Positions 1 to 58,182 of a stretch of 58,182 nucleotides of DNA are shown here, in pieces. Within the stretch, counting starts at the first letter, position 1; every line of letters starts with the position of its first letter. Source of the stretch: Thermoanaerobacter sp. A7A (GTDB taxonomy: Bacteria; Bacillota; Thermoanaerobacteria; Thermoanaerobacterales; Thermoanaerobacteraceae); NCBI RefSeq assembly GCF_000445185.1, contig NZ_AVAF01000087.1, positions 1-58,182 on the forward strand. The letters are read 5' to 3'. The notes under the pieces were generated by a model. It saw only the letters and a list, made by a program, of their open reading frames with translations. It was not told the origin of the DNA and ran no database searches. A program made the translations under genes and the position numbers.

Positions 1-515
1 CTGGTACATTTTTACCATTAGTTATGACAGGTTTGCATCAGGGTTTGACACCTATCCATGTGCAATTAATTGAGTCGACAGGAGTTACTATATTACTTCC
101 TATTTTAGCGATGGCGGGAGCAGGTCAAGTTGGAGCTGCATTAGCAGTATATGTGAAGACCAAGAGCAAACAACTTAAAAAAATTATAGAAGGCTCAATA
201 CTTGTTGGTATTCTCGGCATTGGAGAACCATTGATTTACGGTGTTACTTTACCACTTGGGAGACCTTTTATAGGGGCATGTATAGGAGGTGCTTTTGGTG
301 GAGCTTTTGAAGCCCTTAAAGTAGTTGGTGCAAGAGGATTGGGTATCTCCGGTGTACCATTAGCTGTATTAATTGAGCCAAATAAAATTATTTATTATGT
401 TTTAGGATTATTGATATCGTATACTGCAGGATTTATAGCTACCTATCTATTAGGATTTGAAGATCCAGTTGATGAAGAAATAGAAAATTCACAACCATTT
501 ACTTTTAATGTTTGA
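1..515 (+). CDS. murP: PTS permease EIIC, MurNAc type (3' part only)
   Basis: This is the C-terminal end of a sugar PTS membrane subunit. The reading frame is already open at base 3, so the gene starts upstream of the window and the internal ATG at 24 is not its start. About 170 residues are visible: hydrophobic helices, the EIIC-typical stretch GEPLIYGVTLPLGRPF, and a glycine/alanine-rich segment, then a short acidic tail. The fold belongs to the glucose/sucrose/MurNAc EIIBC superfamily. The specificity for N-acetylmuramic acid is inferred from the next two genes, mupG and murQ, which process MurNAc-6-phosphate compounds. No EIIA gene follows. Confidence 0.8.
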   Translation, partial: GTFLPLVMTGLHQGLTPIHVQLIESTGVTILLPILAMAGAGQVGAALAVYVKTKSKQLKKIIEGSILVGILGIGEPLIYGVTLPLGRPFIGACIGGAFGGAFEALKVVGARGLGISGVPLAVLIEPNKIIYYVLGLLISYTAGFIATYLLGFEDPVDEEIENSQPFTFNV

Positions 516-522
516 TACAATT

Positions 523-547
523 AAAAAGGGGCGTTTTGCCCCTTTTT
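523..547 (+). terminator. Intrinsic terminator after the PTS gene
   Basis: A perfect 10-bp stem, AAAAAGGGGC paired with GCCCCTTTTT around a GTTTT loop, ends in a run of T. It lies between the PTS gene and mupG, so it may partly uncouple permease and enzyme expression. The mupG ribosome site (AGGAGG, 549-554) starts right after it. Confidence 0.8.
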
Positions 548-563
548 AGGAGGAGATGATGAG

Positions 564-1649
564 GTGGCTGTTGGTATTTCGGTTTATACTACAGAAGACT
601 TTCCACATCAAAAGAACAAGGAATATATAAAAATGGCAAAAGACAATGGGATAAATATGGTTTTTACGTCGATGCATATGCCTGAGGTTGAATATGATAA
701 AAAATTAAATGAATTTGAAGATTTAATTGAATATATTAAATTACTAGATATGAAATTAACTATTGATATTTCGCCTGTAACAATGAATATATTAAATTCC
801 TCAATAACAGATTTAAAACCTTTTTATGATTTGGAAGTAGATTGTTTAAGGCTTGATTATGGTTTTACTGCAGAGGAAATAGCTGAAATGACAAACAACA
901 AATATGGAATTAAAATAGAGTTAAATGCCAGCACAATAACAAAAGAAGAAATAGAGAAATTGATAAAGCTAAAAGCTAATATAGATAATTTGACAACTTG
1001 CCACAATTATTATCCTAAACCGTATACAGGTCTTTCCTATAAGTTTTTTAAAGAAAAGACAATGATGATAAAAAATTACGGACTTAAGGTATCGGCATTT
1101 ATTCCTTCTTTGGAAGGTAGGAGAGGGCCAATATATGAGGGATTGCCGACGCTTGAAATGCATAGAAACATAAAACCTTACACAGCAGCGAGACATTTAA
1201 TTTATTCTGGGTTGATAGATGACATATATTTTGGGGATGCATATGCATCTATAAATGAAATAAGAGATGTTATCTCAATAAATAAAGATGTCATTGAATT
1301 AAATATCAATCTTATTATGGATATAACAGATTATGAGAAAGACATAATTTTTGCTGGTATTCATACAAATAGGTCTGATTCTTCTGAATACATTATAAGA
1401 TCAGAGGAGTCAAGGGGTTATGCAAAGATAGGGAAAGCAATAAAGCCGTATAATTGCATTGAAAGAAAGAAATACAGTGTTACAATTGATAATTACGGTT
1501 TTAAAAGATATTCGGGAGAGCTTAATATTTGTTTGATTGATATGCCTCAAGATGAAAGAGTAAATGTGGTAGGACATATACCTGAAGAAGAACATATATT
1601 GGTAGATTTAATTAGACCGGGGACAAAATTTAAATTTAGAAAGGGTTGA
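564..1649 (+). CDS. mupG: MupG-type 6-phospho-N-acetylmuramidase (DUF871 family)
   Basis: This is a 361-residue cytoplasmic protein of the DUF871/MupG family, a TIM-barrel fold. The characterised S. aureus member hydrolyses the PTS product MurNAc-6P-GlcNAc to MurNAc-6P and GlcNAc. Family features seen are the N-terminal [10 protein letters not shown] strand, the MHMPE segment near residue 30 and [12 protein letters not shown] in the middle. The start is GTG at 564, placed 9 bases after AGGAGG. It lies between the PTS permease and murQ, only 4 bases from murQ, which fits a peptidoglycan-recycling role. The exact disaccharide substrate is inferred from context. Confidence 0.85.
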
Positions 1650-1653
1650 TACA

Positions 1654-2562
1654 ATGGATTTAGATAAACTTATAACGGAAGGAAGAAACCCTGATACACT
1701 TGATATTGATAGATTAAGTACAGAAGATATGTTAAAAAAAATAAATAATGAAGATAAAAAAGTTCCAATAGCTGTTGAAAAAGAAATACCTAATATAGCA
1801 AAAGCTGTTGATATTATAGCAGAAAAATTAAAACAAGGAGGAAGGCTTATATACATTGGTGCTGGTACAAGTGGAAGGCTGGGAATTCTCGATGCATCCG
1901 AATGCCCACCAACTTTTGGAGTAGATCCAGAAATGGTGCAAGGGATTATTGCAGGTGGAGATGTTGCAATAAGAAGGTCAGTAGAAGATGCGGAAGACAA
2001 AGAAGACCTTGGTAAAGAAGATTTAAAGAAAAAGAATTTGTCAAGTAAGGATGTTGTAGTAGGTATTGCAGCCAGTGGCCGAACGCCTTATGTATTAGGA
2101 GCACTTAGATATGCTAAAGAAGTTGGTGCACATACAGTAGGGATATCCTGCAATCCGGATAGTGAGATGAAAAAAATAGTTGATATAATGATAGCGCCTG
2201 TTGTAGGGCCAGAAGTAATTATGGGTTCTACCAGAATGAAAGCAGGAACTGCACAAAAATTAGTATTAAATATGCTATCTACAGGTGCTATGATAAAACT
2301 TGGTAAAGTTTACAGCAATTTAATGGTGGATGTAAAAGCTACAAATGAAAAATTAATTAACAGAGCAAAACGCATTGTAAAATTAGCAACGGATGCAGAT
2401 GAAAAAGTAATTGAAAAAATACTTAAGGAAACTAATTATAATGTTAAATTAACAATTTTAATGATATTAACAGGACTTAACCAAAATAAAGCAAAAGAAC
2501 TTTTAGATAGGTCTAATGGTTATATTGCAAAGGCATTAATGCTTAATGAAAATAAGTCTTAA
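1654..2562 (+). CDS. murQ: N-acetylmuramic acid 6-phosphate etherase
   Basis: This 302-residue SIS-domain enzyme cleaves the lactyl ether of MurNAc-6P to give GlcNAc-6P and D-lactate. It has the full MurQ pattern: [16 protein letters not shown] near the N-terminus, the sugar-phosphate loop [21 protein letters not shown] around residues 67-87, a second [10 protein letters not shown] loop, and the [12 protein letters not shown] motif. Length is normal for the family. It is translationally coupled to mupG. Its product would pass to NagA, encoded at 12312-13478. Confidence 0.96.
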
Positions 2563-2618
2563 GAATAAATTTGAAGAGAAATTGAATTTATTAGGAAGTT
2601 TTATCTAAACTGAAAGGT

Positions 2619-2645
2619 GAAAGGCGGATTAGTTTCCGCCTTTTA
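2619..2645 (+). terminator. Intrinsic terminator after murQ
   Basis: The stem AAAGGCGGA / TCCGCCTTT with a TTAGTT loop is followed by TTATAAAAAATTTTT. It separates the MurNAc cluster from the yhf-like operon. Confidence 0.7.
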
Positions 2646-2667
2646 TAAAAAATTTTTCGAAATCATA

Positions 2668-2721
2668 TTGACACTGATGAATTAAAATGCTATATTATAA
2701 ATGTACAAAATATTGTATATT
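2668..2721 (+). promoter_or_regulatory. Promoter and operator 1 of the yhf-like operon
   Basis: TTGACA (2668-2673) and TATATT (2691-2696) are 17 bases apart. A near-palindrome at 2700-2716 (AATGTACAAAATATTGT) matches the perfect inverted repeat before yhfY at 14 of 17 positions. It lies just downstream of this -10, where a bound repressor would block initiation. A second TATATT (2716-2721) begins at the end of the repeat, just as TATAAT does at operator 2. The likely binder is the neighbouring YhfZ regulator; this is inference. Confidence 0.55.
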
Positions 2722-2735
2722 GTCCGGGTGATTGA

Positions 2736-3665
2736 ATGATTAAAGATCTATTAACTAAAAATGGGATTGCCGTTACGATGTTGGCACGAGAAATGCTTTC
2801 TTTAAAATGTGGAGATAGAATTGAAACGATAGGAGAATATGCCAAAAAATTTGACCTCGGGCGTGGGACAATACAAACTGCTTTAAAGTATTTAGAAGAT
2901 AATGAAGCAATTGAATTAGAGCCACGAGGGCATTTAGGTACGTATATAAACAATATTGACTACAAAAAATTATGGGAATATGCGGGACTTACTATTGTTT
3001 CAGGGGTAATGCCTCTTCCGTATTCAAAAAGATATGAAGGGTTAGCTACAGGTTTATATAAAGTATTTGAAAAGGGGAAAATACCTTTTAATATGGCATA
3101 TATGAGAGGAAGCGAAAGAAGGTTAGAGGCATTGTTGAATGGAAAATATGATTTTGCCATAATGTCGATGTTGGCAGCAAAATTGTATATTGAATCTGGT
3201 AAAAATTTAAAAATAGTAGTCGATTTTGGACCAAATACGAACGTAAGTACTCATCGTATAATATTTTCAAATAATGCGAAAAATGCGATTGAAGATGGAA
3301 TGAAGATTGCCATAGATCCAACTTCATTAGACCAATTTATATTGACTTACTATGAATGTGAGGGAAAGAATGTAGAGTTTATAGAATTACCGTATAATCA
3401 AATTATACCTCATATAATGGAAGGAAAAATAGATGCAGCTGTATGGAACTATGATGAAATAGTTGACAGAGGACTGTCTATTAAAAATGAACCGCTTAAA
3501 AGCGAAAAATCGAAAAAAATTAGTGAAGATAATACACGTGCTGTTTTAGTAGTTAAAAGAGATAATTGGGGTGTTGATAAAATAATAAATAGAATTGTTG
3601 ATAAAGAAGAAGTTATAAAGATTCAGGAACAAGTGTTGTTGAATAAAATATTTCCAGAATATTGA
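2736..3665 (+). CDS. yhfZ: YhfZ-like transcriptional regulator (GntR-type HTH plus ligand domain)
   Basis: This 309-residue protein has an N-terminal winged helix-turn-helix of GntR type (residues about 1-65; FDLGRGTIQTALKYLE is the recognition segment). A C-terminal periplasmic-binding-protein-like domain follows (about 75-300), with YDFAIMSMLAA and a second lobe. This matches E. coli YhfZ, the presumed regulator of the yhf operon. It is the first gene of the homologous operon here and has its own promoter with a palindromic operator, which suggests autoregulation. The effector is unknown. Confidence 0.8.
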   Translation: MIKDLLTKNGIAVTMLAREMLSLKCGDRIETIGEYAKKFDLGRGTIQTALKYLEDNEAIELEPRGHLGTYINNIDYKKLWEYAGLTIVSGVMPLPYSKRYEGLATGLYKVFEKGKIPFNMAYMRGSERRLEALLNGKYDFAIMSMLAAKLYIESGKNLKIVVDFGPNTNVSTHRIIFSNNAKNAIEDGMKIAIDPTSLDQFILTYYECEGKNVEFIELPYNQIIPHIMEGKIDAAVWNYDEIVDRGLSIKNEPLKSEKSKKISEDNTRAVLVVKRDNWGVDKIINRIVDKEEVIKIQEQVLLNKIFPEY

Positions 3666-3711
3666 TTTATAATTATTCATATATTATTTTTGGAAGAGTT
3701 GAAAAATAACC

Positions 3712-3741
3712 TTTATATCACAGTACAAAATACTGTATAAT
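3712..3741 (+). promoter_or_regulatory. Second promoter with perfect palindromic operator
   Basis: ACAGTA-CAAAA-TACTGT (3720-3736) is a perfect 6-bp inverted repeat with a 5-base spacer. It overlaps the start of TATAAT (3736-3741); a weak -35 TTTATA lies at 3712-3717. It is the stronger copy of the motif seen before yhfZ. The placement between -35 and -10 suggests repression of an internal promoter that drives yhfY onward. Confidence 0.6.
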
Positions 3742-3757
3742 GTTTGGAGTGATTTAA

Positions 3758-4132
3758 GTGAAGGATAATGTTGTAAATAGAATAGATTTGTTAGTACAAG
3801 GTAATGTGATTGATTTTGATACTGGAAAAGCTATTAAAAAGATTGATGAGGAATTAAAAGTAAATTATGAAATTTGCACTGAGGATGAACACTATGAGAT
3901 GTTTATAACCCATTTAGCAATGTCTATAAAAAGATTAAAAGAAAAAGAAAAATTGGAGTCTACAATAGATGACGAACTTTTTAACGAAGTTAAAAATTCT
4001 CCTAATTACTATAGAGCACTTGGTATTTTGCAAAATATAGAAGATAGGATAGAAATAAAATTACCCGAATCCGAAAAAAGATTTGTGTTATTACATTTGT
4101 GTAATCTTTTAGAAAGGGGTAAAAGTACATGA
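3758..4132 (+). CDS. yhfY: YhfY-like PRD-domain protein
   Basis: This small soluble protein of 124 residues resembles a single PTS regulation domain (PRD). It has alternating helices and two conserved-looking histidine sites, HLAMSIKRL near residue 50 and HLCNLLERG near the end. E. coli YhfY is the counterpart in the yhf operon. Start is GTG at 3758, 9 bases after GGAG. No DNA-binding domain is present, so it may act with YhfZ or as a phosphorylation-sensitive partner (inference). Its end overlaps yhfU by 4 bases. Confidence 0.72.
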   Translation: MKDNVVNRIDLLVQGNVIDFDTGKAIKKIDEELKVNYEICTEDEHYEMFITHLAMSIKRLKEKEKLESTIDDELFNEVKNSPNYYRALGILQNIEDRIEIKLPESEKRFVLLHLCNLLERGKST

Positions 4133-4491
4133 TAAGATTTGTTGTAGGTGGAGCTGTTGATAAGCAAAAAGTTGCTCAAATGATAAAGGAGATAGGAGGT
4201 GATAAAGTAAGTGTTGAAATAAAATCAGATATTGAAGCTGCAATGGCTGTGAAAAATGGAAAGGCAGATTACTATGTTGGTGCTTGTGCAACAGGAGGTG
4301 GTGGTGCTTTAGCTATGGCAATGGCTATATTAACAGCTCAAAAATGTGTAACTATCTCTATGCCTGGTAAGCCACCACAGGAAGCCGACGTAAAAAAAGC
4401 AGTAGCTGAAGGGAAAGTAGCGTTTGGATTTACTAATGACCATATTGAAAAGGCGGTACCTTACATTGTAAGCGCAATTTTAGAAAAATAG
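4129..4491 (+). CDS. yhfU: YhfU-like protein (DUF2620)
   Basis: This protein of 120 residues starts with a hydrophobic strand (MIRFVVGGAVD) and has a striking glycine-rich loop, VGACATGGGGALAMAMA, near residues 50-66. It matches the DUF2620/YhfU family, which has no known function. It is always next to the YhfT membrane protein in this operon type, and its size and glycine-rich loop recall small PTS-like components. A transport partner role is only inference. It overlaps yhfY by 4 bases. Confidence 0.75.
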   Translation: MIRFVVGGAVDKQKVAQMIKEIGGDKVSVEIKSDIEAAMAVKNGKADYYVGACATGGGGALAMAMAILTAQKCVTISMPGKPPQEADVKKAVAEGKVAFGFTNDHIEKAVPYIVSAILEK

Positions 4492-4508
4492 GGATTGGAG
4501 GATAAAAA

Positions 4509-5792
4509 ATGAAGATAGTGTTAATTGCTTTAATTGGTGCTTTGGCAGCAATTCTTGCGAATGGTGGTATTGCTGTATTTAATGATGGGCTAAGACCTAT
4601 AATGCCTGAATATCTAGAAGGTAGAATGAAAAAAGCAGAATTGGCTGCAACGAGTTTTGCTTTATCTTTTGGACTCGTAATCGGTTTTGGAATACCAATT
4701 TCAATTGGTGCTACCATATTACTTGTTCATAGTATTTTACTCGGGACAGATATTATAGGAACATGGTCACCAAAAGGTAAAATAGGATATGCTGTTGCTG
4801 GAACAATAGGAGCTCTGTGGGGAATAGGACTATTGGTAGGATTGCAATGGATTGTAAATGTATTCAAAAAATTACCTGTTAATGTTTTCAATTCAATGGG
4901 ACAAATAGGTACACCTGTAATATTTGCTTTTGCAGCATTTCCTGCATTAGCAGTTGCATACCAATATGGTGTTAAAAATGGGCTTATTACTTTAACAATA
5001 TCGGCATTAGTTAGAGCTGTAGTAGCAAGATTTTCTCCAATAGTTATTGGAACAAGCAAAATAGCTTTGAATCCAGAAGGTATGGCATTAGTTACTGGAA
5101 TGATAGTTTTACTTATCTATGCTATGAGAGAAAAGAAAGAAGAAAATTCAACAAATATTGCTGCTTTATTTACTGAAAGAGTAGACAGGATAAAAAAGAA
5201 TGTTTGGGTACTTGCTATAATGGGTGCTCTTGTAGCGGCAGCCACGTCTTTGCATATTTTAGCAGGCGATCCAATTTCTCTATCATTGGTTTCTAAAGGT
5301 AATTATACAGATGCTGCTTTAGTTGCATTAGCGAGAGCAATTGGTTTTGTACCTTTAGTTGCAACTACTGCTGTTGCTACCGGTGTATATGGTCCTGTTG
5401 GGATGACTTTTATATTCGCAGCAGCTTTATTTGCGAACAATCCACTGCTTGCAGCAATACTAGGATTTGTAATAATTTTTGCGGAAGTTTACCTGCTGGG
5501 AGGTATAGCGGCATTTTTGGATAAATTCCCAGGGATTAAAAAGTCTTCAGATAACATTAGGACAGCGATGGGACAATTATTGGAAGTGGCATTGTTAGTT
5601 GGCGGTGCGAATGCGTCTAATATGGCGTTGCCTGGATTAGGGATATTTATTGTAATTGGGTTATACCTTTTAAATGAAATTGCAGGAAGACCTATTGTGA
5701 GAATGGCAGTTGGACCCATTGCAGCAATATTAGTTGGTATTCTTGCTAACATATTGGCGGTTTTTGGACTGTATGTTCCACCGGTTAAATAA
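4509..5792 (+). CDS. yhfT: YhfT-like multi-spanning membrane protein
   Basis: This 427-residue protein is hydrophobic throughout, with about 11-12 predicted membrane segments. It corresponds to E. coli YhfT, an uncharacterised membrane protein. A cytoplasmic loop rich in charge (REKKEENSTN) follows residue about 200. It has the start motif ANGGIAVFNDGLRPIMPEYLEGRM. It is the only membrane protein of the operon and is therefore the best candidate for the uptake system of the unknown substrate. RBS GGAGG lies just before the start. Confidence 0.75.
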   Translation: MKIVLIALIGALAAILANGGIAVFNDGLRPIMPEYLEGRMKKAELAATSFALSFGLVIGFGIPISIGATILLVHSILLGTDIIGTWSPKGKIGYAVAGTIGALWGIGLLVGLQWIVNVFKKLPVNVFNSMGQIGTPVIFAFAAFPALAVAYQYGVKNGLITLTISALVRAVVARFSPIVIGTSKIALNPEGMALVTGMIVLLIYAMREKKEENSTNIAALFTERVDRIKKNVWVLAIMGALVAAATSLHILAGDPISLSLVSKGNYTDAALVALARAIGFVPLVATTAVATGVYGPVGMTFIFAAALFANNPLLAAILGFVIIFAEVYLLGGIAAFLDKFPGIKKSSDNIRTAMGQLLEVALLVGGANASNMALPGLGIFIVIGLYLLNEIAGRPIVRMAVGPIAAILVGILANILAVFGLYVPPVK

Positions 5793-5813
5793 AGAGGGGA
5801 ATTTCCCCTCTTC
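5791..5813 (+). terminator. Hairpin between yhfT and the amidase gene
   Basis: AAGAGGGG / CCCCTCTT around an AATTT loop makes a strong 8-bp stem directly after the yhfT stop, but only two T follow. It probably acts as a partial terminator or a 3' stability stem that raises yhfT transcript levels over the downstream enzymes. No clear promoter follows before the next gene at 5847. Confidence 0.5.
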
Positions 5814-5846
5814 CATATAATAAATTTATTAGGGTGAATGTTATAT

Positions 5847-6956
5847 ATGAATGATAAAATAGTTATGCAAAAAATAAATGAGATGGCAAGACTCGCATAT
5901 GCGATAAATATAGCACGTGATAATTTAGGTTATTCTGTTAGATATATTAATTATAAGGCAATAAAAAAAGCTGTAGAAGCGTTAAAAGTATATGATAAAT
6001 TATACTTTTATGGAATAAAAAATACATCACAAATTAAACGCGAATATTTGCAAAAATTATCTAATGTTGGAAATTATATATGGCTTACCGTTGATGAGAT
6101 GTCAAAAGGCGGTAGAGCAATTGATATTGAGAGGATAAACCCTGTTACTGGCAGGCCGATGACAGGCTCTACAAGTGCTGGTTGTATCAATGTGTTATTA
6201 GGAATAACTGATTTTGCTATTGGGACTGATGGTGGTGGTTCTGTGTTGGGGCCTGCGATGTCCTGTAATTTGTATTCTATCATGGCGAAAGGATTAGGCC
6301 TTGAAGGTAAAAAATTAAAAAAATCAACAGATGGTATAAATTTCATACCTGGTATTGGAATAATTGCAAAAGATTTATTCGTATGCAAAGATGTATTGAG
6401 TAATCTAATAGATTTGGATAATACAATAGATTTTCATAATTTGAAAGTTGGAATTCCACGAAAAGGCGACATAAATCTTCCGATTATTGGTGATGTTCGG
6501 GAAGATTTATATAATATTGAAAGAGCTTTATCAAAAGAGGGCATTACAGTAATTGATATTGATTTGAAGGATGTATTGAAAAGAGAAGATGCCATATATA
6601 AGATTAATAAAGCTTTTGAAGAGGTAGACATAGTGATAACAAAAGAAGGGCCTATTGATATTTTTGGTTTAGGTGATTCAGTCTTAGGTACGATGGGATA
6701 TGTTGGAAGTTATATTCAAAATAGTTCAGGAAAATATTTGCTAAAAATTGCCAACATGGTAAATGCTACAGCTATTACTGTACCATCAGAGAATTTAGGC
6801 GTAGGGATTTTAATAATTGCGAAAGAGGAAAATAAATATGGTACAGCTGCTATTAAGCTGGCAGAGATAATTGATAGCAATATTAGCCATCCAAAACTAT
6901 TTTATGAATATTTTAACACTAAAGAATATGATGATATTTTATTTGAGGTGAATTAA
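5847..6956 (+). CDS. Compact amidase-signature family protein
   Basis: This enzyme-like protein carries the amidase-signature core. In numbering from the upstream ATG at 5838 it has GSTSAG (cis-Ser near 111) and GTDGGGS (nucleophile Ser near 135), 24 residues apart as in the family. YGIKNTS offers the likely catalytic lysine (about 61). The lysine-to-serine spacing is about 25 residues shorter than usual, and total length (369) is well below the usual 450-500. The ATG at 5847 is preferred because AGGGTG (5831-5836) is then correctly spaced. E. coli yhf lacks this gene. It suggests that an amide bond is cleaved in the pathway. Confidence 0.72.
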   Translation: MNDKIVMQKINEMARLAYAINIARDNLGYSVRYINYKAIKKAVEALKVYDKLYFYGIKNTSQIKREYLQKLSNVGNYIWLTVDEMSKGGRAIDIERINPVTGRPMTGSTSAGCINVLLGITDFAIGTDGGGSVLGPAMSCNLYSIMAKGLGLEGKKLKKSTDGINFIPGIGIIAKDLFVCKDVLSNLIDLDNTIDFHNLKVGIPRKGDINLPIIGDVREDLYNIERALSKEGITVIDIDLKDVLKREDAIYKINKAFEEVDIVITKEGPIDIFGLGDSVLGTMGYVGSYIQNSSGKYLLKIANMVNATAITVPSENLGVGILIIAKEENKYGTAAIKLAEIIDSNISHPKLFYEYFNTKEYDDILFEVN

Positions 6957-7856
6957 ATGATTTTAGATAATAGTACCGGTTTTAAAGATATAGGTTATAC
7001 TCTTATACATGAACATTTGACTATTGATTTATCAAGACTCAAAGAAGATGATGATGCCAAACTTGATGATGTAGATAGCTTAATTGAAGATTTAAAAGAA
7101 CTCAAAAAAAGTGGTATAGATACTATAGTTGATGTTACAAACATAGGTATGGGTCGAGATATTGAAAGAATCAAGTATATTTCTGATATTTCAAATATAA
7201 ACGTGATTTTGTCTACTGGATTTTATAAAGAACCTTTTTTGCCGGAAATAGTTTATAAGAGTTCTGTTAAAGAATTGGCTGATATATTTATTGATGAAAT
7301 TATTAATGGAATCGATGGTACAAATTATAAAGCATCTGTGATTGGCGAGATAGGCACAAGTAAAGAAGAAATAAAAGAAGTAGAAGGGAAAATTTTTGAA
7401 GCTGCTGCTATTGCACATAATGAAACCGGAGTACCGATAATAACTCATACAACGTTAGGTCTTCTAGGATTAGAACAGATTAAAATTTTTAAAAATATGA
7501 AAGTAAATTTAGAAAAAGTAGTTATAGGGCATGTTGATTTAAACATTGATATGGATTACTATTTAACTTTACTTGATAATGGATGTTATCTTGCTTTTGA
7601 CACAATTGGTAAAACTAATTATCAACCAGATGAGTTAAGAGCAATATCTATAAAAAAACTTATTGACAAAGGATTTATTAACAAAATTCTCCTTTCGTTG
7701 GATATTTCAAGAAAATCTTATCTAAAAAATTATGGTGGTTTTGGACATTCATATATAGTAGAAAAATTTATTCCTCTTTTAAAAAACAATGGGTTAACAG
7801 AAGAAGATATAAAGACTATATTATACAGAAATCCCTTGGACTTGATTGGAGGATAA
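6957..7856 (+). CDS. php: Phosphotriesterase-homology protein, metal-dependent hydrolase
   Basis: This 299-residue amidohydrolase-superfamily TIM barrel keeps all metal ligands: His18-Glu-His20, bridging Glu131 (GEIGTS), His164, His192 (GHVDL) and Asp249 (SLDIS). Here the bridge is a glutamate, as in E. coli Php, instead of the carboxylated lysine of true phosphotriesterases. The physiological substrate of Php is unknown. The start directly abuts the stop of the amidase gene, so the two are coupled. Lactone or ester hydrolysis is possible but unproven. Confidence 0.85.
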   Translation: MILDNSTGFKDIGYTLIHEHLTIDLSRLKEDDDAKLDDVDSLIEDLKELKKSGIDTIVDVTNIGMGRDIERIKYISDISNINVILSTGFYKEPFLPEIVYKSSVKELADIFIDEIINGIDGTNYKASVIGEIGTSKEEIKEVEGKIFEAAAIAHNETGVPIITHTTLGLLGLEQIKIFKNMKVNLEKVVIGHVDLNIDMDYYLTLLDNGCYLAFDTIGKTNYQPDELRAISIKKLIDKGFINKILLSLDISRKSYLKNYGGFGHSYIVEKFIPLLKNNGLTEEDIKTILYRNPLDLIGG

Positions 7857-7859
7857 AAA

Positions 7860-8951
7860 ATGATTATGTATCCTATTAAACAGATTAGCTTAGAGGAAGC
7901 AATTAATTTGCAGTTTAAATTAGTAGATATCACCCAATCAGTTTTTCGAGGACATGAATTGCTCGAAGCTGGTGATTATGGTGTATCATTAGAGCTTGGA
8001 CGACCTAAAACCACCGCGAAAGTTGAGAGAGTTCTTGCTAAATTTTTTGATGCAGAAGACTCTGCTTTAGTGAGAGGTGCTGGGACGGGGGCTATGAGAC
8101 TCGTTTTTAATAGCTTATTAAAACCTCTTAATACATTACTTGTGCATGACGCACCTGTATATCCTACAACACAAAACCTTATGGATATGATGGGCCTTAA
8201 GCTTTTAAAAGTAAACATGAATAATTTAGATTCATTTGATATATTAAAAAATACAAAAGTTGATGCTGTATTAATACAACATTCAAGACAAAAACCTGAT
8301 GACAGCTATGAGCTCGAAAAAGTAATAAAAGCTATTAAATCTATAACTAATGTTCCTATTATTACTGATGAAAATTATGTAGTTATGAAAGCTCCATATA
8401 TAGGTGTTCAGTTGGGAGCAGATGTTTCAGTATTTTCTATGTTTAAATTGTTGGCACCGGAAGGAATTGGATGTGTAGTAGGCAAAAAATATATTATAGA
8501 CGAAATTCGAAAATTAACTTATTCAGGTGGGAGCCAAGTGCAAGGACCTGAGGCAATGGAAGCTTTAAGGTCACTTGTATATACACCTGTTTCATTAGCT
8601 ATCCAAGCAATGCAGGTTGATGAAATAGTAAATAGGCTTAACACTGGAGAAATAAAAGGGGTAAAAAAGGCATATGTAGCAAATGCGCAATCAAGAGTTG
8701 TATTAGTAGAATTTGAAGAACCAATTGCGGCAAAAGTATTAAAGTACGCTGAAGAGATGGGAGCAGTGCCTTATCCTGTAGGTTCTGAATCAAGATATGA
8801 AATTGGTGCTATGTTTTACAGAGTTTCAGGAACTTTTATTGAAAATAATCCAGATATAAAAAATTATGTAATTCGCATTAATCCAATGAGAGCAGGTGCT
8901 GATACTGTTATTAGAATTTTAAAAGAAGCTGTAAAAAAGAGTTTGACTTAG
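7860..8951 (+). CDS. yhfS: YhfS-like PLP-dependent aminotransferase/lyase
   Basis: This 363-residue fold-type I PLP enzyme corresponds to E. coli YhfS. Key features are GAGTGAMR (residues 73-80, phosphate-binding turn), Asp170 in IITDENYVV, which pairs with the pyridine nitrogen, and the probable Schiff-base Lys196 in SMFKLLAPEGIG. Start is ATG at 7860 after GGAGGA. Together with the YhfX racemase-like enzyme it implies an amino acid or amino sugar intermediate. The reaction itself is unknown. Confidence 0.82.
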   Translation: MIMYPIKQISLEEAINLQFKLVDITQSVFRGHELLEAGDYGVSLELGRPKTTAKVERVLAKFFDAEDSALVRGAGTGAMRLVFNSLLKPLNTLLVHDAPVYPTTQNLMDMMGLKLLKVNMNNLDSFDILKNTKVDAVLIQHSRQKPDDSYELEKVIKAIKSITNVPIITDENYVVMKAPYIGVQLGADVSVFSMFKLLAPEGIGCVVGKKYIIDEIRKLTYSGGSQVQGPEAMEALRSLVYTPVSLAIQAMQVDEIVNRLNTGEIKGVKKAYVANAQSRVVLVEFEEPIAAKVLKYAEEMGAVPYPVGSESRYEIGAMFYRVSGTFIENNPDIKNYVIRINPMRAGADTVIRILKEAVKKSLT

Positions 8952-8962
8952 GAGATGAGGCA

Positions 8963-10150
8963 ATGTTTCTTAATATGGTTATTGAAAGAAATCCACAACT
9001 TATTATAGAAGTTACCAAATTACACAGAGACGGTGTTATTGAACCAAATACTTATGTGCTAGATGTTGATAGTATTTATGAGAATGCAAGATTAATTAAA
9101 GAAACTGCTGATAAATATAATATTAGCTTATATTATATGACAAAACAGTTTGGAAGAAATCCTATTATTTCAAAAATCATTGAAAAGGCGGGAATTGATA
9201 AAGCAGTAGCTGTAGATTTTGATGAGGCAAGGGTATTGTTTGATAATAGTCTTAAAATAGGGCATATAGGACATTTAGTACAAGTCCCAAAAAATGACAT
9301 TAAATTATCTTTACTCATGAAACCAGAAGTTATAACATGTTTTTCATATGAAAAAGCAAAAGAAATATCAGATAACGCAAAAGAGCTTGGAATTACGCAA
9401 GATATATTATTAAGAGTGATAGATGAAAATGATGTAATATATCCGGGTCAAGAAGGAGGTATATATCTTGGAAAGTTAAAAGAAATAGTTCATCATATAT
9501 TAAAATTGAAGAATATAAAAATTGCTGGTATTACATCCTTTCCATGTTTTCTTTATGATTATGAGAAGAAAGAAATTACACCAACGCACAATGTATATAC
9601 ACTCTTAAAAGCAAAAGAAATATTGAATGAAATGGGGCTTGAAATCTGGCAAGTAAATGGGCCCAGTGCTACATGCCGTAATTCAATACCGCTTTTAAAT
9701 AAGTATGGTATTACTCATGGAGAGCCGGGGCATGCTTTATTGGGGACGACTCCTTTACATGCATATACAAAACAGCCTGAAAAGCCAGCTATAGTATATG
9801 TGTCAGAAATATCTCATGTAAATAATGGGAAAGCTTATTGCTATGGTGGTGGATTTTATCCGAGGTCAAATGTTAAATATGCTTTGGTGTCAAATAATCC
9901 TGAAGATATTTTAGATAGAATATTTGATGTTGAAGAATTACCACCGGAATCAATAGACTATTATGGAACTGTACTTTTAAACAATAGAAAAGTTAATGTT
10001 GGGGACACTGTAATATATTCATTTAGAACACAAATATTTGTAACAAGAGCAAAAGTGGCTCTTCTTGAGGGTTTGTCTTCGGGGAAACCGAAATTGACAT
10101 ATATATTTGATTCAAGGGGCAATCTTTTAAAGGATTTAAAAATGATTTAA
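8963..10150 (+). CDS. yhfX: YhfX-like alanine-racemase-fold PLP enzyme
   Basis: This 395-residue fold-type III PLP protein corresponds to E. coli YhfX. The N-terminal barrel holds the probable PLP lysine Lys61 in YYMTKQFGRNP. The C-terminal beta domain includes GGGFYPRSN and GTVLLNNRKVNVGDTV. It could racemise, epimerise or decarboxylate an amino acid-like substrate; neither E. coli YhfX nor this protein has a proven reaction. It starts 11 bases after yhfS, behind GGAGATGAGG. Confidence 0.82.
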   Translation: MFLNMVIERNPQLIIEVTKLHRDGVIEPNTYVLDVDSIYENARLIKETADKYNISLYYMTKQFGRNPIISKIIEKAGIDKAVAVDFDEARVLFDNSLKIGHIGHLVQVPKNDIKLSLLMKPEVITCFSYEKAKEISDNAKELGITQDILLRVIDENDVIYPGQEGGIYLGKLKEIVHHILKLKNIKIAGITSFPCFLYDYEKKEITPTHNVYTLLKAKEILNEMGLEIWQVNGPSATCRNSIPLLNKYGITHGEPGHALLGTTPLHAYTKQPEKPAIVYVSEISHVNNGKAYCYGGGFYPRSNVKYALVSNNPEDILDRIFDVEELPPESIDYYGTVLLNNRKVNVGDTVIYSFRTQIFVTRAKVALLEGLSSGKPKLTYIFDSRGNLLKDLKMI

Positions 10151-10166
10151 GGAAGAAGGGTAATAA

Positions 10167-11369
10167 ATGAGAGCCATAATTCTTGTAATAGATAGTCTTG
10201 GGGTTGGTGAAATGGCTGATGTCCCTGAGGTACGTCCGCAAGATATAGGAGCAAATACTTTAAAACATGTTTCTGAATATAATAATAATTACAGATTAAA
10301 TAATTTAGAATTAATGGGAGCAGGTCTTATAGTTGAGAGTAAGAATATAAAAAAGGTTAGTAATCCCATTGCAAGCTATGGATGTTCAAATTTAGAGCAT
10401 GAAGGAGCGGACACTTTTCAAGGGCATCAAGAGATTGTTGGTTCAAAGCCTAAAAAGGCTTTGAGGCAACCATTTAAAGAGTGTATCTACAAAGTAAAAA
10501 GCGAATTGGAAAAGGAAGGATATACTGTAACCATACCTGATCCCAAACATCCATTTTTACTGGTAAATGGAATAGTCGTAGTAGCAGACAATATTGAAGC
10601 GGATATAGGTTTAAACTACAATGTTACTGCTCCTTTGAATTATATTTCATTTGAAGAAGAATTGAAAATCGGACAAATAATTAGAAATAATGTTAAGGTT
10701 GGAAGAGTAATTGTACTGGGTGGCAGAGGAATAACAGTTAAAGATATATTGAATGCCATCGAAGTAAAATCTGATGAAATAGTTGGAGTTAACAGTACAA
10801 AAGCTGGTGTGTATAATAAAGGTTATATGGTGAGACATCTTGGATATGGAATAGACCCAAATGTCCAAGTGACAACTATTTTGAAGAAGCATGGTTTTGA
10901 TGTATCTCTTATTGGAAAGGCTGCAGATGTTATAAACTGTGATGGTGCAGATTATAATCCATGTGTTGATACAGAAACTGTATTAAATATATTATTGGAC
11001 AAATTAAACAGTGTTTCTCATGGTTTAATAATGGCAAATGTACAAGAAACAGACCTTGCAGGGCATTCACAGGACGTAGAAAAATACGCCGAAAAATTAA
11101 AACTTGTAGATGATTATCTACCTAAAATTATTGATAAAATGAAGGGTGATGATATTTTATTTATAACTGGTGATCACGGTAATGACCCCACAATAGGTCA
11201 CAATCACCATACAAGAGAAAAAGCGTTTCTACTAGTTTATGGCAAAAAATTAAAACCGGTAAATTTAGGAGAAAGAAAGACTTTATCAGATATAGGAGCT
11301 ACTATAGCAAATTATTTTGGTGTTGAAAAAACAGAGAATGGAGAGAGCTTTTTGAATATGATGAAATAA
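10167..11369 (+). CDS. yhfW: YhfW-like phosphopentomutase-family metalloenzyme
   Basis: This 400-residue alkaline-phosphatase-superfamily protein is related to phosphopentomutase. It has the N-terminal metal strand AIILVIDSLGVGEM, the likely phospho-acceptor Thr in GADTFQGHQEIVG, DLAGHSQD and the metal cluster TGDHGNDPTIGHNHHTRE. It corresponds to E. coli YhfW. A sugar-phosphate mutase role is likely by family, and the substrate is unknown. It is the last gene of the operon and is followed at once by an intrinsic terminator. Confidence 0.85.
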   Translation: MRAIILVIDSLGVGEMADVPEVRPQDIGANTLKHVSEYNNNYRLNNLELMGAGLIVESKNIKKVSNPIASYGCSNLEHEGADTFQGHQEIVGSKPKKALRQPFKECIYKVKSELEKEGYTVTIPDPKHPFLLVNGIVVVADNIEADIGLNYNVTAPLNYISFEEELKIGQIIRNNVKVGRVIVLGGRGITVKDILNAIEVKSDEIVGVNSTKAGVYNKGYMVRHLGYGIDPNVQVTTILKKHGFDVSLIGKAADVINCDGADYNPCVDTETVLNILLDKLNSVSHGLIMANVQETDLAGHSQDVEKYAEKLKLVDDYLPKIIDKMKGDDILFITGDHGNDPTIGHNHHTREKAFLLVYGKKLKPVNLGERKTLSDIGATIANYFGVEKTENGESFLNMMK

Positions 11370-11389
11370 GGAGATGTTCTATCTCCTTT
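11368..11389 (+). terminator. Terminator of the yhf-like operon
   Basis: AAGGAGAT-GTTCT-ATCTCCTT forms an 8-bp stem overlapping the yhfW stop. The hairpin repeat element begins at the next base after ATCTCCTTT, and a second ATCTCCTTT occurs just past the element (11616-11624). This looks like a remnant duplication of the terminator. Confidence 0.65.
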
Positions 11390-11618
11390 CAGACTGTAGA
11401 CAAACTTTCGTAAAGGATATTTTGCATAAGGAGCGACTTGTTACAAAGCGGTAACAAAACTTAACAAGACCGAGGGTGGAGGCAGGGCCGAAGCCATGGA
11501 TGGCGAAGGCGGGCACCTTAAGGCATGGATGCCGATTGTGCCCGGTACCCTGCCGGAGCCCGAAGGTCGAGCTTTAGTTTTGTCGCTTTGGAACATCGGA
11601 GCAACGATGCAAAATATC
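11390..11618 (+). mobile_element. Hairpin repeat element, copy 1 (3' end lost)
   Basis: This stretch of about 229 bases is close to 90% identical to 31923-32150 by eye. Both begin CAGACTGTAGACAAAC and share GATATTTTGCAT near the left and its complement ATGCAAAATATC at the right. Inner arms (GGGTGGAGGCAGGG with CCCTGCCGG, GGGCAC with GTGCCC) would fold it into one long imperfect hairpin. Only the hairpin tip differs strongly between copies. It is clearly GC-richer than its surroundings and has no convincing gene. Compared with copy 2, the last 34 bases are missing and the element runs directly into TCCTTTTT. Confidence 0.75.
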
Positions 11619-11669
11619 TCCTTTTTCTATATTATAATTATATTATTCCACTTGAAGGGAGAAGTTTTT

Positions 11670-11967
11670 ATGAAAATAATAGTTCCAATAAAGCAAGTAC
11701 CTGAGACGAGCAATGTAAAAATGGATCCTATAACAGTGACAATGATAAGAGAAGTGTCAAATCCTATCAGTAGAAAATGGGAAAATTACAGTAAAAAGGC
11801 TTGTTGAATAAAGATATGAGGAAATTGAAATGATGCTTCCAGCAGTGTTAACAGTGGTCAAGTAAATAAGCGATTCAAGGTTGCCTACACTAAGAGGTAA
11901 ATTAAGGGCAAAGAAAATGGGAATACCTTTATGGGATGTTCAAATGCTGGGGGTGAAAGAGCAGTAA
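11670..11967 (+). pseudogene. etfB: Relic of electron-transfer flavoprotein beta subunit
   Basis: An ATG at 11670 behind GAAGGGAG opens a peptide, MKIIVPIKQVPETSNVKMDP, typical of the EtfB N-terminus. The frame then decays. A shifted frame resumes with pieces like the EtfB C-terminus (LPAVLTVVK, then SRLPTLRGKLRAKKMGIPLW) and ends in VKEQ-stop at 11965. The middle of the gene (FAD/AMP-binding region) is gone. It is non-functional and probably left over from an etfB-etfA-glcD type operon, since a glcD fragment follows. Confidence 0.78.
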
Positions 11968-11969
11968 AA

Positions 11970-12215
11970 TAAAGAGTTACTGGAAGATATATAATAGGTT
12001 TAGAAGTAGTGACTCCAACAGGAGATATTGTACATCTTGGTGGTAAAGTGATGAAAGATGTTACTGGATATGACCTAATTCACCTTATAGTAGATTCTGA
12101 AGGGGCACTTGATTATTTGCCAATGGTGTTAGAACCACAGCATATAGAAATAATGAGAGCAATCAAAAAAGCACTTGACCCAAATCTAATACTTAATCCA
12201 GGGAAAATTATATAG
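11970..12215 (+). pseudogene. Relic of FAD-linked glycolate/lactate oxidase (GlcD-like)
   Basis: The translated fragment reads GLEVVTPTGDIVHLGGKVMK, then DVTGYDLIHL, the FAD-binding core of GlcD-type oxidases. It jumps directly to the C-terminal end IMRAIKKALDPNLILNPGKI. More than half of the gene is deleted and there is no proper start. Together with the etfB relic it marks a lost lactate/glycolate oxidation operon. An open stretch from 12009 is just part of this relic. Confidence 0.8.
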
Positions 12216-12256
12216 AGATAACATACGTAATAAATTTAAGAAAGTCATAATTTTTG

Positions 12257-12265
12257 TGATATAAT
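12257..12265 (+). promoter_or_regulatory. Extended -10 promoter of nagA
   Basis: TG-A-TATAAT at 12257-12265 is a consensus extended -10 element about 47 bases before the nagA start. No clear -35 hexamer is seen. nagA thus seems to have its own promoter, separate from the murP-mupG-murQ cluster. Confidence 0.5.
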
Positions 12266-12311
12266 CAAATATAGAAGATTATATGAAATTACTCAAAGGA
12301 GTTGTTTTTAA

Positions 12312-13478
12312 ATGAAAAGTATTCTATTAAAGCATGGTGAGATATATACAGAGAAGGAAATAATATACGATGGAGATGTATTGATATCAGAAGGTAAAAT
12401 TGTAGAGATTGGTAAGGGTTTATATAATGTTGATGCAGAAGTAATTGATTTAAAAGGGAAAAAGGTGGTGCCTGGATTTATTGATATACACATACATGGT
12501 GGAGTAGGGCATGACACAATGGATGCTACTTATGAAGCATTAAATGCTATTTCAGTTCACCTTGCAAGGCATGGGGTTACATCTTTCTGTGCTACTACCA
12601 TGACAATGGATATACCCTATATTTTAGATGCTCTCAGAAACATAGATGAGACAATGAAAAAGGGTATAGAAGGTGCGCAAGTTTTAGGCGCATATGTGGA
12701 AGGACCCTTTATAAGCAAAGAACACAAAGGGGCACAGGATGAAAAATATATAATACAACCTGATAAAAAGTTATTTGACAAATTTTTAGAAATTTCAGGA
12801 GGTAACATAAAAGTAATAGCATTAGCACCTGAAAAGGACCCGGATGGAAGTTTTGCAGAACATGTCACGAAAAAGGGTGTAAAAGTATCCTTGGGGCATA
12901 CAAATGCCACTTATGAGGAGATGAAAAATGGAGTAGATCATGGTGCTACAATTGCAGTCCATACATATAACGGCATGAAAGGGTTACATCACAGAGAACC
13001 TGGTGCTTTAGGAGAAGTTTTTTTGGATGACAGATTATACAGCGAGTTGATATGTGACCTTATACATTCACATCCTGCGGCAGTAAAAATACTTTTAAAG
13101 ATAAAAGGTACAGATAGAGTAGTATTAATTTCTGATGCTATGGCAGCTTGTGGTTTAGGAGATGGAGAATGCAGTCTTGGAGGGCAAAAAGTTTATGTAA
13201 AAAATGGAGAGGCAAGACTTGAGAATGGCACTTTGGCGGGAAGTACTCTGACATTGGATAAAGCTTTAGCAAATATAACGTCTCTTGGAGTACCACTTTT
13301 TGAAGCTTGCAAAATGGTTTCTTTAAATCCTGCAAAAGCAATTGGCATAGCTGACAGAAAAGGCAGTATAGCTATAGGAAAAGATGCTGATATAACCATT
13401 CTAAACAGTGATTTAACTGTAGATATGACAATGGTTAATGGGAAAATTGTGTATAAAGTAGCAAATAATAACCGCTGA
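12312..13478 (+). CDS. nagA: N-acetylglucosamine-6-phosphate deacetylase
   Basis: This 388-residue amidohydrolase converts GlcNAc-6P to glucosamine-6P and acetate. It shows PGFIDIHIHGG (metal site near residue 57-61), VEGPFISKEHKGA, the SLGHTNATYEEM histidine site, HTYNGMKGLHHREPG and the catalytic Asp in LISDAMAACG. The RBS AAAGGAG precedes the ATG. It completes the route from MurNAc-6P begun by MupG and MurQ. No nagB follows. Confidence 0.96.
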   Translation: MKSILLKHGEIYTEKEIIYDGDVLISEGKIVEIGKGLYNVDAEVIDLKGKKVVPGFIDIHIHGGVGHDTMDATYEALNAISVHLARHGVTSFCATTMTMDIPYILDALRNIDETMKKGIEGAQVLGAYVEGPFISKEHKGAQDEKYIIQPDKKLFDKFLEISGGNIKVIALAPEKDPDGSFAEHVTKKGVKVSLGHTNATYEEMKNGVDHGATIAVHTYNGMKGLHHREPGALGEVFLDDRLYSELICDLIHSHPAAVKILLKIKGTDRVVLISDAMAACGLGDGECSLGGQKVYVKNGEARLENGTLAGSTLTLDKALANITSLGVPLFEACKMVSLNPAKAIGIADRKGSIAIGKDADITILNSDLTVDMTMVNGKIVYKVANNNR

Positions 13479-13505
13479 TTAAGTGTCAGCGGCTATTATT
13501 TTTAG
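13473..13505. terminator. Bidirectional terminator between nagA and the aminotransferase
   Basis: CCGCTGA / TCAGCGG with a 7-base loop lies between convergent genes, with TATTATTTTTAG on one side and an A-rich stretch on the other. It overlaps the nagA stop codon. Confidence 0.7.
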
Positions 13506-14672
13506 CTACAATATTCTTTCAGCGAAGTGTTTTATTCTTTCAAGTGCTCTTTTTATTTTATCTATAGAATATGCATATGATACACGAATAAATCCTTCAC
13601 CGCTTGGGCCAAATGCGTCTCCTGGCACTACAGCTACTTTTTCTTCTTTTAAGAGTTTTTCACAAAATTCCTGTGAAGTCATACCCGTCTTTTTTATTGA
13701 CGGGAAAATATAGAAAGCTCCTTTTGGCTCAAAGCAGTCAAAGCCTATTTCGCGAAATCCGTTTACAATAAATTTCCTTCTCTTATCATATGTTTCTCTC
13801 ATTTTTACTATGTCTTCTTCACATTGATATATACCCTTTATAGCTGCATATTGTGCTGTTATTGGAGCGCATATAGTTGTGTACTGATGGATTTTATTCA
13901 TTGCTTCAATAAATCCGTGTTCTGCTGCAATGTATCCCAGCCTCCAACCTGTCATGGCGAAAGCTTTTGAAAAACCGTTTATAAGTATTGTCCTTTCTTT
14001 CATGCCCGGAAGTGAAGCTATGCTTATGTGTCTTCCTTCATAAGTTAATTCACTGTATATTTCATCAGAAATGACTAGTAAATCATACTCGATTATTATG
14101 TTTACAATTTCTTCTAATTCTTCTTTTTTCATGATAGCACCTGTAGGGTTATTGGGGTAAGGAAGAATTAATACCTTTGTTTTTGGGGTTATTTTTGATT
14201 TTAGGTCATCAGGGGTTATTATAAAATTGTTTTTTTCATCAGTAGGAACAAATACAGGGATGCCTCTTGTCAAAGTTACACATGGTGCGTATGATACGTA
14301 ACTTGGTTCAGGTACTAAAACCTCGTCACCGTCATTTAAAAGAGCTCGCAGAGCAAGGTCAATGGCTTCACTAGCACCAATAGTTACCATTATTTCTTTT
14401 TCAGGGTCATAGGTTAAATTATAATGGGTCTTTAAAAAATAGGATATGGCGATTCTAAGTTCGGGCAAGCCTAAGTTTGAGGTGTATGTTGTGCTACCTC
14501 TATCTAGTGCGTCAATGCCTTCTTTTCTTATTTCCCATGGAGTTACAAAATCTGGTTCGCCAACTCCCAGTGATATTATGTCTTTTGAATTTGTGACAAG
14601 GTCAAAAAATTTTCTAATTCCGGACGGTGGTATGCTTTTTACTACATTAGATATATATTTGTCTGTGTTCAT
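13506..14672 (-). CDS. Class I aminotransferase (aspartate/aromatic type)
   Basis: This 388-residue fold-type I PLP enzyme has the PNNPTG motif (Asn175), ISDEIYSELTY and the Schiff-base Lys236 in NGFSKAFAMTGWRLGY. This is the aspartate aminotransferase class I-gamma pattern, found in low-GC Gram-positives next to an Lrp-type regulator. The substrate (aspartate, alanine or branched amino acids) cannot be decided here. It overlaps the regulator gene upstream by 4 bases, so the two form one operon. Confidence 0.9.
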   Translation of the reverse strand: MNTDKYISNVVKSIPPSGIRKFFDLVTNSKDIISLGVGEPDFVTPWEIRKEGIDALDRGSTTYTSNLGLPELRIAISYFLKTHYNLTYDPEKEIMVTIGASEAIDLALRALLNDGDEVLVPEPSYVSYAPCVTLTRGIPVFVPTDEKNNFIITPDDLKSKITPKTKVLILPYPNNPTGAIMKKEELEEIVNIIIEYDLLVISDEIYSELTYEGRHISIASLPGMKERTILINGFSKAFAMTGWRLGYIAAEHGFIEAMNKIHQYTTICAPITAQYAAIKGIYQCEEDIVKMRETYDKRRKFIVNGFREIGFDCFEPKGAFYIFPSIKKTGMTSQEFCEKLLKEEKVAVVPGDAFGPSGEGFIRVSYAYSIDKIKRALERIKHFAERIL

Positions 14673-15166
14673 GGTGTTACCACCAGTCTTTTGTCATTTT
14701 GTCCTTCTTCGTAAAAAACGCCGTCCTTTTTATATCTTTTTAATACAAAATGGGTTGTAGTGCTTAAGACTCCTTCAATAGGTGCAAGTCTTTCAGCTAC
14801 AAATAATGCTATTTCTTTCATGGTTTTGCCTTCTACTTCCACAGAAAGGTCATAAGTTCCGGAAATTAAGGAAACTGATTTTACTTCTTCGTACTGGCAT
14901 ATTCTGTGGGCTACTTTGTTAAATCCATGTCCTTGCTGGGGTGCTACTCTTACATCTATAAGGGCAGTTATAACTTCCCGGTCGGTCTTTTCCCAATCCA
15001 CTAAAGTAGTGTATTTTAATAACACTTTTTTGTCTTCAAGACTTTTCATTGTATTTTTGACTTCTTCTTCACTAAGCCCTGTAATTGTTGCGATCTGTTT
15101 TTCTGTAAGACGACTGTTTTCGCACAAAAGGTCAAGGATTTCTATGGCTTTATCCATTTTTGACAC
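14669..15166 (-). CDS. Lrp/AsnC family transcriptional regulator
   Basis: This 165-residue protein has an N-terminal helix-turn-helix (about residues 1-60; LTEKQIATITGLSEEEVKN) and a C-terminal ligand-sensing RAM domain (about 70-150, with LISGTYDLSVEVEGKT). It probably senses an amino acid and controls the downstream aminotransferase and itself. RBS AGGAGGTG precedes the start. Confidence 0.9.
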   Translation of the reverse strand: MSKMDKAIEILDLLCENSRLTEKQIATITGLSEEEVKNTMKSLEDKKVLLKYTTLVDWEKTDREVITALIDVRVAPQQGHGFNKVAHRICQYEEVKSVSLISGTYDLSVEVEGKTMKEIALFVAERLAPIEGVLSTTTHFVLKRYKKDGVFYEEGQNDKRLVVTP

Positions 15167-15190
15167 CTCCTAAAAAGATATTTTATGCAC

Positions 15191-15219
15191 ATTATAATAC
15201 AAAGATAGGTGTAATTCAA
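15191..15219 (-). promoter_or_regulatory. Promoter of the lrp-aminotransferase operon
   Basis: On the minus strand TTGAAT (15214-15219) and TATAAT (15191-15196) are spaced 17 bases apart, close to the ideal housekeeping sigma promoter. It lies 25 bases upstream of the regulator's start. Confidence 0.75.
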
Positions 15220-15290
15220 TAATTTAATAAATTGAAGCATAAAATTTTAAATAAAAACGTTTGAAATTGAAATAATACAAGATTGTTGGG

Positions 15291-15353
15291 TTGACAGATA
15301 CATGTAAAGAATGCTACAATTTTTATAGGGATATTGATAATTATTTTCAATTA
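15291..15353 (+). promoter_or_regulatory. feo promoter with Fur-like box
   Basis: TTGACA (15291-15296) and TACAAT (15315-15320) with an 18-base spacer form the promoter. Just downstream, GATAATTATTTTCAATTAT (15336-15354) resembles a Fur box (GATAATGATAATCATTATC), with an intact left half. Repression by iron-loaded Fur is the expected control of feoAB. This is inferred from sequence similarity only. Confidence 0.6.
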
Positions 15354-15369
15354 TGGAGGCTGCATATAA

Positions 15370-15612
15370 ATGGGAGAAAATACTATTATAAATCTTATAG
15401 AATTAAAGGAAAATCATGAAGGAGAGATTGTATTAATAAAAGCAGGAAGAGCAGCTACGCAAAGGTTAAATGAAATGGGACTTGTCCCGGGGACAAAAGT
15501 TAAGTTGGTTAGAAAAGGTCCTTTAAGGGGCCCTGTGGAATTGGAGGTCAGGAATTCTCACCTTGTGATTGGATATGGTCTTGCTTCAAAAGTATATGTA
15601 AAAATCGTCTGA
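15370..15612 (+). CDS. feoA: FeoA-domain iron transport protein
   Basis: This 80-residue SH3-like protein has the FeoA pattern: ATQRLNEMGLVPGTKVKLV, GPLRGPVELEV and VIGYGLASKVYV. FeoA is a small cytoplasmic partner of FeoB in ferrous iron uptake. It lies 18 bases before feoB in the same operon, behind GGAGG. Confidence 0.93.
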   Translation: MGENTIINLIELKENHEGEIVLIKAGRAATQRLNEMGLVPGTKVKLVRKGPLRGPVELEVRNSHLVIGYGLASKVYVKIV

Positions 15613-15630
15613 CAGAAAGGGCGATATGCG

Positions 15631-17601
15631 ATGAAAAAAGAAATAATTATAGCTTTAGCAGGAAATGCCAATGTGGGTAAAAGTGTCATATTTAATCAAT
15701 TAACAGGATTGACTCAGATAATTGGCAACTGGCCAGGGAAAACAGTCGAGAGGGCAGAAGGGGTACTGCGGTTTAAAGGACGAACTATAAAAATTGTTGA
15801 CCTTCCTGGTATTTATTCACTTTCTGCTTATTCTCAAGAGGAAATTGTTTCCCGTGAGTTTATAGCTTTTGAAAAACCGGATGTTGTAATAAACGTGGTG
15901 GATGCTTCTAATCTTGAGAGAAATTTGTTTTTTACAGTGCAACTTTTAGAGCTTCATGTGCCTATGGTTATGGCTTTAAACCAAGTGGATTATGCCCTTA
16001 AAAAGGGTATAGATATAGATGTAAAGAAGTTAGAAGAGCTTTTAGGTATTCCAGTTGTAGAAACTGTTGCTACAAAAGGCAAAGGGCTTCAGGAATTAAT
16101 AAATAAAGTTTTAGAAGTTGTGGATTCGCATAAAGAAGTGGATGTAAAAAGGTATGATATAAAAGAGGAAAAAGTTCTTAAATACAGAAATGAAGTAAGT
16201 GAATCTGTAATGAAAATTTACAACATCCTTTTGAAACACAATGTAGACCTTATAAATTTATTTCATCCTCTGTGGATTTCACTAAAACTGATAGAAGAGG
16301 ATAGCGATATAGTAGAAAAGTTAAAAAAAGAACCTAATGGAGAAAAAGCTTATGAAGAAATTCAAAAAGAATTAGAAGGTTTAAAGGCGAAGACAGATAA
16401 TCCTCTTGCAACTTTAGTTACAGCAGACAGATATGATATTGCTTCTTTTATCGCAAACCAAACTGTATCAGAGATTCACCATAGAATTACTTGGACTGAT
16501 TTAATTGACAATGTAGCTCTTCATAAGATATGGGGCTATATATCAATGTTCATTATTGTATTTATATCTTTTTATGGAATATTTAAGTTTGGAGAGTATT
16601 TCTCAGGTGTGCTGGAGGACTTTTTTGACGGTTTTAAGCCTTTAGTGTACAATTTGAATATTCCAAATATGTACAAAGATTTTCTCTGGAATGGGCTTGC
16701 TGAAGGGATTATTTCTGCTATAACTATAGTGCTTCCCTATATATTTCCTTTTTATGTGTTTTTATCAATACTTGAAAACACTGGTTATCTTGCAAGAATT
16801 GCATTTTTAATGGATGAGGTTATGCACAAAGTTGGGCTTCACGGTAAAGCTCTTATTCCAGTATTGATGGGGTTTGGGTGCAATGTCCCTGCAGTATTAG
16901 GCACCAAAATTTTAGAAACGGATAGAGAAATATTTATTGCGTCTTTTATGTCTACTCTTGTGCCTTGTTCTGCAAGAATTGTAATAATTTTGGGAACAAT
17001 AGGGGTCTTCATGGGGCCACAATACGCACTCGCTGTTTTTGCCTTAGACGTTTTGGTAGTTTATATAGCGGCGTATTTTGCAAATAAAATAGCACCTGGA
17101 AAGCCTTATGATTTGATAATGGAACTTCCTGGCTACAGGATGCCTGCTTTAAAGCCTACATTGAAGCAGATATGGTTTAGAATAAAAGACTTTTTGTATG
17201 TAGCTCTTCCAATAATTGTAGTTGGCAGCTTGGTTCTGGAAATATTGAAGTACTCTGGCATATTTAAATATGTGACTTATATAATGGATCCTATTGTTGT
17301 AAAATGGTTGGGATTGCCGTCAATAGTTGGGATAGTATTGATTTTTGGGATACTCAGAAAAGAATTGACACTTATAATGCTTTTAACACTGTCTGGGACA
17401 AGTCACATAACACAGATTTTGACGCCGCGGCAGATGATTGTCTTTGGTGTTGTTACAATGCTTTATATTCCTTGTATTGCTACAATTGCGGCATTAAAAA
17501 GGACAATTGGCTGGAGAAAGACATGGTGGGTAGTTTTTGCTAATATTTTTATTGCGATACTAATAGGAGGAATATTAAATCGAATTCTTACTTTTGTATA
17601 A
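15631..17601 (+). CDS. feoB: Ferrous iron transporter FeoB
   Basis: This 656-residue protein has an N-terminal GTPase domain: G1 GNANVGKS (11-18), G3 DLPGIYSLS and G4 NQVD. A helical insertion domain follows, then membrane segments from about residue 290 with the two Gate motifs (LPCSAR-like VPCSARIVII and PCIATIAAL). It imports Fe(II) across the membrane. Length is typical. No FeoC gene follows; the next genes are an MNT/HEPN pair. Confidence 0.96.
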   Translation: MKKEIIIALAGNANVGKSVIFNQLTGLTQIIGNWPGKTVERAEGVLRFKGRTIKIVDLPGIYSLSAYSQEEIVSREFIAFEKPDVVINVVDASNLERNLFFTVQLLELHVPMVMALNQVDYALKKGIDIDVKKLEELLGIPVVETVATKGKGLQELINKVLEVVDSHKEVDVKRYDIKEEKVLKYRNEVSESVMKIYNILLKHNVDLINLFHPLWISLKLIEEDSDIVEKLKKEPNGEKAYEEIQKELEGLKAKTDNPLATLVTADRYDIASFIANQTVSEIHHRITWTDLIDNVALHKIWGYISMFIIVFISFYGIFKFGEYFSGVLEDFFDGFKPLVYNLNIPNMYKDFLWNGLAEGIISAITIVLPYIFPFYVFLSILENTGYLARIAFLMDEVMHKVGLHGKALIPVLMGFGCNVPAVLGTKILETDREIFIASFMSTLVPCSARIVIILGTIGVFMGPQYALAVFALDVLVVYIAAYFANKIAPGKPYDLIMELPGYRMPALKPTLKQIWFRIKDFLYVALPIIVVGSLVLEILKYSGIFKYVTYIMDPIVVKWLGLPSIVGIVLIFGILRKELTLIMLLTLSGTSHITQILTPRQMIVFGVVTMLYIPCIATIAALKRTIGWRKTWWVVFANIFIAILIGGILNRILTFV

Positions 17602-17632
17602 TTGTGCTATAATGTTAATGGGTGATAAAATT

Positions 17633-17980
17633 ATGCCTTATATAATGCCTCAAAAAGAAAAAAGATTAAAAGTGTTGAGAGATGAGTTAGAAAAAGCTAT
17701 TTATTCTATTATATCTTTAAATCCCGAAAAAGTGGTATTATTTGGTTCATTGGAAAGAGAAGATGTACATTTAAGAAGCGATATAGACCTTTTGATAATT
17801 TGGAAGACTGACCTGCCGTTTTTGGAAAGATTGCAAGTGTTTTATGATGATATAAAGCCAAATGTTGCAATGGATATATTGGTTTATACTCCTGAAGAAA
17901 TTGAAAAATTATATAGGAAAAATAAATTTATAGCAAAAGTATTAGATGAAGGGCGTGTATTATATGAAAAGAAGCAATGA
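17633..17980 (+). CDS. MNT-type minimal nucleotidyltransferase (MntA-like antitoxin)
   Basis: This 115-residue protein has the polymerase-beta nucleotidyltransferase core GSLEREDVHLRSDIDLLI (Gly38-Ser39, Asp50, Asp52) and a later DILVYT strand. In MntA-HepT toxin-antitoxin pairs such a protein inactivates the HEPN toxin, in the studied case by adenylylating it. The start at 17633 is chosen for GGGTGAT at 6-base spacing, in preference to earlier in-frame codons that overlap feoB. A TATAAT at 17608 may give it its own promoter. It overlaps the HEPN gene by 17 bases. Confidence 0.82.
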   Translation: MPYIMPQKEKRLKVLRDELEKAIYSIISLNPEKVVLFGSLEREDVHLRSDIDLLIIWKTDLPFLERLQVFYDDIKPNVAMDILVYTPEEIEKLYRKNKFIAKVLDEGRVLYEKKQ

Positions 17981-18368
17981 AGAAGAAGCCAAGAGATGGC
18001 TTCAACAGGCCAAAAGAGACCTTGATGATGCGATTTTTTCAAAAGAGGGTCAGCGTTACAACTTAGCTTGCTTTTTATCGCAACAAGCAGCAAAAAAAGC
18101 AATAAAAGCTTATCTATACAGTCAAGGTGCAGAATTCGTTTGGGGGCATTCTGTTGCTGAACTAATAAATGATGCCACTCAATTTGACAAAAGTTTTGTT
18201 GAAATAAAAAAAGAAGGGGGTTCATTAGATAAGTATTATATTCCGACACGTTATCCAAATGGGCTCCCCGGTGGAATTCCTTCAGAGGCTTTTATAGAAG
18301 AGGATGCTATTTCAGCTATTAATAAGGCAACAAAAATAATAAAATTTGTAGAAGAGAAAGTAGATTAG
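17964..18368 (+). CDS. HEPN-domain protein (HepT-like, PF05168 type)
   Basis: This all-helical protein of 134 residues has the HEPN core: RWLQQAKRDLDDAIFS, CFLSQQAAKKAIKAYL and GHSVAELIND. It resembles the HEPN class paired with MNT proteins. A clear R-x4-6-H ribonuclease motif is not obvious, so toxin activity is uncertain. It may instead act as a nucleotide-binding partner. Start is ATG at 17964 inside the end of the MNT gene, showing translational coupling. Confidence 0.8.
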   Translation: MKRSNEEEAKRWLQQAKRDLDDAIFSKEGQRYNLACFLSQQAAKKAIKAYLYSQGAEFVWGHSVAELINDATQFDKSFVEIKKEGGSLDKYYIPTRYPNGLPGGIPSEAFIEEDAISAINKATKIIKFVEEKVD

Positions 18369-18377
18369 TGATAAAAC

Positions 18378-18577
18378 CTACTCTACATTTGTTTCATTGC
18401 TTTTTATGACATTAATTATCACATTTAGTACATTCACAACCCCCTTTTTCATTGCAGTTTCTTGTAAATAATCAAAATCTATCTCATTCCAATATATGTT
18501 TAACATGTTTTTTGTCCACATACCATTATCTTTTGAATCCCAGAACTTGTAGGCACATAAAAATTGACTTTTCGCAT
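18378..18577 (-). pseudogene. Frameshifted small gene of unknown family
   Basis: On the minus strand a TATAAT (about 18600) is followed by AAGGATGGTG and an ATG at 18577. The start frame (MRKVNFYVPT) ends after about 20 codons. A shifted frame then continues without stops, with KFWDSKDNGMWTKNML and NEIDFDYLQETAMKKG, to a TAG at 18378. The total is not a multiple of 3, consistent with one frameshift. I do not recognise the family. It is the only content of the 355-base gap between the HEPN gene and cbiO apart from a terminator. Confidence 0.4.
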
Positions 18578-18700
18578 GCCGAACTCACCATCCTTAAGTA
18601 TATTATAGCATTAAAAGTTAAAATAGTTAATGAAATCAGCGTTAAAACAAGAAATATGACAAAAATAATGCAGAAAAAATAGGGTAAATAAGATAAAAAT

Positions 18701-18721
18701 TTTCCCCCCATTAAGGGGGAT
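18701..18721 (-). terminator. Terminator of the nik/cbi transport operon
   Basis: Read on the minus strand, a TCCCCC / GGGGGGA hairpin with a TTAAT loop follows the cbiO stop and ends in AAAATTTTTATC. Confidence 0.75.
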
Positions 18722-18724
18722 TCT

Positions 18725-19453
18725 TTAAATAAGATTAACTTTAAGCAGTAACTCCTCATTATTAAGAATTTCCTCAGGTTTGCCTATTGTTTCTATTGTG
18801 TGATTTTCGTTTAACACTATTATCCTGTCACAAAACTTTGCTGCCATGTCAAGGTCGTGAGTTGCAATGACTATCGTGGTGTCTTTTTTGTTTAATTCTT
18901 GTAGTTTTCCTAAAAGCCACTTTTTTGACCGTGGATCAAGGCCATTTGTAGGTTCGTCAAGAAGCAAAACTTCAGGATTTATCACCATAACTGACGCTAA
19001 TGCGACTTTTTTCTTTTCTCCGCCGCTTAATCTGTGAGGGGGTCTATCTTTTAATTTTTCGAGTCCAAAAGAAATAAGAGTTTCTTCCACTATTTTTTGG
19101 ACTTCGTCTTTCTTTAAGCTCATTTGAAGTGGTGCAAAGGCTACTTCATCAAAAACAGTAGTGTTAAAAAGTTGTACATCAGAATTCTGAAACACAAAGC
19201 CTACTTTTTTTCTAAATTCATATTCATCAAAAGTTTTTTTATCCCCCAGCAATTTGCCAAATGCCCATATTTCACCTTTGTCCGGATAAATTAAATTGTC
19301 CATCAATTTTAAAAGAGTGGATTTTCCACTGCCATTTGCACCGAGAAGAATTAACTTTTCTCTTTTTTTTACTTCAAAACTTATGTCAATTAAAGCAGGA
19401 ACTGATTTATTGTAAGAGTAGTAGACATTTTTTAATTCAAATACTGTGCTCAT
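18725..19453 (-). CDS. cbiO: ECF transporter ATPase for cobalt/nickel
   Basis: This 242-residue ABC ATPase has Walker A GANGSGKST, signature LSGGEKKKVALAS and Walker B VLLLDEPTNGLD. It energises uptake through CbiMNQ. It is the last gene of the minus-strand operon nikR-cbiM-cbiN-cbiQ-cbiO, 10 bases after cbiQ. Nickel is the likely metal because NikR lies at the head of the operon. Confidence 0.93.
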   Translation of the reverse strand: MSTVFELKNVYYSYNKSVPALIDISFEVKKREKLILLGANGSGKSTLLKLMDNLIYPDKGEIWAFGKLLGDKKTFDEYEFRKKVGFVFQNSDVQLFNTTVFDEVAFAPLQMSLKKDEVQKIVEETLISFGLEKLKDRPPHRLSGGEKKKVALASVMVINPEVLLLDEPTNGLDPRSKKWLLGKLQELNKKDTTIVIATHDLDMAAKFCDRIIVLNENHTIETIGKPEEILNNEELLLKVNLI

Positions 19454-19463
19454 TTGGTCCTCC

Positions 19464-20279
19464 TTATGGGTGGATATACCACAAGATGGATAAAAAAGTT
19501 ATATTAAAACCTATCCATATATAATCATAAAAAGTTATTTTAAAAGTAGTTATTGTTTTGTATTCTCCTTTGTAACCCCGCGAAACCATAGCATTGTAAA
19601 CATCATCACTCAGTTGTTGAGACCTTATCAAAACATTTGCCATAGCAGAAGCGACAAATTTTCTTCCTTCACTACTATCACTTTTCCCGACATTTCTGCT
19701 TTTTCTTGCGAGGAACATGTTTATAGCAATTTCTAAAAGCAAAAAGATATAACGTAAGGCCATTTCAAGTGTAGCAGTAAAAATGCGGGGAATCTTAAAA
19801 GTTCTCAATGCTTTTAAGATTTCTACCCATTTTGTTGATAGAGCTAATATATACACAAAAGATAAAGATATAAATGACCTCATCATAAAAACAATGGCAC
19901 TTTTTAATCCTTCTTTTGTTATATAAAAATTTTTTGTGAAATATACTAAAGGCTGTCCTTCTTTTACTACATTAAAAAGTGAAGGTATCAGGACAATACC
20001 TGTAAAAAATATTGAGACTGCTGATACCCTCACAATATATGTTTTTAAAGGAATTTTAGAAAAATAAGCCAACAAAAGTGTATAAATAAGAAATATGGTC
20101 ATAAAAGATATTGTCTTTCCAAAATTAACTATAATGAGTAATACAAAAAGAGAAATAAGTTTTATCCTCGTATCAAGAGACTGCATAATACCTTTCTTAA
20201 CAGAAATTGCATCAGAATAAAACATGTCTTCAAATACACTTTGTATACTTAAGATTGTCTTTTCTAAAAAGTTATCCAT
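19464..20279 (-). CDS. cbiQ: ECF transporter transmembrane T-component
   Basis: This 271-residue membrane protein has about five hydrophobic segments. It carries the coupling motifs of CbiQ, AMVSRGYKGEYK near the C-terminus and an upstream ALRTFKIPR, which contact the ATPase. It overlaps the preceding small gene by 8 bases. Confidence 0.9.
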   Translation of the reverse strand: MDNFLEKTILSIQSVFEDMFYSDAISVKKGIMQSLDTRIKLISLFVLLIIVNFGKTISFMTIFLIYTLLLAYFSKIPLKTYIVRVSAVSIFFTGIVLIPSLFNVVKEGQPLVYFTKNFYITKEGLKSAIVFMMRSFISLSFVYILALSTKWVEILKALRTFKIPRIFTATLEMALRYIFLLLEIAINMFLARKSRNVGKSDSSEGRKFVASAMANVLIRSQQLSDDVYNAMVSRGYKGEYKTITTFKITFYDYIWIGFNITFLSILWYIHP

Positions 20280-20589
20280 TTTTTTTCTGGGGTTTTCCCA
20301 TAATCCTCCCTAATATTGCAAATATCAATACAATAGCTGCGATTCCTACAACTGCTGAAAAAATATAACCTAAAGCTTGTTGAAAGAAATTAGCATCAAA
20401 TCCTGGTATACTGTAATCGGGTAATATTGCTTTTATAACTTCTGAAAATCGGTTCATTCCCTCGGGTATATATCCTATCATGCTCTTTATTTCATCTAAG
20501 CCCCATTCTCCCCATGCTGAACCAGGAGCTAAAAGTCCGAGAGGAGTGAGAAGTATTATAACTATAGCTGCAATGTAGAACTTTTTCAT
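20272..20589 (-). CDS. cbiN: CbiN/PDGLE-type accessory membrane protein
   Basis: This protein of 105 residues has an N-terminal membrane helix (residues 4-22), an extracytoplasmic stretch with GEWGLDEIKSMIGYIPEGM, and a second helix (about 74-93). It fits the PDGLE/CbiN-NikN class that assists metal capture by CbiM/NikM. The assignment rests on topology, the PEGM motif and operon position. It overlaps cbiM by 4 bases. Confidence 0.78.
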   Translation of the reverse strand: MKKFYIAAIVIILLTPLGLLAPGSAWGEWGLDEIKSMIGYIPEGMNRFSEVIKAILPDYSIPGFDANFFQQALGYIFSAVVGIAAIVLIFAILGRIMGKPQKKNG

Positions 20590-21278
20590 CTATTATCACC
20601 TCTAAGCCTATATGAGAATTTATATAATATATTTTCTTCGTCTACTTTTTGTAAATAATATACTACAAGACCTGTTATAACAGCTTCTACAATACCAGCT
20701 ACTGTAAGATGAGCAAACATCATTGCAGGTATTGCTACGTTTAATCCATAAGGAAAATATAGGGGTGTTCCATTTGCTGTATGAAAAAGCAATGGCTGAA
20801 GCCCAAGTTCTATTGCTGTAGCAAGAGCTGCAGCATTTATTCCTACATATCCCCCTATAGCAGATGATAAAACCTTATTTAGTTTGAGAGATAACATGAG
20901 CCTGTAAATTCCATATCCCACAAAAGGAGCTATAAATGCCATATTAAAGCTGTTTGCTCCAAGAGCTAAAATTCCTCCATCGCCAAAAAGCAATGCTTGA
21001 ATAAATAAGGCTATCGTAAGAGATATACTTGCCGCCCAAGGCCCTAAAGTTATAGCAAGTAGAGTTGCGCCAATTGCGTGGGCAGTTGTACCTCCTGGTA
21101 TTGGTACGTTAAACATCATTATTGTAAAGGCAAAAGCTGACCCTATTGCCATAGCAGGAACATCCTTTTTGTCAAAACTTTTGTTGACTTTTTTTGCTGC
21201 AACTGTCAACACTGGTACCATAGCAGCACCCATAACGGCACAGGTTTGGGGACTTATATATCCCTCTGGTATGTGCAT
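20586..21278 (-). CDS. cbiM: Cobalt/nickel ECF substrate-binding membrane protein
   Basis: This 230-residue membrane protein starts MHIPEGYISP. Its first histidine forms the N-terminal metal site characteristic of CbiM/NikM. Six or seven hydrophobic segments and a TTAHAIGATLLA motif follow. This is the metal-selecting S-component. It is the first transport gene downstream of nikR. Confidence 0.93.
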   Translation of the reverse strand: MHIPEGYISPQTCAVMGAAMVPVLTVAAKKVNKSFDKKDVPAMAIGSAFAFTIMMFNVPIPGGTTAHAIGATLLAITLGPWAASISLTIALFIQALLFGDGGILALGANSFNMAFIAPFVGYGIYRLMLSLKLNKVLSSAIGGYVGINAAALATAIELGLQPLLFHTANGTPLYFPYGLNVAIPAMMFAHLTVAGIVEAVITGLVVYYLQKVDEENILYKFSYRLRGDNR

Positions 21279-21295
21279 AAAATTACCCCCTTTAT

Positions 21296-21721
21296 TTATA
21301 AATTTTCCCCTGTTGTTGTCGTTACTAATTTTCCATGTTTTACCCCTTTTGTGCTTATTATTTCATCTGCAATTTTTGTAATTTCCTTTGCGGTACCTTT
21401 TACTACCATTATTTCGAGGCAGTTGTGCTTATCAAGGTGTACGTGCATTGTTGAGATTATGTTTTGATAGTGCTTATGTTGTATGTCTGTCAGTTTGTCA
21501 CTTATTTCTCTCACTTCATGATTAAAAACATATGTAATTGTTCCAATAGTTTCCACATCTTCTGCTTCCCACTGATTTTCCACTATAAAATCTCTTATCA
21601 AATCTCTTATGGCTTCGGATCTGTTGTTGTAGTTTTTTCTCTTTATAAGCTCGTCAAATTGATAAAGAAGTTTTGATTCCATTGAAACTCCAAAACGTAT
21701 TATTTCTTCCAGACCTATCAC
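21296..21721 (-). CDS. nikR: Nickel-responsive regulator NikR
   Basis: This ribbon-helix-helix regulator has the [14 protein letters not shown] helix and a C-terminal ACT-like domain with the complete nickel site: His82, His93, His95 and Cys101 (THMHVH-type [12 protein letters not shown]). It should repress the downstream ECF operon when nickel is plentiful. The start is uncertain: GTG at 21721 directly abuts AGGGGA, while ATG at codon 14 has better spacing but would cut the first beta strand. Confidence 0.93.
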
Positions 21722-21750
21722 TCCCCTAAAATGGTGTCATCTTCTTAAAA

Positions 21751-21779
21751 ATAATAGCACTATTTTATGGCGGAGTCAA
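21751..21779 (-). promoter_or_regulatory. Promoter of the nikR-cbi operon
   Basis: On the minus strand TTGACT (21774-21779) and TATTAT (21751-21756) have 17-base spacing. A short inverted repeat AATAG-TG-CTATT overlaps the -10 and could be part of an operator; it does not match the E. coli NikR site. Confidence 0.7.
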
Positions 21780-21898
21780 TTCAAAAAAATTAATTTTAGT
21801 TTAATTTTCAATTAATATTGCTTTAATGTTTAGGTTATAAAATGAACTTGAAAGTTGATGGTAGACCATCAACTAAAATAAAAGAAAGGGTGGTTCAA

Positions 21899-22465
21899 AT
21901 GAACAAAAAATTAATGACTTATGTTGTTACGGGGGCAATGGCTATAGGATTACTAGGAGGAGCATCTTATCAAGGAATTGCTGAGGCTCAAACAAATGCT
22001 CCCGCTCCTTCAGCTGTGACGTCTACTGTTACTACACAATCTGACAAACAAAACATAAACGAACAGCAACCAATGTATCAAGGCACAATAAAAGTTGCAA
22101 ATTCTCAAGACAATGCAAAAGACAATGAAAAGAATGTAAAAGACAATGAAGCGCAAGAAAGCGCGAAGTTGGCTTCCCTTGCAAAGATAACTCTAGATCA
22201 AGCAAAGACAGCAGCATTGAAAGTTGTACCAGGTACAGTGACAAAAGTAAGTCTTGACAACGAAAATGGATATCTTGTATACAGCGTGGAAATAAGGACA
22301 AACACAGGTTTAGTTGATGTAAAAGTTGATGCAGGAAATGGGGCAGTATTAGCGCAAGACAAAGGTCAAGACAATGAAAAATCTAAAGAAAAGGTTAGCG
22401 AAGGCGAAAAAACAAATGCTACTGACAACGACACTGTACAACTTGAACAACAAGGAGAAAACTAA
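21899..22465 (+). CDS. Secreted PepSY-domain protein
   Basis: This 188-residue exported protein has a signal peptide (MNKKLMTYVVTGAMAIGLL, cleavage near AEA-Q). A polar linker rich in Asp, Asn and Lys follows. One PepSY domain (about 95-150) has ITLDQAKTAALKVVPGTVTK and the VYSVEIRT strand, and the tail is acidic. PepSY proteins are thought to modulate extracytoplasmic proteases or bind peptides. The start at 21899 is chosen for AAAGGGTGG and the signal peptide; an earlier in-frame ATG at 21842 has no ribosome site. Confidence 0.82.
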   Translation: MNKKLMTYVVTGAMAIGLLGGASYQGIAEAQTNAPAPSAVTSTVTTQSDKQNINEQQPMYQGTIKVANSQDNAKDNEKNVKDNEAQESAKLASLAKITLDQAKTAALKVVPGTVTKVSLDNENGYLVYSVEIRTNTGLVDVKVDAGNGAVLAQDKGQDNEKSKEKVSEGEKTNATDNDTVQLEQQGEN

Positions 22466-22473
22466 ATAAATCT

Positions 22474-22502
22474 AAGAAAGGAGGCGTTTTGCCTCTTTTC
22501 TT
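22474..22502 (+). terminator. Terminator after the PepSY gene
   Basis: AAGAAAGGAGGC-GTTTT-GCCTCTTTTCTT forms a long, slightly imperfect stem directly after the stop. Confidence 0.7.
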
Positions 22503-22504
22503 AG

Positions 22505-22533
22505 TTGAATATGTTAACGATTTAATATATAAT
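22505..22533 (+). promoter_or_regulatory. Promoter driving the Mn(II) riboswitch
   Basis: TTGAAT (22505-22510) and TATAAT (22528-22533) are 17 bases apart. This predicts transcription starting near 22540, the first base of the riboswitch P1 stem. Confidence 0.75.
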
Positions 22534-22540
22534 GGAACAT

Positions 22541-22675
22541 AAAAGGGGAGTAGCTTGCCACACATTGTGGTTTGACCTGTCGTCAGCACGAGAGATTTTC
22601 TCCGGCAGGTCAAAAACTCCATGCGGAGTTTGAGCGAGACCTTTATAGTGTTTACCACTATAAGGGTCTTTTTTG
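22541..22675 (+). promoter_or_regulatory. yybP-ykoY manganese riboswitch with terminator
   Basis: The RNA contains the conserved yybP-ykoY blocks: AAAAGGGGAGTAGC at the 5' side, GTCGTCAGCACGAGAG and TCTCCGGCAGGTC in the metal-binding region, and GAGCGAGACCTTTAT at the 3' side. The P1 strand CCTTT (22640-22644) is also the 5' arm of a 14-bp terminator (22637-22669) followed by TTTTTT. Aptamer folding and termination are thus mutually exclusive, as in Mn(II)-activated members. It directly precedes an OadB-like gene. Confidence 0.9.
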
Positions 22676-22708
22676 TTTATATTTACAAAAGAAGGGAGTA
22701 TATATACA

Positions 22709-23818
22709 ATGAATGCTTTTATAGAAGGTATATTAAATCTTACATTAGGTCATATTATAATGTTTATCATTGGAGGTATCCTTATATATCTTGCGATAAA
22801 AAAAGAATACGAGCCAATGTTACTTTTGCCTATAGGATTTGGTATAATACTTGCGAATATCCCGCTTTCATCTGCTATAGGTGAAAATGGTTTTCTTACA
22901 ATTCTATACAATGCTGGAATAAGTACAGAACTTTTTCCTATTCTCATTTTTATTGCAGTTGGGGCAATGGTAGATTTTTCACCACTTCTTAAGCAACCGT
23001 TAATGATATTTTTTGGCGCAGCAGCGCAGTTAGGAATATTTTTAACTATAATTTTTGCGCACATGCTGGACTTTAATTTAAAAGAAGCAGCTGCTATAGG
23101 CATAATTGGCGCTGCAGATGGCCCTACATCTATTTATGTAGCTAATTTGTTTGCACCAAAGCTTTTGGGTGCTATATCAGTTGCAGCTTATTCGTATATG
23201 GCATTAGTTCCAATAATCCAGCCCTTTGTGATAAAAATGCTTACCAGTGAAGAAGAACGAAAAATTAGAATGGATTTGCGCATGAATGAAGTTTCAAAAA
23301 CAGCTAAAATACTTTTTCCAATAGCAGTGACATTTGTAGCAGGAATTTTAGTACCAACTAGTGTTCCTCTTGTAGGTTCTTTGATGTTTGGTAACCTCAT
23401 AAGAGAAGGTGGGGTAGTAGAACGGCTTTCAAAAGCTGCACAAAATGAACTTGCCAATCTTGTGACACTTTTACTTGGGATAACAATAGGTTCTACTATG
23501 ACTGCCGACAAATTTTTGACACCTACGACTCTTTTGATATTTGGAATGGGACTTATAGCATTTATATTTGATACAGCAGGAGGAGTATTGTTTGCAAAGT
23601 TTTTAAATTTGTTTTTAAAAAATAAAGTCAATCCAATGGTAGGAGCTGCTGGAATCTCAGCCTTTCCAATGTCATCTCGTGTCATACAGAAAATAGCCCA
23701 AAAAGAAGACCCTACAAATTTTATTTTAATGCAGGCTGTAGGAGCAAATGTTGCAGGTCAGTTAGGTTCTATCATAGCAGGAGGTATTGTAATAGCACTT
23801 GTAAGTTCTGTTATGTAA
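22709..23818 (+). CDS. Na+-transporting decarboxylase beta-subunit family protein (orphan)
   Basis: This 369-residue membrane protein of the OadB/MmdB/GcdB family has IGAADGPTSIYVANLFAPKLLG, the conserved ion-path motif, and GAAGISAFPMSSRV near the C-terminus. In known enzymes this subunit couples decarboxylation of biotin carrier to Na+ export. No alpha or biotin-carrier gene is nearby, and expression is placed under a Mn(II) riboswitch. A role in ion or manganese export is possible (inference). ATG at 22709 follows AAGGGAG. Confidence 0.9.
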   Translation: MNAFIEGILNLTLGHIIMFIIGGILIYLAIKKEYEPMLLLPIGFGIILANIPLSSAIGENGFLTILYNAGISTELFPILIFIAVGAMVDFSPLLKQPLMIFFGAAAQLGIFLTIIFAHMLDFNLKEAAAIGIIGAADGPTSIYVANLFAPKLLGAISVAAYSYMALVPIIQPFVIKMLTSEEERKIRMDLRMNEVSKTAKILFPIAVTFVAGILVPTSVPLVGSLMFGNLIREGGVVERLSKAAQNELANLVTLLLGITIGSTMTADKFLTPTTLLIFGMGLIAFIFDTAGGVLFAKFLNLFLKNKVNPMVGAAGISAFPMSSRVIQKIAQKEDPTNFILMQAVGANVAGQLGSIIAGGIVIALVSSVM

Positions 23819-23917
23819 TTGAAAGTTATGCAATTAAAAGTGTAGAGTTTGGATTACAGGAAAGAGGTTTTTAGATACTTTCATTAGAGGAGCTAAAATT
23901 TGAAAGAGGTGAACAAA

Positions 23918-24052
23918 ATGGACTTACTTAATGTATTTAAAATTGCTATTGTGGGAATAGGAATGACTTTTTTGATGTTAGTAATATTTTTTGTGTTGAT
24001 TAAAGTTTTAGTGAAAATATTTAAACCGGAAAATGTTAAAAAAGGAGAATAA
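23918..24052 (+). CDS. 44-residue OadG-like membrane peptide
   Basis: An ATG at 23918, behind AAAGAGGTG, encodes 44 residues: a short leader (MDLLNVFKIA), one hydrophobic helix (about residues 9-28), a lysine-rich turn and a polar tail. Size, topology and position directly after the OadB-like gene fit the gamma subunit (OadG/MmdD type), which anchors or stabilises the beta subunit. Sequence conservation in this family is low, so the call rests mostly on context. Confidence 0.65.
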   Translation: MDLLNVFKIAIVGIGMTFLMLVIFFVLIKVLVKIFKPENVKKGE

Positions 24053-24195
24053 GAGAAAGGACAGCCTGTTCAGTTGAGTGCCGGGAAACTTAGCGAGGCC
24101 GAAAGACGAAAATTATTTACCTACTAATTTTTTAATTATATACTCCTTGTGATATAATAAAATTGTAAAGTTGTTACTGCATGGAGGTTTTGGTG

Positions 24196-24666
24196 ATGCC
24201 ACTTAATGTAGTACTTGTTGAACCTGAAATACCACAAAACACAGGGAATATTGCAAGAACTTGTGTGCTTACAGGCAGCAGGCTTCATCTTGTAAAACCT
24301 TTAGGTTTCAGTATAGACGAAAAATACGTAAAAAGAGCTGGCTTAGATTACTGGCCTCTTTTAGACCTTACTGTTTACGATAATCTCGAACAATTTCTTA
24401 AACAAAACAAAGGTAAAAAGTTTTATCTTGCTACCACAAAGGCTAAAAAGTATTATCATGAAGTAAAATATAAAGACAATTCTTATATACTTTTTGGCAA
24501 AGAGACTGCAGGACTTCCTAAGTGGTTGATTGAAAAATACTACGAAGACTGTATACGGATACCAATGCATGAAGTGATATCTACAAGGTCTTTAAATTTG
24601 TCCAACTCTGTAGCTATAGTACTATATGAGGCCTTGAGACAACTGGGTTTTCCTAATATGAAATAA
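24196..24666 (+). CDS. trmL: tRNA (cytidine(34)-2'-O)-methyltransferase
   Basis: This SPOUT-class methyltransferase of 156 residues modifies the wobble base of certain leucine tRNAs. It has the N-terminal VVLVEPEIPQNTGNIARTC, LFGKETAGLP and the knot segment STRSLNLSNSVAIVLYEALR. An in-frame ATG at 24181 exists, but GGAGG at 24183-24187 selects the ATG at 24196, which also matches the family start. Confidence 0.92.
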   Translation: MPLNVVLVEPEIPQNTGNIARTCVLTGSRLHLVKPLGFSIDEKYVKRAGLDYWPLLDLTVYDNLEQFLKQNKGKKFYLATTKAKKYYHEVKYKDNSYILFGKETAGLPKWLIEKYYEDCIRIPMHEVISTRSLNLSNSVAIVLYEALRQLGFPNMK

Positions 24667-24684
24667 AAAAATTGAGGGATGATT

Positions 24685-25854
24685 ATGAAGAGGAAGATTA
24701 TCCATGTTGACATGGATGCTTTTTTTGCATCTGTAGAACAACATGATAATCCAGAATATAGAGGAAAACCTGTTATTATAGGTGGTTTGTCGGAACGAGG
24801 AGTAGTTTCAACTTGCTCCTATGAGGCAAGAAAGTACGGAATATATTCTGCAATGCCGATGTACATGGCGAAGAAGCTATGTCCACACGGTATTTTTCTT
24901 TCTGTAAGGAGAAAAAGATATGAAGAGGTTTCAGCTCAAATTTTTGACATCCTGTACAGTATAACTCCTTTAGTCGAACCTGTGTCTATTGATGAAGCCT
25001 ATCTTGATGTTACAGATATTGACAAAAATCCAGAGATTATTGCCCTGGAAATAAAAAAGAAAGTGAAAGAGACGACGGGACTTACCATTTCTGCAGGAGT
25101 TTCCTATAACAAATTTCTTGCAAAGCTTGCTTCTGATTGGAATAAGCCAGATGGATTTATGGTCATAACAGAAGACATGATTCCCGACATTTTAAAACCA
25201 CTTTCCGTTTCCAAAGTTTATGGGATAGGAGAAAAATCAGAAGGAAAACTTAAATCTATGGGAATAAATACAATTGGTGACCTTTTAAAATTGTCACAGG
25301 AGAATCTTGTCGAAATTTTTGGTAGGGTAGGTGTGGAAATATATTTAAGAATTCGTGGCATTGATGAGAGGCCTGTTGAAACAATGAGGGAGATTAAATC
25401 TATAGGAAAGGAAAAAACACTGGAAAAGGATACAAAGGACAAAAAGCTTTTACTTTATTATGTGAAATTATTTTCCGACATAATATCGGAAGAATTAGTT
25501 AGAGAGAGACTTTATGCCAGAACGGTTACTGTTAAGATAAAGACACCAGATTTTGCAGTTCACACCAAAAGCAAGACATTAAATAAATATATACGATTAG
25601 GTGAGGACATATACGATGTAGCCTACGAAATTATTGAAAGTCTAAAATTAGACCAATATATAAGGCTTATTGGTCTATCTGTTTCTAACTTGAGTGCAGT
25701 AAAATATGAGCAATTGTCCTTTTTGGATAAAAGGGTTATTAAATTTATTAAGGCAGAAAATGTAGTTAGAGAAATAAATAAAAAGATGGGGCAGGAAGTA
25801 GTGAAAAAAGCAAGTGAACTTTTAAATGAGGAAACGAAGCAACGGAGGGATTAA
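24685..25854 (+). CDS. dinB: DNA polymerase IV
   Basis: This Y-family translesion polymerase of 389 residues has HVDMDAFFASVEQ at the N-terminus, CSYEARKYGI, the second catalytic block SIDEAYLDVT and AGVSYNKFLAKLASDWNKPDG. The ATG at 24685 is preferred over 24679 because GAGGG (24674-24678) needs the spacing. No C-terminal clamp motif of strong form is evident. The next gene follows without a gap. Confidence 0.95.
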   Translation: MKRKIIHVDMDAFFASVEQHDNPEYRGKPVIIGGLSERGVVSTCSYEARKYGIYSAMPMYMAKKLCPHGIFLSVRRKRYEEVSAQIFDILYSITPLVEPVSIDEAYLDVTDIDKNPEIIALEIKKKVKETTGLTISAGVSYNKFLAKLASDWNKPDGFMVITEDMIPDILKPLSVSKVYGIGEKSEGKLKSMGINTIGDLLKLSQENLVEIFGRVGVEIYLRIRGIDERPVETMREIKSIGKEKTLEKDTKDKKLLLYYVKLFSDIISEELVRERLYARTVTVKIKTPDFAVHTKSKTLNKYIRLGEDIYDVAYEIIESLKLDQYIRLIGLSVSNLSAVKYEQLSFLDKRVIKFIKAENVVREINKKMGQEVVKKASELLNEETKQRRD

Positions 25855-25855
25855 A

Positions 25856-27226
25856 TTGGAGGCAAAAGAGAGGCATAAGCGCAATGTTGCTAAAGAAATT
25901 ATAGAATTGGCTTGGCCTTCTATAACAGAACAAATGCTTATAATGACAGTTGGAATGGTGTCAACTATATTTGTAGGTCGAATAAGTGCCAGTGCAATTG
26001 CGGCTGTTGGGATGATTAATTCCCTTATTTTTTTCTTTCAAGCAATTTTTTCAGGGCTTGCCACTGGTTCCACAGTAATTGTAGCAAGGCTTATTGGCGA
26101 AGAAGACGAAGAAGGGGCTCGCCTTGCAGTTATGCAGTCACTTATTATGAGTATTGCTATTTTTATAGGACTCACTACTTTGGGCTATATTTTTGCAGTA
26201 CCTATTGTTAAAACCTTCTTTGGAAGTGTATCCACTGATGTTTTTAAATTGGCTTTAATGTACTATAGAATAGTGCTTTTTGGGCTACCTTTTGTGATAA
26301 TTGATATCATCATAGGCGGGGCTTTAAGAGGTGCAGGGGATACCAAAACCCCAATGTACATAACTGCTACAGTAAATGTGATAAATCTTTTGTTAAATAG
26401 CACACTTGTATTTGGAGTGACTTATCACGGTAGATATTTAATACCTCCTTTAGGAGTAAAAGGTTCTGCACTTTCTGCTACAATTTCAAGAATAATAGGA
26501 GGTTTTTTGCAATTATATGTTTTATATTTTGGCAAAAGGCGAATTAATCTTGATATAAAAGAAAAGATTCGACTTGACTTTAACATGATGATGAGGATTA
26601 TACGAGTAGGAATACCAGCTTCTTTAGAGCAGGTAATAATGCAAGGTGGTTTCCTTGTAATGCAAGTGATCGTTTCCACAATGGGGACTATTGCAATTGC
26701 TGTATATCAAATAGGTATGAATGCTAATAGTCTTGCTTTTATGCCTATATTTGGATTTTCAATAGCGGCAACCAGTTTAGTGGGACGGAGTCTCGGTGCA
26801 AAACATTTTATGTTAGCGGAAATATACGCAAAAGTTTCAAGAAACATTGCTGTTGCTGTAATTTCTGTCATAGGTGTTTTTATGTTTATATTTTCAAAGC
26901 AGCTTGCAGCGCTTTATACTACTGATCCTATTGTAATAAAAATAGCTTCTGATATTATAAAGATTTTTGCTGTTGTGGAACCTTTGCTTGCTATATTAAA
27001 TGTCATGGCAGGAGTATTAAGGGCTGCAGGCGATATTCCTTATATTGTTCTCACGGCTTTTATTGGATTATGGCTCTTTAGAGTGACTATTGGATATATT
27101 CTTGGTAAAGTGTTTGGTATGGGAGTATATGGAATATGGATTGGTATATGTATCGACTTTGTTGTAAGGTCAGTAATGTATAGCTATAGATTTAAAGCGG
27201 GCAGGTGGAAATATATTAAAGTGTAA
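25856..27226 (+). CDS. MATE family multidrug exporter
   Basis: This membrane protein has about 12 helices and belongs to the MATE family (PSITEQMLIMTVGMVSTIFVGR at the start; two symmetric halves, second beginning GIPASLEQVIMQGGFL). It exports cationic compounds using Na+ or H+. The start is TTG at 25856, 6 bases after GGAGGG and one base past the dinB stop. An open frame into dinB gives a longer but unsupported N-terminus. Confidence 0.92.
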   Translation: MEAKERHKRNVAKEIIELAWPSITEQMLIMTVGMVSTIFVGRISASAIAAVGMINSLIFFFQAIFSGLATGSTVIVARLIGEEDEEGARLAVMQSLIMSIAIFIGLTTLGYIFAVPIVKTFFGSVSTDVFKLALMYYRIVLFGLPFVIIDIIIGGALRGAGDTKTPMYITATVNVINLLLNSTLVFGVTYHGRYLIPPLGVKGSALSATISRIIGGFLQLYVLYFGKRRINLDIKEKIRLDFNMMMRIIRVGIPASLEQVIMQGGFLVMQVIVSTMGTIAIAVYQIGMNANSLAFMPIFGFSIAATSLVGRSLGAKHFMLAEIYAKVSRNIAVAVISVIGVFMFIFSKQLAALYTTDPIVIKIASDIIKIFAVVEPLLAILNVMAGVLRAAGDIPYIVLTAFIGLWLFRVTIGYILGKVFGMGVYGIWIGICIDFVVRSVMYSYRFKAGRWKYIKV

Positions 27227-27316
27227 ACTACATAAATTCATCACATATTCTTAATTTTTGTATAACATTTTTCTGCTATTTTAATTATAACATCAATTTT
27301 TAGAAGAGGTGGATTT

Positions 27317-29107
27317 ATGAAGAGGAAATATTTATATGTAATTGTTGCAGTATTAATCATTGGAATTGTCACTTTTTACTTTGTAAACAGGGCAAAATCA
27401 TCACAATCCCAGCAGCTTTCGTATGTTACAGTTACTCGCGGTAATATTTCTATGAAAGTCACTGGGACAGGAAACTTAAGTGGTGATGTAAGAGCAATTA
27501 CGCTAAAAGGCAGTGGAACAGTAAAGAAAGTGCATTTTAAGGTAGGAGACACTGTAAAGAAAGGAGACCTATTATACGAAATTGAAGATGACGATTTAAA
27601 CAATCAGCTGGAACAAGCAAAAATAAACCTTAACTTAGCTGAGCAGCAACTAAATCAAGACACACAGAACTACAATAGTAGCATTGCAAATTTAAACATA
27701 ACTTCTCCTTCTGGCGGGATTATAGACAGTATACTTGTAAAAGAAGGACAGAATGTTACACCTGGGACACCTGTTGCAACCGTTGCAGATTACTCCCATG
27801 TTACTGTAAAAGTTCCTTTCAATGGTGTTCAAATAAAGAATATAAAAGTTGGGCAAAAGGCGGATATTTTTTTATACGACTCATTTACAACTGTAACAGG
27901 TACTGTTGAATACGTTTCAGAGCAGCCGGTTCCTAATAATACAGTGCAATACTACTATGTGACAGTAGGGCTTGACAATCCGGGGGCATTAAGCGATGGA
28001 ATGAGGGTACAAGTATCAATACACACAGATAACGGAATAGAAACAGCATTAGAAGATGGCACGTTAACTGCCAAAAACACAGTCAATGTCACAGCGCAAA
28101 CATCAGGTACGGTAGATAAAATATATATTTCTCAAGGGCAAAGTGTAAAGAAAGGACAGCTTTTAATAAAACTTTCATCAGACAACATAAGCAATCTGCA
28201 GATGCAGATAGAAAATGACAAATTAAAAGTTATGGAAGCAGAAAACAATTATGATCAGATTTTACAACAAATTAACAACTTAAAGATATACTCTCCTATA
28301 GATGGGAAAATACTGAGTCAGAATATCAAAGAGGGAGATATATTAGGTAGTTCTGCTGTTAACTCTAACATGAATGGTTCAAGTGTTCAATCGCAGCAAG
28401 CAGGTTTTATACCCGTTTTAGATATAACGCAATTATCTACTTATGAGAGTCAACCAGAAACTGCGGTAATAGCAAACAACAACAAATACATCATTAACCT
28501 TTCAGTGGACGAAACAGACATAAAGCACATAAAAGTAGGGCAACAAGCACAAATTACAACAGATGACTTACCAGACAAAACATTTACAGGTACTGTTTCA
28601 GAAGTGTCACAACTTCCAACAATACAAAATGGAGTTTCTTCTTACAACGTAATTATTGAAGTCGATCCAAGCGAAGGATTAATGTTAGGCATGTCAATGA
28701 ATGTTTCAATAATTGTTGCAGAAAAACAAGATGCTTTAATACTTCCAATACAAGCCGTTCAGACAAACGGAAATAGAAAATACGTAATACTCTATACAGA
28801 CGATTTAAAAAATCAAAATATCAATAGCACTAACAATAGCACTAATAACGAGAACTTTTTCAGGAACAACATAAGATTTGTGGAAACAGGTATTTACAAC
28901 GACAATTTTATAGAAATTGTGAGCGGTTTACAGGAAGGAGACAAAGTATTAATTCCAATACTTAATTCCTCAACAAACGCAAATAACCGTAATCCAAGTG
29001 CTTTTGGCATAATGGGTGGCTTTAGGCCAGAAGGCAATTTCAACAGGAATATTACTCATCAAGGTGCTAACAGGACATGGCAAAATAACACTTCCACAGG
29101 GAGGTAA
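27317..29107 (+). CDS. MacA-like adaptor with two sandwich modules
   Basis: This 596-residue membrane-anchored adaptor (helix at residues 5-24) belongs to the HlyD/MacA family. Two barrel-sandwich (lipoyl-like) modules are visible. The first is near residues 65-160 (GTVKKVHFKVGDTVKKGDLL, then SPSGGIIDSILVKEGQNV). The second is near 265-345 (GTVDKIYISQGQSVKKGQLL, then SPIDGKILSQNIKEGD). Usual MacA proteins have one module and about 400 residues. The C-terminus is rich in Asn. It forms an operon with the ATPase and permease that follow. Confidence 0.88.
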   Translation: MKRKYLYVIVAVLIIGIVTFYFVNRAKSSQSQQLSYVTVTRGNISMKVTGTGNLSGDVRAITLKGSGTVKKVHFKVGDTVKKGDLLYEIEDDDLNNQLEQAKINLNLAEQQLNQDTQNYNSSIANLNITSPSGGIIDSILVKEGQNVTPGTPVATVADYSHVTVKVPFNGVQIKNIKVGQKADIFLYDSFTTVTGTVEYVSEQPVPNNTVQYYYVTVGLDNPGALSDGMRVQVSIHTDNGIETALEDGTLTAKNTVNVTAQTSGTVDKIYISQGQSVKKGQLLIKLSSDNISNLQMQIENDKLKVMEAENNYDQILQQINNLKIYSPIDGKILSQNIKEGDILGSSAVNSNMNGSSVQSQQAGFIPVLDITQLSTYESQPETAVIANNNKYIINLSVDETDIKHIKVGQQAQITTDDLPDKTFTGTVSEVSQLPTIQNGVSSYNVIIEVDPSEGLMLGMSMNVSIIVAEKQDALILPIQAVQTNGNRKYVILYTDDLKNQNINSTNNSTNNENFFRNNIRFVETGIYNDNFIEIVSGLQEGDKVLIPILNSSTNANNRNPSAFGIMGGFRPEGNFNRNITHQGANRTWQNNTSTGR

Positions 29108-29803
29108 ATGATGGATAACATTTTAATAAAAATAAGGAATTTAACAAAGATTTACAAAATGGGAGAAAATGAAGTAAGAGCGTTAGATGGTATAAACCTT
29201 GACATTGAAAAAGGAGAATTTGTATCAATTGTCGGTCAATCAGGTTCAGGTAAAACTACTTTAATGAATATAATAGGGTGCTTAGATGTAAAAACTTCTG
29301 GAGAATACTTTTTAAATGGCATAGACACAAGCAAACTTTCTGACAATCAATTAGCAGATTTAAGATGTAGCGAAATAGGGTTTGTTTTTCAAAATTTCAA
29401 TTTGCTTCAAAAAATGACGGCTTTAGAAAACGTGGAATTGCCTATGATATACAAAGGTGTACCTACGAAAGAAAGGCGGCAAAGAGCAGAGATGCTTTTA
29501 GAGATGGTAGGACTTAAGGAAAGGATGCACCATAGACCTAATGAATTATCAGGAGGTCAGCAGCAAAGAGTAGCAATAGCAAGGGCGCTAGCAAACAATC
29601 CCCATCTAATATTAGCAGATGAGCCGACGGGAAACTTAGACTCAAAAAGTGGTAGTGAGATAATGAAAATAATAAAAGAGTTAAACGAGAGAGGGAATAC
29701 AGTAGTACTTATAACTCATGACCCTAATATAGCTGCACAAGCCAAAAGAATAGTAAGAATAAAAGATGGGCGTATTTTAGAAAACGAGGTGGTAACACCG
29801 TGA
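29108..29803 (+). CDS. MacB-type ABC transporter ATPase
   Basis: This 231-residue LolD/MacB-type ATPase has Walker A GQSGSGKTTL, signature LSGGQQQRVAIARAL and Walker B LILADEPTGNLD. It directly abuts the adaptor gene and overlaps the permease by 4 bases. It probably drives export of a peptide, antibiotic or lipid-like compound. Confidence 0.95.
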   Translation: MMDNILIKIRNLTKIYKMGENEVRALDGINLDIEKGEFVSIVGQSGSGKTTLMNIIGCLDVKTSGEYFLNGIDTSKLSDNQLADLRCSEIGFVFQNFNLLQKMTALENVELPMIYKGVPTKERRQRAEMLLEMVGLKERMHHRPNELSGGQQQRVAIARALANNPHLILADEPTGNLDSKSGSEIMKIIKELNERGNTVVLITHDPNIAAQAKRIVRIKDGRILENEVVTP

Positions 29804-30975
29804 GATATGTAGAAGCTTTGAAAATAGCTATACGCAGTATTTTAAGCAATAAAATGAGGTCTTTTCTCACCATGTTGGGGATTATAATAGGTGTCACAGC
29901 TGTTATAGCCTTAGTAAGTATAGGCCAGGGCTCTACAAGAAGTGTTACTTCTCAGATACAGAGTATGGGTTCAAACCTCATAATGGTAAACGTAATGGGG
30001 AGAGGGGGAGAAAGCTCTTTAACTTATGACCAAGCCATTGTTTTAAAAGACTCAAACTTTATAGCTGCTATCTCTCCGGTCATATCTACCAGTGTAACGG
30101 CTATGTACGGAAATAATTCAGTGGACAACACAACGGTAAATGGAGTAAATGGAGATTATCAATCAATACGCGATATACAAGTAGCAGCTGGCAGATTCAT
30201 TTTGCCAATGGATGATGAAGGAAGGAACAAGGTAGCAGTTCTTGGCAGCAATGTAGCGAGAGAGCTTTTTGGCTTTACTGATCCTATTGGCAAGACTATA
30301 AAATTAAATGGCCAAAACTTCACGGTAGTAGGTATTTTGTCACAAAAAGGTTCTTCAATTGCAGGTTCTGATGATGATTCAATATTTATACCCCTTAAAA
30401 CAATGTTCTACTTTGCGAAAAATAGAGAGATAAGACAAATATATATAGAAGCTACAAGCCCAGATACCGTTGAATTCGCTAAAAACGAAATAAACAGCAA
30501 ACTGCTAACTATATTTAAAGGCGATGCAAATGCCTTTAGAATAATTGATCAATCACAAATTTTATCTACAGTAAATAGTGTTACTGCTACATTGAGCTTG
30601 CTCCTTGGAGGAATTGCAGGAATATCCCTTTTAGTCGGTGGAATAGGCATAATGAACATAATGCTTGTATCTGTTATTGAAAGGACGAGAGAGATAGGGA
30701 TAAGAAAAGCATTAGGAGCCAAAAAGAAAGATATATTACTTCAGTTTATAATTGAATCATTAACTTTAAGCGGATTAGGAGGAATAGTGGGAATTATAGT
30801 AGGATACGTATTGTCGATGGTACTAGGCTCAGCTATGAATATAAATGCTAAGCCTTCTCTCTCTACAGTATTAATATCCTTTTCCTTCTCAGTAATTGTG
30901 GGATTGTTCTTTGGTGTATATCCTGCAAATAAAGCTGCCAATTTAAATCCAATTGAAGCTCTAAGGTACGAGTAA
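29800..30975 (+). CDS. MacB/FtsX-type ABC permease
   Basis: This 391-residue permease has one N-terminal helix (SNKMRSFLTMLGIIIGVTAVIALV), a large extracytoplasmic MacB periplasmic core domain (about 45-245) and three C-terminal helices with IMNIMLVSVIERTREIGIRKALGA. It completes a tripartite-like exporter with the two upstream genes. In Gram-positives this works without an outer-membrane duct. Confidence 0.94.
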   Translation: MRYVEALKIAIRSILSNKMRSFLTMLGIIIGVTAVIALVSIGQGSTRSVTSQIQSMGSNLIMVNVMGRGGESSLTYDQAIVLKDSNFIAAISPVISTSVTAMYGNNSVDNTTVNGVNGDYQSIRDIQVAAGRFILPMDDEGRNKVAVLGSNVARELFGFTDPIGKTIKLNGQNFTVVGILSQKGSSIAGSDDDSIFIPLKTMFYFAKNREIRQIYIEATSPDTVEFAKNEINSKLLTIFKGDANAFRIIDQSQILSTVNSVTATLSLLLGGIAGISLLVGGIGIMNIMLVSVIERTREIGIRKALGAKKKDILLQFIIESLTLSGLGGIVGIIVGYVLSMVLGSAMNINAKPSLSTVLISFSFSVIVGLFFGVYPANKAANLNPIEALRYE

Positions 30976-30981
30976 AATACA

Positions 30982-31026
30982 AAAAAGGACAAATTTCTTA
31001 GTTTTACTTAAGAGTTTGTCCTTTTT
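30982..31026 (+). terminator. Terminator of the exporter operon
   Basis: A perfect 12-bp outer stem, AAAAAGGACAAA with TTTGTCCTTTTT, carries an inner CTTA/TAAG pairing and a T-rich end. Confidence 0.8.
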
Positions 31027-31092
31027 AATATTGTTTTTTTGACGATAAAAGTTTATAATGTAGTTAATGATAAAATCGGGAGGAGAGAGTAA

Positions 31093-31500
31093 TTGAAGTG
31101 GACTGAATCTTTATCAGTTGGAAATGAACTCATTGACAGTCAACATAAAGAGTTAATAAAAAAAGTAAATGATGTTCTGGACGCTTGCAATCAGAAAAAA
31201 GGAAAAGAAAAAATTGAAGAAGTGATGAAATTTTTAAAAGATTATACTATAGAACATTTTAGCGCTGAAGAAGACCTCATGAAAAAATATCAATACCCTT
31301 CTTATGAAGAACACAAAAAAATTCATGAAGATTTCATTAAAAAAGTAGAGGAATTAGACAAAAAAATAAAGAAAGAAGGCATAAACTTATCAATCATAAT
31401 GCTTGTCAATAAAACGTTGGTGGATTGGCTTATAAATCACATAAGCAAAGAGGACAAAAAGGTAGGAGAACACATAAGAAAAGCAAAGGGGGATTTTTAA
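31093..31500 (+). CDS. Bacteriohemerythrin, first of a tandem pair
   Basis: This 135-residue four-helix di-iron O2-binding protein has all ligands: His18, His55, Glu59, His74, His78, His116 and Asp121. The start is TTG at 31093, matched by the identical MKWTES start of the second copy and preceded by GGGAGGAGAG. It likely scavenges or stores oxygen in this anaerobe. The next gene, one base away, is its paralogue. Confidence 0.93.
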   Translation: MKWTESLSVGNELIDSQHKELIKKVNDVLDACNQKKGKEKIEEVMKFLKDYTIEHFSAEEDLMKKYQYPSYEEHKKIHEDFIKKVEELDKKIKKEGINLSIIMLVNKTLVDWLINHISKEDKKVGEHIRKAKGDF

Positions 31501-31501
31501 A

Positions 31502-31900
31502 ATGAAGTGGACGGAGTCTTTGTCTGTAGGATATGATTATATTGATGAGCAGCACAAAGAGTGGATAAGAAGAATCAATGACCTTTTAGAGGCATACAAT
31601 CAAAAAAGAGGCAAGGAAAAAGTTGAGGAAGCAATGGAATTTGTAAAAGAGTACACTGTAACGCATTTTAGCGCCGAACAAGAGCTGATGAGAAAGTATA
31701 AATATCCTGAGTATGAAATACATAAACAAATTCATGACAATTTTATTAAAGAAGTCAATGAACTAGATGAAAAAATAAAAAAAGAAGGTCCTACGCTCAC
31801 TAATTTGATGACTGTTAATAGAACTTTAGTAGATTGGGTGCTAAATCATATAAGCAAAGTAGATAAAAAATTAGGAGAGTACATAAAAAGTCAAATGTAA
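31502..31900 (+). CDS. Bacteriohemerythrin, second of a tandem pair
   Basis: This 132-residue paralogue of the upstream gene (MKWTESLSV start, HFSAEQELM, HKQIHDNF, NHISKVDKK) keeps every iron ligand. Close similarity along the whole length shows recent tandem duplication. Its transcript should end at the hairpin 31903-31922 or at its duplicate beyond the inserted element. Confidence 0.93.
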   Translation: MKWTESLSVGYDYIDEQHKEWIRRINDLLEAYNQKRGKEKVEEAMEFVKEYTVTHFSAEQELMRKYKYPEYEIHKQIHDNFIKEVNELDEKIKKEGPTLTNLMTVNRTLVDWVLNHISKVDKKLGEYIKSQM

Positions 31901-31902
31901 TT

Positions 31903-31922
31903 GAGCCTGTAAATGCAGGCTA
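31903..31922 (+). repeat. Left 20-bp direct repeat flanking the hairpin element
   Basis: GAGCCTGTAAATGCAGGCTA is itself a small hairpin (AGCCTG / CAGGCT) two bases past the hemerythrin stop. It matches 32185-32204 at 19 of 20 positions and touches the left end of the element exactly. It no longer has a T-run, which now lies behind the right copy. Confidence 0.85.
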
Positions 31923-32184
31923 CAGACTGTAGACAAACTTTCGAAAATAGGATATTTTGCATAAGGAACGACTTGTGACAAAGCGGCAACAAAACTTAGC
32001 GAGACCAAGGGTGGAGGCAGGGCCGTAGCCATGGATGGCGAAGGCGGGCACTAAGACAAAGAGGTCGAATGTGCCCGATACCCTGCCGGAGCCTGAAGGT
32101 CGAGTTTAGTTTTGTCGCTTTGGAACATCGGAGCAACGATGCAAAATATCCTATTTAAAAATTTTTGACTTTGTCAACAAGCTG
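31923..32184 (+). mobile_element. Complete 262-bp MITE-like hairpin element, copy 2
   Basis: The ends are inverted repeats: CAGACTGTAGACAAAC at the left pairs with CTTTGTCAACAAGCTG at the right, and AATAGGATATTTTGCAT with ATGCAAAATATCCTATT. Inner arms continue the pairing to a variable tip between GGGCAC and GTGCCC. It has no gene and is exactly bracketed by 20-bp direct repeats. Structure fits a non-autonomous mobile element or a mobile structured RNA. A second copy lies at 11390-11618. Confidence 0.75.
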
Positions 32185-32204
32185 GAGCCTGTAAATACAG
32201 GCTA
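32185..32204 (+). repeat. Right 20-bp direct repeat, functional terminator hairpin
   Basis: GAGCCTGTAAATACAGGCTA differs from the left copy in one base and is followed by TTTTTTAATC, giving a normal intrinsic terminator. It was probably the original hemerythrin terminator. Confidence 0.85.
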
Positions 32205-32267
32205 TTTTTTAATCATAGGTTATGTGGTAAAATATTTTTAAATCTAAAAATTTGAGGGGGTTTTATT

Positions 32268-32996
32268 GTGAGGCTTGTGAGAATAGATAAAGCGTTGAAT
32301 GAATATGGAATAATTGAAGGGGATAAAGTTATTGCATTTGGAAGTGAAGGCTTTTATTCTTACAACTTGGAGGAAGTAAAGCTTTTGCCTCCTTGCCTGC
32401 CTACAAAAGCTATATGTGTAGGGTTAAATTATAGGGATCATATAGAGGAAATGGGGGACAAAGAGCCGGAGGAACCGACATTATTCATAAAACCTTCAAC
32501 AGCAGTTATTGGCCCTGATGATTTTATAGTTATTCCTAAGATGTCAGAGAGGGTTGACTATGAGGGGGAATTGGCTGTTGTAATAGGCAAAAGAGCGAAA
32601 AATGTGTCTGAAAAAGATGCGTTAGATTATGTCCTTGGCTATACGATAGCTAACGATGTAACAGCAAGAGATTTGCAGGCAAAAGATGGTCAATGGACAA
32701 GAGCGAAGTCTTTTGATACCTTTTTGCCCATAGGCCCTTGGATTGTGACAGACTTAGACCCATCTTCTTTGGACATAATTACATATGTAAATGATGAAGT
32801 AAAGCAAAAAAGTAACACCAGACATCTCATATTTGGCGTTTATAAACTTGTGAGTTTTATATCTCACATAATGACGCTAAACCCTGGCGATGTCATATTG
32901 ACGGGAACACCCTCTGGCGTTGGCCCTTTAAAACCTGGAGACGTTGTAACTATTGAAATAGAGGGAATAGGTAAATTAACAAATAGAGTAAAATAG
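32268..32996 (+). CDS. Fumarylacetoacetate hydrolase (FAH) family protein
   Basis: This 242-residue enzyme of the FAH superfamily has a short N-terminal domain and the catalytic domain from about residue 40. Features are [13 protein letters not shown], metal-site Glu residues in [24 protein letters not shown] and [16 protein letters not shown]. Members act as acylpyruvases, oxaloacetate tautomerases/decarboxylases or related C-C hydrolases; the substrate cannot be told. GTG start behind GAGGGGG. Confidence 0.88.
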
Positions 32997-32998
32997 AA

Positions 32999-34048
32999 TC
33001 AGACTACAAAATGAATGATAAAATATATAACTAAACCAATTAAAGATAGAGGAATTCCTACCAAAGCCCATTCACGGCTTTTTATATTCAGCTTTCCTGC
33101 TGATATGATATTAGGTATGTTTCCTGGAATCAACATGCCGCCACTTATTAGAAGCCCCATCAATATTGCTTGGATTTGTTCTGTTGTCATGTGAGGAGAA
33201 ATTTCGGCTGCTGCCAGTGTTGCGTTGTCAAGAACTGCAGATAGCATGTTTATCCAGTATAAAAGTCGGCTATCAAGATGAATTATATAATTATCAATAA
33301 TAGGTTTGAATCCTGCACCTAAAAGTTCCAATGCCAGAATAAAAACAAAAATTTTAAATGCTTGAATAAAGATAAATTGAAATCTTTCAATTTTTTTAAT
33401 TTCTTCTGCTTCTTTCACATAATTTTCTTCTATAATGAGACTACTTTTCTCTAATTTATTAATATAAAGTAAACCCAAAAAGCCCAAAGCCAATACAGCT
33501 GGTATGATGTAAATGCCTAAGGTAGTAAAAAGGTAAAGGAAGCTTTCATTTAATTTTGAGGTTACTATTGTGGCTAAGGGCTCGCCAATTGGTGTTAGTG
33601 CAGCACCCATGCCTATTGAAAGAGAGGCAATGACAGTAATCACCACTTTGTCTTTGTGTTTTAAGGGCAACGAGTGAATTATTTCCACTAATATTATTGA
33701 GGCTATGATGGCTGTAATTATACTGGCTGTCAAGCCAAGGATAATAATTACTAAAAATACAAATATTTTAAGCGGAATATGAGTTACTACTGTTCCTATA
33801 AATTTTTTAAATTTATTTTTAAATATCTCAAATAAAAGTCCTGATAAAAATACGGCTGCTGTTATTAAATACAAAAGATGATTTTTAAATATGTGAGCTA
33901 TCAGGTCATAAGAAAATACTCCTGATACAAATGCTGCAGCAACTCCCATTGCAAAAAGAAAATATTCGATGTTGTGTTCTATATGCCTATTTACAAGAGG
34001 CAAAATTAGGATCATTAATAATATTACTAAGAGTGCAACAATGACCAC
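32999..34048 (-). CDS. DUF1646-like ion transporter
   Basis: This 349-residue protein has about 10 membrane segments. Paired motifs GMGAALTPIGEPLATI and SAVLDNATLAAAEI, plus GGMLIPGNIPNIISAG, resemble the ArsB/NhaD-type ion transporter superfamily and especially DUF1646. GTG start, 7 bases after GGAGG. Its leader contains a structured RNA (see 34060-34196), and a CaCA exchanger gene lies upstream on the same strand. Na+ or another cation is the likely substrate (inference). Confidence 0.78.
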   Translation of the reverse strand: MVIVALLVILLMILILPLVNRHIEHNIEYFLFAMGVAAAFVSGVFSYDLIAHIFKNHLLYLITAAVFLSGLLFEIFKNKFKKFIGTVVTHIPLKIFVFLVIIILGLTASIITAIIASIILVEIIHSLPLKHKDKVVITVIASLSIGMGAALTPIGEPLATIVTSKLNESFLYLFTTLGIYIIPAVLALGFLGLLYINKLEKSSLIIEENYVKEAEEIKKIERFQFIFIQAFKIFVFILALELLGAGFKPIIDNYIIHLDSRLLYWINMLSAVLDNATLAAAEISPHMTTEQIQAILMGLLISGGMLIPGNIPNIISAGKLNIKSREWALVGIPLSLIGLVIYFIIHFVV

Positions 34049-34059
34049 AATCCATCCTC

Positions 34060-34196
34060 CTTTTACATTATTATTTGTATTATTTTGTAAAATAAAAGGT
34101 GGAAAAACTCACCTTTAAGATGAGCTTCCCACCCAAGAAGCCGAAAGTTCTTGAACAAGTCATAAGACTTGCCAACCGTAAAAACTTTATTTACTT
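34060..34196 (-). promoter_or_regulatory. Structured leader RNA, candidate DUF1646-type Na+ riboswitch
   Basis: Between promoter and GTG start, the minus strand carries a stem (CAAGTC-TTAT-GACTTG) next to GGTTGG, a second small stem (AAGAA..TTCTT around CTTTCGGC), then GGGTGGGAAGCTCATC. It ends in AAAGGTG / CACCTTT followed by TATTTTAC. GGTGGGAA can alternatively pair with TTTTCCACC, which would break that terminator-like stem. Known Na+ riboswitches (DUF1646 motif) precede DUF1646 genes. I could not check the motif consensus. Confidence 0.55.
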
Positions 34197-34202
34197 TATT
34201 AA

Positions 34203-34232
34203 AATTATAACATACAGGTATTTATATAAGCA
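34203..34232 (-). promoter_or_regulatory. Promoter of the DUF1646-like gene
   Basis: On the minus strand TATAAT (34203-34208) stands 18 bases after TTGCTT (34227-34232). It supports separate transcription of this gene from its own leader, after the CaCA gene ends at 34252. Confidence 0.5.
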
Positions 34233-34251
34233 ACAGAGATGAAGATATAAA

Positions 34252-35247
34252 TTAATGGAGTACAGTGATTAAAAATATTCCGTATAATACTCCTCCAAAC
34301 ATCAACACAAAAGGATTAACTGACTTTCTCATATTTATCCACATTAAATTTAAAATAGCTGAAGTTAAAGCTAACATGGCACTTAAAAAAGCTATTCCTG
34401 TGATGTTCCATGGCGTAAACAGTATACCAATAGTAACTGGTATGGAAGGCTGAAACACCATCGCCCCCGTTATATTTCCAAGTGCAAGAGTATCCTTTTT
34501 TTGTCCTACCCACACAATAGAATTGAGCTTTTCAGGCAGTTCTGTTGCAATAGGCGTTATGACAATTGAGAGTATTAAAGGTGAAATTCCCATCATGTGA
34601 GACAAATCTTTTACATATCCTACAAACAAGTGAGCGCCAAAAATTATTCCTAAAAGAGATAGAATTAATTGGCTGGTTATCCAGAGTAAATTAGTTTTTA
34701 CTCCTAAAAACTTTGAAAAGTATAGAGTTCCTATATTTTCATCCAATTGCTGTTCATCTGAAAAAGTACGTTTTACATAAAAAGCGTATGCTAAAAGTAC
34801 CAATATAACTGCAGATATTCTAATTTCGTTAACTTGATTAAAGATAGAAGCGAAAATTGCTATTGCGTATACTAAGATAAAATATGTCAAATCTCTTTGA
34901 AACACTTTTTTATTTGCATTCATTTTCAACGTTCTTTTTCCAAAAAGGGAATAAATTATGATGGCAGCACCTGTTATCAAAAATCCTAAGGTAGAAAGCA
35001 TAAAGGGAGCTCCTAAAATAGCACCTGTGGCTATTTGACTTGCCTCTCTTCCTCCATAAAAAAGTATAGCGATAATTGGTATAATTGTTTCAGGAAGTGC
35101 GGTGCCTACAGCAGCTAAAATACTTCCCACTACTCCCTGACTTAAGTTTAACTTTTTTCCAAACCATTCTACTGAGTTTGTAAATAAGATACAGGAAAGA
35201 AGTATAAAGGCGAGACTAAAAAGCAACATCACTATATCTTGTGTCAA
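34252..35247 (-). CDS. Na+/Ca2+ exchanger (CaCA) family membrane protein
   Basis: This 331-residue protein has two homologous membrane halves, with the alpha-repeat motifs GTALPETIIPIIAI / GAILGAPFMLST and ATELPEKLNSIVW / GNITGAMVFQPSIP. This is the CaCA exchanger signature. A charged loop (about 160-175) joins the halves. Start is TTG at 35247 with AAAGGAG 9 bases before. It probably exchanges Na+ (or H+) for Ca2+ or another cation. Confidence 0.85.
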   Translation of the reverse strand: MTQDIVMLLFSLAFILLSCILFTNSVEWFGKKLNLSQGVVGSILAAVGTALPETIIPIIAILFYGGREASQIATGAILGAPFMLSTLGFLITGAAIIIYSLFGKRTLKMNANKKVFQRDLTYFILVYAIAIFASIFNQVNEIRISAVILVLLAYAFYVKRTFSDEQQLDENIGTLYFSKFLGVKTNLLWITSQLILSLLGIIFGAHLFVGYVKDLSHMMGISPLILSIVITPIATELPEKLNSIVWVGQKKDTLALGNITGAMVFQPSIPVTIGILFTPWNITGIAFLSAMLALTSAILNLMWINMRKSVNPFVLMFGGVLYGIFLITVLH

Positions 35248-35406
35248 CTTCTACAACTCCTTTGTGGGTAGTGTTTTAGGTCATTTACAGTAATGTATTG
35301 TACCACAAAACGAGAAAATAATTCAATAGTTTGAGTCTCTTCACCAAACATCAATAATGTGGTAACATTTATATTAGATGTCCTTTCGCTTAAAGGAGTG
35401 GACGAT

Positions 35407-38400
35407 ATGAGCATAAGATTTATATATGGAAGAGCAGGTACAGGCAAGACTGCCTTTTGCCTTAATGATATAAAGAGAAAATTGAATGATGGAAAATCCC
35501 ACCCTCTTATACTACTTATCCCCGAACAATTTACCTTTGAGGCAGAAAAATATCTTTTAAATACAATTGAAAAAGATGAAAAGATAAGGGCACAAGTTTT
35601 GAGTTTTAAGACTTTGGCAAATAGGGTATTTACAGAAGTTGGAGGCCTTACCCGTCAGCACATGAAATCTTGTGGGAGGTCAATGCTTATTTATAAAATA
35701 ATAGAAGACATACAAAAATACCTTAAGGTTTATTCTAAAGCCTCCAGGCAGCAGGGTTTTATCAAAAAAGTTTCAGAAGTTATAACAGAGCTTAAAAGAT
35801 TTGAAGTGACTCCTGAAAAGTTATTAGAGATAACTGAAACAATAGATAATTTAGGATTAAGAGAAAAACTAAAAGACATAAGTTTAATATATTCTAAATT
35901 TGAAGAGAGTTTACACCAAAATTATATAGACCAAGAGGATGAGTTGACTCTTTTGGCAGAGAAACTGGAATATTCTTCTCAATTTGAAGGAGCGGAATTT
36001 TGGATAGACGGCTTTACGGGTTTTACGCCAAAGCAGTACAGGGTAATAGAAAAGCTTTTAAAGAAAGCTTCAAGAGTAAATGTCACCCTCTGTATGGATA
36101 CATCACACAACTCTTATGAAATTGATACTACAGACCTTTTTTACACTACTAAAAAGACAGAAGACAAACTTTTAGAAATATGCCAAAGAAATAATATATC
36201 CTATGAAAAACCAGTGAATTTGAATATAGGGATTCCACAGAGATTTAAAGAAAGTGAAGAACTAAGTTTTATAGAAAAACATCTCTTTTCCTACCCTTAC
36301 AAAGTATATCTAAAAGAAACAGAGGATATAAGCATATTTAAGGCTGTCAATGTCTATAGCGAAGTTGAAGAGACTGCAAGAGATATCATAAGATTAGTGA
36401 GAGATGAGGGGTTTAGGTATTCTGACATTGTGGTAGCTACTCGCGATTTAAATAGATATCATAAACTCATAAAAGCTATATTTTCTCAATATGGAATTCC
36501 CTATTTTATAGACCTAAAGATAGAAATAAAAAACAACCCTATCATCGTTTTTATAACCTCCCTTTTTGACATTCATTTAAAAAGATGGTCTTATGAGTCT
36601 GTTTTTAGATACCTAAAGACAGGTTTTGCAGATTTAGAAAAAGAGGACATAAACCTTATTGAGAATTATGTTTTAGCTAATGGTATAAAAGGAGATAAAT
36701 GGAAAGAGAAAGTTTGGAATTACAGGTTAAATTACAGATTTGATAGACTTTCAATAGAGGAAGATGAAAAAGAGATAATAGAGAGAGTGAATGAGATAAA
36801 AGGAAAAATCGCAACTCCTTTACAGTATTTTTATAAAAAATTTTCTAAATCAAAGAATATTAAAGAAGCTTGTGGCACTTTGTATGACTTTTTAGTTGAA
36901 ATGAAATTGCCTCAAAAGATTGAAAAATTGATTGAAAAGTTTAAACAAGAGAAGGAATTTGACACGGCAAATCAATACGCACAGGTTTGGGATATTGTTG
37001 TAGATGTTTTAGACCAAATGGTAGAAGTGATGGGGGAAGAGAAAGTTACAGTAGAACAGTTTGCGAAGATACTCAGCATAGGATTTGATGAATATCAAAT
37101 TGGAAGTATTCCTCCTGCACTTGATGAAGTGTTAGTTACTAGTGTTGATAGGATGAAAAGTCACAATGCAAAAGCCCTTTACATAATCGGCGTAAATGAT
37201 GGTATATTTCCTGCTTCTCTTTTTGAGGAAGGAATTTTGACAGATGGGGATAGGGAAATTTTAGCTTCCCACAATGTGGAGTTAGACAGAGATACAAAGA
37301 CTAAAATATTTGAAGAGCAATTTTTAGTCTACACTGCTCTGACTTCCACAAGTAAATTTTTAAGGATAAGCTATCCCATTGCTGACCATGAAGGGAAAAG
37401 CTTAAGACCCTCTATAATAATTTCCCGCTTGAAAAAGATTTTTCCTAAAATAAAGCAGTTTAGCAACGTGGTAGAGATGGATACAGCAGAGGAAAATTTA
37501 AATCGCGTATCAACACCTTCACCTACTTTTAATGAAATGGTAAGTGCAGTTAAAAAATGGGATATTACAAATAAAATGCATCCTCTGTGGTTGGATGTGT
37601 ATAAATGGTATGCTAAAAGTGAATCATGGAAGCCGAAATTGACAAGGGCTTTAGAAGGACTTTATTACACTAATCAGGTTGAAAAAGTACCTGCCCACAA
37701 GGTAAAAAAGTTGTATGGGGATGAAATGTATTTTAGCGTATCCAGACTTGAAAAATACGCAGCTTGTCCTTTTGCTTATTTTGTCCAATACGGGCTTAAA
37801 GCGAAAGAAAGGAAAATATTTAGTTTCGAGCCTCCTGATTTAGGGACCTTTATGCACAATGTCCTTGACAGATTTTCAAAGGCATTGGAGGAAGAAGGAC
37901 TTACTTGGCAGGATATTGACAGAGAGTGGTGCGATGAGGCTGTGGCTATTATTGTGGATGACATGATACAAAAAATACCAGGATATATTTTAAACAGCAG
38001 TCCCAGATACAAATATCTTGCTGAAAGGTTAAAAAGAGTGCTTTCTAATGCGGTATGGGTGGTATCTGAGCATATAAAGAGAAGTTCTTTTGTGCCTTTA
38101 GACCATGAGGTTGCTTTTGGCGATAACCAAAAGTATCCTCCTATAAAGATTGTGCTGTCAAACGGTGAGGAGATAAATCTCATAGGGAGGATAGACAGGG
38201 TTGATATATTTGAAAAAGAGGATGAAGCCTATATAAGGATAATAGATTACAAGTCTGGCAACAAAACTTTAGACCTTTCAGATGTGTTTTATGGTTTAGA
38301 ACTTCAGCTTTTGATATATTTAGATGCTATATTAGAAAGTGCAATAAAGGGAAACACAAATTTAAATCCGGCTGGCATATTCTACTTTAAAATAGATGAC

Positions 38401-38868
38401 CCGATTATAAAGGCAGATAAAGATATATCAGATGAAGAGTTGCAAATGCAAATTTTTAAAAAGTTGAGATTGGAAGGGCTTGTTTTAAATGATGCTCAAA
38501 TCATAAAAGAGATGGACAAATCAATTGAAGGTACTTCTTATATAATTCCAGCAACAATCAATAAAGACGGGAGTGTAGGCAAAAACACCAAAGGAGCCAC
38601 AAAAGAGCAGTTTGAATTGTTGAGAAGGCACGTCAAAAAGACCATACAACGTCTCAGCGAACAGATGTTAGAGGGAAACATTTCAATTTCTCCATATAAA
38701 AAAGATAAAGAAACTCCTTGTAAATATTGCCCTTACTCTTCTGTCTGCCAATTTGAAACGAATTTTAAAGGGAATGAGTACAGGGTTATAAAGAGTAAAG
38801 ATGTTGAGGAGATATGGAGTATATTGGAACAGGAAGTGAAGTCAGATGGAAACCAAATGGACTTATGA
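35407..38868 (+). CDS. addB: ATP-dependent helicase/nuclease subunit B
   Basis: This 1153-residue AddB has Walker A GRAGTGKT at residues 7-14, the helicase-like core and a C-terminal RecB-like nuclease ([15 protein letters not shown]). The 4Fe-4S cysteines are intact: one in [10 protein letters not shown] and three in [10 protein letters not shown]. It forms the AddAB complex, which resects double-strand breaks. The ATG at 35407 behind AAAGGAG is chosen over an unsupported upstream start. It overlaps addA by 23 bases. Confidence 0.95.
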
Positions 38869-41800
38869 ACAACAGCTGGCTATAAATACAAGGGGCAGTA
38901 ATCTCTTGGTGGCAGCAGGTGCAGGCTCTGGCAAAACGGCTGTCTTAGTTGAAAGAATCATAAAACTTGTCACGGATGACAAAAATCCTGTAGATATTGA
39001 TAAACTTTTAGTTGTTACTTTTACAAATGCTGCCGCTTCTGAGATGAGAGAAAGGATAGCAGAAGCGTTGATTTCTAAGTTAGACCAAAATCTGGAAGAC
39101 AGGCGGCTTAGCAATCAGCTAACATTACTTAACAAAGCTACAATCACCACAATTCACTCCTTCTGCTTGGAAGTAGTGAGAAATAACTTTTTTCTCATAG
39201 ATTTAGACCCTAACTTTAGAATAGGGGATGATACAGAAACTTTACTTTTAAAATTAGAGGCGGTAGAGGAGCTTTTTGAGGAATTATATCAAAAAGAGGA
39301 TAATGAAGATTTTTTGACATTGGTTGAAAGTTATGGAGGCACAAAGGACGATAAACCCCTTGTAGATATTCTTTTAAAATTGTACGATTTTGTAAAATCA
39401 CTTCCCTGGCCTGAAAAATGGCTTAGAGATGTGTTATTAAGCTTTGAAGTTAAAGAGGATTTTCATTTTGAAAATTCACAATGGGCGGCAGTAATATTAG
39501 ACAGTTTAAAAGTAGAAATGTCAGGGCTTTTAAATGGAATGTATGTGGCAATTGCTAAGATTCATGGTGAAAATGGGCTACAAAGCTATCTTGATAATTT
39601 TGAAATAGAGGCGGAAAGCTTGGAAAAACTTCTAGACTGTGAAAATTGGGAGGAATTTAGAAAACAGATAAATGCCATAGAGTTTGATAGACTTCCCAGA
39701 GCAGGTAAAGATGCAGACCCTAAAGTAAAAGATGAAGTGACAAAAATAAGAAATGAGGTTAAAGCTAAAATTAAGGAGATAAGAAATAAGTTTTTTTCAG
39801 ATGACATAGAAAAAATTGAAGAAGAAATTAAAGCTTTGTACCCTATCATGAAGGCTTTAGTGGATTTGATTCTACTTTTTGATAAAAAATATACTGATAA
39901 AAAAAGGGAAAAAGGCATTATAGACTTTAATGACATTGAACATTTTGCACTACAAATTTTGACAGAAGTCGATGAAAACGGGAATGTGAAGCCTTCAGAG
40001 GCAGCTTTGATGTATAGAGAAAAATTCCAAGAAATTTTTGTGGATGAATATCAAGATTCTAATTTAATACAGGAAGTTATACTAAGCACTATAGCCCGAG
40101 AAGACACACCTAACAGGTTTATGGTAGGAGATGTAAAACAGAGCATATACAGGTTTAGGCAGGCAAATCCTCATATATTTTTTGAAAAGTACAATACTTA
40201 TTCTTCAAAAGAGGAAGATAAAAATAAAAAGATACTGCTTTATAAAAATTTCAGAAGCAGACCCCAAATCATAGATGCGGTAAATTTCATTTTCAAAAAA
40301 ATAATGTCTAAGAATGTAGGGGAGATAGATTATACAGAGGAAGAGAAGTTAAATTGTGGAGCAGATTTTGGAACACCTCCTCTTGATGCCATTGTAGGTG
40401 GACCTGTGGAAATACATTTGATAGAGAAAAATGATGAAACTCCTGAAGAGGAAGAATTAGAGGTTTATGGGGAAGAAGAGGAAGAGATTATTGACAACAT
40501 ACAAGTAGAAGCAAGGGTGGTAGCTCAAAGGATAAAGGAATTAGTTACACAAAATGAGAAAAATACCTTTATGGTTTATGATAAAAACCTCAAAAATTAC
40601 AGGTCTTTAGAGTATAGGGATATAGTAATACTTTTGAGGGCTACAGAAAGATGGGCACCTGTATTTTTAGAAGAATTTATAAATGTCGGTATTCCTGCTT
40701 TTGTGGACACAGGAACGGGATACTTTGAAACAACGGAGATAAAGACTATAATATCTCTCCTTCAGGTGATAGACAACCCAATGCAAGATATTCCGTTGTT
40801 GGCAGTTTTGAGGTCTCCTATTTTTTCCTTTACCCCAGAAGAATTAATTGACATAAGGTTAGAAGAGCCTAATAGAGCTATATATGAAGCACTTAAAAAG
40901 GTATCACAAAGGGAGGATGAATTAGGGCAAAAAGCTAAAAGTTTCTTAGAATCATTGAAAAAGTGGCAAGAGAAAGCCATTTATATGCCGGTGGATGAGT
41001 TTTTGTGGTATTTATATCAAGACACTGGTTATTATGCCTATGTAGGGGCAATGCCTCAAGGAGTGCAGAGGCAGGCAAACTTGAGGATTTTGTTTGAAAG
41101 GGCAAAGCAGTACGAGGAAACAAGTTTTAAAGGGCTGTTTAACTTTATCAATTTTATAAACCGCCTCAAAGTCAGCAGTGGCGATATGGGAAGTGCTAAA
41201 ATAGTAGGAGAAAATGAAAATGTAGTCAGGATAATGAGTATACACAAAAGTAAAGGTCTTGAATTCCCGGTAGTTATAGTTGCAGGCTTAGGTAAACAGT
41301 TTAATTTAAAGGATTTAAGTCAAAGCGTATTGTACCATCATTTATTAGGATTAGGCCCTGAGTTTGTGGACTTCAAAAGAAGAATTTCTTATCCCAGCAT
41401 TGTGAAAGAGGCAATAAAAAATAAAATAAAGTTAGAAAGCCTTTCTGAAGAGATGAGAGTTTTGTACGTTGCTTTGACAAGGGCAAAAGAAAAGTTAATA
41501 TTAGTTGGAAGTGTTAAAGACATAAAGGAAAAAGTGAAAAAATGGTGCAATATTGCTATGTTGGAGAGTAAGGTGCCTGAGTATGAAATTTTAAAAGGTA
41601 AAAGTTATATAGATTGGATAGGTCCTGCTGTTATAAAGCATGCGGATTTAAAACCTTTAAGGGATTTTGCACAGGTACAATATGTGGCTGTGGAAGAGGA
41701 TAGCTCACAGTGGCAGGTAAGGATTTGGAATAAAAAAGATGTGATTTTTGATAAAAAACAGGTTGAGGAAGAGACAAACTTATTGCAAAGGCTTGAAAAC

Positions 41801-42538
41801 TTAGATTTAGATAGCCCTAGCAGTGAATTTTATGATGAAGTGACAAGGCGTTTAAATTATGTATATCTTTATGAAAAAGCCTGCCATTTGCCTGCGAAAC
41901 TTTCTGTTACAGAAATTAAAAGAATTTTAAACGAAGAAGTAATAGATGAGGACACTACTTCAATATTTGAAAAAACAGTCCTTAAAATCCCTGCCTTTTT
42001 AGAAAAGAAAAAAGGACTTACTGCAGCCGAAAAAGGTATAGCTATGCACCTTGTCATGCAAAAATTAGATTTAAATGGGGATTTGAGTGTAGAAGGCATA
42101 AAGAAGCAAATTAAGAATATGGTGGATAGAGAGATTTTGACAGAAGCACAGTCTAAAGAGATAGACATAAGAAGAATTGAAGAATTTTTTAGAGCTTCTC
42201 TTGGAAGGAGAATGTTAAGTTCTCAAAATGTAAAAAGGGAAGTGCCTTTCCATATAAAAATTAAAAGTACAGAAGTTTACAAAGATTTGCCTGAAGAATA
42301 CGAAAATGAATTTATAGCTGTGCAAGGCATTATTGACTGCTTTTTTGAAGAAGAGGGAGAAATAATCCTTATTGATTACAAGACGGATTATGTGACAGAG
42401 GAAATGATGGAGGAAATAAAAGAAAAATATAAAGTGCAGATAGATCTTTATGCAAAGGCTTTAGAAAAGATTACTGGCAAAAGAGTCAAAGAAAAATATA
42501 TTTACCTCTTCTTTAATGGAATGATTCTGGAATATTAA
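38846..42538 (+). CDS. addA: ATP-dependent helicase/nuclease subunit A
   Basis: This 1230-residue UvrD-family helicase with nuclease has motif [24 protein letters not shown], motif [34 protein letters not shown] and [10 protein letters not shown]. The C-terminal nuclease motif is [10 protein letters not shown]. It is complete and normal in length. It pairs with AddB for recombinational repair. Confidence 0.96.
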
Positions 42539-42548
42539 GGGTGATAAA

Positions 42549-43766
42549 ATGAGGATTTTACATACTTCAGACTGGCATTTGGGAAAAAGCCTTGAAAATT
42601 TTTCAAGGATTGAAGAGCAGGAGAAATTTTTAGAGGATTTTGTGCAGATGGTGGAGGAAAATAATGTAGACCTGGTCATAATTGCCGGGGATATATACGA
42701 TTCTTCAAACCCTCCTGCAAGGGCGGAAATGCTTTTTTACACAACTTTAAAAAAACTTTCCAACGGGGAAAGAGTGATTTTGGTCATAGCAGGAAATCAT
42801 GATAATCCAGAGAGGCTTTCAGCTGCAAGCCCCCTTGCATATGAACATGGAGTGATACTTTTAGGTACTCCTAAAAGTATTGCTCCTAAAGGAGATTTTG
42901 GAAAGTTTAAAATTTTAGATTCGGGAGAAGGTTTTTTAGAAATTGAGATAAAAGGTGAAAAAGCTGTAATTATAGCTCTTCCTTATCCCAGTGAAAAAAG
43001 GCTAAATGAAATTTTTACATCAGAATTGGAGGAAGAGAAAAGGCAGAAAAGTTACTCTGAAAGAGTTGGTGAAATTTTTAATGACCTTTCGAAAAAATAC
43101 AGAAAAGATACTATAAACATTGCGGTATCTCATATTTTTGTTGCAGGAGGAGAGGAGTCAGGTTCAGAAAGGCCTATTCAGTTAGGAGGAAGTTTTACAG
43201 TAGAAATTTCTCACCTACCACAAAAGGCGCAGTACATAGCTCTCGGACACCTTCACAAACCTCAGAGAATTTCTTCTACTCTTCCTGCTTATTATTCTGG
43301 TTCCCCTCTTCAGTACAGCAAAAGTGAGATGAACCATTCTAAATGTGCTTATTTAGTAGATTTAAAGGCAGGAGAACCTGTGACTGTGAAGGAAATATAT
43401 TTTAAAAATTACAAGCCTATTGAAGTGTTTAGGTGTAATGGTATAGAGGAAGCTTTAGAGATTTGCAATGAATACAGGGATAAAGATATATGGGCATATT
43501 TCGAGATTAAAACTGAGTCTTTCCTGCCTTCTTCAAAGATAAAAGAAATGAAGAGCATATTACCGGATATAGTTGAAATAAAGCCAATTTTGCCAGAGGA
43601 TGAGATGGAAATTGAAGACTATGAGATAGATGATAAAAGTGTAAAGGAACTTTTTGAAGAATTTTATTTAAAGGAAAACAAAGTTCCTCCAACAGAGGAG
43701 GTTTTAGAACTTTTTATGAGTATAGTAAAGGAAGAGGATGAAGAAGATGAGACCTCTGAAGCTTAA
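42549..43766 (+). CDS. sbcD: DNA repair exonuclease SbcD (Mre11)
   Basis: This 405-residue calcineurin-like nuclease has phosphoesterase motifs TSDWHLGK, AGDIYDSS, AGNHDNPERL, SHIFVAGGEE and LGHLHKPQ. With SbcC it opens hairpins and blocked DNA ends. It lies 10 bases after addA and its end overlaps sbcC by 20 bases. The four genes form a single end-processing operon. Confidence 0.96.
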   Translation: MRILHTSDWHLGKSLENFSRIEEQEKFLEDFVQMVEENNVDLVIIAGDIYDSSNPPARAEMLFYTTLKKLSNGERVILVIAGNHDNPERLSAASPLAYEHGVILLGTPKSIAPKGDFGKFKILDSGEGFLEIEIKGEKAVIIALPYPSEKRLNEIFTSELEEEKRQKSYSERVGEIFNDLSKKYRKDTINIAVSHIFVAGGEESGSERPIQLGGSFTVEISHLPQKAQYIALGHLHKPQRISSTLPAYYSGSPLQYSKSEMNHSKCAYLVDLKAGEPVTVKEIYFKNYKPIEVFRCNGIEEALEICNEYRDKDIWAYFEIKTESFLPSSKIKEMKSILPDIVEIKPILPEDEMEIEDYEIDDKSVKELFEEFYLKENKVPPTEEVLELFMSIVKEEDEEDETSEA

Positions 43767-46700
43767 AATTGCTGGGCTTAATAGTTTTGTAGAAGAACAA
43801 ATTATTGATTTTGAAGTCCTAACAGAAAAAGGACTTTTTGGCATATTTGGTCCCACAGGAAGTGGAAAATCCACTATTATAGATGCAATTACTCTTTCAA
43901 TGTACGGGAAAATTCCCAGAAATAGCAAGGATTTTATAAATACTCAATCTACATCTATGTCTTTGACATACCAGTTTGAAATAGGTGTTGATGGGGCAAG
44001 AAAAAGGTATATAGTTGAGAGAAATGTAAAAAGGGACGAAAAAAGCGGTGGTTATAAAACTACATTAGCAAGACTGCGGGAGATAGGGGAAAGTGGAGAA
44101 AGAGTTTTGGCAGAAAAAGATAGGGAAGTTCAGCAAAAAATAGTGGATTTAATTGGACTTACAGCAGAGGATTTTACTCGTTCTGTAGTGCTGCCACAAG
44201 GGAAATTTAGTGAATTTTTAAAGCTAACAGGCAAAGAAAGAAGGGACATGTTAGAGAGGATTTTTGGCTTAGAAAAGTATGGAAGCAGATTGCTTATTAA
44301 AATAAGAGATGTAAAGAGAGAAAAAAATAATTCCTTGAATGAGGTAATTGCGAAGTTGAGTCAGCACGAAGGTGTTACTAAAGAAGCATTGGAAGATTTA
44401 AAGAAAAAGTTTGAGATTTTAAAAGAAGAAGAGAAAACTTTAAAAGAACAAAAGGATAAATTAGATAAAGAAAGGGAAAAACTTAAAGGGGTATGGGAAA
44501 AACAGCAGGAGTTAAATCAATTTTTGCAGAAGAAGGAACTCTTAGACCGTAAGTTAAAAGAAATAGAAGATAAAAAGGAAAAGTTAAAAAAAGCGGAAAA
44601 GGCATTATCAGTAAAACCGTATATAGACTCTTTAGTGGAGACAGAGAAAAAACTCATTTTAAATCAAAAGGATGTGGAAAAATATTCTAAAGAGTTGGAG
44701 GAGGCTTTACAATTACTTGAGAAGGTAGAAAAAGAATATGAGGCTTCATTAAAAGAAAAGGAAGAAAAAATTCCTCTCATAATTGAAAAGGAAGAAAGGC
44801 TTAAAAGGGCTTTTAAACTGAGAGACGAGATAAAAAAGATTAATAGTGAAAGGGAGAAACTTGTAAAGGAGTATAAAGATTTAAAAAAGCAGATAGATGG
44901 GATAGAAAGAGAAATAAAAGCCCTGTCCGATTCTATAGATATAGCAAAAAAAAGCTTAAGTGAGAAGGAAAAAAGAATTAATGAAATTAAAGTTGATTCG
45001 AATAAAAGGGAAAAAATTTTTGCTGCTTTTGAAATTCAGAAAGAGTTTGAAAGAAAAGATAAAGAGAAAAAAGAAAAGGAGAAAAGAATTTTAGAATTAA
45101 AAGAGCTAATAGGTAAGCAACAGAAAGATATTGAAAAAATAGATAATTTATTGAAACGAAAAGAAAAAGAAATACAAGAGGTTGACAATAATATAAAAAA
45201 ACTTGAAATGCAAAAGCCTCCCACAAATGAAGACCTTTTGGACCTGCAAAAAAGTTTAGAAAGAAAAAGAGTAGAAATTTTAGAATTGAAAGAAAAAGAA
45301 AAGTTAAAAAATGAGGCGGAAAATAATTTAAAAGAAATTTTAAAAATAAAAGAAGAAATAAATAATGAGATAAAAGAGATTGAAGAGAAATTAAAAAATA
45401 AAAATAATAGTTTGGAAGAAGTAAAAAAAGATATAGAGGAACTTGTAAAAAACAACATGGCAGGTGAACTGGCAGAGGGATTAAAAGAAGGTGTTCCCTG
45501 TCCTGTTTGTGGTTCGATTCATCATGTAAGATTGGCACAAAAGGTAGAGGAAGACTTAATAAAAGAAAAGCAGGAAATAAAGGCAAACTTAGAAAAGGAT
45601 ATAATGGACTATCAAAGTAAGCTTTTTAAGTTAAAAGGTGAATTATCAGGAATAGAAGTCAAAGAAGAGATGTATAAAAAAGAATATGATAAACTGTGGG
45701 ATATACTAAAAGACATTAACCTTTTAAAGTTAGAAGAAGAATTAAATAAGATGGAGTCTTTATTTATACAGTGGAAAGAAAAATTAGAAAAATGGAATAA
45801 GAGTAAGGAAGAATTAGAGACCTTAATTAAAAAATTAAAGGAGGAAAAAGCAAGTTTAGATTTAGAACATACAAGATTAAAAGAAGGTATAAATAAAGAT
45901 ATTAGCCTTTTGAAAGAGTTTGAGTCTTCTCTTGAGGCTATTAGTATAACTTACAGTGAATTAGAAGGTCAGTTAAGAATATCAAGGGAAGAATTGGGGA
46001 TTTCAGATTTTAAAGAAAAAGTGGAGGAAATAAATCAAAAAGAGAGGGAAATAGAAGGGCTGAGGAATGAAATAGAGAATTTTAAAAATACGATTGAAGA
46101 ATTGACAAATAAAAAGGAAACCCTTTCAAACAATCTCAATGCTCTTTCAATAAGGAAAGGACAGATAGAGGAAATAGGTAAGGAAAAAAGTAAAAACCTT
46201 CGAGAGAGGCAGCAGGAGTTTGATTCTTTATCAGAAGGTAGAGACATAGAAGAATATTTAAAAGAGATTCAGTATAATAAAGAAAAAATTATAAAAATGG
46301 AGAGTGTTTTAAAAGAAACTTTAGAAAAGGCAAGAAAGGATAAACAAAATATAGAAAGTAAAAAGATATCTGCCTGTAAGAGTCGGGACCTTTTAAATAA
46401 TATGTTTAGGGAACAAAGTGAAAAATTAGAAAATGCTCTATTAGAAAAGGGATTTAAGGATAAAAAAGAGGCTTTGGAGTATTTATTAGACAGTGAAAAT
46501 ATTAAAAAAATTGAGGAAGAAATTAAGAATTTTGAAAATGAATATGTATCTGTAAACAAAAGTATAGACAGACTGATGGAGATATTAAAGGGGCAGAAAA
46601 TTAATGAAGAAGAATGGAATCAATTAGAAGAAAGCATTAAAGGGTTGGAACAGGTCTTAAACGAAAAAAGGAAGGAAATAGGCGCTACAGAAAAGGCTAT

Positions 46701-47280
46701 TTCAGATATGCAAGAGAATTTGCAAAAAGTAGAAGAATTTACAAAGCAGAAAAAGGAATTAGAGCGTGTAGTGGATATATTAAATGAATTGGACAATCTT
46801 TTTCAGGGAAATAAATTTGTAGATTTTATTGCCGCAAGACAGCTTAAATATATAACCTTTTTTGCATCAAAAAGGCTTAAGGAAATAAGCAGGGGAAGGT
46901 ATGCCCTTGAGATTGATTCAGACAACAATTTTGTAATGAGAGATGACTTCAATGGCGGAGTAAGAAGGTCTGTAGATACTTTATCTGGCGGTGAAACTTT
47001 TTTGACATCCCTTTCTTTGGCTTTGGCTCTTTCTTCTCATATACAATTAAAGGGAAGAGCACCTTTAGAATTCTTTTTCTTAGATGAAGGTTTTGGAAGT
47101 CTTGATGCGGAACTTTTGGATATAGTGATGACCTCTTTAGAAAGGCTTAAAAAAGACAAAATGGTAGTGGGCATAATAAGCCATGTAGATGAATTAAAAG
47201 GCAGAGTACCTGTAAAACTAATTGTTACACCACCTGCCGTCTCTGGCGAAGGGAGTAAGGTGAGAATAGAATATACATAG
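43747..47280 (+). CDS. sbcC: SbcC (Rad50-like) ATPase
   Basis: This protein of about 1177 residues has Walker A FGPTGSGKST, a long coiled coil interrupted by the zinc hook CPVC (in GVPCPVCGSIHH), then the returning coil. The C-terminal ATPase half has SGGETFLTSLSLALALS and FFLDEGFGSLD. The ATG at 43747 (MRPLKLKIAGLNSF) fits the family and the AGAGGA site better than the one at 43738. Confidence 0.95.
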   Translation: MRPLKLKIAGLNSFVEEQIIDFEVLTEKGLFGIFGPTGSGKSTIIDAITLSMYGKIPRNSKDFINTQSTSMSLTYQFEIGVDGARKRYIVERNVKRDEKSGGYKTTLARLREIGESGERVLAEKDREVQQKIVDLIGLTAEDFTRSVVLPQGKFSEFLKLTGKERRDMLERIFGLEKYGSRLLIKIRDVKREKNNSLNEVIAKLSQHEGVTKEALEDLKKKFEILKEEEKTLKEQKDKLDKEREKLKGVWEKQQELNQFLQKKELLDRKLKEIEDKKEKLKKAEKALSVKPYIDSLVETEKKLILNQKDVEKYSKELEEALQLLEKVEKEYEASLKEKEEKIPLIIEKEERLKRAFKLRDEIKKINSEREKLVKEYKDLKKQIDGIEREIKALSDSIDIAKKSLSEKEKRINEIKVDSNKREKIFAAFEIQKEFERKDKEKKEKEKRILELKELIGKQQKDIEKIDNLLKRKEKEIQEVDNNIKKLEMQKPPTNEDLLDLQKSLERKRVEILELKEKEKLKNEAENNLKEILKIKEEINNEIKEIEEKLKNKNNSLEEVKKDIEELVKNNMAGELAEGLKEGVPCPVCGSIHHVRLAQKVEEDLIKEKQEIKANLEKDIMDYQSKLFKLKGELSGIEVKEEMYKKEYDKLWDILKDINLLKLEEELNKMESLFIQWKEKLEKWNKSKEELETLIKKLKEEKASLDLEHTRLKEGINKDISLLKEFESSLEAISITYSELEGQLRISREELGISDFKEKVEEINQKEREIEGLRNEIENFKNTIEELTNKKETLSNNLNALSIRKGQIEEIGKEKSKNLRERQQEFDSLSEGRDIEEYLKEIQYNKEKIIKMESVLKETLEKARKDKQNIESKKISACKSRDLLNNMFREQSEKLENALLEKGFKDKKEALEYLLDSENIKKIEEEIKNFENEYVSVNKSIDRLMEILKGQKINEEEWNQLEESIKGLEQVLNEKRKEIGATEKAISDMQENLQKVEEFTKQKKELERVVDILNELDNLFQGNKFVDFIAARQLKYITFFASKRLKEISRGRYALEIDSDNNFVMRDDFNGGVRRSVDTLSGGETFLTSLSLALALSSHIQLKGRAPLEFFFLDEGFGSLDAELLDIVMTSLERLKKDKMVVGIISHVDELKGRVPVKLIVTPPAVSGEGSKVRIEYT

Positions 47281-47303
47281 AGAGAAGGGGATACCTTCTC
47301 TCT
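47279..47303. terminator. Bidirectional terminator between sbcC and ltaE
   Basis: AGAGAAGG / CCTTCTCT (47281-47301) lies exactly between the convergent stops. Confidence 0.65.
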
Positions 47304-48339
47304 AAAACTGTCTTACAATTTTCTCAATTGCATCGAGAGTTTTTTCAATCTCTTTTTTACTTATGTAATAATGAGTTACAAATCTTACTGCAAAATCATT
47401 CCCGCCGTTTATTAAAATTCCATGCTCTTTTAGTCTTAAGGATAGTTCCTTACCTGTCATTCCTGTGCCTGAAATGTCTGTCATTACAATATTAGTCTGC
47501 ACTGTTTCCAGGTCGAGGTTTATTCCCGGTATATTTTTTAATCCTTCTGCTAAAAATCTTGCATTGTCATGGTCTTCCTGTAGCCTTTTTGTCATTTTTT
47601 CAAGTGCTACAATGCCAGCAGCTGCAATAAAACCTGCTTGTCTCATTCCACCACCTAACATTTTGCGGTATTTTCTTGCTTTTTCAATGAAATCTTTTGT
47701 GCCGACGACTACCGACCCAATAGGGGCGCATAAGCCTTTGGAGAGGCAAAACATTACACTATCTGCATATTTGGCTATTTCTCTTACATCTACTTTAAGA
47801 TAAGTAGCGGCATTGAATATTCTCGCACCATCTAAATGAACAGGTATATTATGTTTTTGAGCTATTTCGTATATTTCCTTCATAATTTCAATTGGAGTTA
47901 CAGTGCCACCAGCTCTGTTATGAGTATTTTCAAGGCAGATAAGACTTGTGACGGGGTAATGTATGTCCTTTGGCCTTATGGCCTTTTCTACATCGGCAGG
48001 ATTTAAGACACCTTTGTTGCTTTTCAAAGCTTTTGTCTGTACGCCTGCAAGGTATCCCACTCCTCCAACTTCATAAGTTATGATATGGCAGTTTTCTTCT
48101 ACAATAATTTCTTCTCCTGGATGAGTGTGAGTCATTATTGAGACTTGGTTACCTTGTGTACCGCTTGTTACTAGCATTGCTGCTTCTTTTCCCAACATTT
48201 CTGCTGCCATTTCTTCAAGTTTTCTCACTGTAGGTTCTTCGCCGTAGACGTCATCACCTACTTCAGCCTTGTACATGGCTTCCCTCATTTCTTCAGTGGG
48301 CACTGTTACAGTGTCACTTCTTAAATCAATATATTGCAT
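47302..48339 (-). CDS. ltaE: Low-specificity L-threonine aldolase
   Basis: This PLP enzyme of 345 residues cleaves threonine to glycine and acetaldehyde. It starts QYIDLRSDTVTVPTEEM and has VGDDVYGEEPTVRKLE, VHLDGARIFNAA and the Schiff-base Lys in MFCLSKGLCAPIGS. ATG at 48339 follows GAGAGGGG; a longer in-frame reading to 48390 adds 17 residues without a family match. Confidence 0.93.
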   Translation of the reverse strand: MQYIDLRSDTVTVPTEEMREAMYKAEVGDDVYGEEPTVRKLEEMAAEMLGKEAAMLVTSGTQGNQVSIMTHTHPGEEIIVEENCHIITYEVGGVGYLAGVQTKALKSNKGVLNPADVEKAIRPKDIHYPVTSLICLENTHNRAGGTVTPIEIMKEIYEIAQKHNIPVHLDGARIFNAATYLKVDVREIAKYADSVMFCLSKGLCAPIGSVVVGTKDFIEKARKYRKMLGGGMRQAGFIAAAGIVALEKMTKRLQEDHDNARFLAEGLKNIPGINLDLETVQTNIVMTDISGTGMTGKELSLRLKEHGILINGGNDFAVRFVTHYYISKKEIEKTLDAIEKIVRQF

Positions 48340-48548
48340 TTGTAATCCCCTCTCGCCAATATGATTCATAAAAATTTCTTTTGTTCTCATTATACCATAT
48401 AATACCTGAAATTTTTAATAATTTATTCTCATTTATAGTATGGTATCAAAATATTTTAAACAAAGAAATTTAGTATAGAAATAAAACGTTTAACATGATA
48501 AAATATATGTGTGTGGTAGACATTAAGTTAAAAGGTAGGAGAGTTGAT

Positions 48549-49721
48549 ATGAAATACAATTTTGATGAAATAGTAGATAGGAGAAATACAGATTCAATTA
48601 AATGGGGAAATTTAAAAGAGACTTTTGGTGAGGAAGACATTTTGCCAATGTGGGTTGCGGATATGGATTTTAAAGCCCCTACTGAAGTTATAGAAGCATT
48701 TAAGGAAAGAGTCCAACATGGAGTATTTGGATATACATGGATACAAGATTCTTTTTACGATGCGATTATAAATTGGGTCAAAAGAAGGTTTAATTGGGAT
48801 ATAAAAAAAGAATGGATTTTATTTATTCCTGGAGTGATTCCAGGGCTTAGTATTGGAGTTAGAGAATTGACAAATGAAGGAGAAAAAGTTTTAATACAGC
48901 CGCCAGTATATCCACCATTTTATGAAGTTATCAACAATAATAACAGAGTTATAAATAAAAATCCTTTAAAACATAATGGGAAAAAGTTTGTTATGGATTA
49001 TGAAGATTTGGAAAAGAAAATAGATGAAGAAACAAAATTAATGATACTTTGCAATCCTCATAATCCTGTCGGAAGGGTGTGGACAAAAGAAGAACTTGAA
49101 ATATTAGGATATATATGTGTCAAAAATGATTTAACAATTATATGCGATGAGATACACAGTGATTTTATTCTAAAAGGTTATAAACATACACCTCTTGCGA
49201 CAATTTCCAAAGAATTAGAACAAAGGACTATAACTCTTATGGCCCCCAGCAAAACTTTTAATATTCCGGGACTTGCTACAGCATTTGCCATCATTCCAAA
49301 TCCAGATTTAAGAAATAAATATCAAAAGGCTATTAAAGCCTTGAGAATAGATAATATAACTATTTTTGGAGCTTTGGGATTAGAGACGGCATACAATAAA
49401 GGGGAAGAATGGTTGGAAGAGTTGCTAAGATATATTGAATATAATATAGATTTTGCTATAGATTATATCCATAAGAATATACCTGAGGTGGAAGTAGATA
49501 GACCAGAAGGCACGTACTTACTTTGGCTTAATTTTAAAAAATTAAATAAAACTTCTGATGAGATATACAAAGCTTTAATAGAAGTAGGTAAAGTAGCATT
49601 AAATGATGGAAGGCAATACGGAGAAGAAGGAGATGGATTTTTTAGGCTTAATATAGGTTGTCCAAAGGCTACGTTAGAAGAAGGTTTAAAAAGAATAGAA
49701 AAAGCAGTAAAAAGCTTATAA
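48549..49721 (+). CDS. patB: MalY/PatB-type C-S beta-lyase aminotransferase
   Basis: This 390-residue fold-type I PLP enzyme has the PatB/MalY hallmarks WVADMDFKAP, VFGYTW, NPHNPVGRVW, ICDEIHSDFIL and the PLP Lys in MAPSKTFNIPGL. It probably acts as cystathionine beta-lyase. The ATG at 48549 behind AGGAGAG is chosen; 18 upstream in-frame codons look non-coding. Confidence 0.9.
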   Translation: MKYNFDEIVDRRNTDSIKWGNLKETFGEEDILPMWVADMDFKAPTEVIEAFKERVQHGVFGYTWIQDSFYDAIINWVKRRFNWDIKKEWILFIPGVIPGLSIGVRELTNEGEKVLIQPPVYPPFYEVINNNNRVINKNPLKHNGKKFVMDYEDLEKKIDEETKLMILCNPHNPVGRVWTKEELEILGYICVKNDLTIICDEIHSDFILKGYKHTPLATISKELEQRTITLMAPSKTFNIPGLATAFAIIPNPDLRNKYQKAIKALRIDNITIFGALGLETAYNKGEEWLEELLRYIEYNIDFAIDYIHKNIPEVEVDRPEGTYLLWLNFKKLNKTSDEIYKALIEVGKVALNDGRQYGEEGDGFFRLNIGCPKATLEEGLKRIEKAVKSL

Positions 49722-49725
49722 ATTT

Positions 49726-49754
49726 AAGCGGGTCTATTAAAAGACCCGCTTTGT
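49726..49754 (+). terminator. Terminator after patB
   Basis: AAGCGGGTCT / AGACCCGCTT with a 6-base loop is a strong 10-bp stem; only TGTCG follows, so the T-tract is short. Confidence 0.65.
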
Positions 49755-49784
49755 CGAAAAGAAGGGATATTTTATGGGTGACCT

Positions 49785-50447
49785 TTATTTCAAAGGCTTG
49801 TGTACAAACCACCAGTCAAAAGCTTCAATTTCTTTTGATTTAATTTTTTCTTTTCTTTCATTTGCAGAAGCTTCATTAGTGGATGGTGGGACTATTACAT
49901 GGTCTTTAATTAAGTAGTTGTTTGGCCATTTCTCAGGGAGTGCCACGCCGTATTGGTCTGCTGTTTGCAATGCTTTTAATGCTCTTAATATTTCATCTAC
50001 ATTTCTTCCAACTTCTTGTGGATAATACATTATAAGTCTTATTGTTCCTTTGTCGTCTACTATAAATACTGCTCTTACAGTATTGGTACCTTTGCCTGGA
50101 TGAATCATTCCTAATTGGTTAGAGACTTTTCCTAAGTCATCAGCTATAACTGGGAAAGGAATAGCTATGTTTGTGTTGTCCTTTATCCACTCTACCCATT
50201 TTATGTGGGAGAAAACTTGGTCAACTGATAGACCTATTAATTCAGTGTTTAATTCTTTAAAGTCATTAGCTTTCCTTGCAAATTCTACAAATTCTGTTGT
50301 GCAAACTGGTGTAAAGTCTGCTGGGTGGCTAAAAAGCACAAACCATTTTCCCGCGTAATCCTCAGGCAGTCTCTTTACTCCGTGAGTGGTCACTACCTCC
50401 ATAGATGGGAATTTTTCTCCTAACAATTTCATTCTAATTTCCTCCAT
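49785..50447 (-). CDS. 1-Cys peroxiredoxin (Prx6 type)
   Basis: This 220-residue peroxidase has the peroxidatic Cys49 in [12 protein letters not shown] and the long C-terminal arm of Prx6-type enzymes. No other cysteine is present: the usual end motif is [10 protein letters not shown] here, so there is no resolving cysteine. Start is at 50447, 7 bases after AGGAGG. It follows a Fur/PerR gene by 2 bases, which suggests peroxide-controlled expression. Confidence 0.93.
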
Positions 50448-50449
50448 TT

Positions 50450-50884
50450 TTAAACCTCCTTATTTTTCTCATTACATTTTTTGCATATGCCATAAACATT
50501 TATGTCAACATTTCTAATTACAAAGCCTTTTAATTCTTCTACATTTATAATTTCCTCTGATACGGGAAAATCATATACGTTGCCACATATTTCACATTTA
50601 AGGTGTCCGTGAAAGTAAGTGTTTATATCATATCGCAATTCTTTTTCTTTCAAAGATAAAGCATTTACAACTCCTTTTTCCATAAACAATTCCAATGTGT
50701 TGTAAACACTGGTTTTTGAAAGGGTTGGTATTTCGCCTATCAAGTATTGATAAATGTCATCAGCTGTTGGGTGTATTCTATTGTTTAAAAGGTATTCTAA
50801 TACTTTTATCCTTATGGTAGAAGGCTTTATATCATGTCTCTTTAAATAATCTTTTAATTGCTCTATTGTATAAGTCATTTTCAT
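50450..50884 (-). CDS. perR: Fur-family regulator, probably PerR
   Basis: This 144-residue protein has an N-terminal winged helix ([38 protein letters not shown]) and a C-terminal domain with two CxxC structural zinc pairs (CEICGN, CKKCNE). The operon partner, a peroxiredoxin, makes PerR the best choice over Fur or Zur. The start may be ATG at 50884 or 50878. Confidence 0.8.
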
Positions 50885-50900
50885 TACTTCTTTCTCACGA

Positions 50901-51077
50901 TTATTTTGCTGCGTAGTAGCATCTTTTGGGAGACATTATCAAGTCCTCTTTTTTTAGCTCTTTTATAGCTTTGTCTACTTCTTTTTTGTCTAAATTAGCT
51001 TTTTGAGCAATATCTCCTGGTCTTAAAGGTTCAGAGGATTCTTTTAAAGTTTTTAGTACCAACTCTTTTACTTCCAT
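50901..51077 (-). CDS. 58-residue winged-helix protein
   Basis: This short gene begins at ATG 51077 behind GAGGTGGG and encodes MEVKELVLKTLKESSEPLRP, then GDIAQKANLDKKEVDKAIKE, and so on. That is a stand-alone helix-turn-helix/wing pattern with a C-terminal CYYAAK. It is the first gene of the operon with perR and the peroxiredoxin, 16 bases before perR. It could bind DNA as a dimer or modulate PerR; both are inference. Confidence 0.75.
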   Translation of the reverse strand: MEVKELVLKTLKESSEPLRPGDIAQKANLDKKEVDKAIKELKKEDLIMSPKRCYYAAK

Positions 51078-51127
51078 TTATCCCACCTCGTTTGTATTAA
51101 ATTTAATTTTGTATTAATTTCAATTTT

Positions 51128-51156
51128 ATTATAATATTAATTTTTAGTTTTGTCAA
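51128..51156 (-). promoter_or_regulatory. Consensus promoter of the perR-peroxiredoxin operon
   Basis: On the minus strand TTGACA (51151-51156) and TATAAT (51128-51133) are exactly 17 bases apart: a perfect housekeeping promoter. The AT-rich palindrome-like stretch ATTATAATATTAAT across the -10 partly resembles a PerR box. Such strength implies a need for repression. Confidence 0.85.
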
Positions 51157-51229
51157 CAGTTTTTTGTTTTATTTTTTCCTTCATGAGGAGAAATTATTAA
51201 AAAATGAATTAGTAATCTTCAAAAAAACA

Positions 51230-51261
51230 TTGACAATTTTAAAGGAAAAGTATATTATAAT
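51230..51261 (+). promoter_or_regulatory. Promoter of the galT-like/maltokinase/GlgM operon
   Basis: TTGACA (51230-51235) is followed by an AT-rich -10 region, TATTAT at 51253-51258 with 17-base spacing; TATAAT at 51256-51261 overlaps it. Confidence 0.65.
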
Positions 51262-51267
51262 AGTAGA

Positions 51268-51283
51268 ATGCATTCGGTTGCAT
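51268..51283 (+). promoter_or_regulatory. Operator O1, LacI/GalR-like palindrome
   Basis: ATGCATTCGGTTGCAT is an inverted repeat (ATGCA...TGCAT) with a central CG, the usual form of LacI-family sites. It sits at the expected transcription start, where binding would block initiation. Confidence 0.65.
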
Positions 51284-51305
51284 AAAAGTTTTAGCATTTC
51301 TCCCC

Positions 51306-51344
51306 GATTTGATTAATTTTCATAATTAATCAAATTCTTTTTTT
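51306..51344 (+). terminator. Intrinsic terminator/attenuator in the operon leader
   Basis: A 12-bp AT-rich stem, ATTTGATTAATT with AATTAATCAAAT around TTCAT, is followed by CTTTTTTT. It lies between the two operators and upstream of the first gene, so part of the transcripts should stop here unless read through. Confidence 0.6.
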
Positions 51345-51352
51345 AATGTATG

Positions 51353-51368
51353 ATGCATCCGATTGCAT
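51353..51368 (+). promoter_or_regulatory. Operator O2, LacI/GalR-like palindrome
   Basis: ATGCATCCGATTGCAT matches O1 in 14 of 16 bases. It is centred 85 bases from O1 (8 helical turns at 10.6 bp), a distance that permits DNA looping. Confidence 0.65.
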
Positions 51369-51399
51369 TTACTAAAAAGAATAGGAGAGGTCTTATAAA

Positions 51400-52371
51400 A
51401 TGTCCGAAATAAGATATGACCTTATAACTGGTAAAATGGTAGTTATAGCTACAGAGCGAAGTAAAAGACCTCATGATTTTAACATAACTCATGGGGAAAA
51501 GAAAAATAATAATACTTGCCCTTTTTGCCCCGGGAATGAAGAGATGACTCCTCCTACTTTAGTTGAAATTAAGGATAAAAAAGGGAACTGGTTAGTGAGA
51601 GGATTTGAAAATAAATTTGCAGCCGTGAATAGGGATTTAAAGAGTTTTGAGGTACCATCCCTTTATAAATCGGAATATGGCTATGGTGTAGCGGAAGTGA
51701 TAGTAGAGTCACCAGAACACGATGTAACTTTTGGAAGTTTATCTTTAGGGCAAATGCAAAAAGTTTTTATGGCAATAATTGAGCGTTATAAAAAAATTGC
51801 TCAAGACGATAAAATAAAATACATTCAGGTGTTCAAAAATTTTGGAGCAAGAGGAGGAGCTTCCTTAGAACACGGGCATTGGCAGATTATAGCTACTTCT
51901 TTTATTCCAGATGTAGTAGAAAAAGAGGTAACAGGTATACAAGAATATATTAAGAAGAAGGGCAAATGTCCTTATTGTGAAATTGTCAAATGTGAAAAAG
52001 AAGAAGGTAAAAGGATAATAGGTGAAAATGAGAATTTCATTGTTATCGCTCCTTATGCATCTCAATATCCTTATGAGTCATGGATAATACCCAAAGAGCA
52101 TCAAGAGCGATTTGAAGAGTTAAAAGAAGAAAATATTGCAAATTTGACCGAAATTTTGAAGCCTCTTATAGAAAAGTACGAGAGAGAATTTAACTTTCCG
52201 CCATATAATATTGTGGTTCATACAGTACCAATTTCTGATATAAGAAATTATCATTGGCATATTGAAACTATTCCAAGGCTTACTGTGGCAGCTGGTTTCG
52301 AGTTAGGGACAGGAGTTTATATAAATCCTGTGCCACCAGAATTGGCAGCATCAGTTTTAAGAATAGAATGA
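51400..52371 (+). CDS. GalT-family nucleotidyltransferase, possibly ADP-glucose phosphorylase
   Basis: This 323-residue HIT-superfamily protein has GalT features: the zinc cysteines CPFCPGNE near residue 46 and CPYC near 190, the active-site block GASLEHGHWQII with the nucleophilic His in HGH, and NYHWHIETIPRL. The site is HGHWQ and not the HPHGQ of classical GalT, and looks closer to ADP-glucose phosphorylase-type relatives. Two alpha-glucan genes follow, which supports an ADP-glucose or glucose-1-P role (inference). Confidence 0.75.
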   Translation: MSEIRYDLITGKMVVIATERSKRPHDFNITHGEKKNNNTCPFCPGNEEMTPPTLVEIKDKKGNWLVRGFENKFAAVNRDLKSFEVPSLYKSEYGYGVAEVIVESPEHDVTFGSLSLGQMQKVFMAIIERYKKIAQDDKIKYIQVFKNFGARGGASLEHGHWQIIATSFIPDVVEKEVTGIQEYIKKKGKCPYCEIVKCEKEEGKRIIGENENFIVIAPYASQYPYESWIIPKEHQERFEELKEENIANLTEILKPLIEKYEREFNFPPYNIVVHTVPISDIRNYHWHIETIPRLTVAAGFELGTGVYINPVPPELAASVLRIE

Positions 52372-52395
52372 AATTCTATTGAAAGAAGTGGTCAA

Positions 52396-53973
52396 ATGTA
52401 TATTGGTAAAACCTTCAACTTTGAAGATATACCTACAAAACTGAAAGATATAATTAAAAATATAGATAAAGACAATTTTAAAAAGTTTAGGTGGTTTCAG
52501 GAGAAGGCTTATAATATTTTAGATATATTTTTATTTGATTATGCAATATTGTCTAAAAAGGAAGCTGAGATTATAATTGCAGCTATTATAGCTTTTGTGG
52601 TGAAAGCTCCAACGAGTAAGAAAGAGATTACTTTGCTTTATTATGTGCCTTTAATTATAACTCCTTATTTTAGGAATAATGATTTAATAGATATTATTGA
52701 GAGTCCAAATTTAAAAGCTTTTATATACGATGGAATTGACGATATAAATTATGCTAAGTTTTTAAATAAAGCGTTAAGTGAAGAAACAGTTATAAAATTT
52801 GAGTCTGGTGCCCAATTAATTCCTTATAATCTTAAAAAAGACGATATATACAGTTCACGAAGGCTGAGCAATAAGTCCAGTAATAGTTTAACATTTTTAC
52901 AAAAAGATGAAATAATAAAGACTTATAGAAAATTTGTAAAAGGAGTTAATCCTGACCTTGAAATGACTTTTGAACTTAAAAATGCAGGTTTTGGAAATGT
53001 TCAAGATATAAGAGGTTATTTTTTATATGAAGACAGTAGCGGAGATAGGTATACTGTTGCTATAATAGTGGAACACATTAAAAACATGGGAGACATGTGG
53101 CAATATACGCAAGAGTATCTGTCTTCTGTAATTTCTACTTTATCCGATTATGAGGAAATTGAAGAAAGTTACGTAGAAGGATACTTGAGCAATTACTTTG
53201 AAGAGGTAAGAGAGATAGCAAGGATAATTGCCGATATGCATATTAAATTGTCTTATATTGATAAAGAAGATTTTGCTAAAAGAAATGTTGAAATATCAGA
53301 TGTTGAAGAAGTGTTGAAGAGCATAAAAAATAATTTCGCTAAACTTTTAAATTTTATAAAATTGTCTACTTTTGATGAACAAATAACTTCAATGATAGAA
53401 GAGATTGTAAAGCAACAAGAGTTTTTAATGAGCAAATTAGAAGAATTTAAAGATACTGCTGTTTTTGGCAAATATATAAGATGTCATGGAGACCTACACT
53501 TAGAGCAAATTTTAAAGACTGAAGAGGGATATGTGATAATAGATTTTGAAGGGGAACCGACAAAACCTATTGAGGTGAGGAGAAAAAAAATATTTCCCTT
53601 AAAAGATGTGGCAGGCATGGTACGTTCTTTTAGTTATGCTGCTTATGCTGCTTATTTTAATTATCTTAATGCAAAAGGTAAGTTGCAGGATGAAAAAATA
53701 GAAAAAGTGCTGTCAGTGTGGGAAGAAGCTGTCACGGAGACTTTTGTAGAAAACTATTTGGAATTGGTGACAAGTGAAGCACCAGACATTATACCAGAAG
53801 GTGAAAATTTCGATAAGGCTTTAGCTATTTTTAAATTAGATAAAGCTCTTTTTGAAGGAATTTATGAGGTAAATAATAGACCTTCTTGGTTTAAAATACC
53901 TTTAAAAGGTATTTTAGGGTGTATTGAGGATTTGAAATTAGAAAAACACGGATCGGAGGTAAACTATGGATAA
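52396..53973 (+). CDS. Maltokinase-like kinase
   Basis: This 525-residue protein has the kinase core of maltokinase/Pep2 proteins: RCHGDLHLEQILKT (catalytic loop), VIIDFEGEPTKP (metal-binding Asp) and KDVAGMVRSFSYAAYAAY. Maltokinase makes maltose-1-phosphate, the donor for GlgE-type glucan synthesis. It overlaps the following glycosyltransferase by 8 bases. TreS fusion is absent. Confidence 0.85.
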   Translation: MYIGKTFNFEDIPTKLKDIIKNIDKDNFKKFRWFQEKAYNILDIFLFDYAILSKKEAEIIIAAIIAFVVKAPTSKKEITLLYYVPLIITPYFRNNDLIDIIESPNLKAFIYDGIDDINYAKFLNKALSEETVIKFESGAQLIPYNLKKDDIYSSRRLSNKSSNSLTFLQKDEIIKTYRKFVKGVNPDLEMTFELKNAGFGNVQDIRGYFLYEDSSGDRYTVAIIVEHIKNMGDMWQYTQEYLSSVISTLSDYEEIEESYVEGYLSNYFEEVREIARIIADMHIKLSYIDKEDFAKRNVEISDVEEVLKSIKNNFAKLLNFIKLSTFDEQITSMIEEIVKQQEFLMSKLEEFKDTAVFGKYIRCHGDLHLEQILKTEEGYVIIDFEGEPTKPIEVRRKKIFPLKDVAGMVRSFSYAAYAAYFNYLNAKGKLQDEKIEKVLSVWEEAVTETFVENYLELVTSEAPDIIPEGENFDKALAIFKLDKALFEGIYEVNNRPSWFKIPLKGILGCIEDLKLEKHGSEVNYG

Positions 53974-55132
53974 GTTAAAAGTTACAATGTTTACAAATGA
54001 ATACCCTCCTAATATTTACGGTGGAGCTGGTGTTCATGTAGATTATCTTGTTAGGGAACTGTCTAAACTGATGGAAGTAGACGTGAGATGCTTTGGTGAC
54101 CAAGATTATACGGCTGATAATCTAAAAGTCCGTGGATATAAAGAATGGGATAAGTTAAAGGAAAATTCAGATCCAAGATATCAGAAAGTTTTGGGGCCTT
54201 TTTCCATTGATTTAGCAATGGTGAAGGATGAGATAGACTCAGATATTTTACACTGCCATACCTGGTATACTTTCATGGCGGGCTTTTTAGCTAAAAAATT
54301 GTATGATAAACCCCTTGTAGTTACAGTTCACAGCCTTGAGCCTTTAAGGCCATGGAAAGAGGAACAGTTAGGTAATGGATATAAATTAAGTTCTTGGATG
54401 GAAAGAACAGGGATTGAAGCCGCCGATAGGGTTATAGCAGTATCACAAGGTTCGAAAGAAGATATATTGAAGTATTACAATATTCCAGAAGAAAAAGTTG
54501 AAGTTATATATAACGGCATAGATTTGAACCAATACCAGAAAACAGATAGAAATATTGCTCGCCAAAAATATGGAATTGAGGGTAAATACATTCTCTTTGT
54601 AGGAAGAATATCAAGGCAAAAGGGCATTACTCATTTAATAGATGCAGTAAAGTATCTACCTAAGGATATAAAGGTTGTACTATGTGCTAGTTCTCCGGAT
54701 ACACAAGAGGTTTTAGAAGAAGTAGAGCAAAAAGTTAAACTTTACGACAATATTATTTGGATAAATAAAATGGTGGAAAAAGAAGAAATTATAGAGTTAT
54801 ACAGCAATGCGGAAGTTTTTGCATGCCCTTCTGTTTATGAGCCTTTTGGCATAATAAACTTAGAAGCAATGGCTTGTAAAACTCCTGTTGTGGCAAGTGC
54901 TACAGGAGGAATTAAAGAGGTTGTAGTTCATGAAGAGACAGGATTCCTTGTAGAACCAGGCAATCCTGAAGAATTAGCAAAATATATAAACATACTTTTA
55001 AATAACAAAGATTTAGCTATAAAGTTTGGAGAAAATGGGAGAAAACGTGTTGAAGAGATGTTTAGTTGGGAAAGCATTGCTAAAAAAACTTATGAGATGT
55101 ACAAGGATGTAATAGAGAAATATAAAAAATAA
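53966..55132 (+). CDS. GT4 glycosyltransferase, GlgM/actinobacterial glycogen-synthase type
   Basis: This 388-residue enzyme starts KVTMFTNEYPPNIYGGAGVH. It has HCHTWYTFMAG, VIYNGIDLNQY, FVGRISRQKGITHL and the donor-binding CPSVYEPFGIINLEAMA. This pattern is that of the short GlgA of actinobacteria, shown in mycobacteria to form maltose-1-phosphate from ADP-glucose and glucose-1-phosphate. Pairing with a maltokinase supports that reaction, although plain glycogen synthase is possible. Confidence 0.82.
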   Translation: MDKLKVTMFTNEYPPNIYGGAGVHVDYLVRELSKLMEVDVRCFGDQDYTADNLKVRGYKEWDKLKENSDPRYQKVLGPFSIDLAMVKDEIDSDILHCHTWYTFMAGFLAKKLYDKPLVVTVHSLEPLRPWKEEQLGNGYKLSSWMERTGIEAADRVIAVSQGSKEDILKYYNIPEEKVEVIYNGIDLNQYQKTDRNIARQKYGIEGKYILFVGRISRQKGITHLIDAVKYLPKDIKVVLCASSPDTQEVLEEVEQKVKLYDNIIWINKMVEKEEIIELYSNAEVFACPSVYEPFGIINLEAMACKTPVVASATGGIKEVVVHEETGFLVEPGNPEELAKYINILLNNKDLAIKFGENGRKRVEEMFSWESIAKKTYEMYKDVIEKYKK

Positions 55133-55139
55133 ATGCGCT

Positions 55140-55172
55140 AAGGCAGGGGTGACAATTGCCCTGCTTTGTTTA
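55140..55172 (+). terminator. Terminator after the GlgM-like gene
   Basis: AAGGCAGGG / CCCTGCTTT forms a 9-bp stem (one G-T pair) with a 10-base loop, followed by GTTTATTT. Confidence 0.65.
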
Positions 55173-55213
55173 TTTGTGCTATAATAAATTTAAAAATAAT
55201 GGATGGTGTGGCC

Positions 55214-55834
55214 ATGGAAGGACAATCTTTTCTTTATAATGCAATAATAAATTATGGATATATAGCGCTTTTTATAGGGCTTATGATTGAAGGAACGGGA
55301 ATGCCAGGCCCTGTAGAAATATTATTTTTTGCGGCAGCGTATTTAGTCACAAAAGGGGATATGAACCTTTTTTATGTTATAGTCATCGCTGCTTTAGGAA
55401 ATGTGACAGGAAATGTGATAGCTTATTTGGTAGGCTATTATAAAGGTAGGCCTGTTGTTGAAAAATACGGTAAATATTTAAAAATAACAGTAAAAGACCT
55501 TGAAGCTATGGATAAATGGTTTGCTAAATATGGAGGATTTACGGTTTTATTAGGTAGGCTTGTAGGTCTTCCAAGGACGCCGGCTATTTGGGCTTCAGGT
55601 ATAACCCGTATGAATTTTACTGTGTATGTGATATTTTCTGCTATTGCTGATTTTATATGGTCTACTTTTTGGGCAGTAGTGTCTTATCTTGCTGCTATGC
55701 AATTGATTAAAATAAACTTTTTTGCGAAAAGTCAACCGCCTTGGGTATATTTTGCTTCTACAATAGGCTTTATGATATTTTTATATATAGTTTGGAGGGT
55801 ACTTCTTTGGATGAAAGAAAAGTATCTAACGTAA
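55214..55834 (+). CDS. DedA family membrane protein
   Basis: This 206-residue protein has DedA features: an N-terminal amphipathic start, EGTGMPGPVEILFFAAAYL, GNVTGNVIAYLVGYYKGR, a re-entrant region and FTVLLGRLVGLPRTPAIWASG. Members are lipid scramblase- or transporter-like and affect membrane homeostasis. The ATG at 55214 is preferred over upstream in-frame starts without a ribosome site. It overlaps the next gene by 28 bases. Confidence 0.88.
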   Translation: MEGQSFLYNAIINYGYIALFIGLMIEGTGMPGPVEILFFAAAYLVTKGDMNLFYVIVIAALGNVTGNVIAYLVGYYKGRPVVEKYGKYLKITVKDLEAMDKWFAKYGGFTVLLGRLVGLPRTPAIWASGITRMNFTVYVIFSAIADFIWSTFWAVVSYLAAMQLIKINFFAKSQPPWVYFASTIGFMIFLYIVWRVLLWMKEKYLT

Positions 55835-56916
55835 TTTTTGAGAAGATAACAAATGTTTCTGACCTTTTAGATATAGAGGATATATGGCATGAGTTAGAGA
55901 ATGTGGCGGAAATTTATCCTTTTAATACTTTTGAATGGGTGTTAAACTGGTGGAAACATTTTGGATATGGTAAAAAAATGTTGGTATTACTGGTTTATGA
56001 AGAAAATATGCCCATTGGAATTGCGCCTTTTATGATAACATATTTTGAAAAAGGACTTTTGGTTAAAAGGATAAAATTTATAGGTTCTAACAATAGTGAT
56101 TATCTTGATTTTATCGTGAGAAAAGGACATGAAAATGAATTTTATACAAGCTTAGTAAATTTTTTGGAAAGATATATAGATGCTTTTACTGTTTTAGATT
56201 TGGAACATATTCCTGAAAAGAGTGAGTTTTTCCCCTATATAATGGGTAGTAACCTTTATTACGATTATGATGTGCAAGATGTATGTCCTTATGTGGAATT
56301 ACCTCAAAGCTGGGAAGAATATTTAAATAGTTTAGATGGAAAATTTAGACGAAATCTCAATTATGAAATCAGAAGGTTTTTTAAGGAATATGACGGAAGT
56401 TTTTCAATGGTGAAGGATATAGAATCGATAGATAGAGCAATTGATAATTTAATAGTTCTTCATCAAAGGCGATGGAGACAAAGGCACATGCCTGGAGCTT
56501 TTTATTCTAAGAGGATAAGGGAGTTCCACAAGGATGTGGCAAAAGACATGTTATCAAAAGGAGAATTGAGTCTTTTTGAATTAAAAGACGGGGGAAAAAC
56601 AGTTGCTAGTCTTTTAAGTTATCATGTAGGGGGTAAAAGGTATTATTATATAAGCGGTTATGATTTGGATTATAGCAAAAGAAGTGTTGGCACTATAACT
56701 TTAGGTCTTGCTATAAAGCAGTCTATTGAAGAAGGAGATAGAATATTTGACTTTTTAAGAGGAGACGAAGAGTACAAAAAAAACTGGACTTCTTCAAAAA
56801 AGCGAAATATGCGATTTGTGGCGGCAAGGCCCACAATGGCAGGTAAATTTTTCTGCTACTACATAATTGCGGAAAACAAAATTATCAAAAAAATTAAAGA
56901 CAGGTTTAGTGAATAG
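55807..56916 (+). CDS. BioF2/CelD-like GNAT acyltransferase
   Basis: This 369-residue protein belongs to the FemAB-like/CelD double-GNAT class. An N-terminal half has FEWVLNWWKHFG and MPIGIAPFMI. The C-terminal acyltransferase domain includes FRRNLNYEIRRF, HQRRWRQRHMPGAFYS and FDFLRGDEEYKKNW. Relatives work on cell-surface polysaccharides. Start is TTG at 55807 with GGAGGG 7 bases ahead. Confidence 0.82.
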   Translation: MDERKVSNVIFEKITNVSDLLDIEDIWHELENVAEIYPFNTFEWVLNWWKHFGYGKKMLVLLVYEENMPIGIAPFMITYFEKGLLVKRIKFIGSNNSDYLDFIVRKGHENEFYTSLVNFLERYIDAFTVLDLEHIPEKSEFFPYIMGSNLYYDYDVQDVCPYVELPQSWEEYLNSLDGKFRRNLNYEIRRFFKEYDGSFSMVKDIESIDRAIDNLIVLHQRRWRQRHMPGAFYSKRIREFHKDVAKDMLSKGELSLFELKDGGKTVASLLSYHVGGKRYYYISGYDLDYSKRSVGTITLGLAIKQSIEEGDRIFDFLRGDEEYKKNWTSSKKRNMRFVAARPTMAGKFFCYYIIAENKIIKKIKDRFSE

Positions 56917-56930
56917 AACCTGTCTTTCCT
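56899..56930 (+). terminator. Terminator overlapping the acyltransferase stop
   Basis: GACAGGTT (56899-56906) pairs with AACCTGTC (56917-56924), followed by TTTCCT. The left arm is within the last codons. Confidence 0.6.
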
Positions 56931-56951
56931 ATATTAAGAAGGTAAGAGGGT

Positions 56952-57698
56952 TTAGGGAGTCACAGGTTTAGCGTAAAAGAATTTAATAGGGTCACTGTAT
57001 TTAGGCACTACTATTTTATCAGAAGTTTGTATATCTACTTTGATACCGTAAAATCTTAAAGTATCTACTATTCCGCCTTTTAAATTAAGGGCTGCTTGTA
57101 ATGTGTCAGGGTCTCCTATTGCTTTTATTACGTAAGGAGGAGCGTACCTTGTAGAGTTTATGTTTATTGTGGGGCCTACACATCGTATCTCAGACATTGC
57201 AATTATTCTTTGGTCATTTATAGCTATTGCTTCAGCACCACCCGCTTTCAATTCATTTACAATATTTAATAAATCTTCATCATGGACTAAGTACAAATTA
57301 GGGTCTTCGCCGTCTCGAGGCTGTAAGTCGCTGTCATTTACCGTTACTATAACTCCTGGGCCTACCATATCTGTAAGTCCTGCTAAAATTTTATATTTTT
57401 CAACATCCTGCTGTAGATTTTTTAAAGCGGCATCATCTTTTGATGCAGCATCTTCGTACTCTTTAAATCTTTTAGTGAGTTCTTCTAATTGCTGTTCTAG
57501 ATTTGCCTTTTCTTCTTGAGCTTTTTTGAGCTCCTGAGTAAGTTCTTCTAATCTTGCATAATTTGTAGCTGAAATAGAAGTAGGAGGTCTATTACCACCT
57601 TGTACAGTTTTAAATTGCATAGAAATCATGAGACCCATTGCAATAAATACAAGCATCAAGGATAAAGTTTGTAATGTTTTTCCTTTCAATTTCTCCAC
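56952..57698 (-). CDS. DUF881 membrane-anchored coiled-coil protein
   Basis: This 248-residue protein has one N-terminal membrane helix (about 12-28), a coiled coil (about 47-95, rich in EELT-KK repeats) and the DUF881 domain (GPGVIVTVNDSD, LLNIVNELKAGGAEAIAIND, PPYVIKAIGDP). Such proteins (YlxW/YlxX group) occur near cell-division genes in Firmicutes; function is unknown. Confidence 0.85.
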   Translation of the reverse strand: MEKLKGKTLQTLSLMLVFIAMGLMISMQFKTVQGGNRPPTSISATNYARLEELTQELKKAQEEKANLEQQLEELTKRFKEYEDAASKDDAALKNLQQDVEKYKILAGLTDMVGPGVIVTVNDSDLQPRDGEDPNLYLVHDEDLLNIVNELKAGGAEAIAINDQRIIAMSEIRCVGPTININSTRYAPPYVIKAIGDPDTLQAALNLKGGIVDTLRFYGIKVDIQTSDKIVVPKYSDPIKFFYAKPVTP

Positions 57699-57854
57699 AT
57701 CCTTTCTCTATATAAAAAGACGCATTCATCTTGCTTTTGGTTTCAGCTTATATACATTTCTATAAATAACTGTAACACTCTATAAATACTATAACATGGA
57801 AAATGTTAAAATTTATTAAGAAATTATTAAGTTTTTATTACAAAAAAGTTACAA

Positions 57855-57883
57855 AACCTCTGACATTTTTCATATCAGAGGTT
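57855..57883 (-). terminator. Terminator of the edge gene
   Basis: AACCTCTGA / TCAGAGGTT forms a 9-bp stem. On the minus strand it is followed by TTGTAACTTTTTTG. The stop codon of the edge gene lies inside the stem. Confidence 0.6.
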
Positions 57884-58182
57884 GTTATTTTTTGTTTTAT
57901 TTTCTAAAGAATTTTTTAATGACAATATTTCTTCTAATTCTTTATTGTATTTATCTATTTTCAACATAGTACTTCTATATAGGCGTATATCTTCTTCGTT
58001 TTTTTGTATACATTTTTTAAGGGAGTTTTTTACAGTTTCAAAAAGCGTATCATAAGTAATGTAATTATGCATTTCAAGGTCGGAGATTGGAACTGCGATT
58101 AATTCCTCCCCTTCTATTTTATAGTGATAAAAAGTGTTGTCGGGTTTTAAAACTATTTTTTCATCTATGCTTTTATCGTAGA
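57875..58182 (-). CDS. Unknown protein, cut by the window edge
   Basis: The minus-strand frame is open from the edge of the window to a TGA at 57875, giving 102 visible residues (KSIDEKIVLKPDNTFYHYK, then GEELIAVPISDLEMHN, then a charged helical tail). The ATG at 58072 is internal, because coding-like sequence continues upstream. The C-terminal 60 residues look like a coiled coil. I do not recognise the family. Confidence 0.55.
   Translation of the reverse strand, partial: YDKSIDEKIVLKPDNTFYHYKIEGEELIAVPISDLEMHNYITYDTLFETVKNSLKKCIQKNEEDIRLYRSTMLKIDKYNKELEEILSLKNSLENKTKNNNL

Follow-up and report, generated by a model that had tools for sequence, protein, structure and literature searches.

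Does the DNA in front of a DUF1646 gene in Thermoanaerobacter sp. A7A encode an RNA that senses Na+, and if so, how would that RNA control the gene? The gene (32999..34048) lies on the minus strand of the window, i.e., the whole stretch of 58,182 nucleotides that was analyzed, and an initial annotation had placed a candidate Na+ riboswitch directly before it. RNAs of the same architecture have been shown to act as Na+ ON switches, in which Na+ binding stabilizes the P2 stem, blocks a terminator, and switches the gene on (White et al. 2022, PMC9337991). By analogy with that class, from which we take both the Na+ ligand and the ON direction, we are highly confident that the leader RNA belongs to the Na+-I (DUF1646-motif) riboswitches and works as an ON switch at the level of transcription.

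The aptamer itself is readily recognized. The Rfam covariance-model scan suggested in the initial annotation was run on the whole window (cmscan against Rfam 15), and it returned a full-length match to RF03071, the Na+ riboswitch aptamer or DUF1646 motif, at 34177..34123 on the minus strand. This match spans all 55 model positions (1-55 of 55), scores 58.1 bits vs a gathering cut-off of 40.5 (E 1.9e-9 in the 58-kb window), and is the only one in the window above a gathering score. According to the Rfam alignment of the window sequence, the 55-nt aptamer (34123..34177) comprises a P1 stem (34151..34175), with the conserved UCAAGA at and after its 3' base, and a P2 stem with a GGGUG loop (34123..34142), whose pairing is also seen over 17 leaders (see below). 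The nucleotides conserved throughout the class, namely CAAGA at the P1 base and GGGUG in the P2 loop, are present. The two stems noticed earlier fit the RF03071 consensus, and the conserved-looking segment, GGGTGGGAAGC at 34134-34124 (minus strand), proves to belong to the loop and 3' strand of P2, which are conserved. No other riboswitch family was found in the leader with Rfam at E up to 1, the sub-threshold snoR99 and RAGATH-11 hits being chance matches only, and a genome search found no Na+ aptamers beyond this single copy.

Could such an RNA have kept the Na+-I fold while its ligand drifted to another ion, e.g., Li+ or Ca2+? Altered specificity of some representatives was left possible by White et al. 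(2022, PMC9337991), and a gene of the CaCA (Na+/Ca2+ exchanger) family adjoins the leader. Against this, the conserved core is unchanged, Rfam revealed no second riboswitch family in the leader, and the representative from a Thermoanaerobacterium relative, T. thermosaccharolyticum, was reported as selective for Na+ by in-line probing (White et al. 2022, PMC9337991). We consider a drifted ligand very improbable; what the analogy with its class predicts for the Thermoanaerobacter copy is selective binding of Na+ in the low-mM range.

The leader appears to have a promoter of its own. The promoter that the initial annotation had attributed to the gene can be read by eye on the minus strand as a putative site (34204..34233) with a -35 TTGCTT at 34233-34228, an 18-nt spacer, and a perfect, TG-extended TATAAT -10 at 34209-34204. 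This site was missed by a consensus promoter scan because the -35 is poor, fitting the consensus at only three of six positions, and this weakness counts against the best explanation. The TGn-extended -10 is found again in Thermoanaerobacterium leaders (TGATACAAT). From the start near 34197 that the -10 predicts, the 5' leader would run for ~149 nt (34049..34197), in agreement with the earlier estimate of about 150 bases, up to the GTG start codon at 34048. It contains a Shine-Dalgarno sequence AAGGAGG (34056..34062), its fold as a whole has a z-score of -3.9, and the gene starts 74 nt downstream of the aptamer.

Between the aptamer and the gene lies the expression platform, an intrinsic terminator hairpin (34097..34134, minus strand) of 16-17 bp with one bulged U, followed by the U-tract UUUAUUUU (34089..34096). 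Its 5' arm is the 3' strand of P2 and, because this strand is used in both helices, P2 and the terminator are mutually exclusive. The idea of a terminator-like stem that can be broken by alternative pairing was thus well founded: apart from a terminator scan and the compensations discussed below, it is backed by shuffling, in which the hairpin reached -21.3 kcal/mol with the P2 strand held fixed vs -9.0 +/- 2.4 (sd) when the downstream sequence was shuffled, and none of 300 shuffles equaled it. In the ligand-free RNA, as soon as the hairpin has been transcribed, the terminator state has an advantage of 7-11 kcal/mol over the range of 37-60 C. OFF is therefore the default, and the aptamer, which is made first, needs locking for read-through to occur. 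Two shorter hairpins, CUCAUC/GGUGAG followed by UUUUU and AAAGGUG/CACCUUU (34116-34095), scarcely use the P2 strand; they might terminate transcription despite bound Na+, which counts against a switch. Both are weak, with -7.7 and -7.0 kcal/mol at 37 C and only about -2 left at 65 C. The AAAGGUG/CACCUUU hairpin (34095-34116 in the window), a second terminator-like element of the platform that makes no use of the P2 strand, is present in Thermoanaerobacter leaders and not evident in the other genera.

The competition between the two helices can be followed across 17 leaders, i.e., that of the window and 16 others that come from its own family or from more remote Bacillota. A terminator overlapping P2 formed in every one of them (17/17), with 0-3 of 300 shuffles as good. 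Since P1 and the 3' arm of the terminator were misaligned between genera in MAFFT alignments, pairs were counted from the folds of the individual sequences. Over seven P2 pairs in 17 leaders, 116 of 119 P2 pairs are canonical, and 114 of 119 positions pair in the terminator, the latter count being biased toward pairing by its use of partners from predicted folds. The shared strand is variable at five of its seven positions, and P2 changes on both sides. In one leader (L024), a shared G has become A, its P2 partner has gone from C to U, and the terminator offers a U opposite it. This twofold compensation is the pattern to be expected of a strand that takes part in two exclusive helices.

These comparisons also bear on two other ways of reading the hairpin. 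It could be nothing more than the intrinsic terminator of the CaCA gene, with an aptamer match that is incidental or decayed, and indeed CaCA has no other obvious terminator after its stop (34252) and before the leader. Yet Thermoanaerobacterium has the same aptamer-terminator before DUF1646 with CaCA located elsewhere, the aptamer of the window stands 17.6 bits over the cut-off with its class-defining nucleotides kept, and pairing is preserved in both P2 and the terminator, making this account hardly credible. Alternatively, the aptamer could bind Na+ and control translation, in that formation of P2 would free the pyrimidine-rich CCACCUUUUAUUUU to pair with UAAAAGGAGG and so mask the ribosome-binding site. 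A near-complementary CCACCUUUUA/UAAAAGGAGG match is used in the full-leader fold constrained to contain the aptamer. However, purine-rich ribosome sites readily pair with U-rich tails by chance, all 17 leaders keep the terminator, and Na+ would become an OFF signal, contrary to the published direction; we judge translational control very unlikely. The transcriptional ON switch remains our preferred reading. Its aptamer, mutually exclusive hairpins, covariation, and gene association were shown by computation.

The association with the gene holds across relatives. Within the order, the aptamer occurs in 16 of 24 genomes, which are the same 16 that carry an intact orthologue of the DUF1646 gene (63-100% identical). 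It is absent where the gene is absent (G011, G019) or survives only as a remnant (G007, G010). In Caldanaerobacter subterraneus (L009:2120-2830), one deletion took the riboswitch together with about the first 109 DUF1646 codons; the leftover is a pseudogene with stops and frameshifts, and the upstream CaCA gene is intact. A genome search at the class level yielded no additional aptamer-positive genomes.

The CaCA gene deserves separate mention, as its position just upstream had been cited in favor of the riboswitch. The gene is real (34252..35247, minus strand; PF01699, 80 bits) and immediately adjacent, and it has its own promoter-like site at 35326-35297; no aptamer precedes it in the cmscan of the window. 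As support, it carries little weight, and we dropped it: the adjacency is specific to Thermoanaerobacter, CaCA lies elsewhere in the family's third genus, taken to be Thermoanaerobacterium, and in one genome CaCA is degraded with the riboswitch and DUF1646 kept. Because it is adjacent only within Thermoanaerobacter, CaCA is placed outside the system.

What does the regulated gene encode? The 349-aa product matches PF07854 with 487.5 bits and is 99% identical to its counterpart in Thermoanaerobacter wiegelii, to which the genome of the window is very close. DUF1646 is a gene of sodium biology, as the class expects (its other targets include NhaD-like and oxaloacetate decarboxylase genes), and together with the RF03071 score this bears out the proposal of a Na+ riboswitch before a DUF1646 gene, with Na+ as the probable ligand by class. 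We found no solved structure for DUF1646 by sequence and no NCBIfam model for it. An AlphaFold2 model built from 13 homologues (pLDDT 72, pTM 0.74) matches NaS1 (Z 26.0, 323 residues), NaDC3 (Z 24.5), ArsB (Z 23.9, 325 residues), and VcINDY (Z about 19). The predicted fold is thus that of the ion transporter (IT) superfamily, which supports a transporter, the substrate of which we infer. A Na+/H+ antiporter function is predicted for DUF1646, as it also was by White et al. (2022, PMC9337991).

Taken together, the switch most likely works as follows. RNA polymerase would initiate near 34197 and make P1 and P2 first. At high cytoplasmic Na+, the ion would join the P1 base to the P2 loop and lock P2, thus keeping its 3' strand out of the terminator and allowing read-through into the DUF1646 gene. 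At low Na+, the terminator (GGGUGGGAAGCUCAUC ... GGUGAGUUUUUCCACCU, then UUUAUUUU), being the stabler structure, would capture the P2 strand, and transcription would end. The product, a membrane protein with a predicted ion-transporter fold, would then export Na+, probably by Na+/H+ antiport, both the transport activity and its direction being presumed here.

The same genome encodes a second DUF1646 paralogue (59% identical) without an aptamer, at L070:10840-11862 (G000:C10:40839-41858). This gene forms the 3' end of a complex-I/Mrp-like operon, the other products of which are MnhB, NuoK/MnhC, two Mrp/NuoM-type antiporter subunits, NuoH, NuoB, NuoC, NuoD, and NuoI-like proteins. The [NiFe] CxxC motif was not found in the NuoD-like subunit, so the complex is probably not a hydrogenase. 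The arrangement suggests that DUF1646 has an ion-pumping complex of the complex-I/Mbx-like kind as its working partner. We tentatively propose, as a possibility that we hold to be somewhat doubtful, that DUF1646 proteins are IT-superfamily Na+/H+ antiporters used in two modes per cell, with a riboswitch-controlled copy on demand and a complex-I/Mrp-like operon copy coupling proton and sodium gradients.

Na+ aptamers in other genomes precede other genes as well. One distant genome (G223) has three tandem Na+ aptamers before a diaminopimelate dehydrogenase gene (L071:5637-5992; G223:C61:45636-45991), two above the Rfam cut-off and the third below, each followed by a terminator-like hairpin. Such a three-aptamer tandem could steepen the Na+ response. 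Na+/c-di-AMP tandems are described by White et al. (2022, PMC9337991) in their main text, a text search of which turned up no mention of tandem Na+ aptamers. Elsewhere (L057:120-1400, L068:57-1337, L055:1752-3056), Na+ aptamers lie before CitMHS/ArsB-type transporters and an oxaloacetate/pyruvate carboxylase subunit; the L068 aptamer, before a CitMHS/ArsB-type transporter, is below the cut-off.

In short, a rare riboswitch class could be recognized from a sequence-only reading, and the locus offers an example from a thermophile in which natural covariation cleanly records the competition between aptamer and terminator. It also suggests that Thermoanaerobacter places one of its two DUF1646 transporters under a Na+-sensing RNA. 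With the published Na+-I riboswitch (PMC9337991), the leader shares the full aptamer consensus, the P1/P2 arrangement, a terminator competing for the P2 3' strand, and a DUF1646 target. It differs in the terminator 3' arm, which in Thermoanaerobacter has several G-U pairs and one bulged U, and in the U-tract, which is interrupted (UUUAUUUU) rather than consisting simply of six U in a row. The DUF1646-motif RNA of Thermoanaerobacterium thermosaccharolyticum M0795 (Extended Data Fig. 4, PMC9337991) comes from a related thermophile and belongs to the same aptamer class; it has been probed experimentally, whereas the one in the window was analyzed by computation. The Na+/c-di-AMP tandem before lysine 2,3-aminomutase in Dehalobacter sp. 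CF (PMC9337991) has the same Na+ aptamer and terminator design, a design found also in L059, L061, L062, and L066; unlike this tandem, the leader in the window is without a c-di-AMP aptamer. Published work already covers this class with its architecture and its link to DUF1646, and the Thermoanaerobacter copy is a well-formed, ordinary thermophile example.
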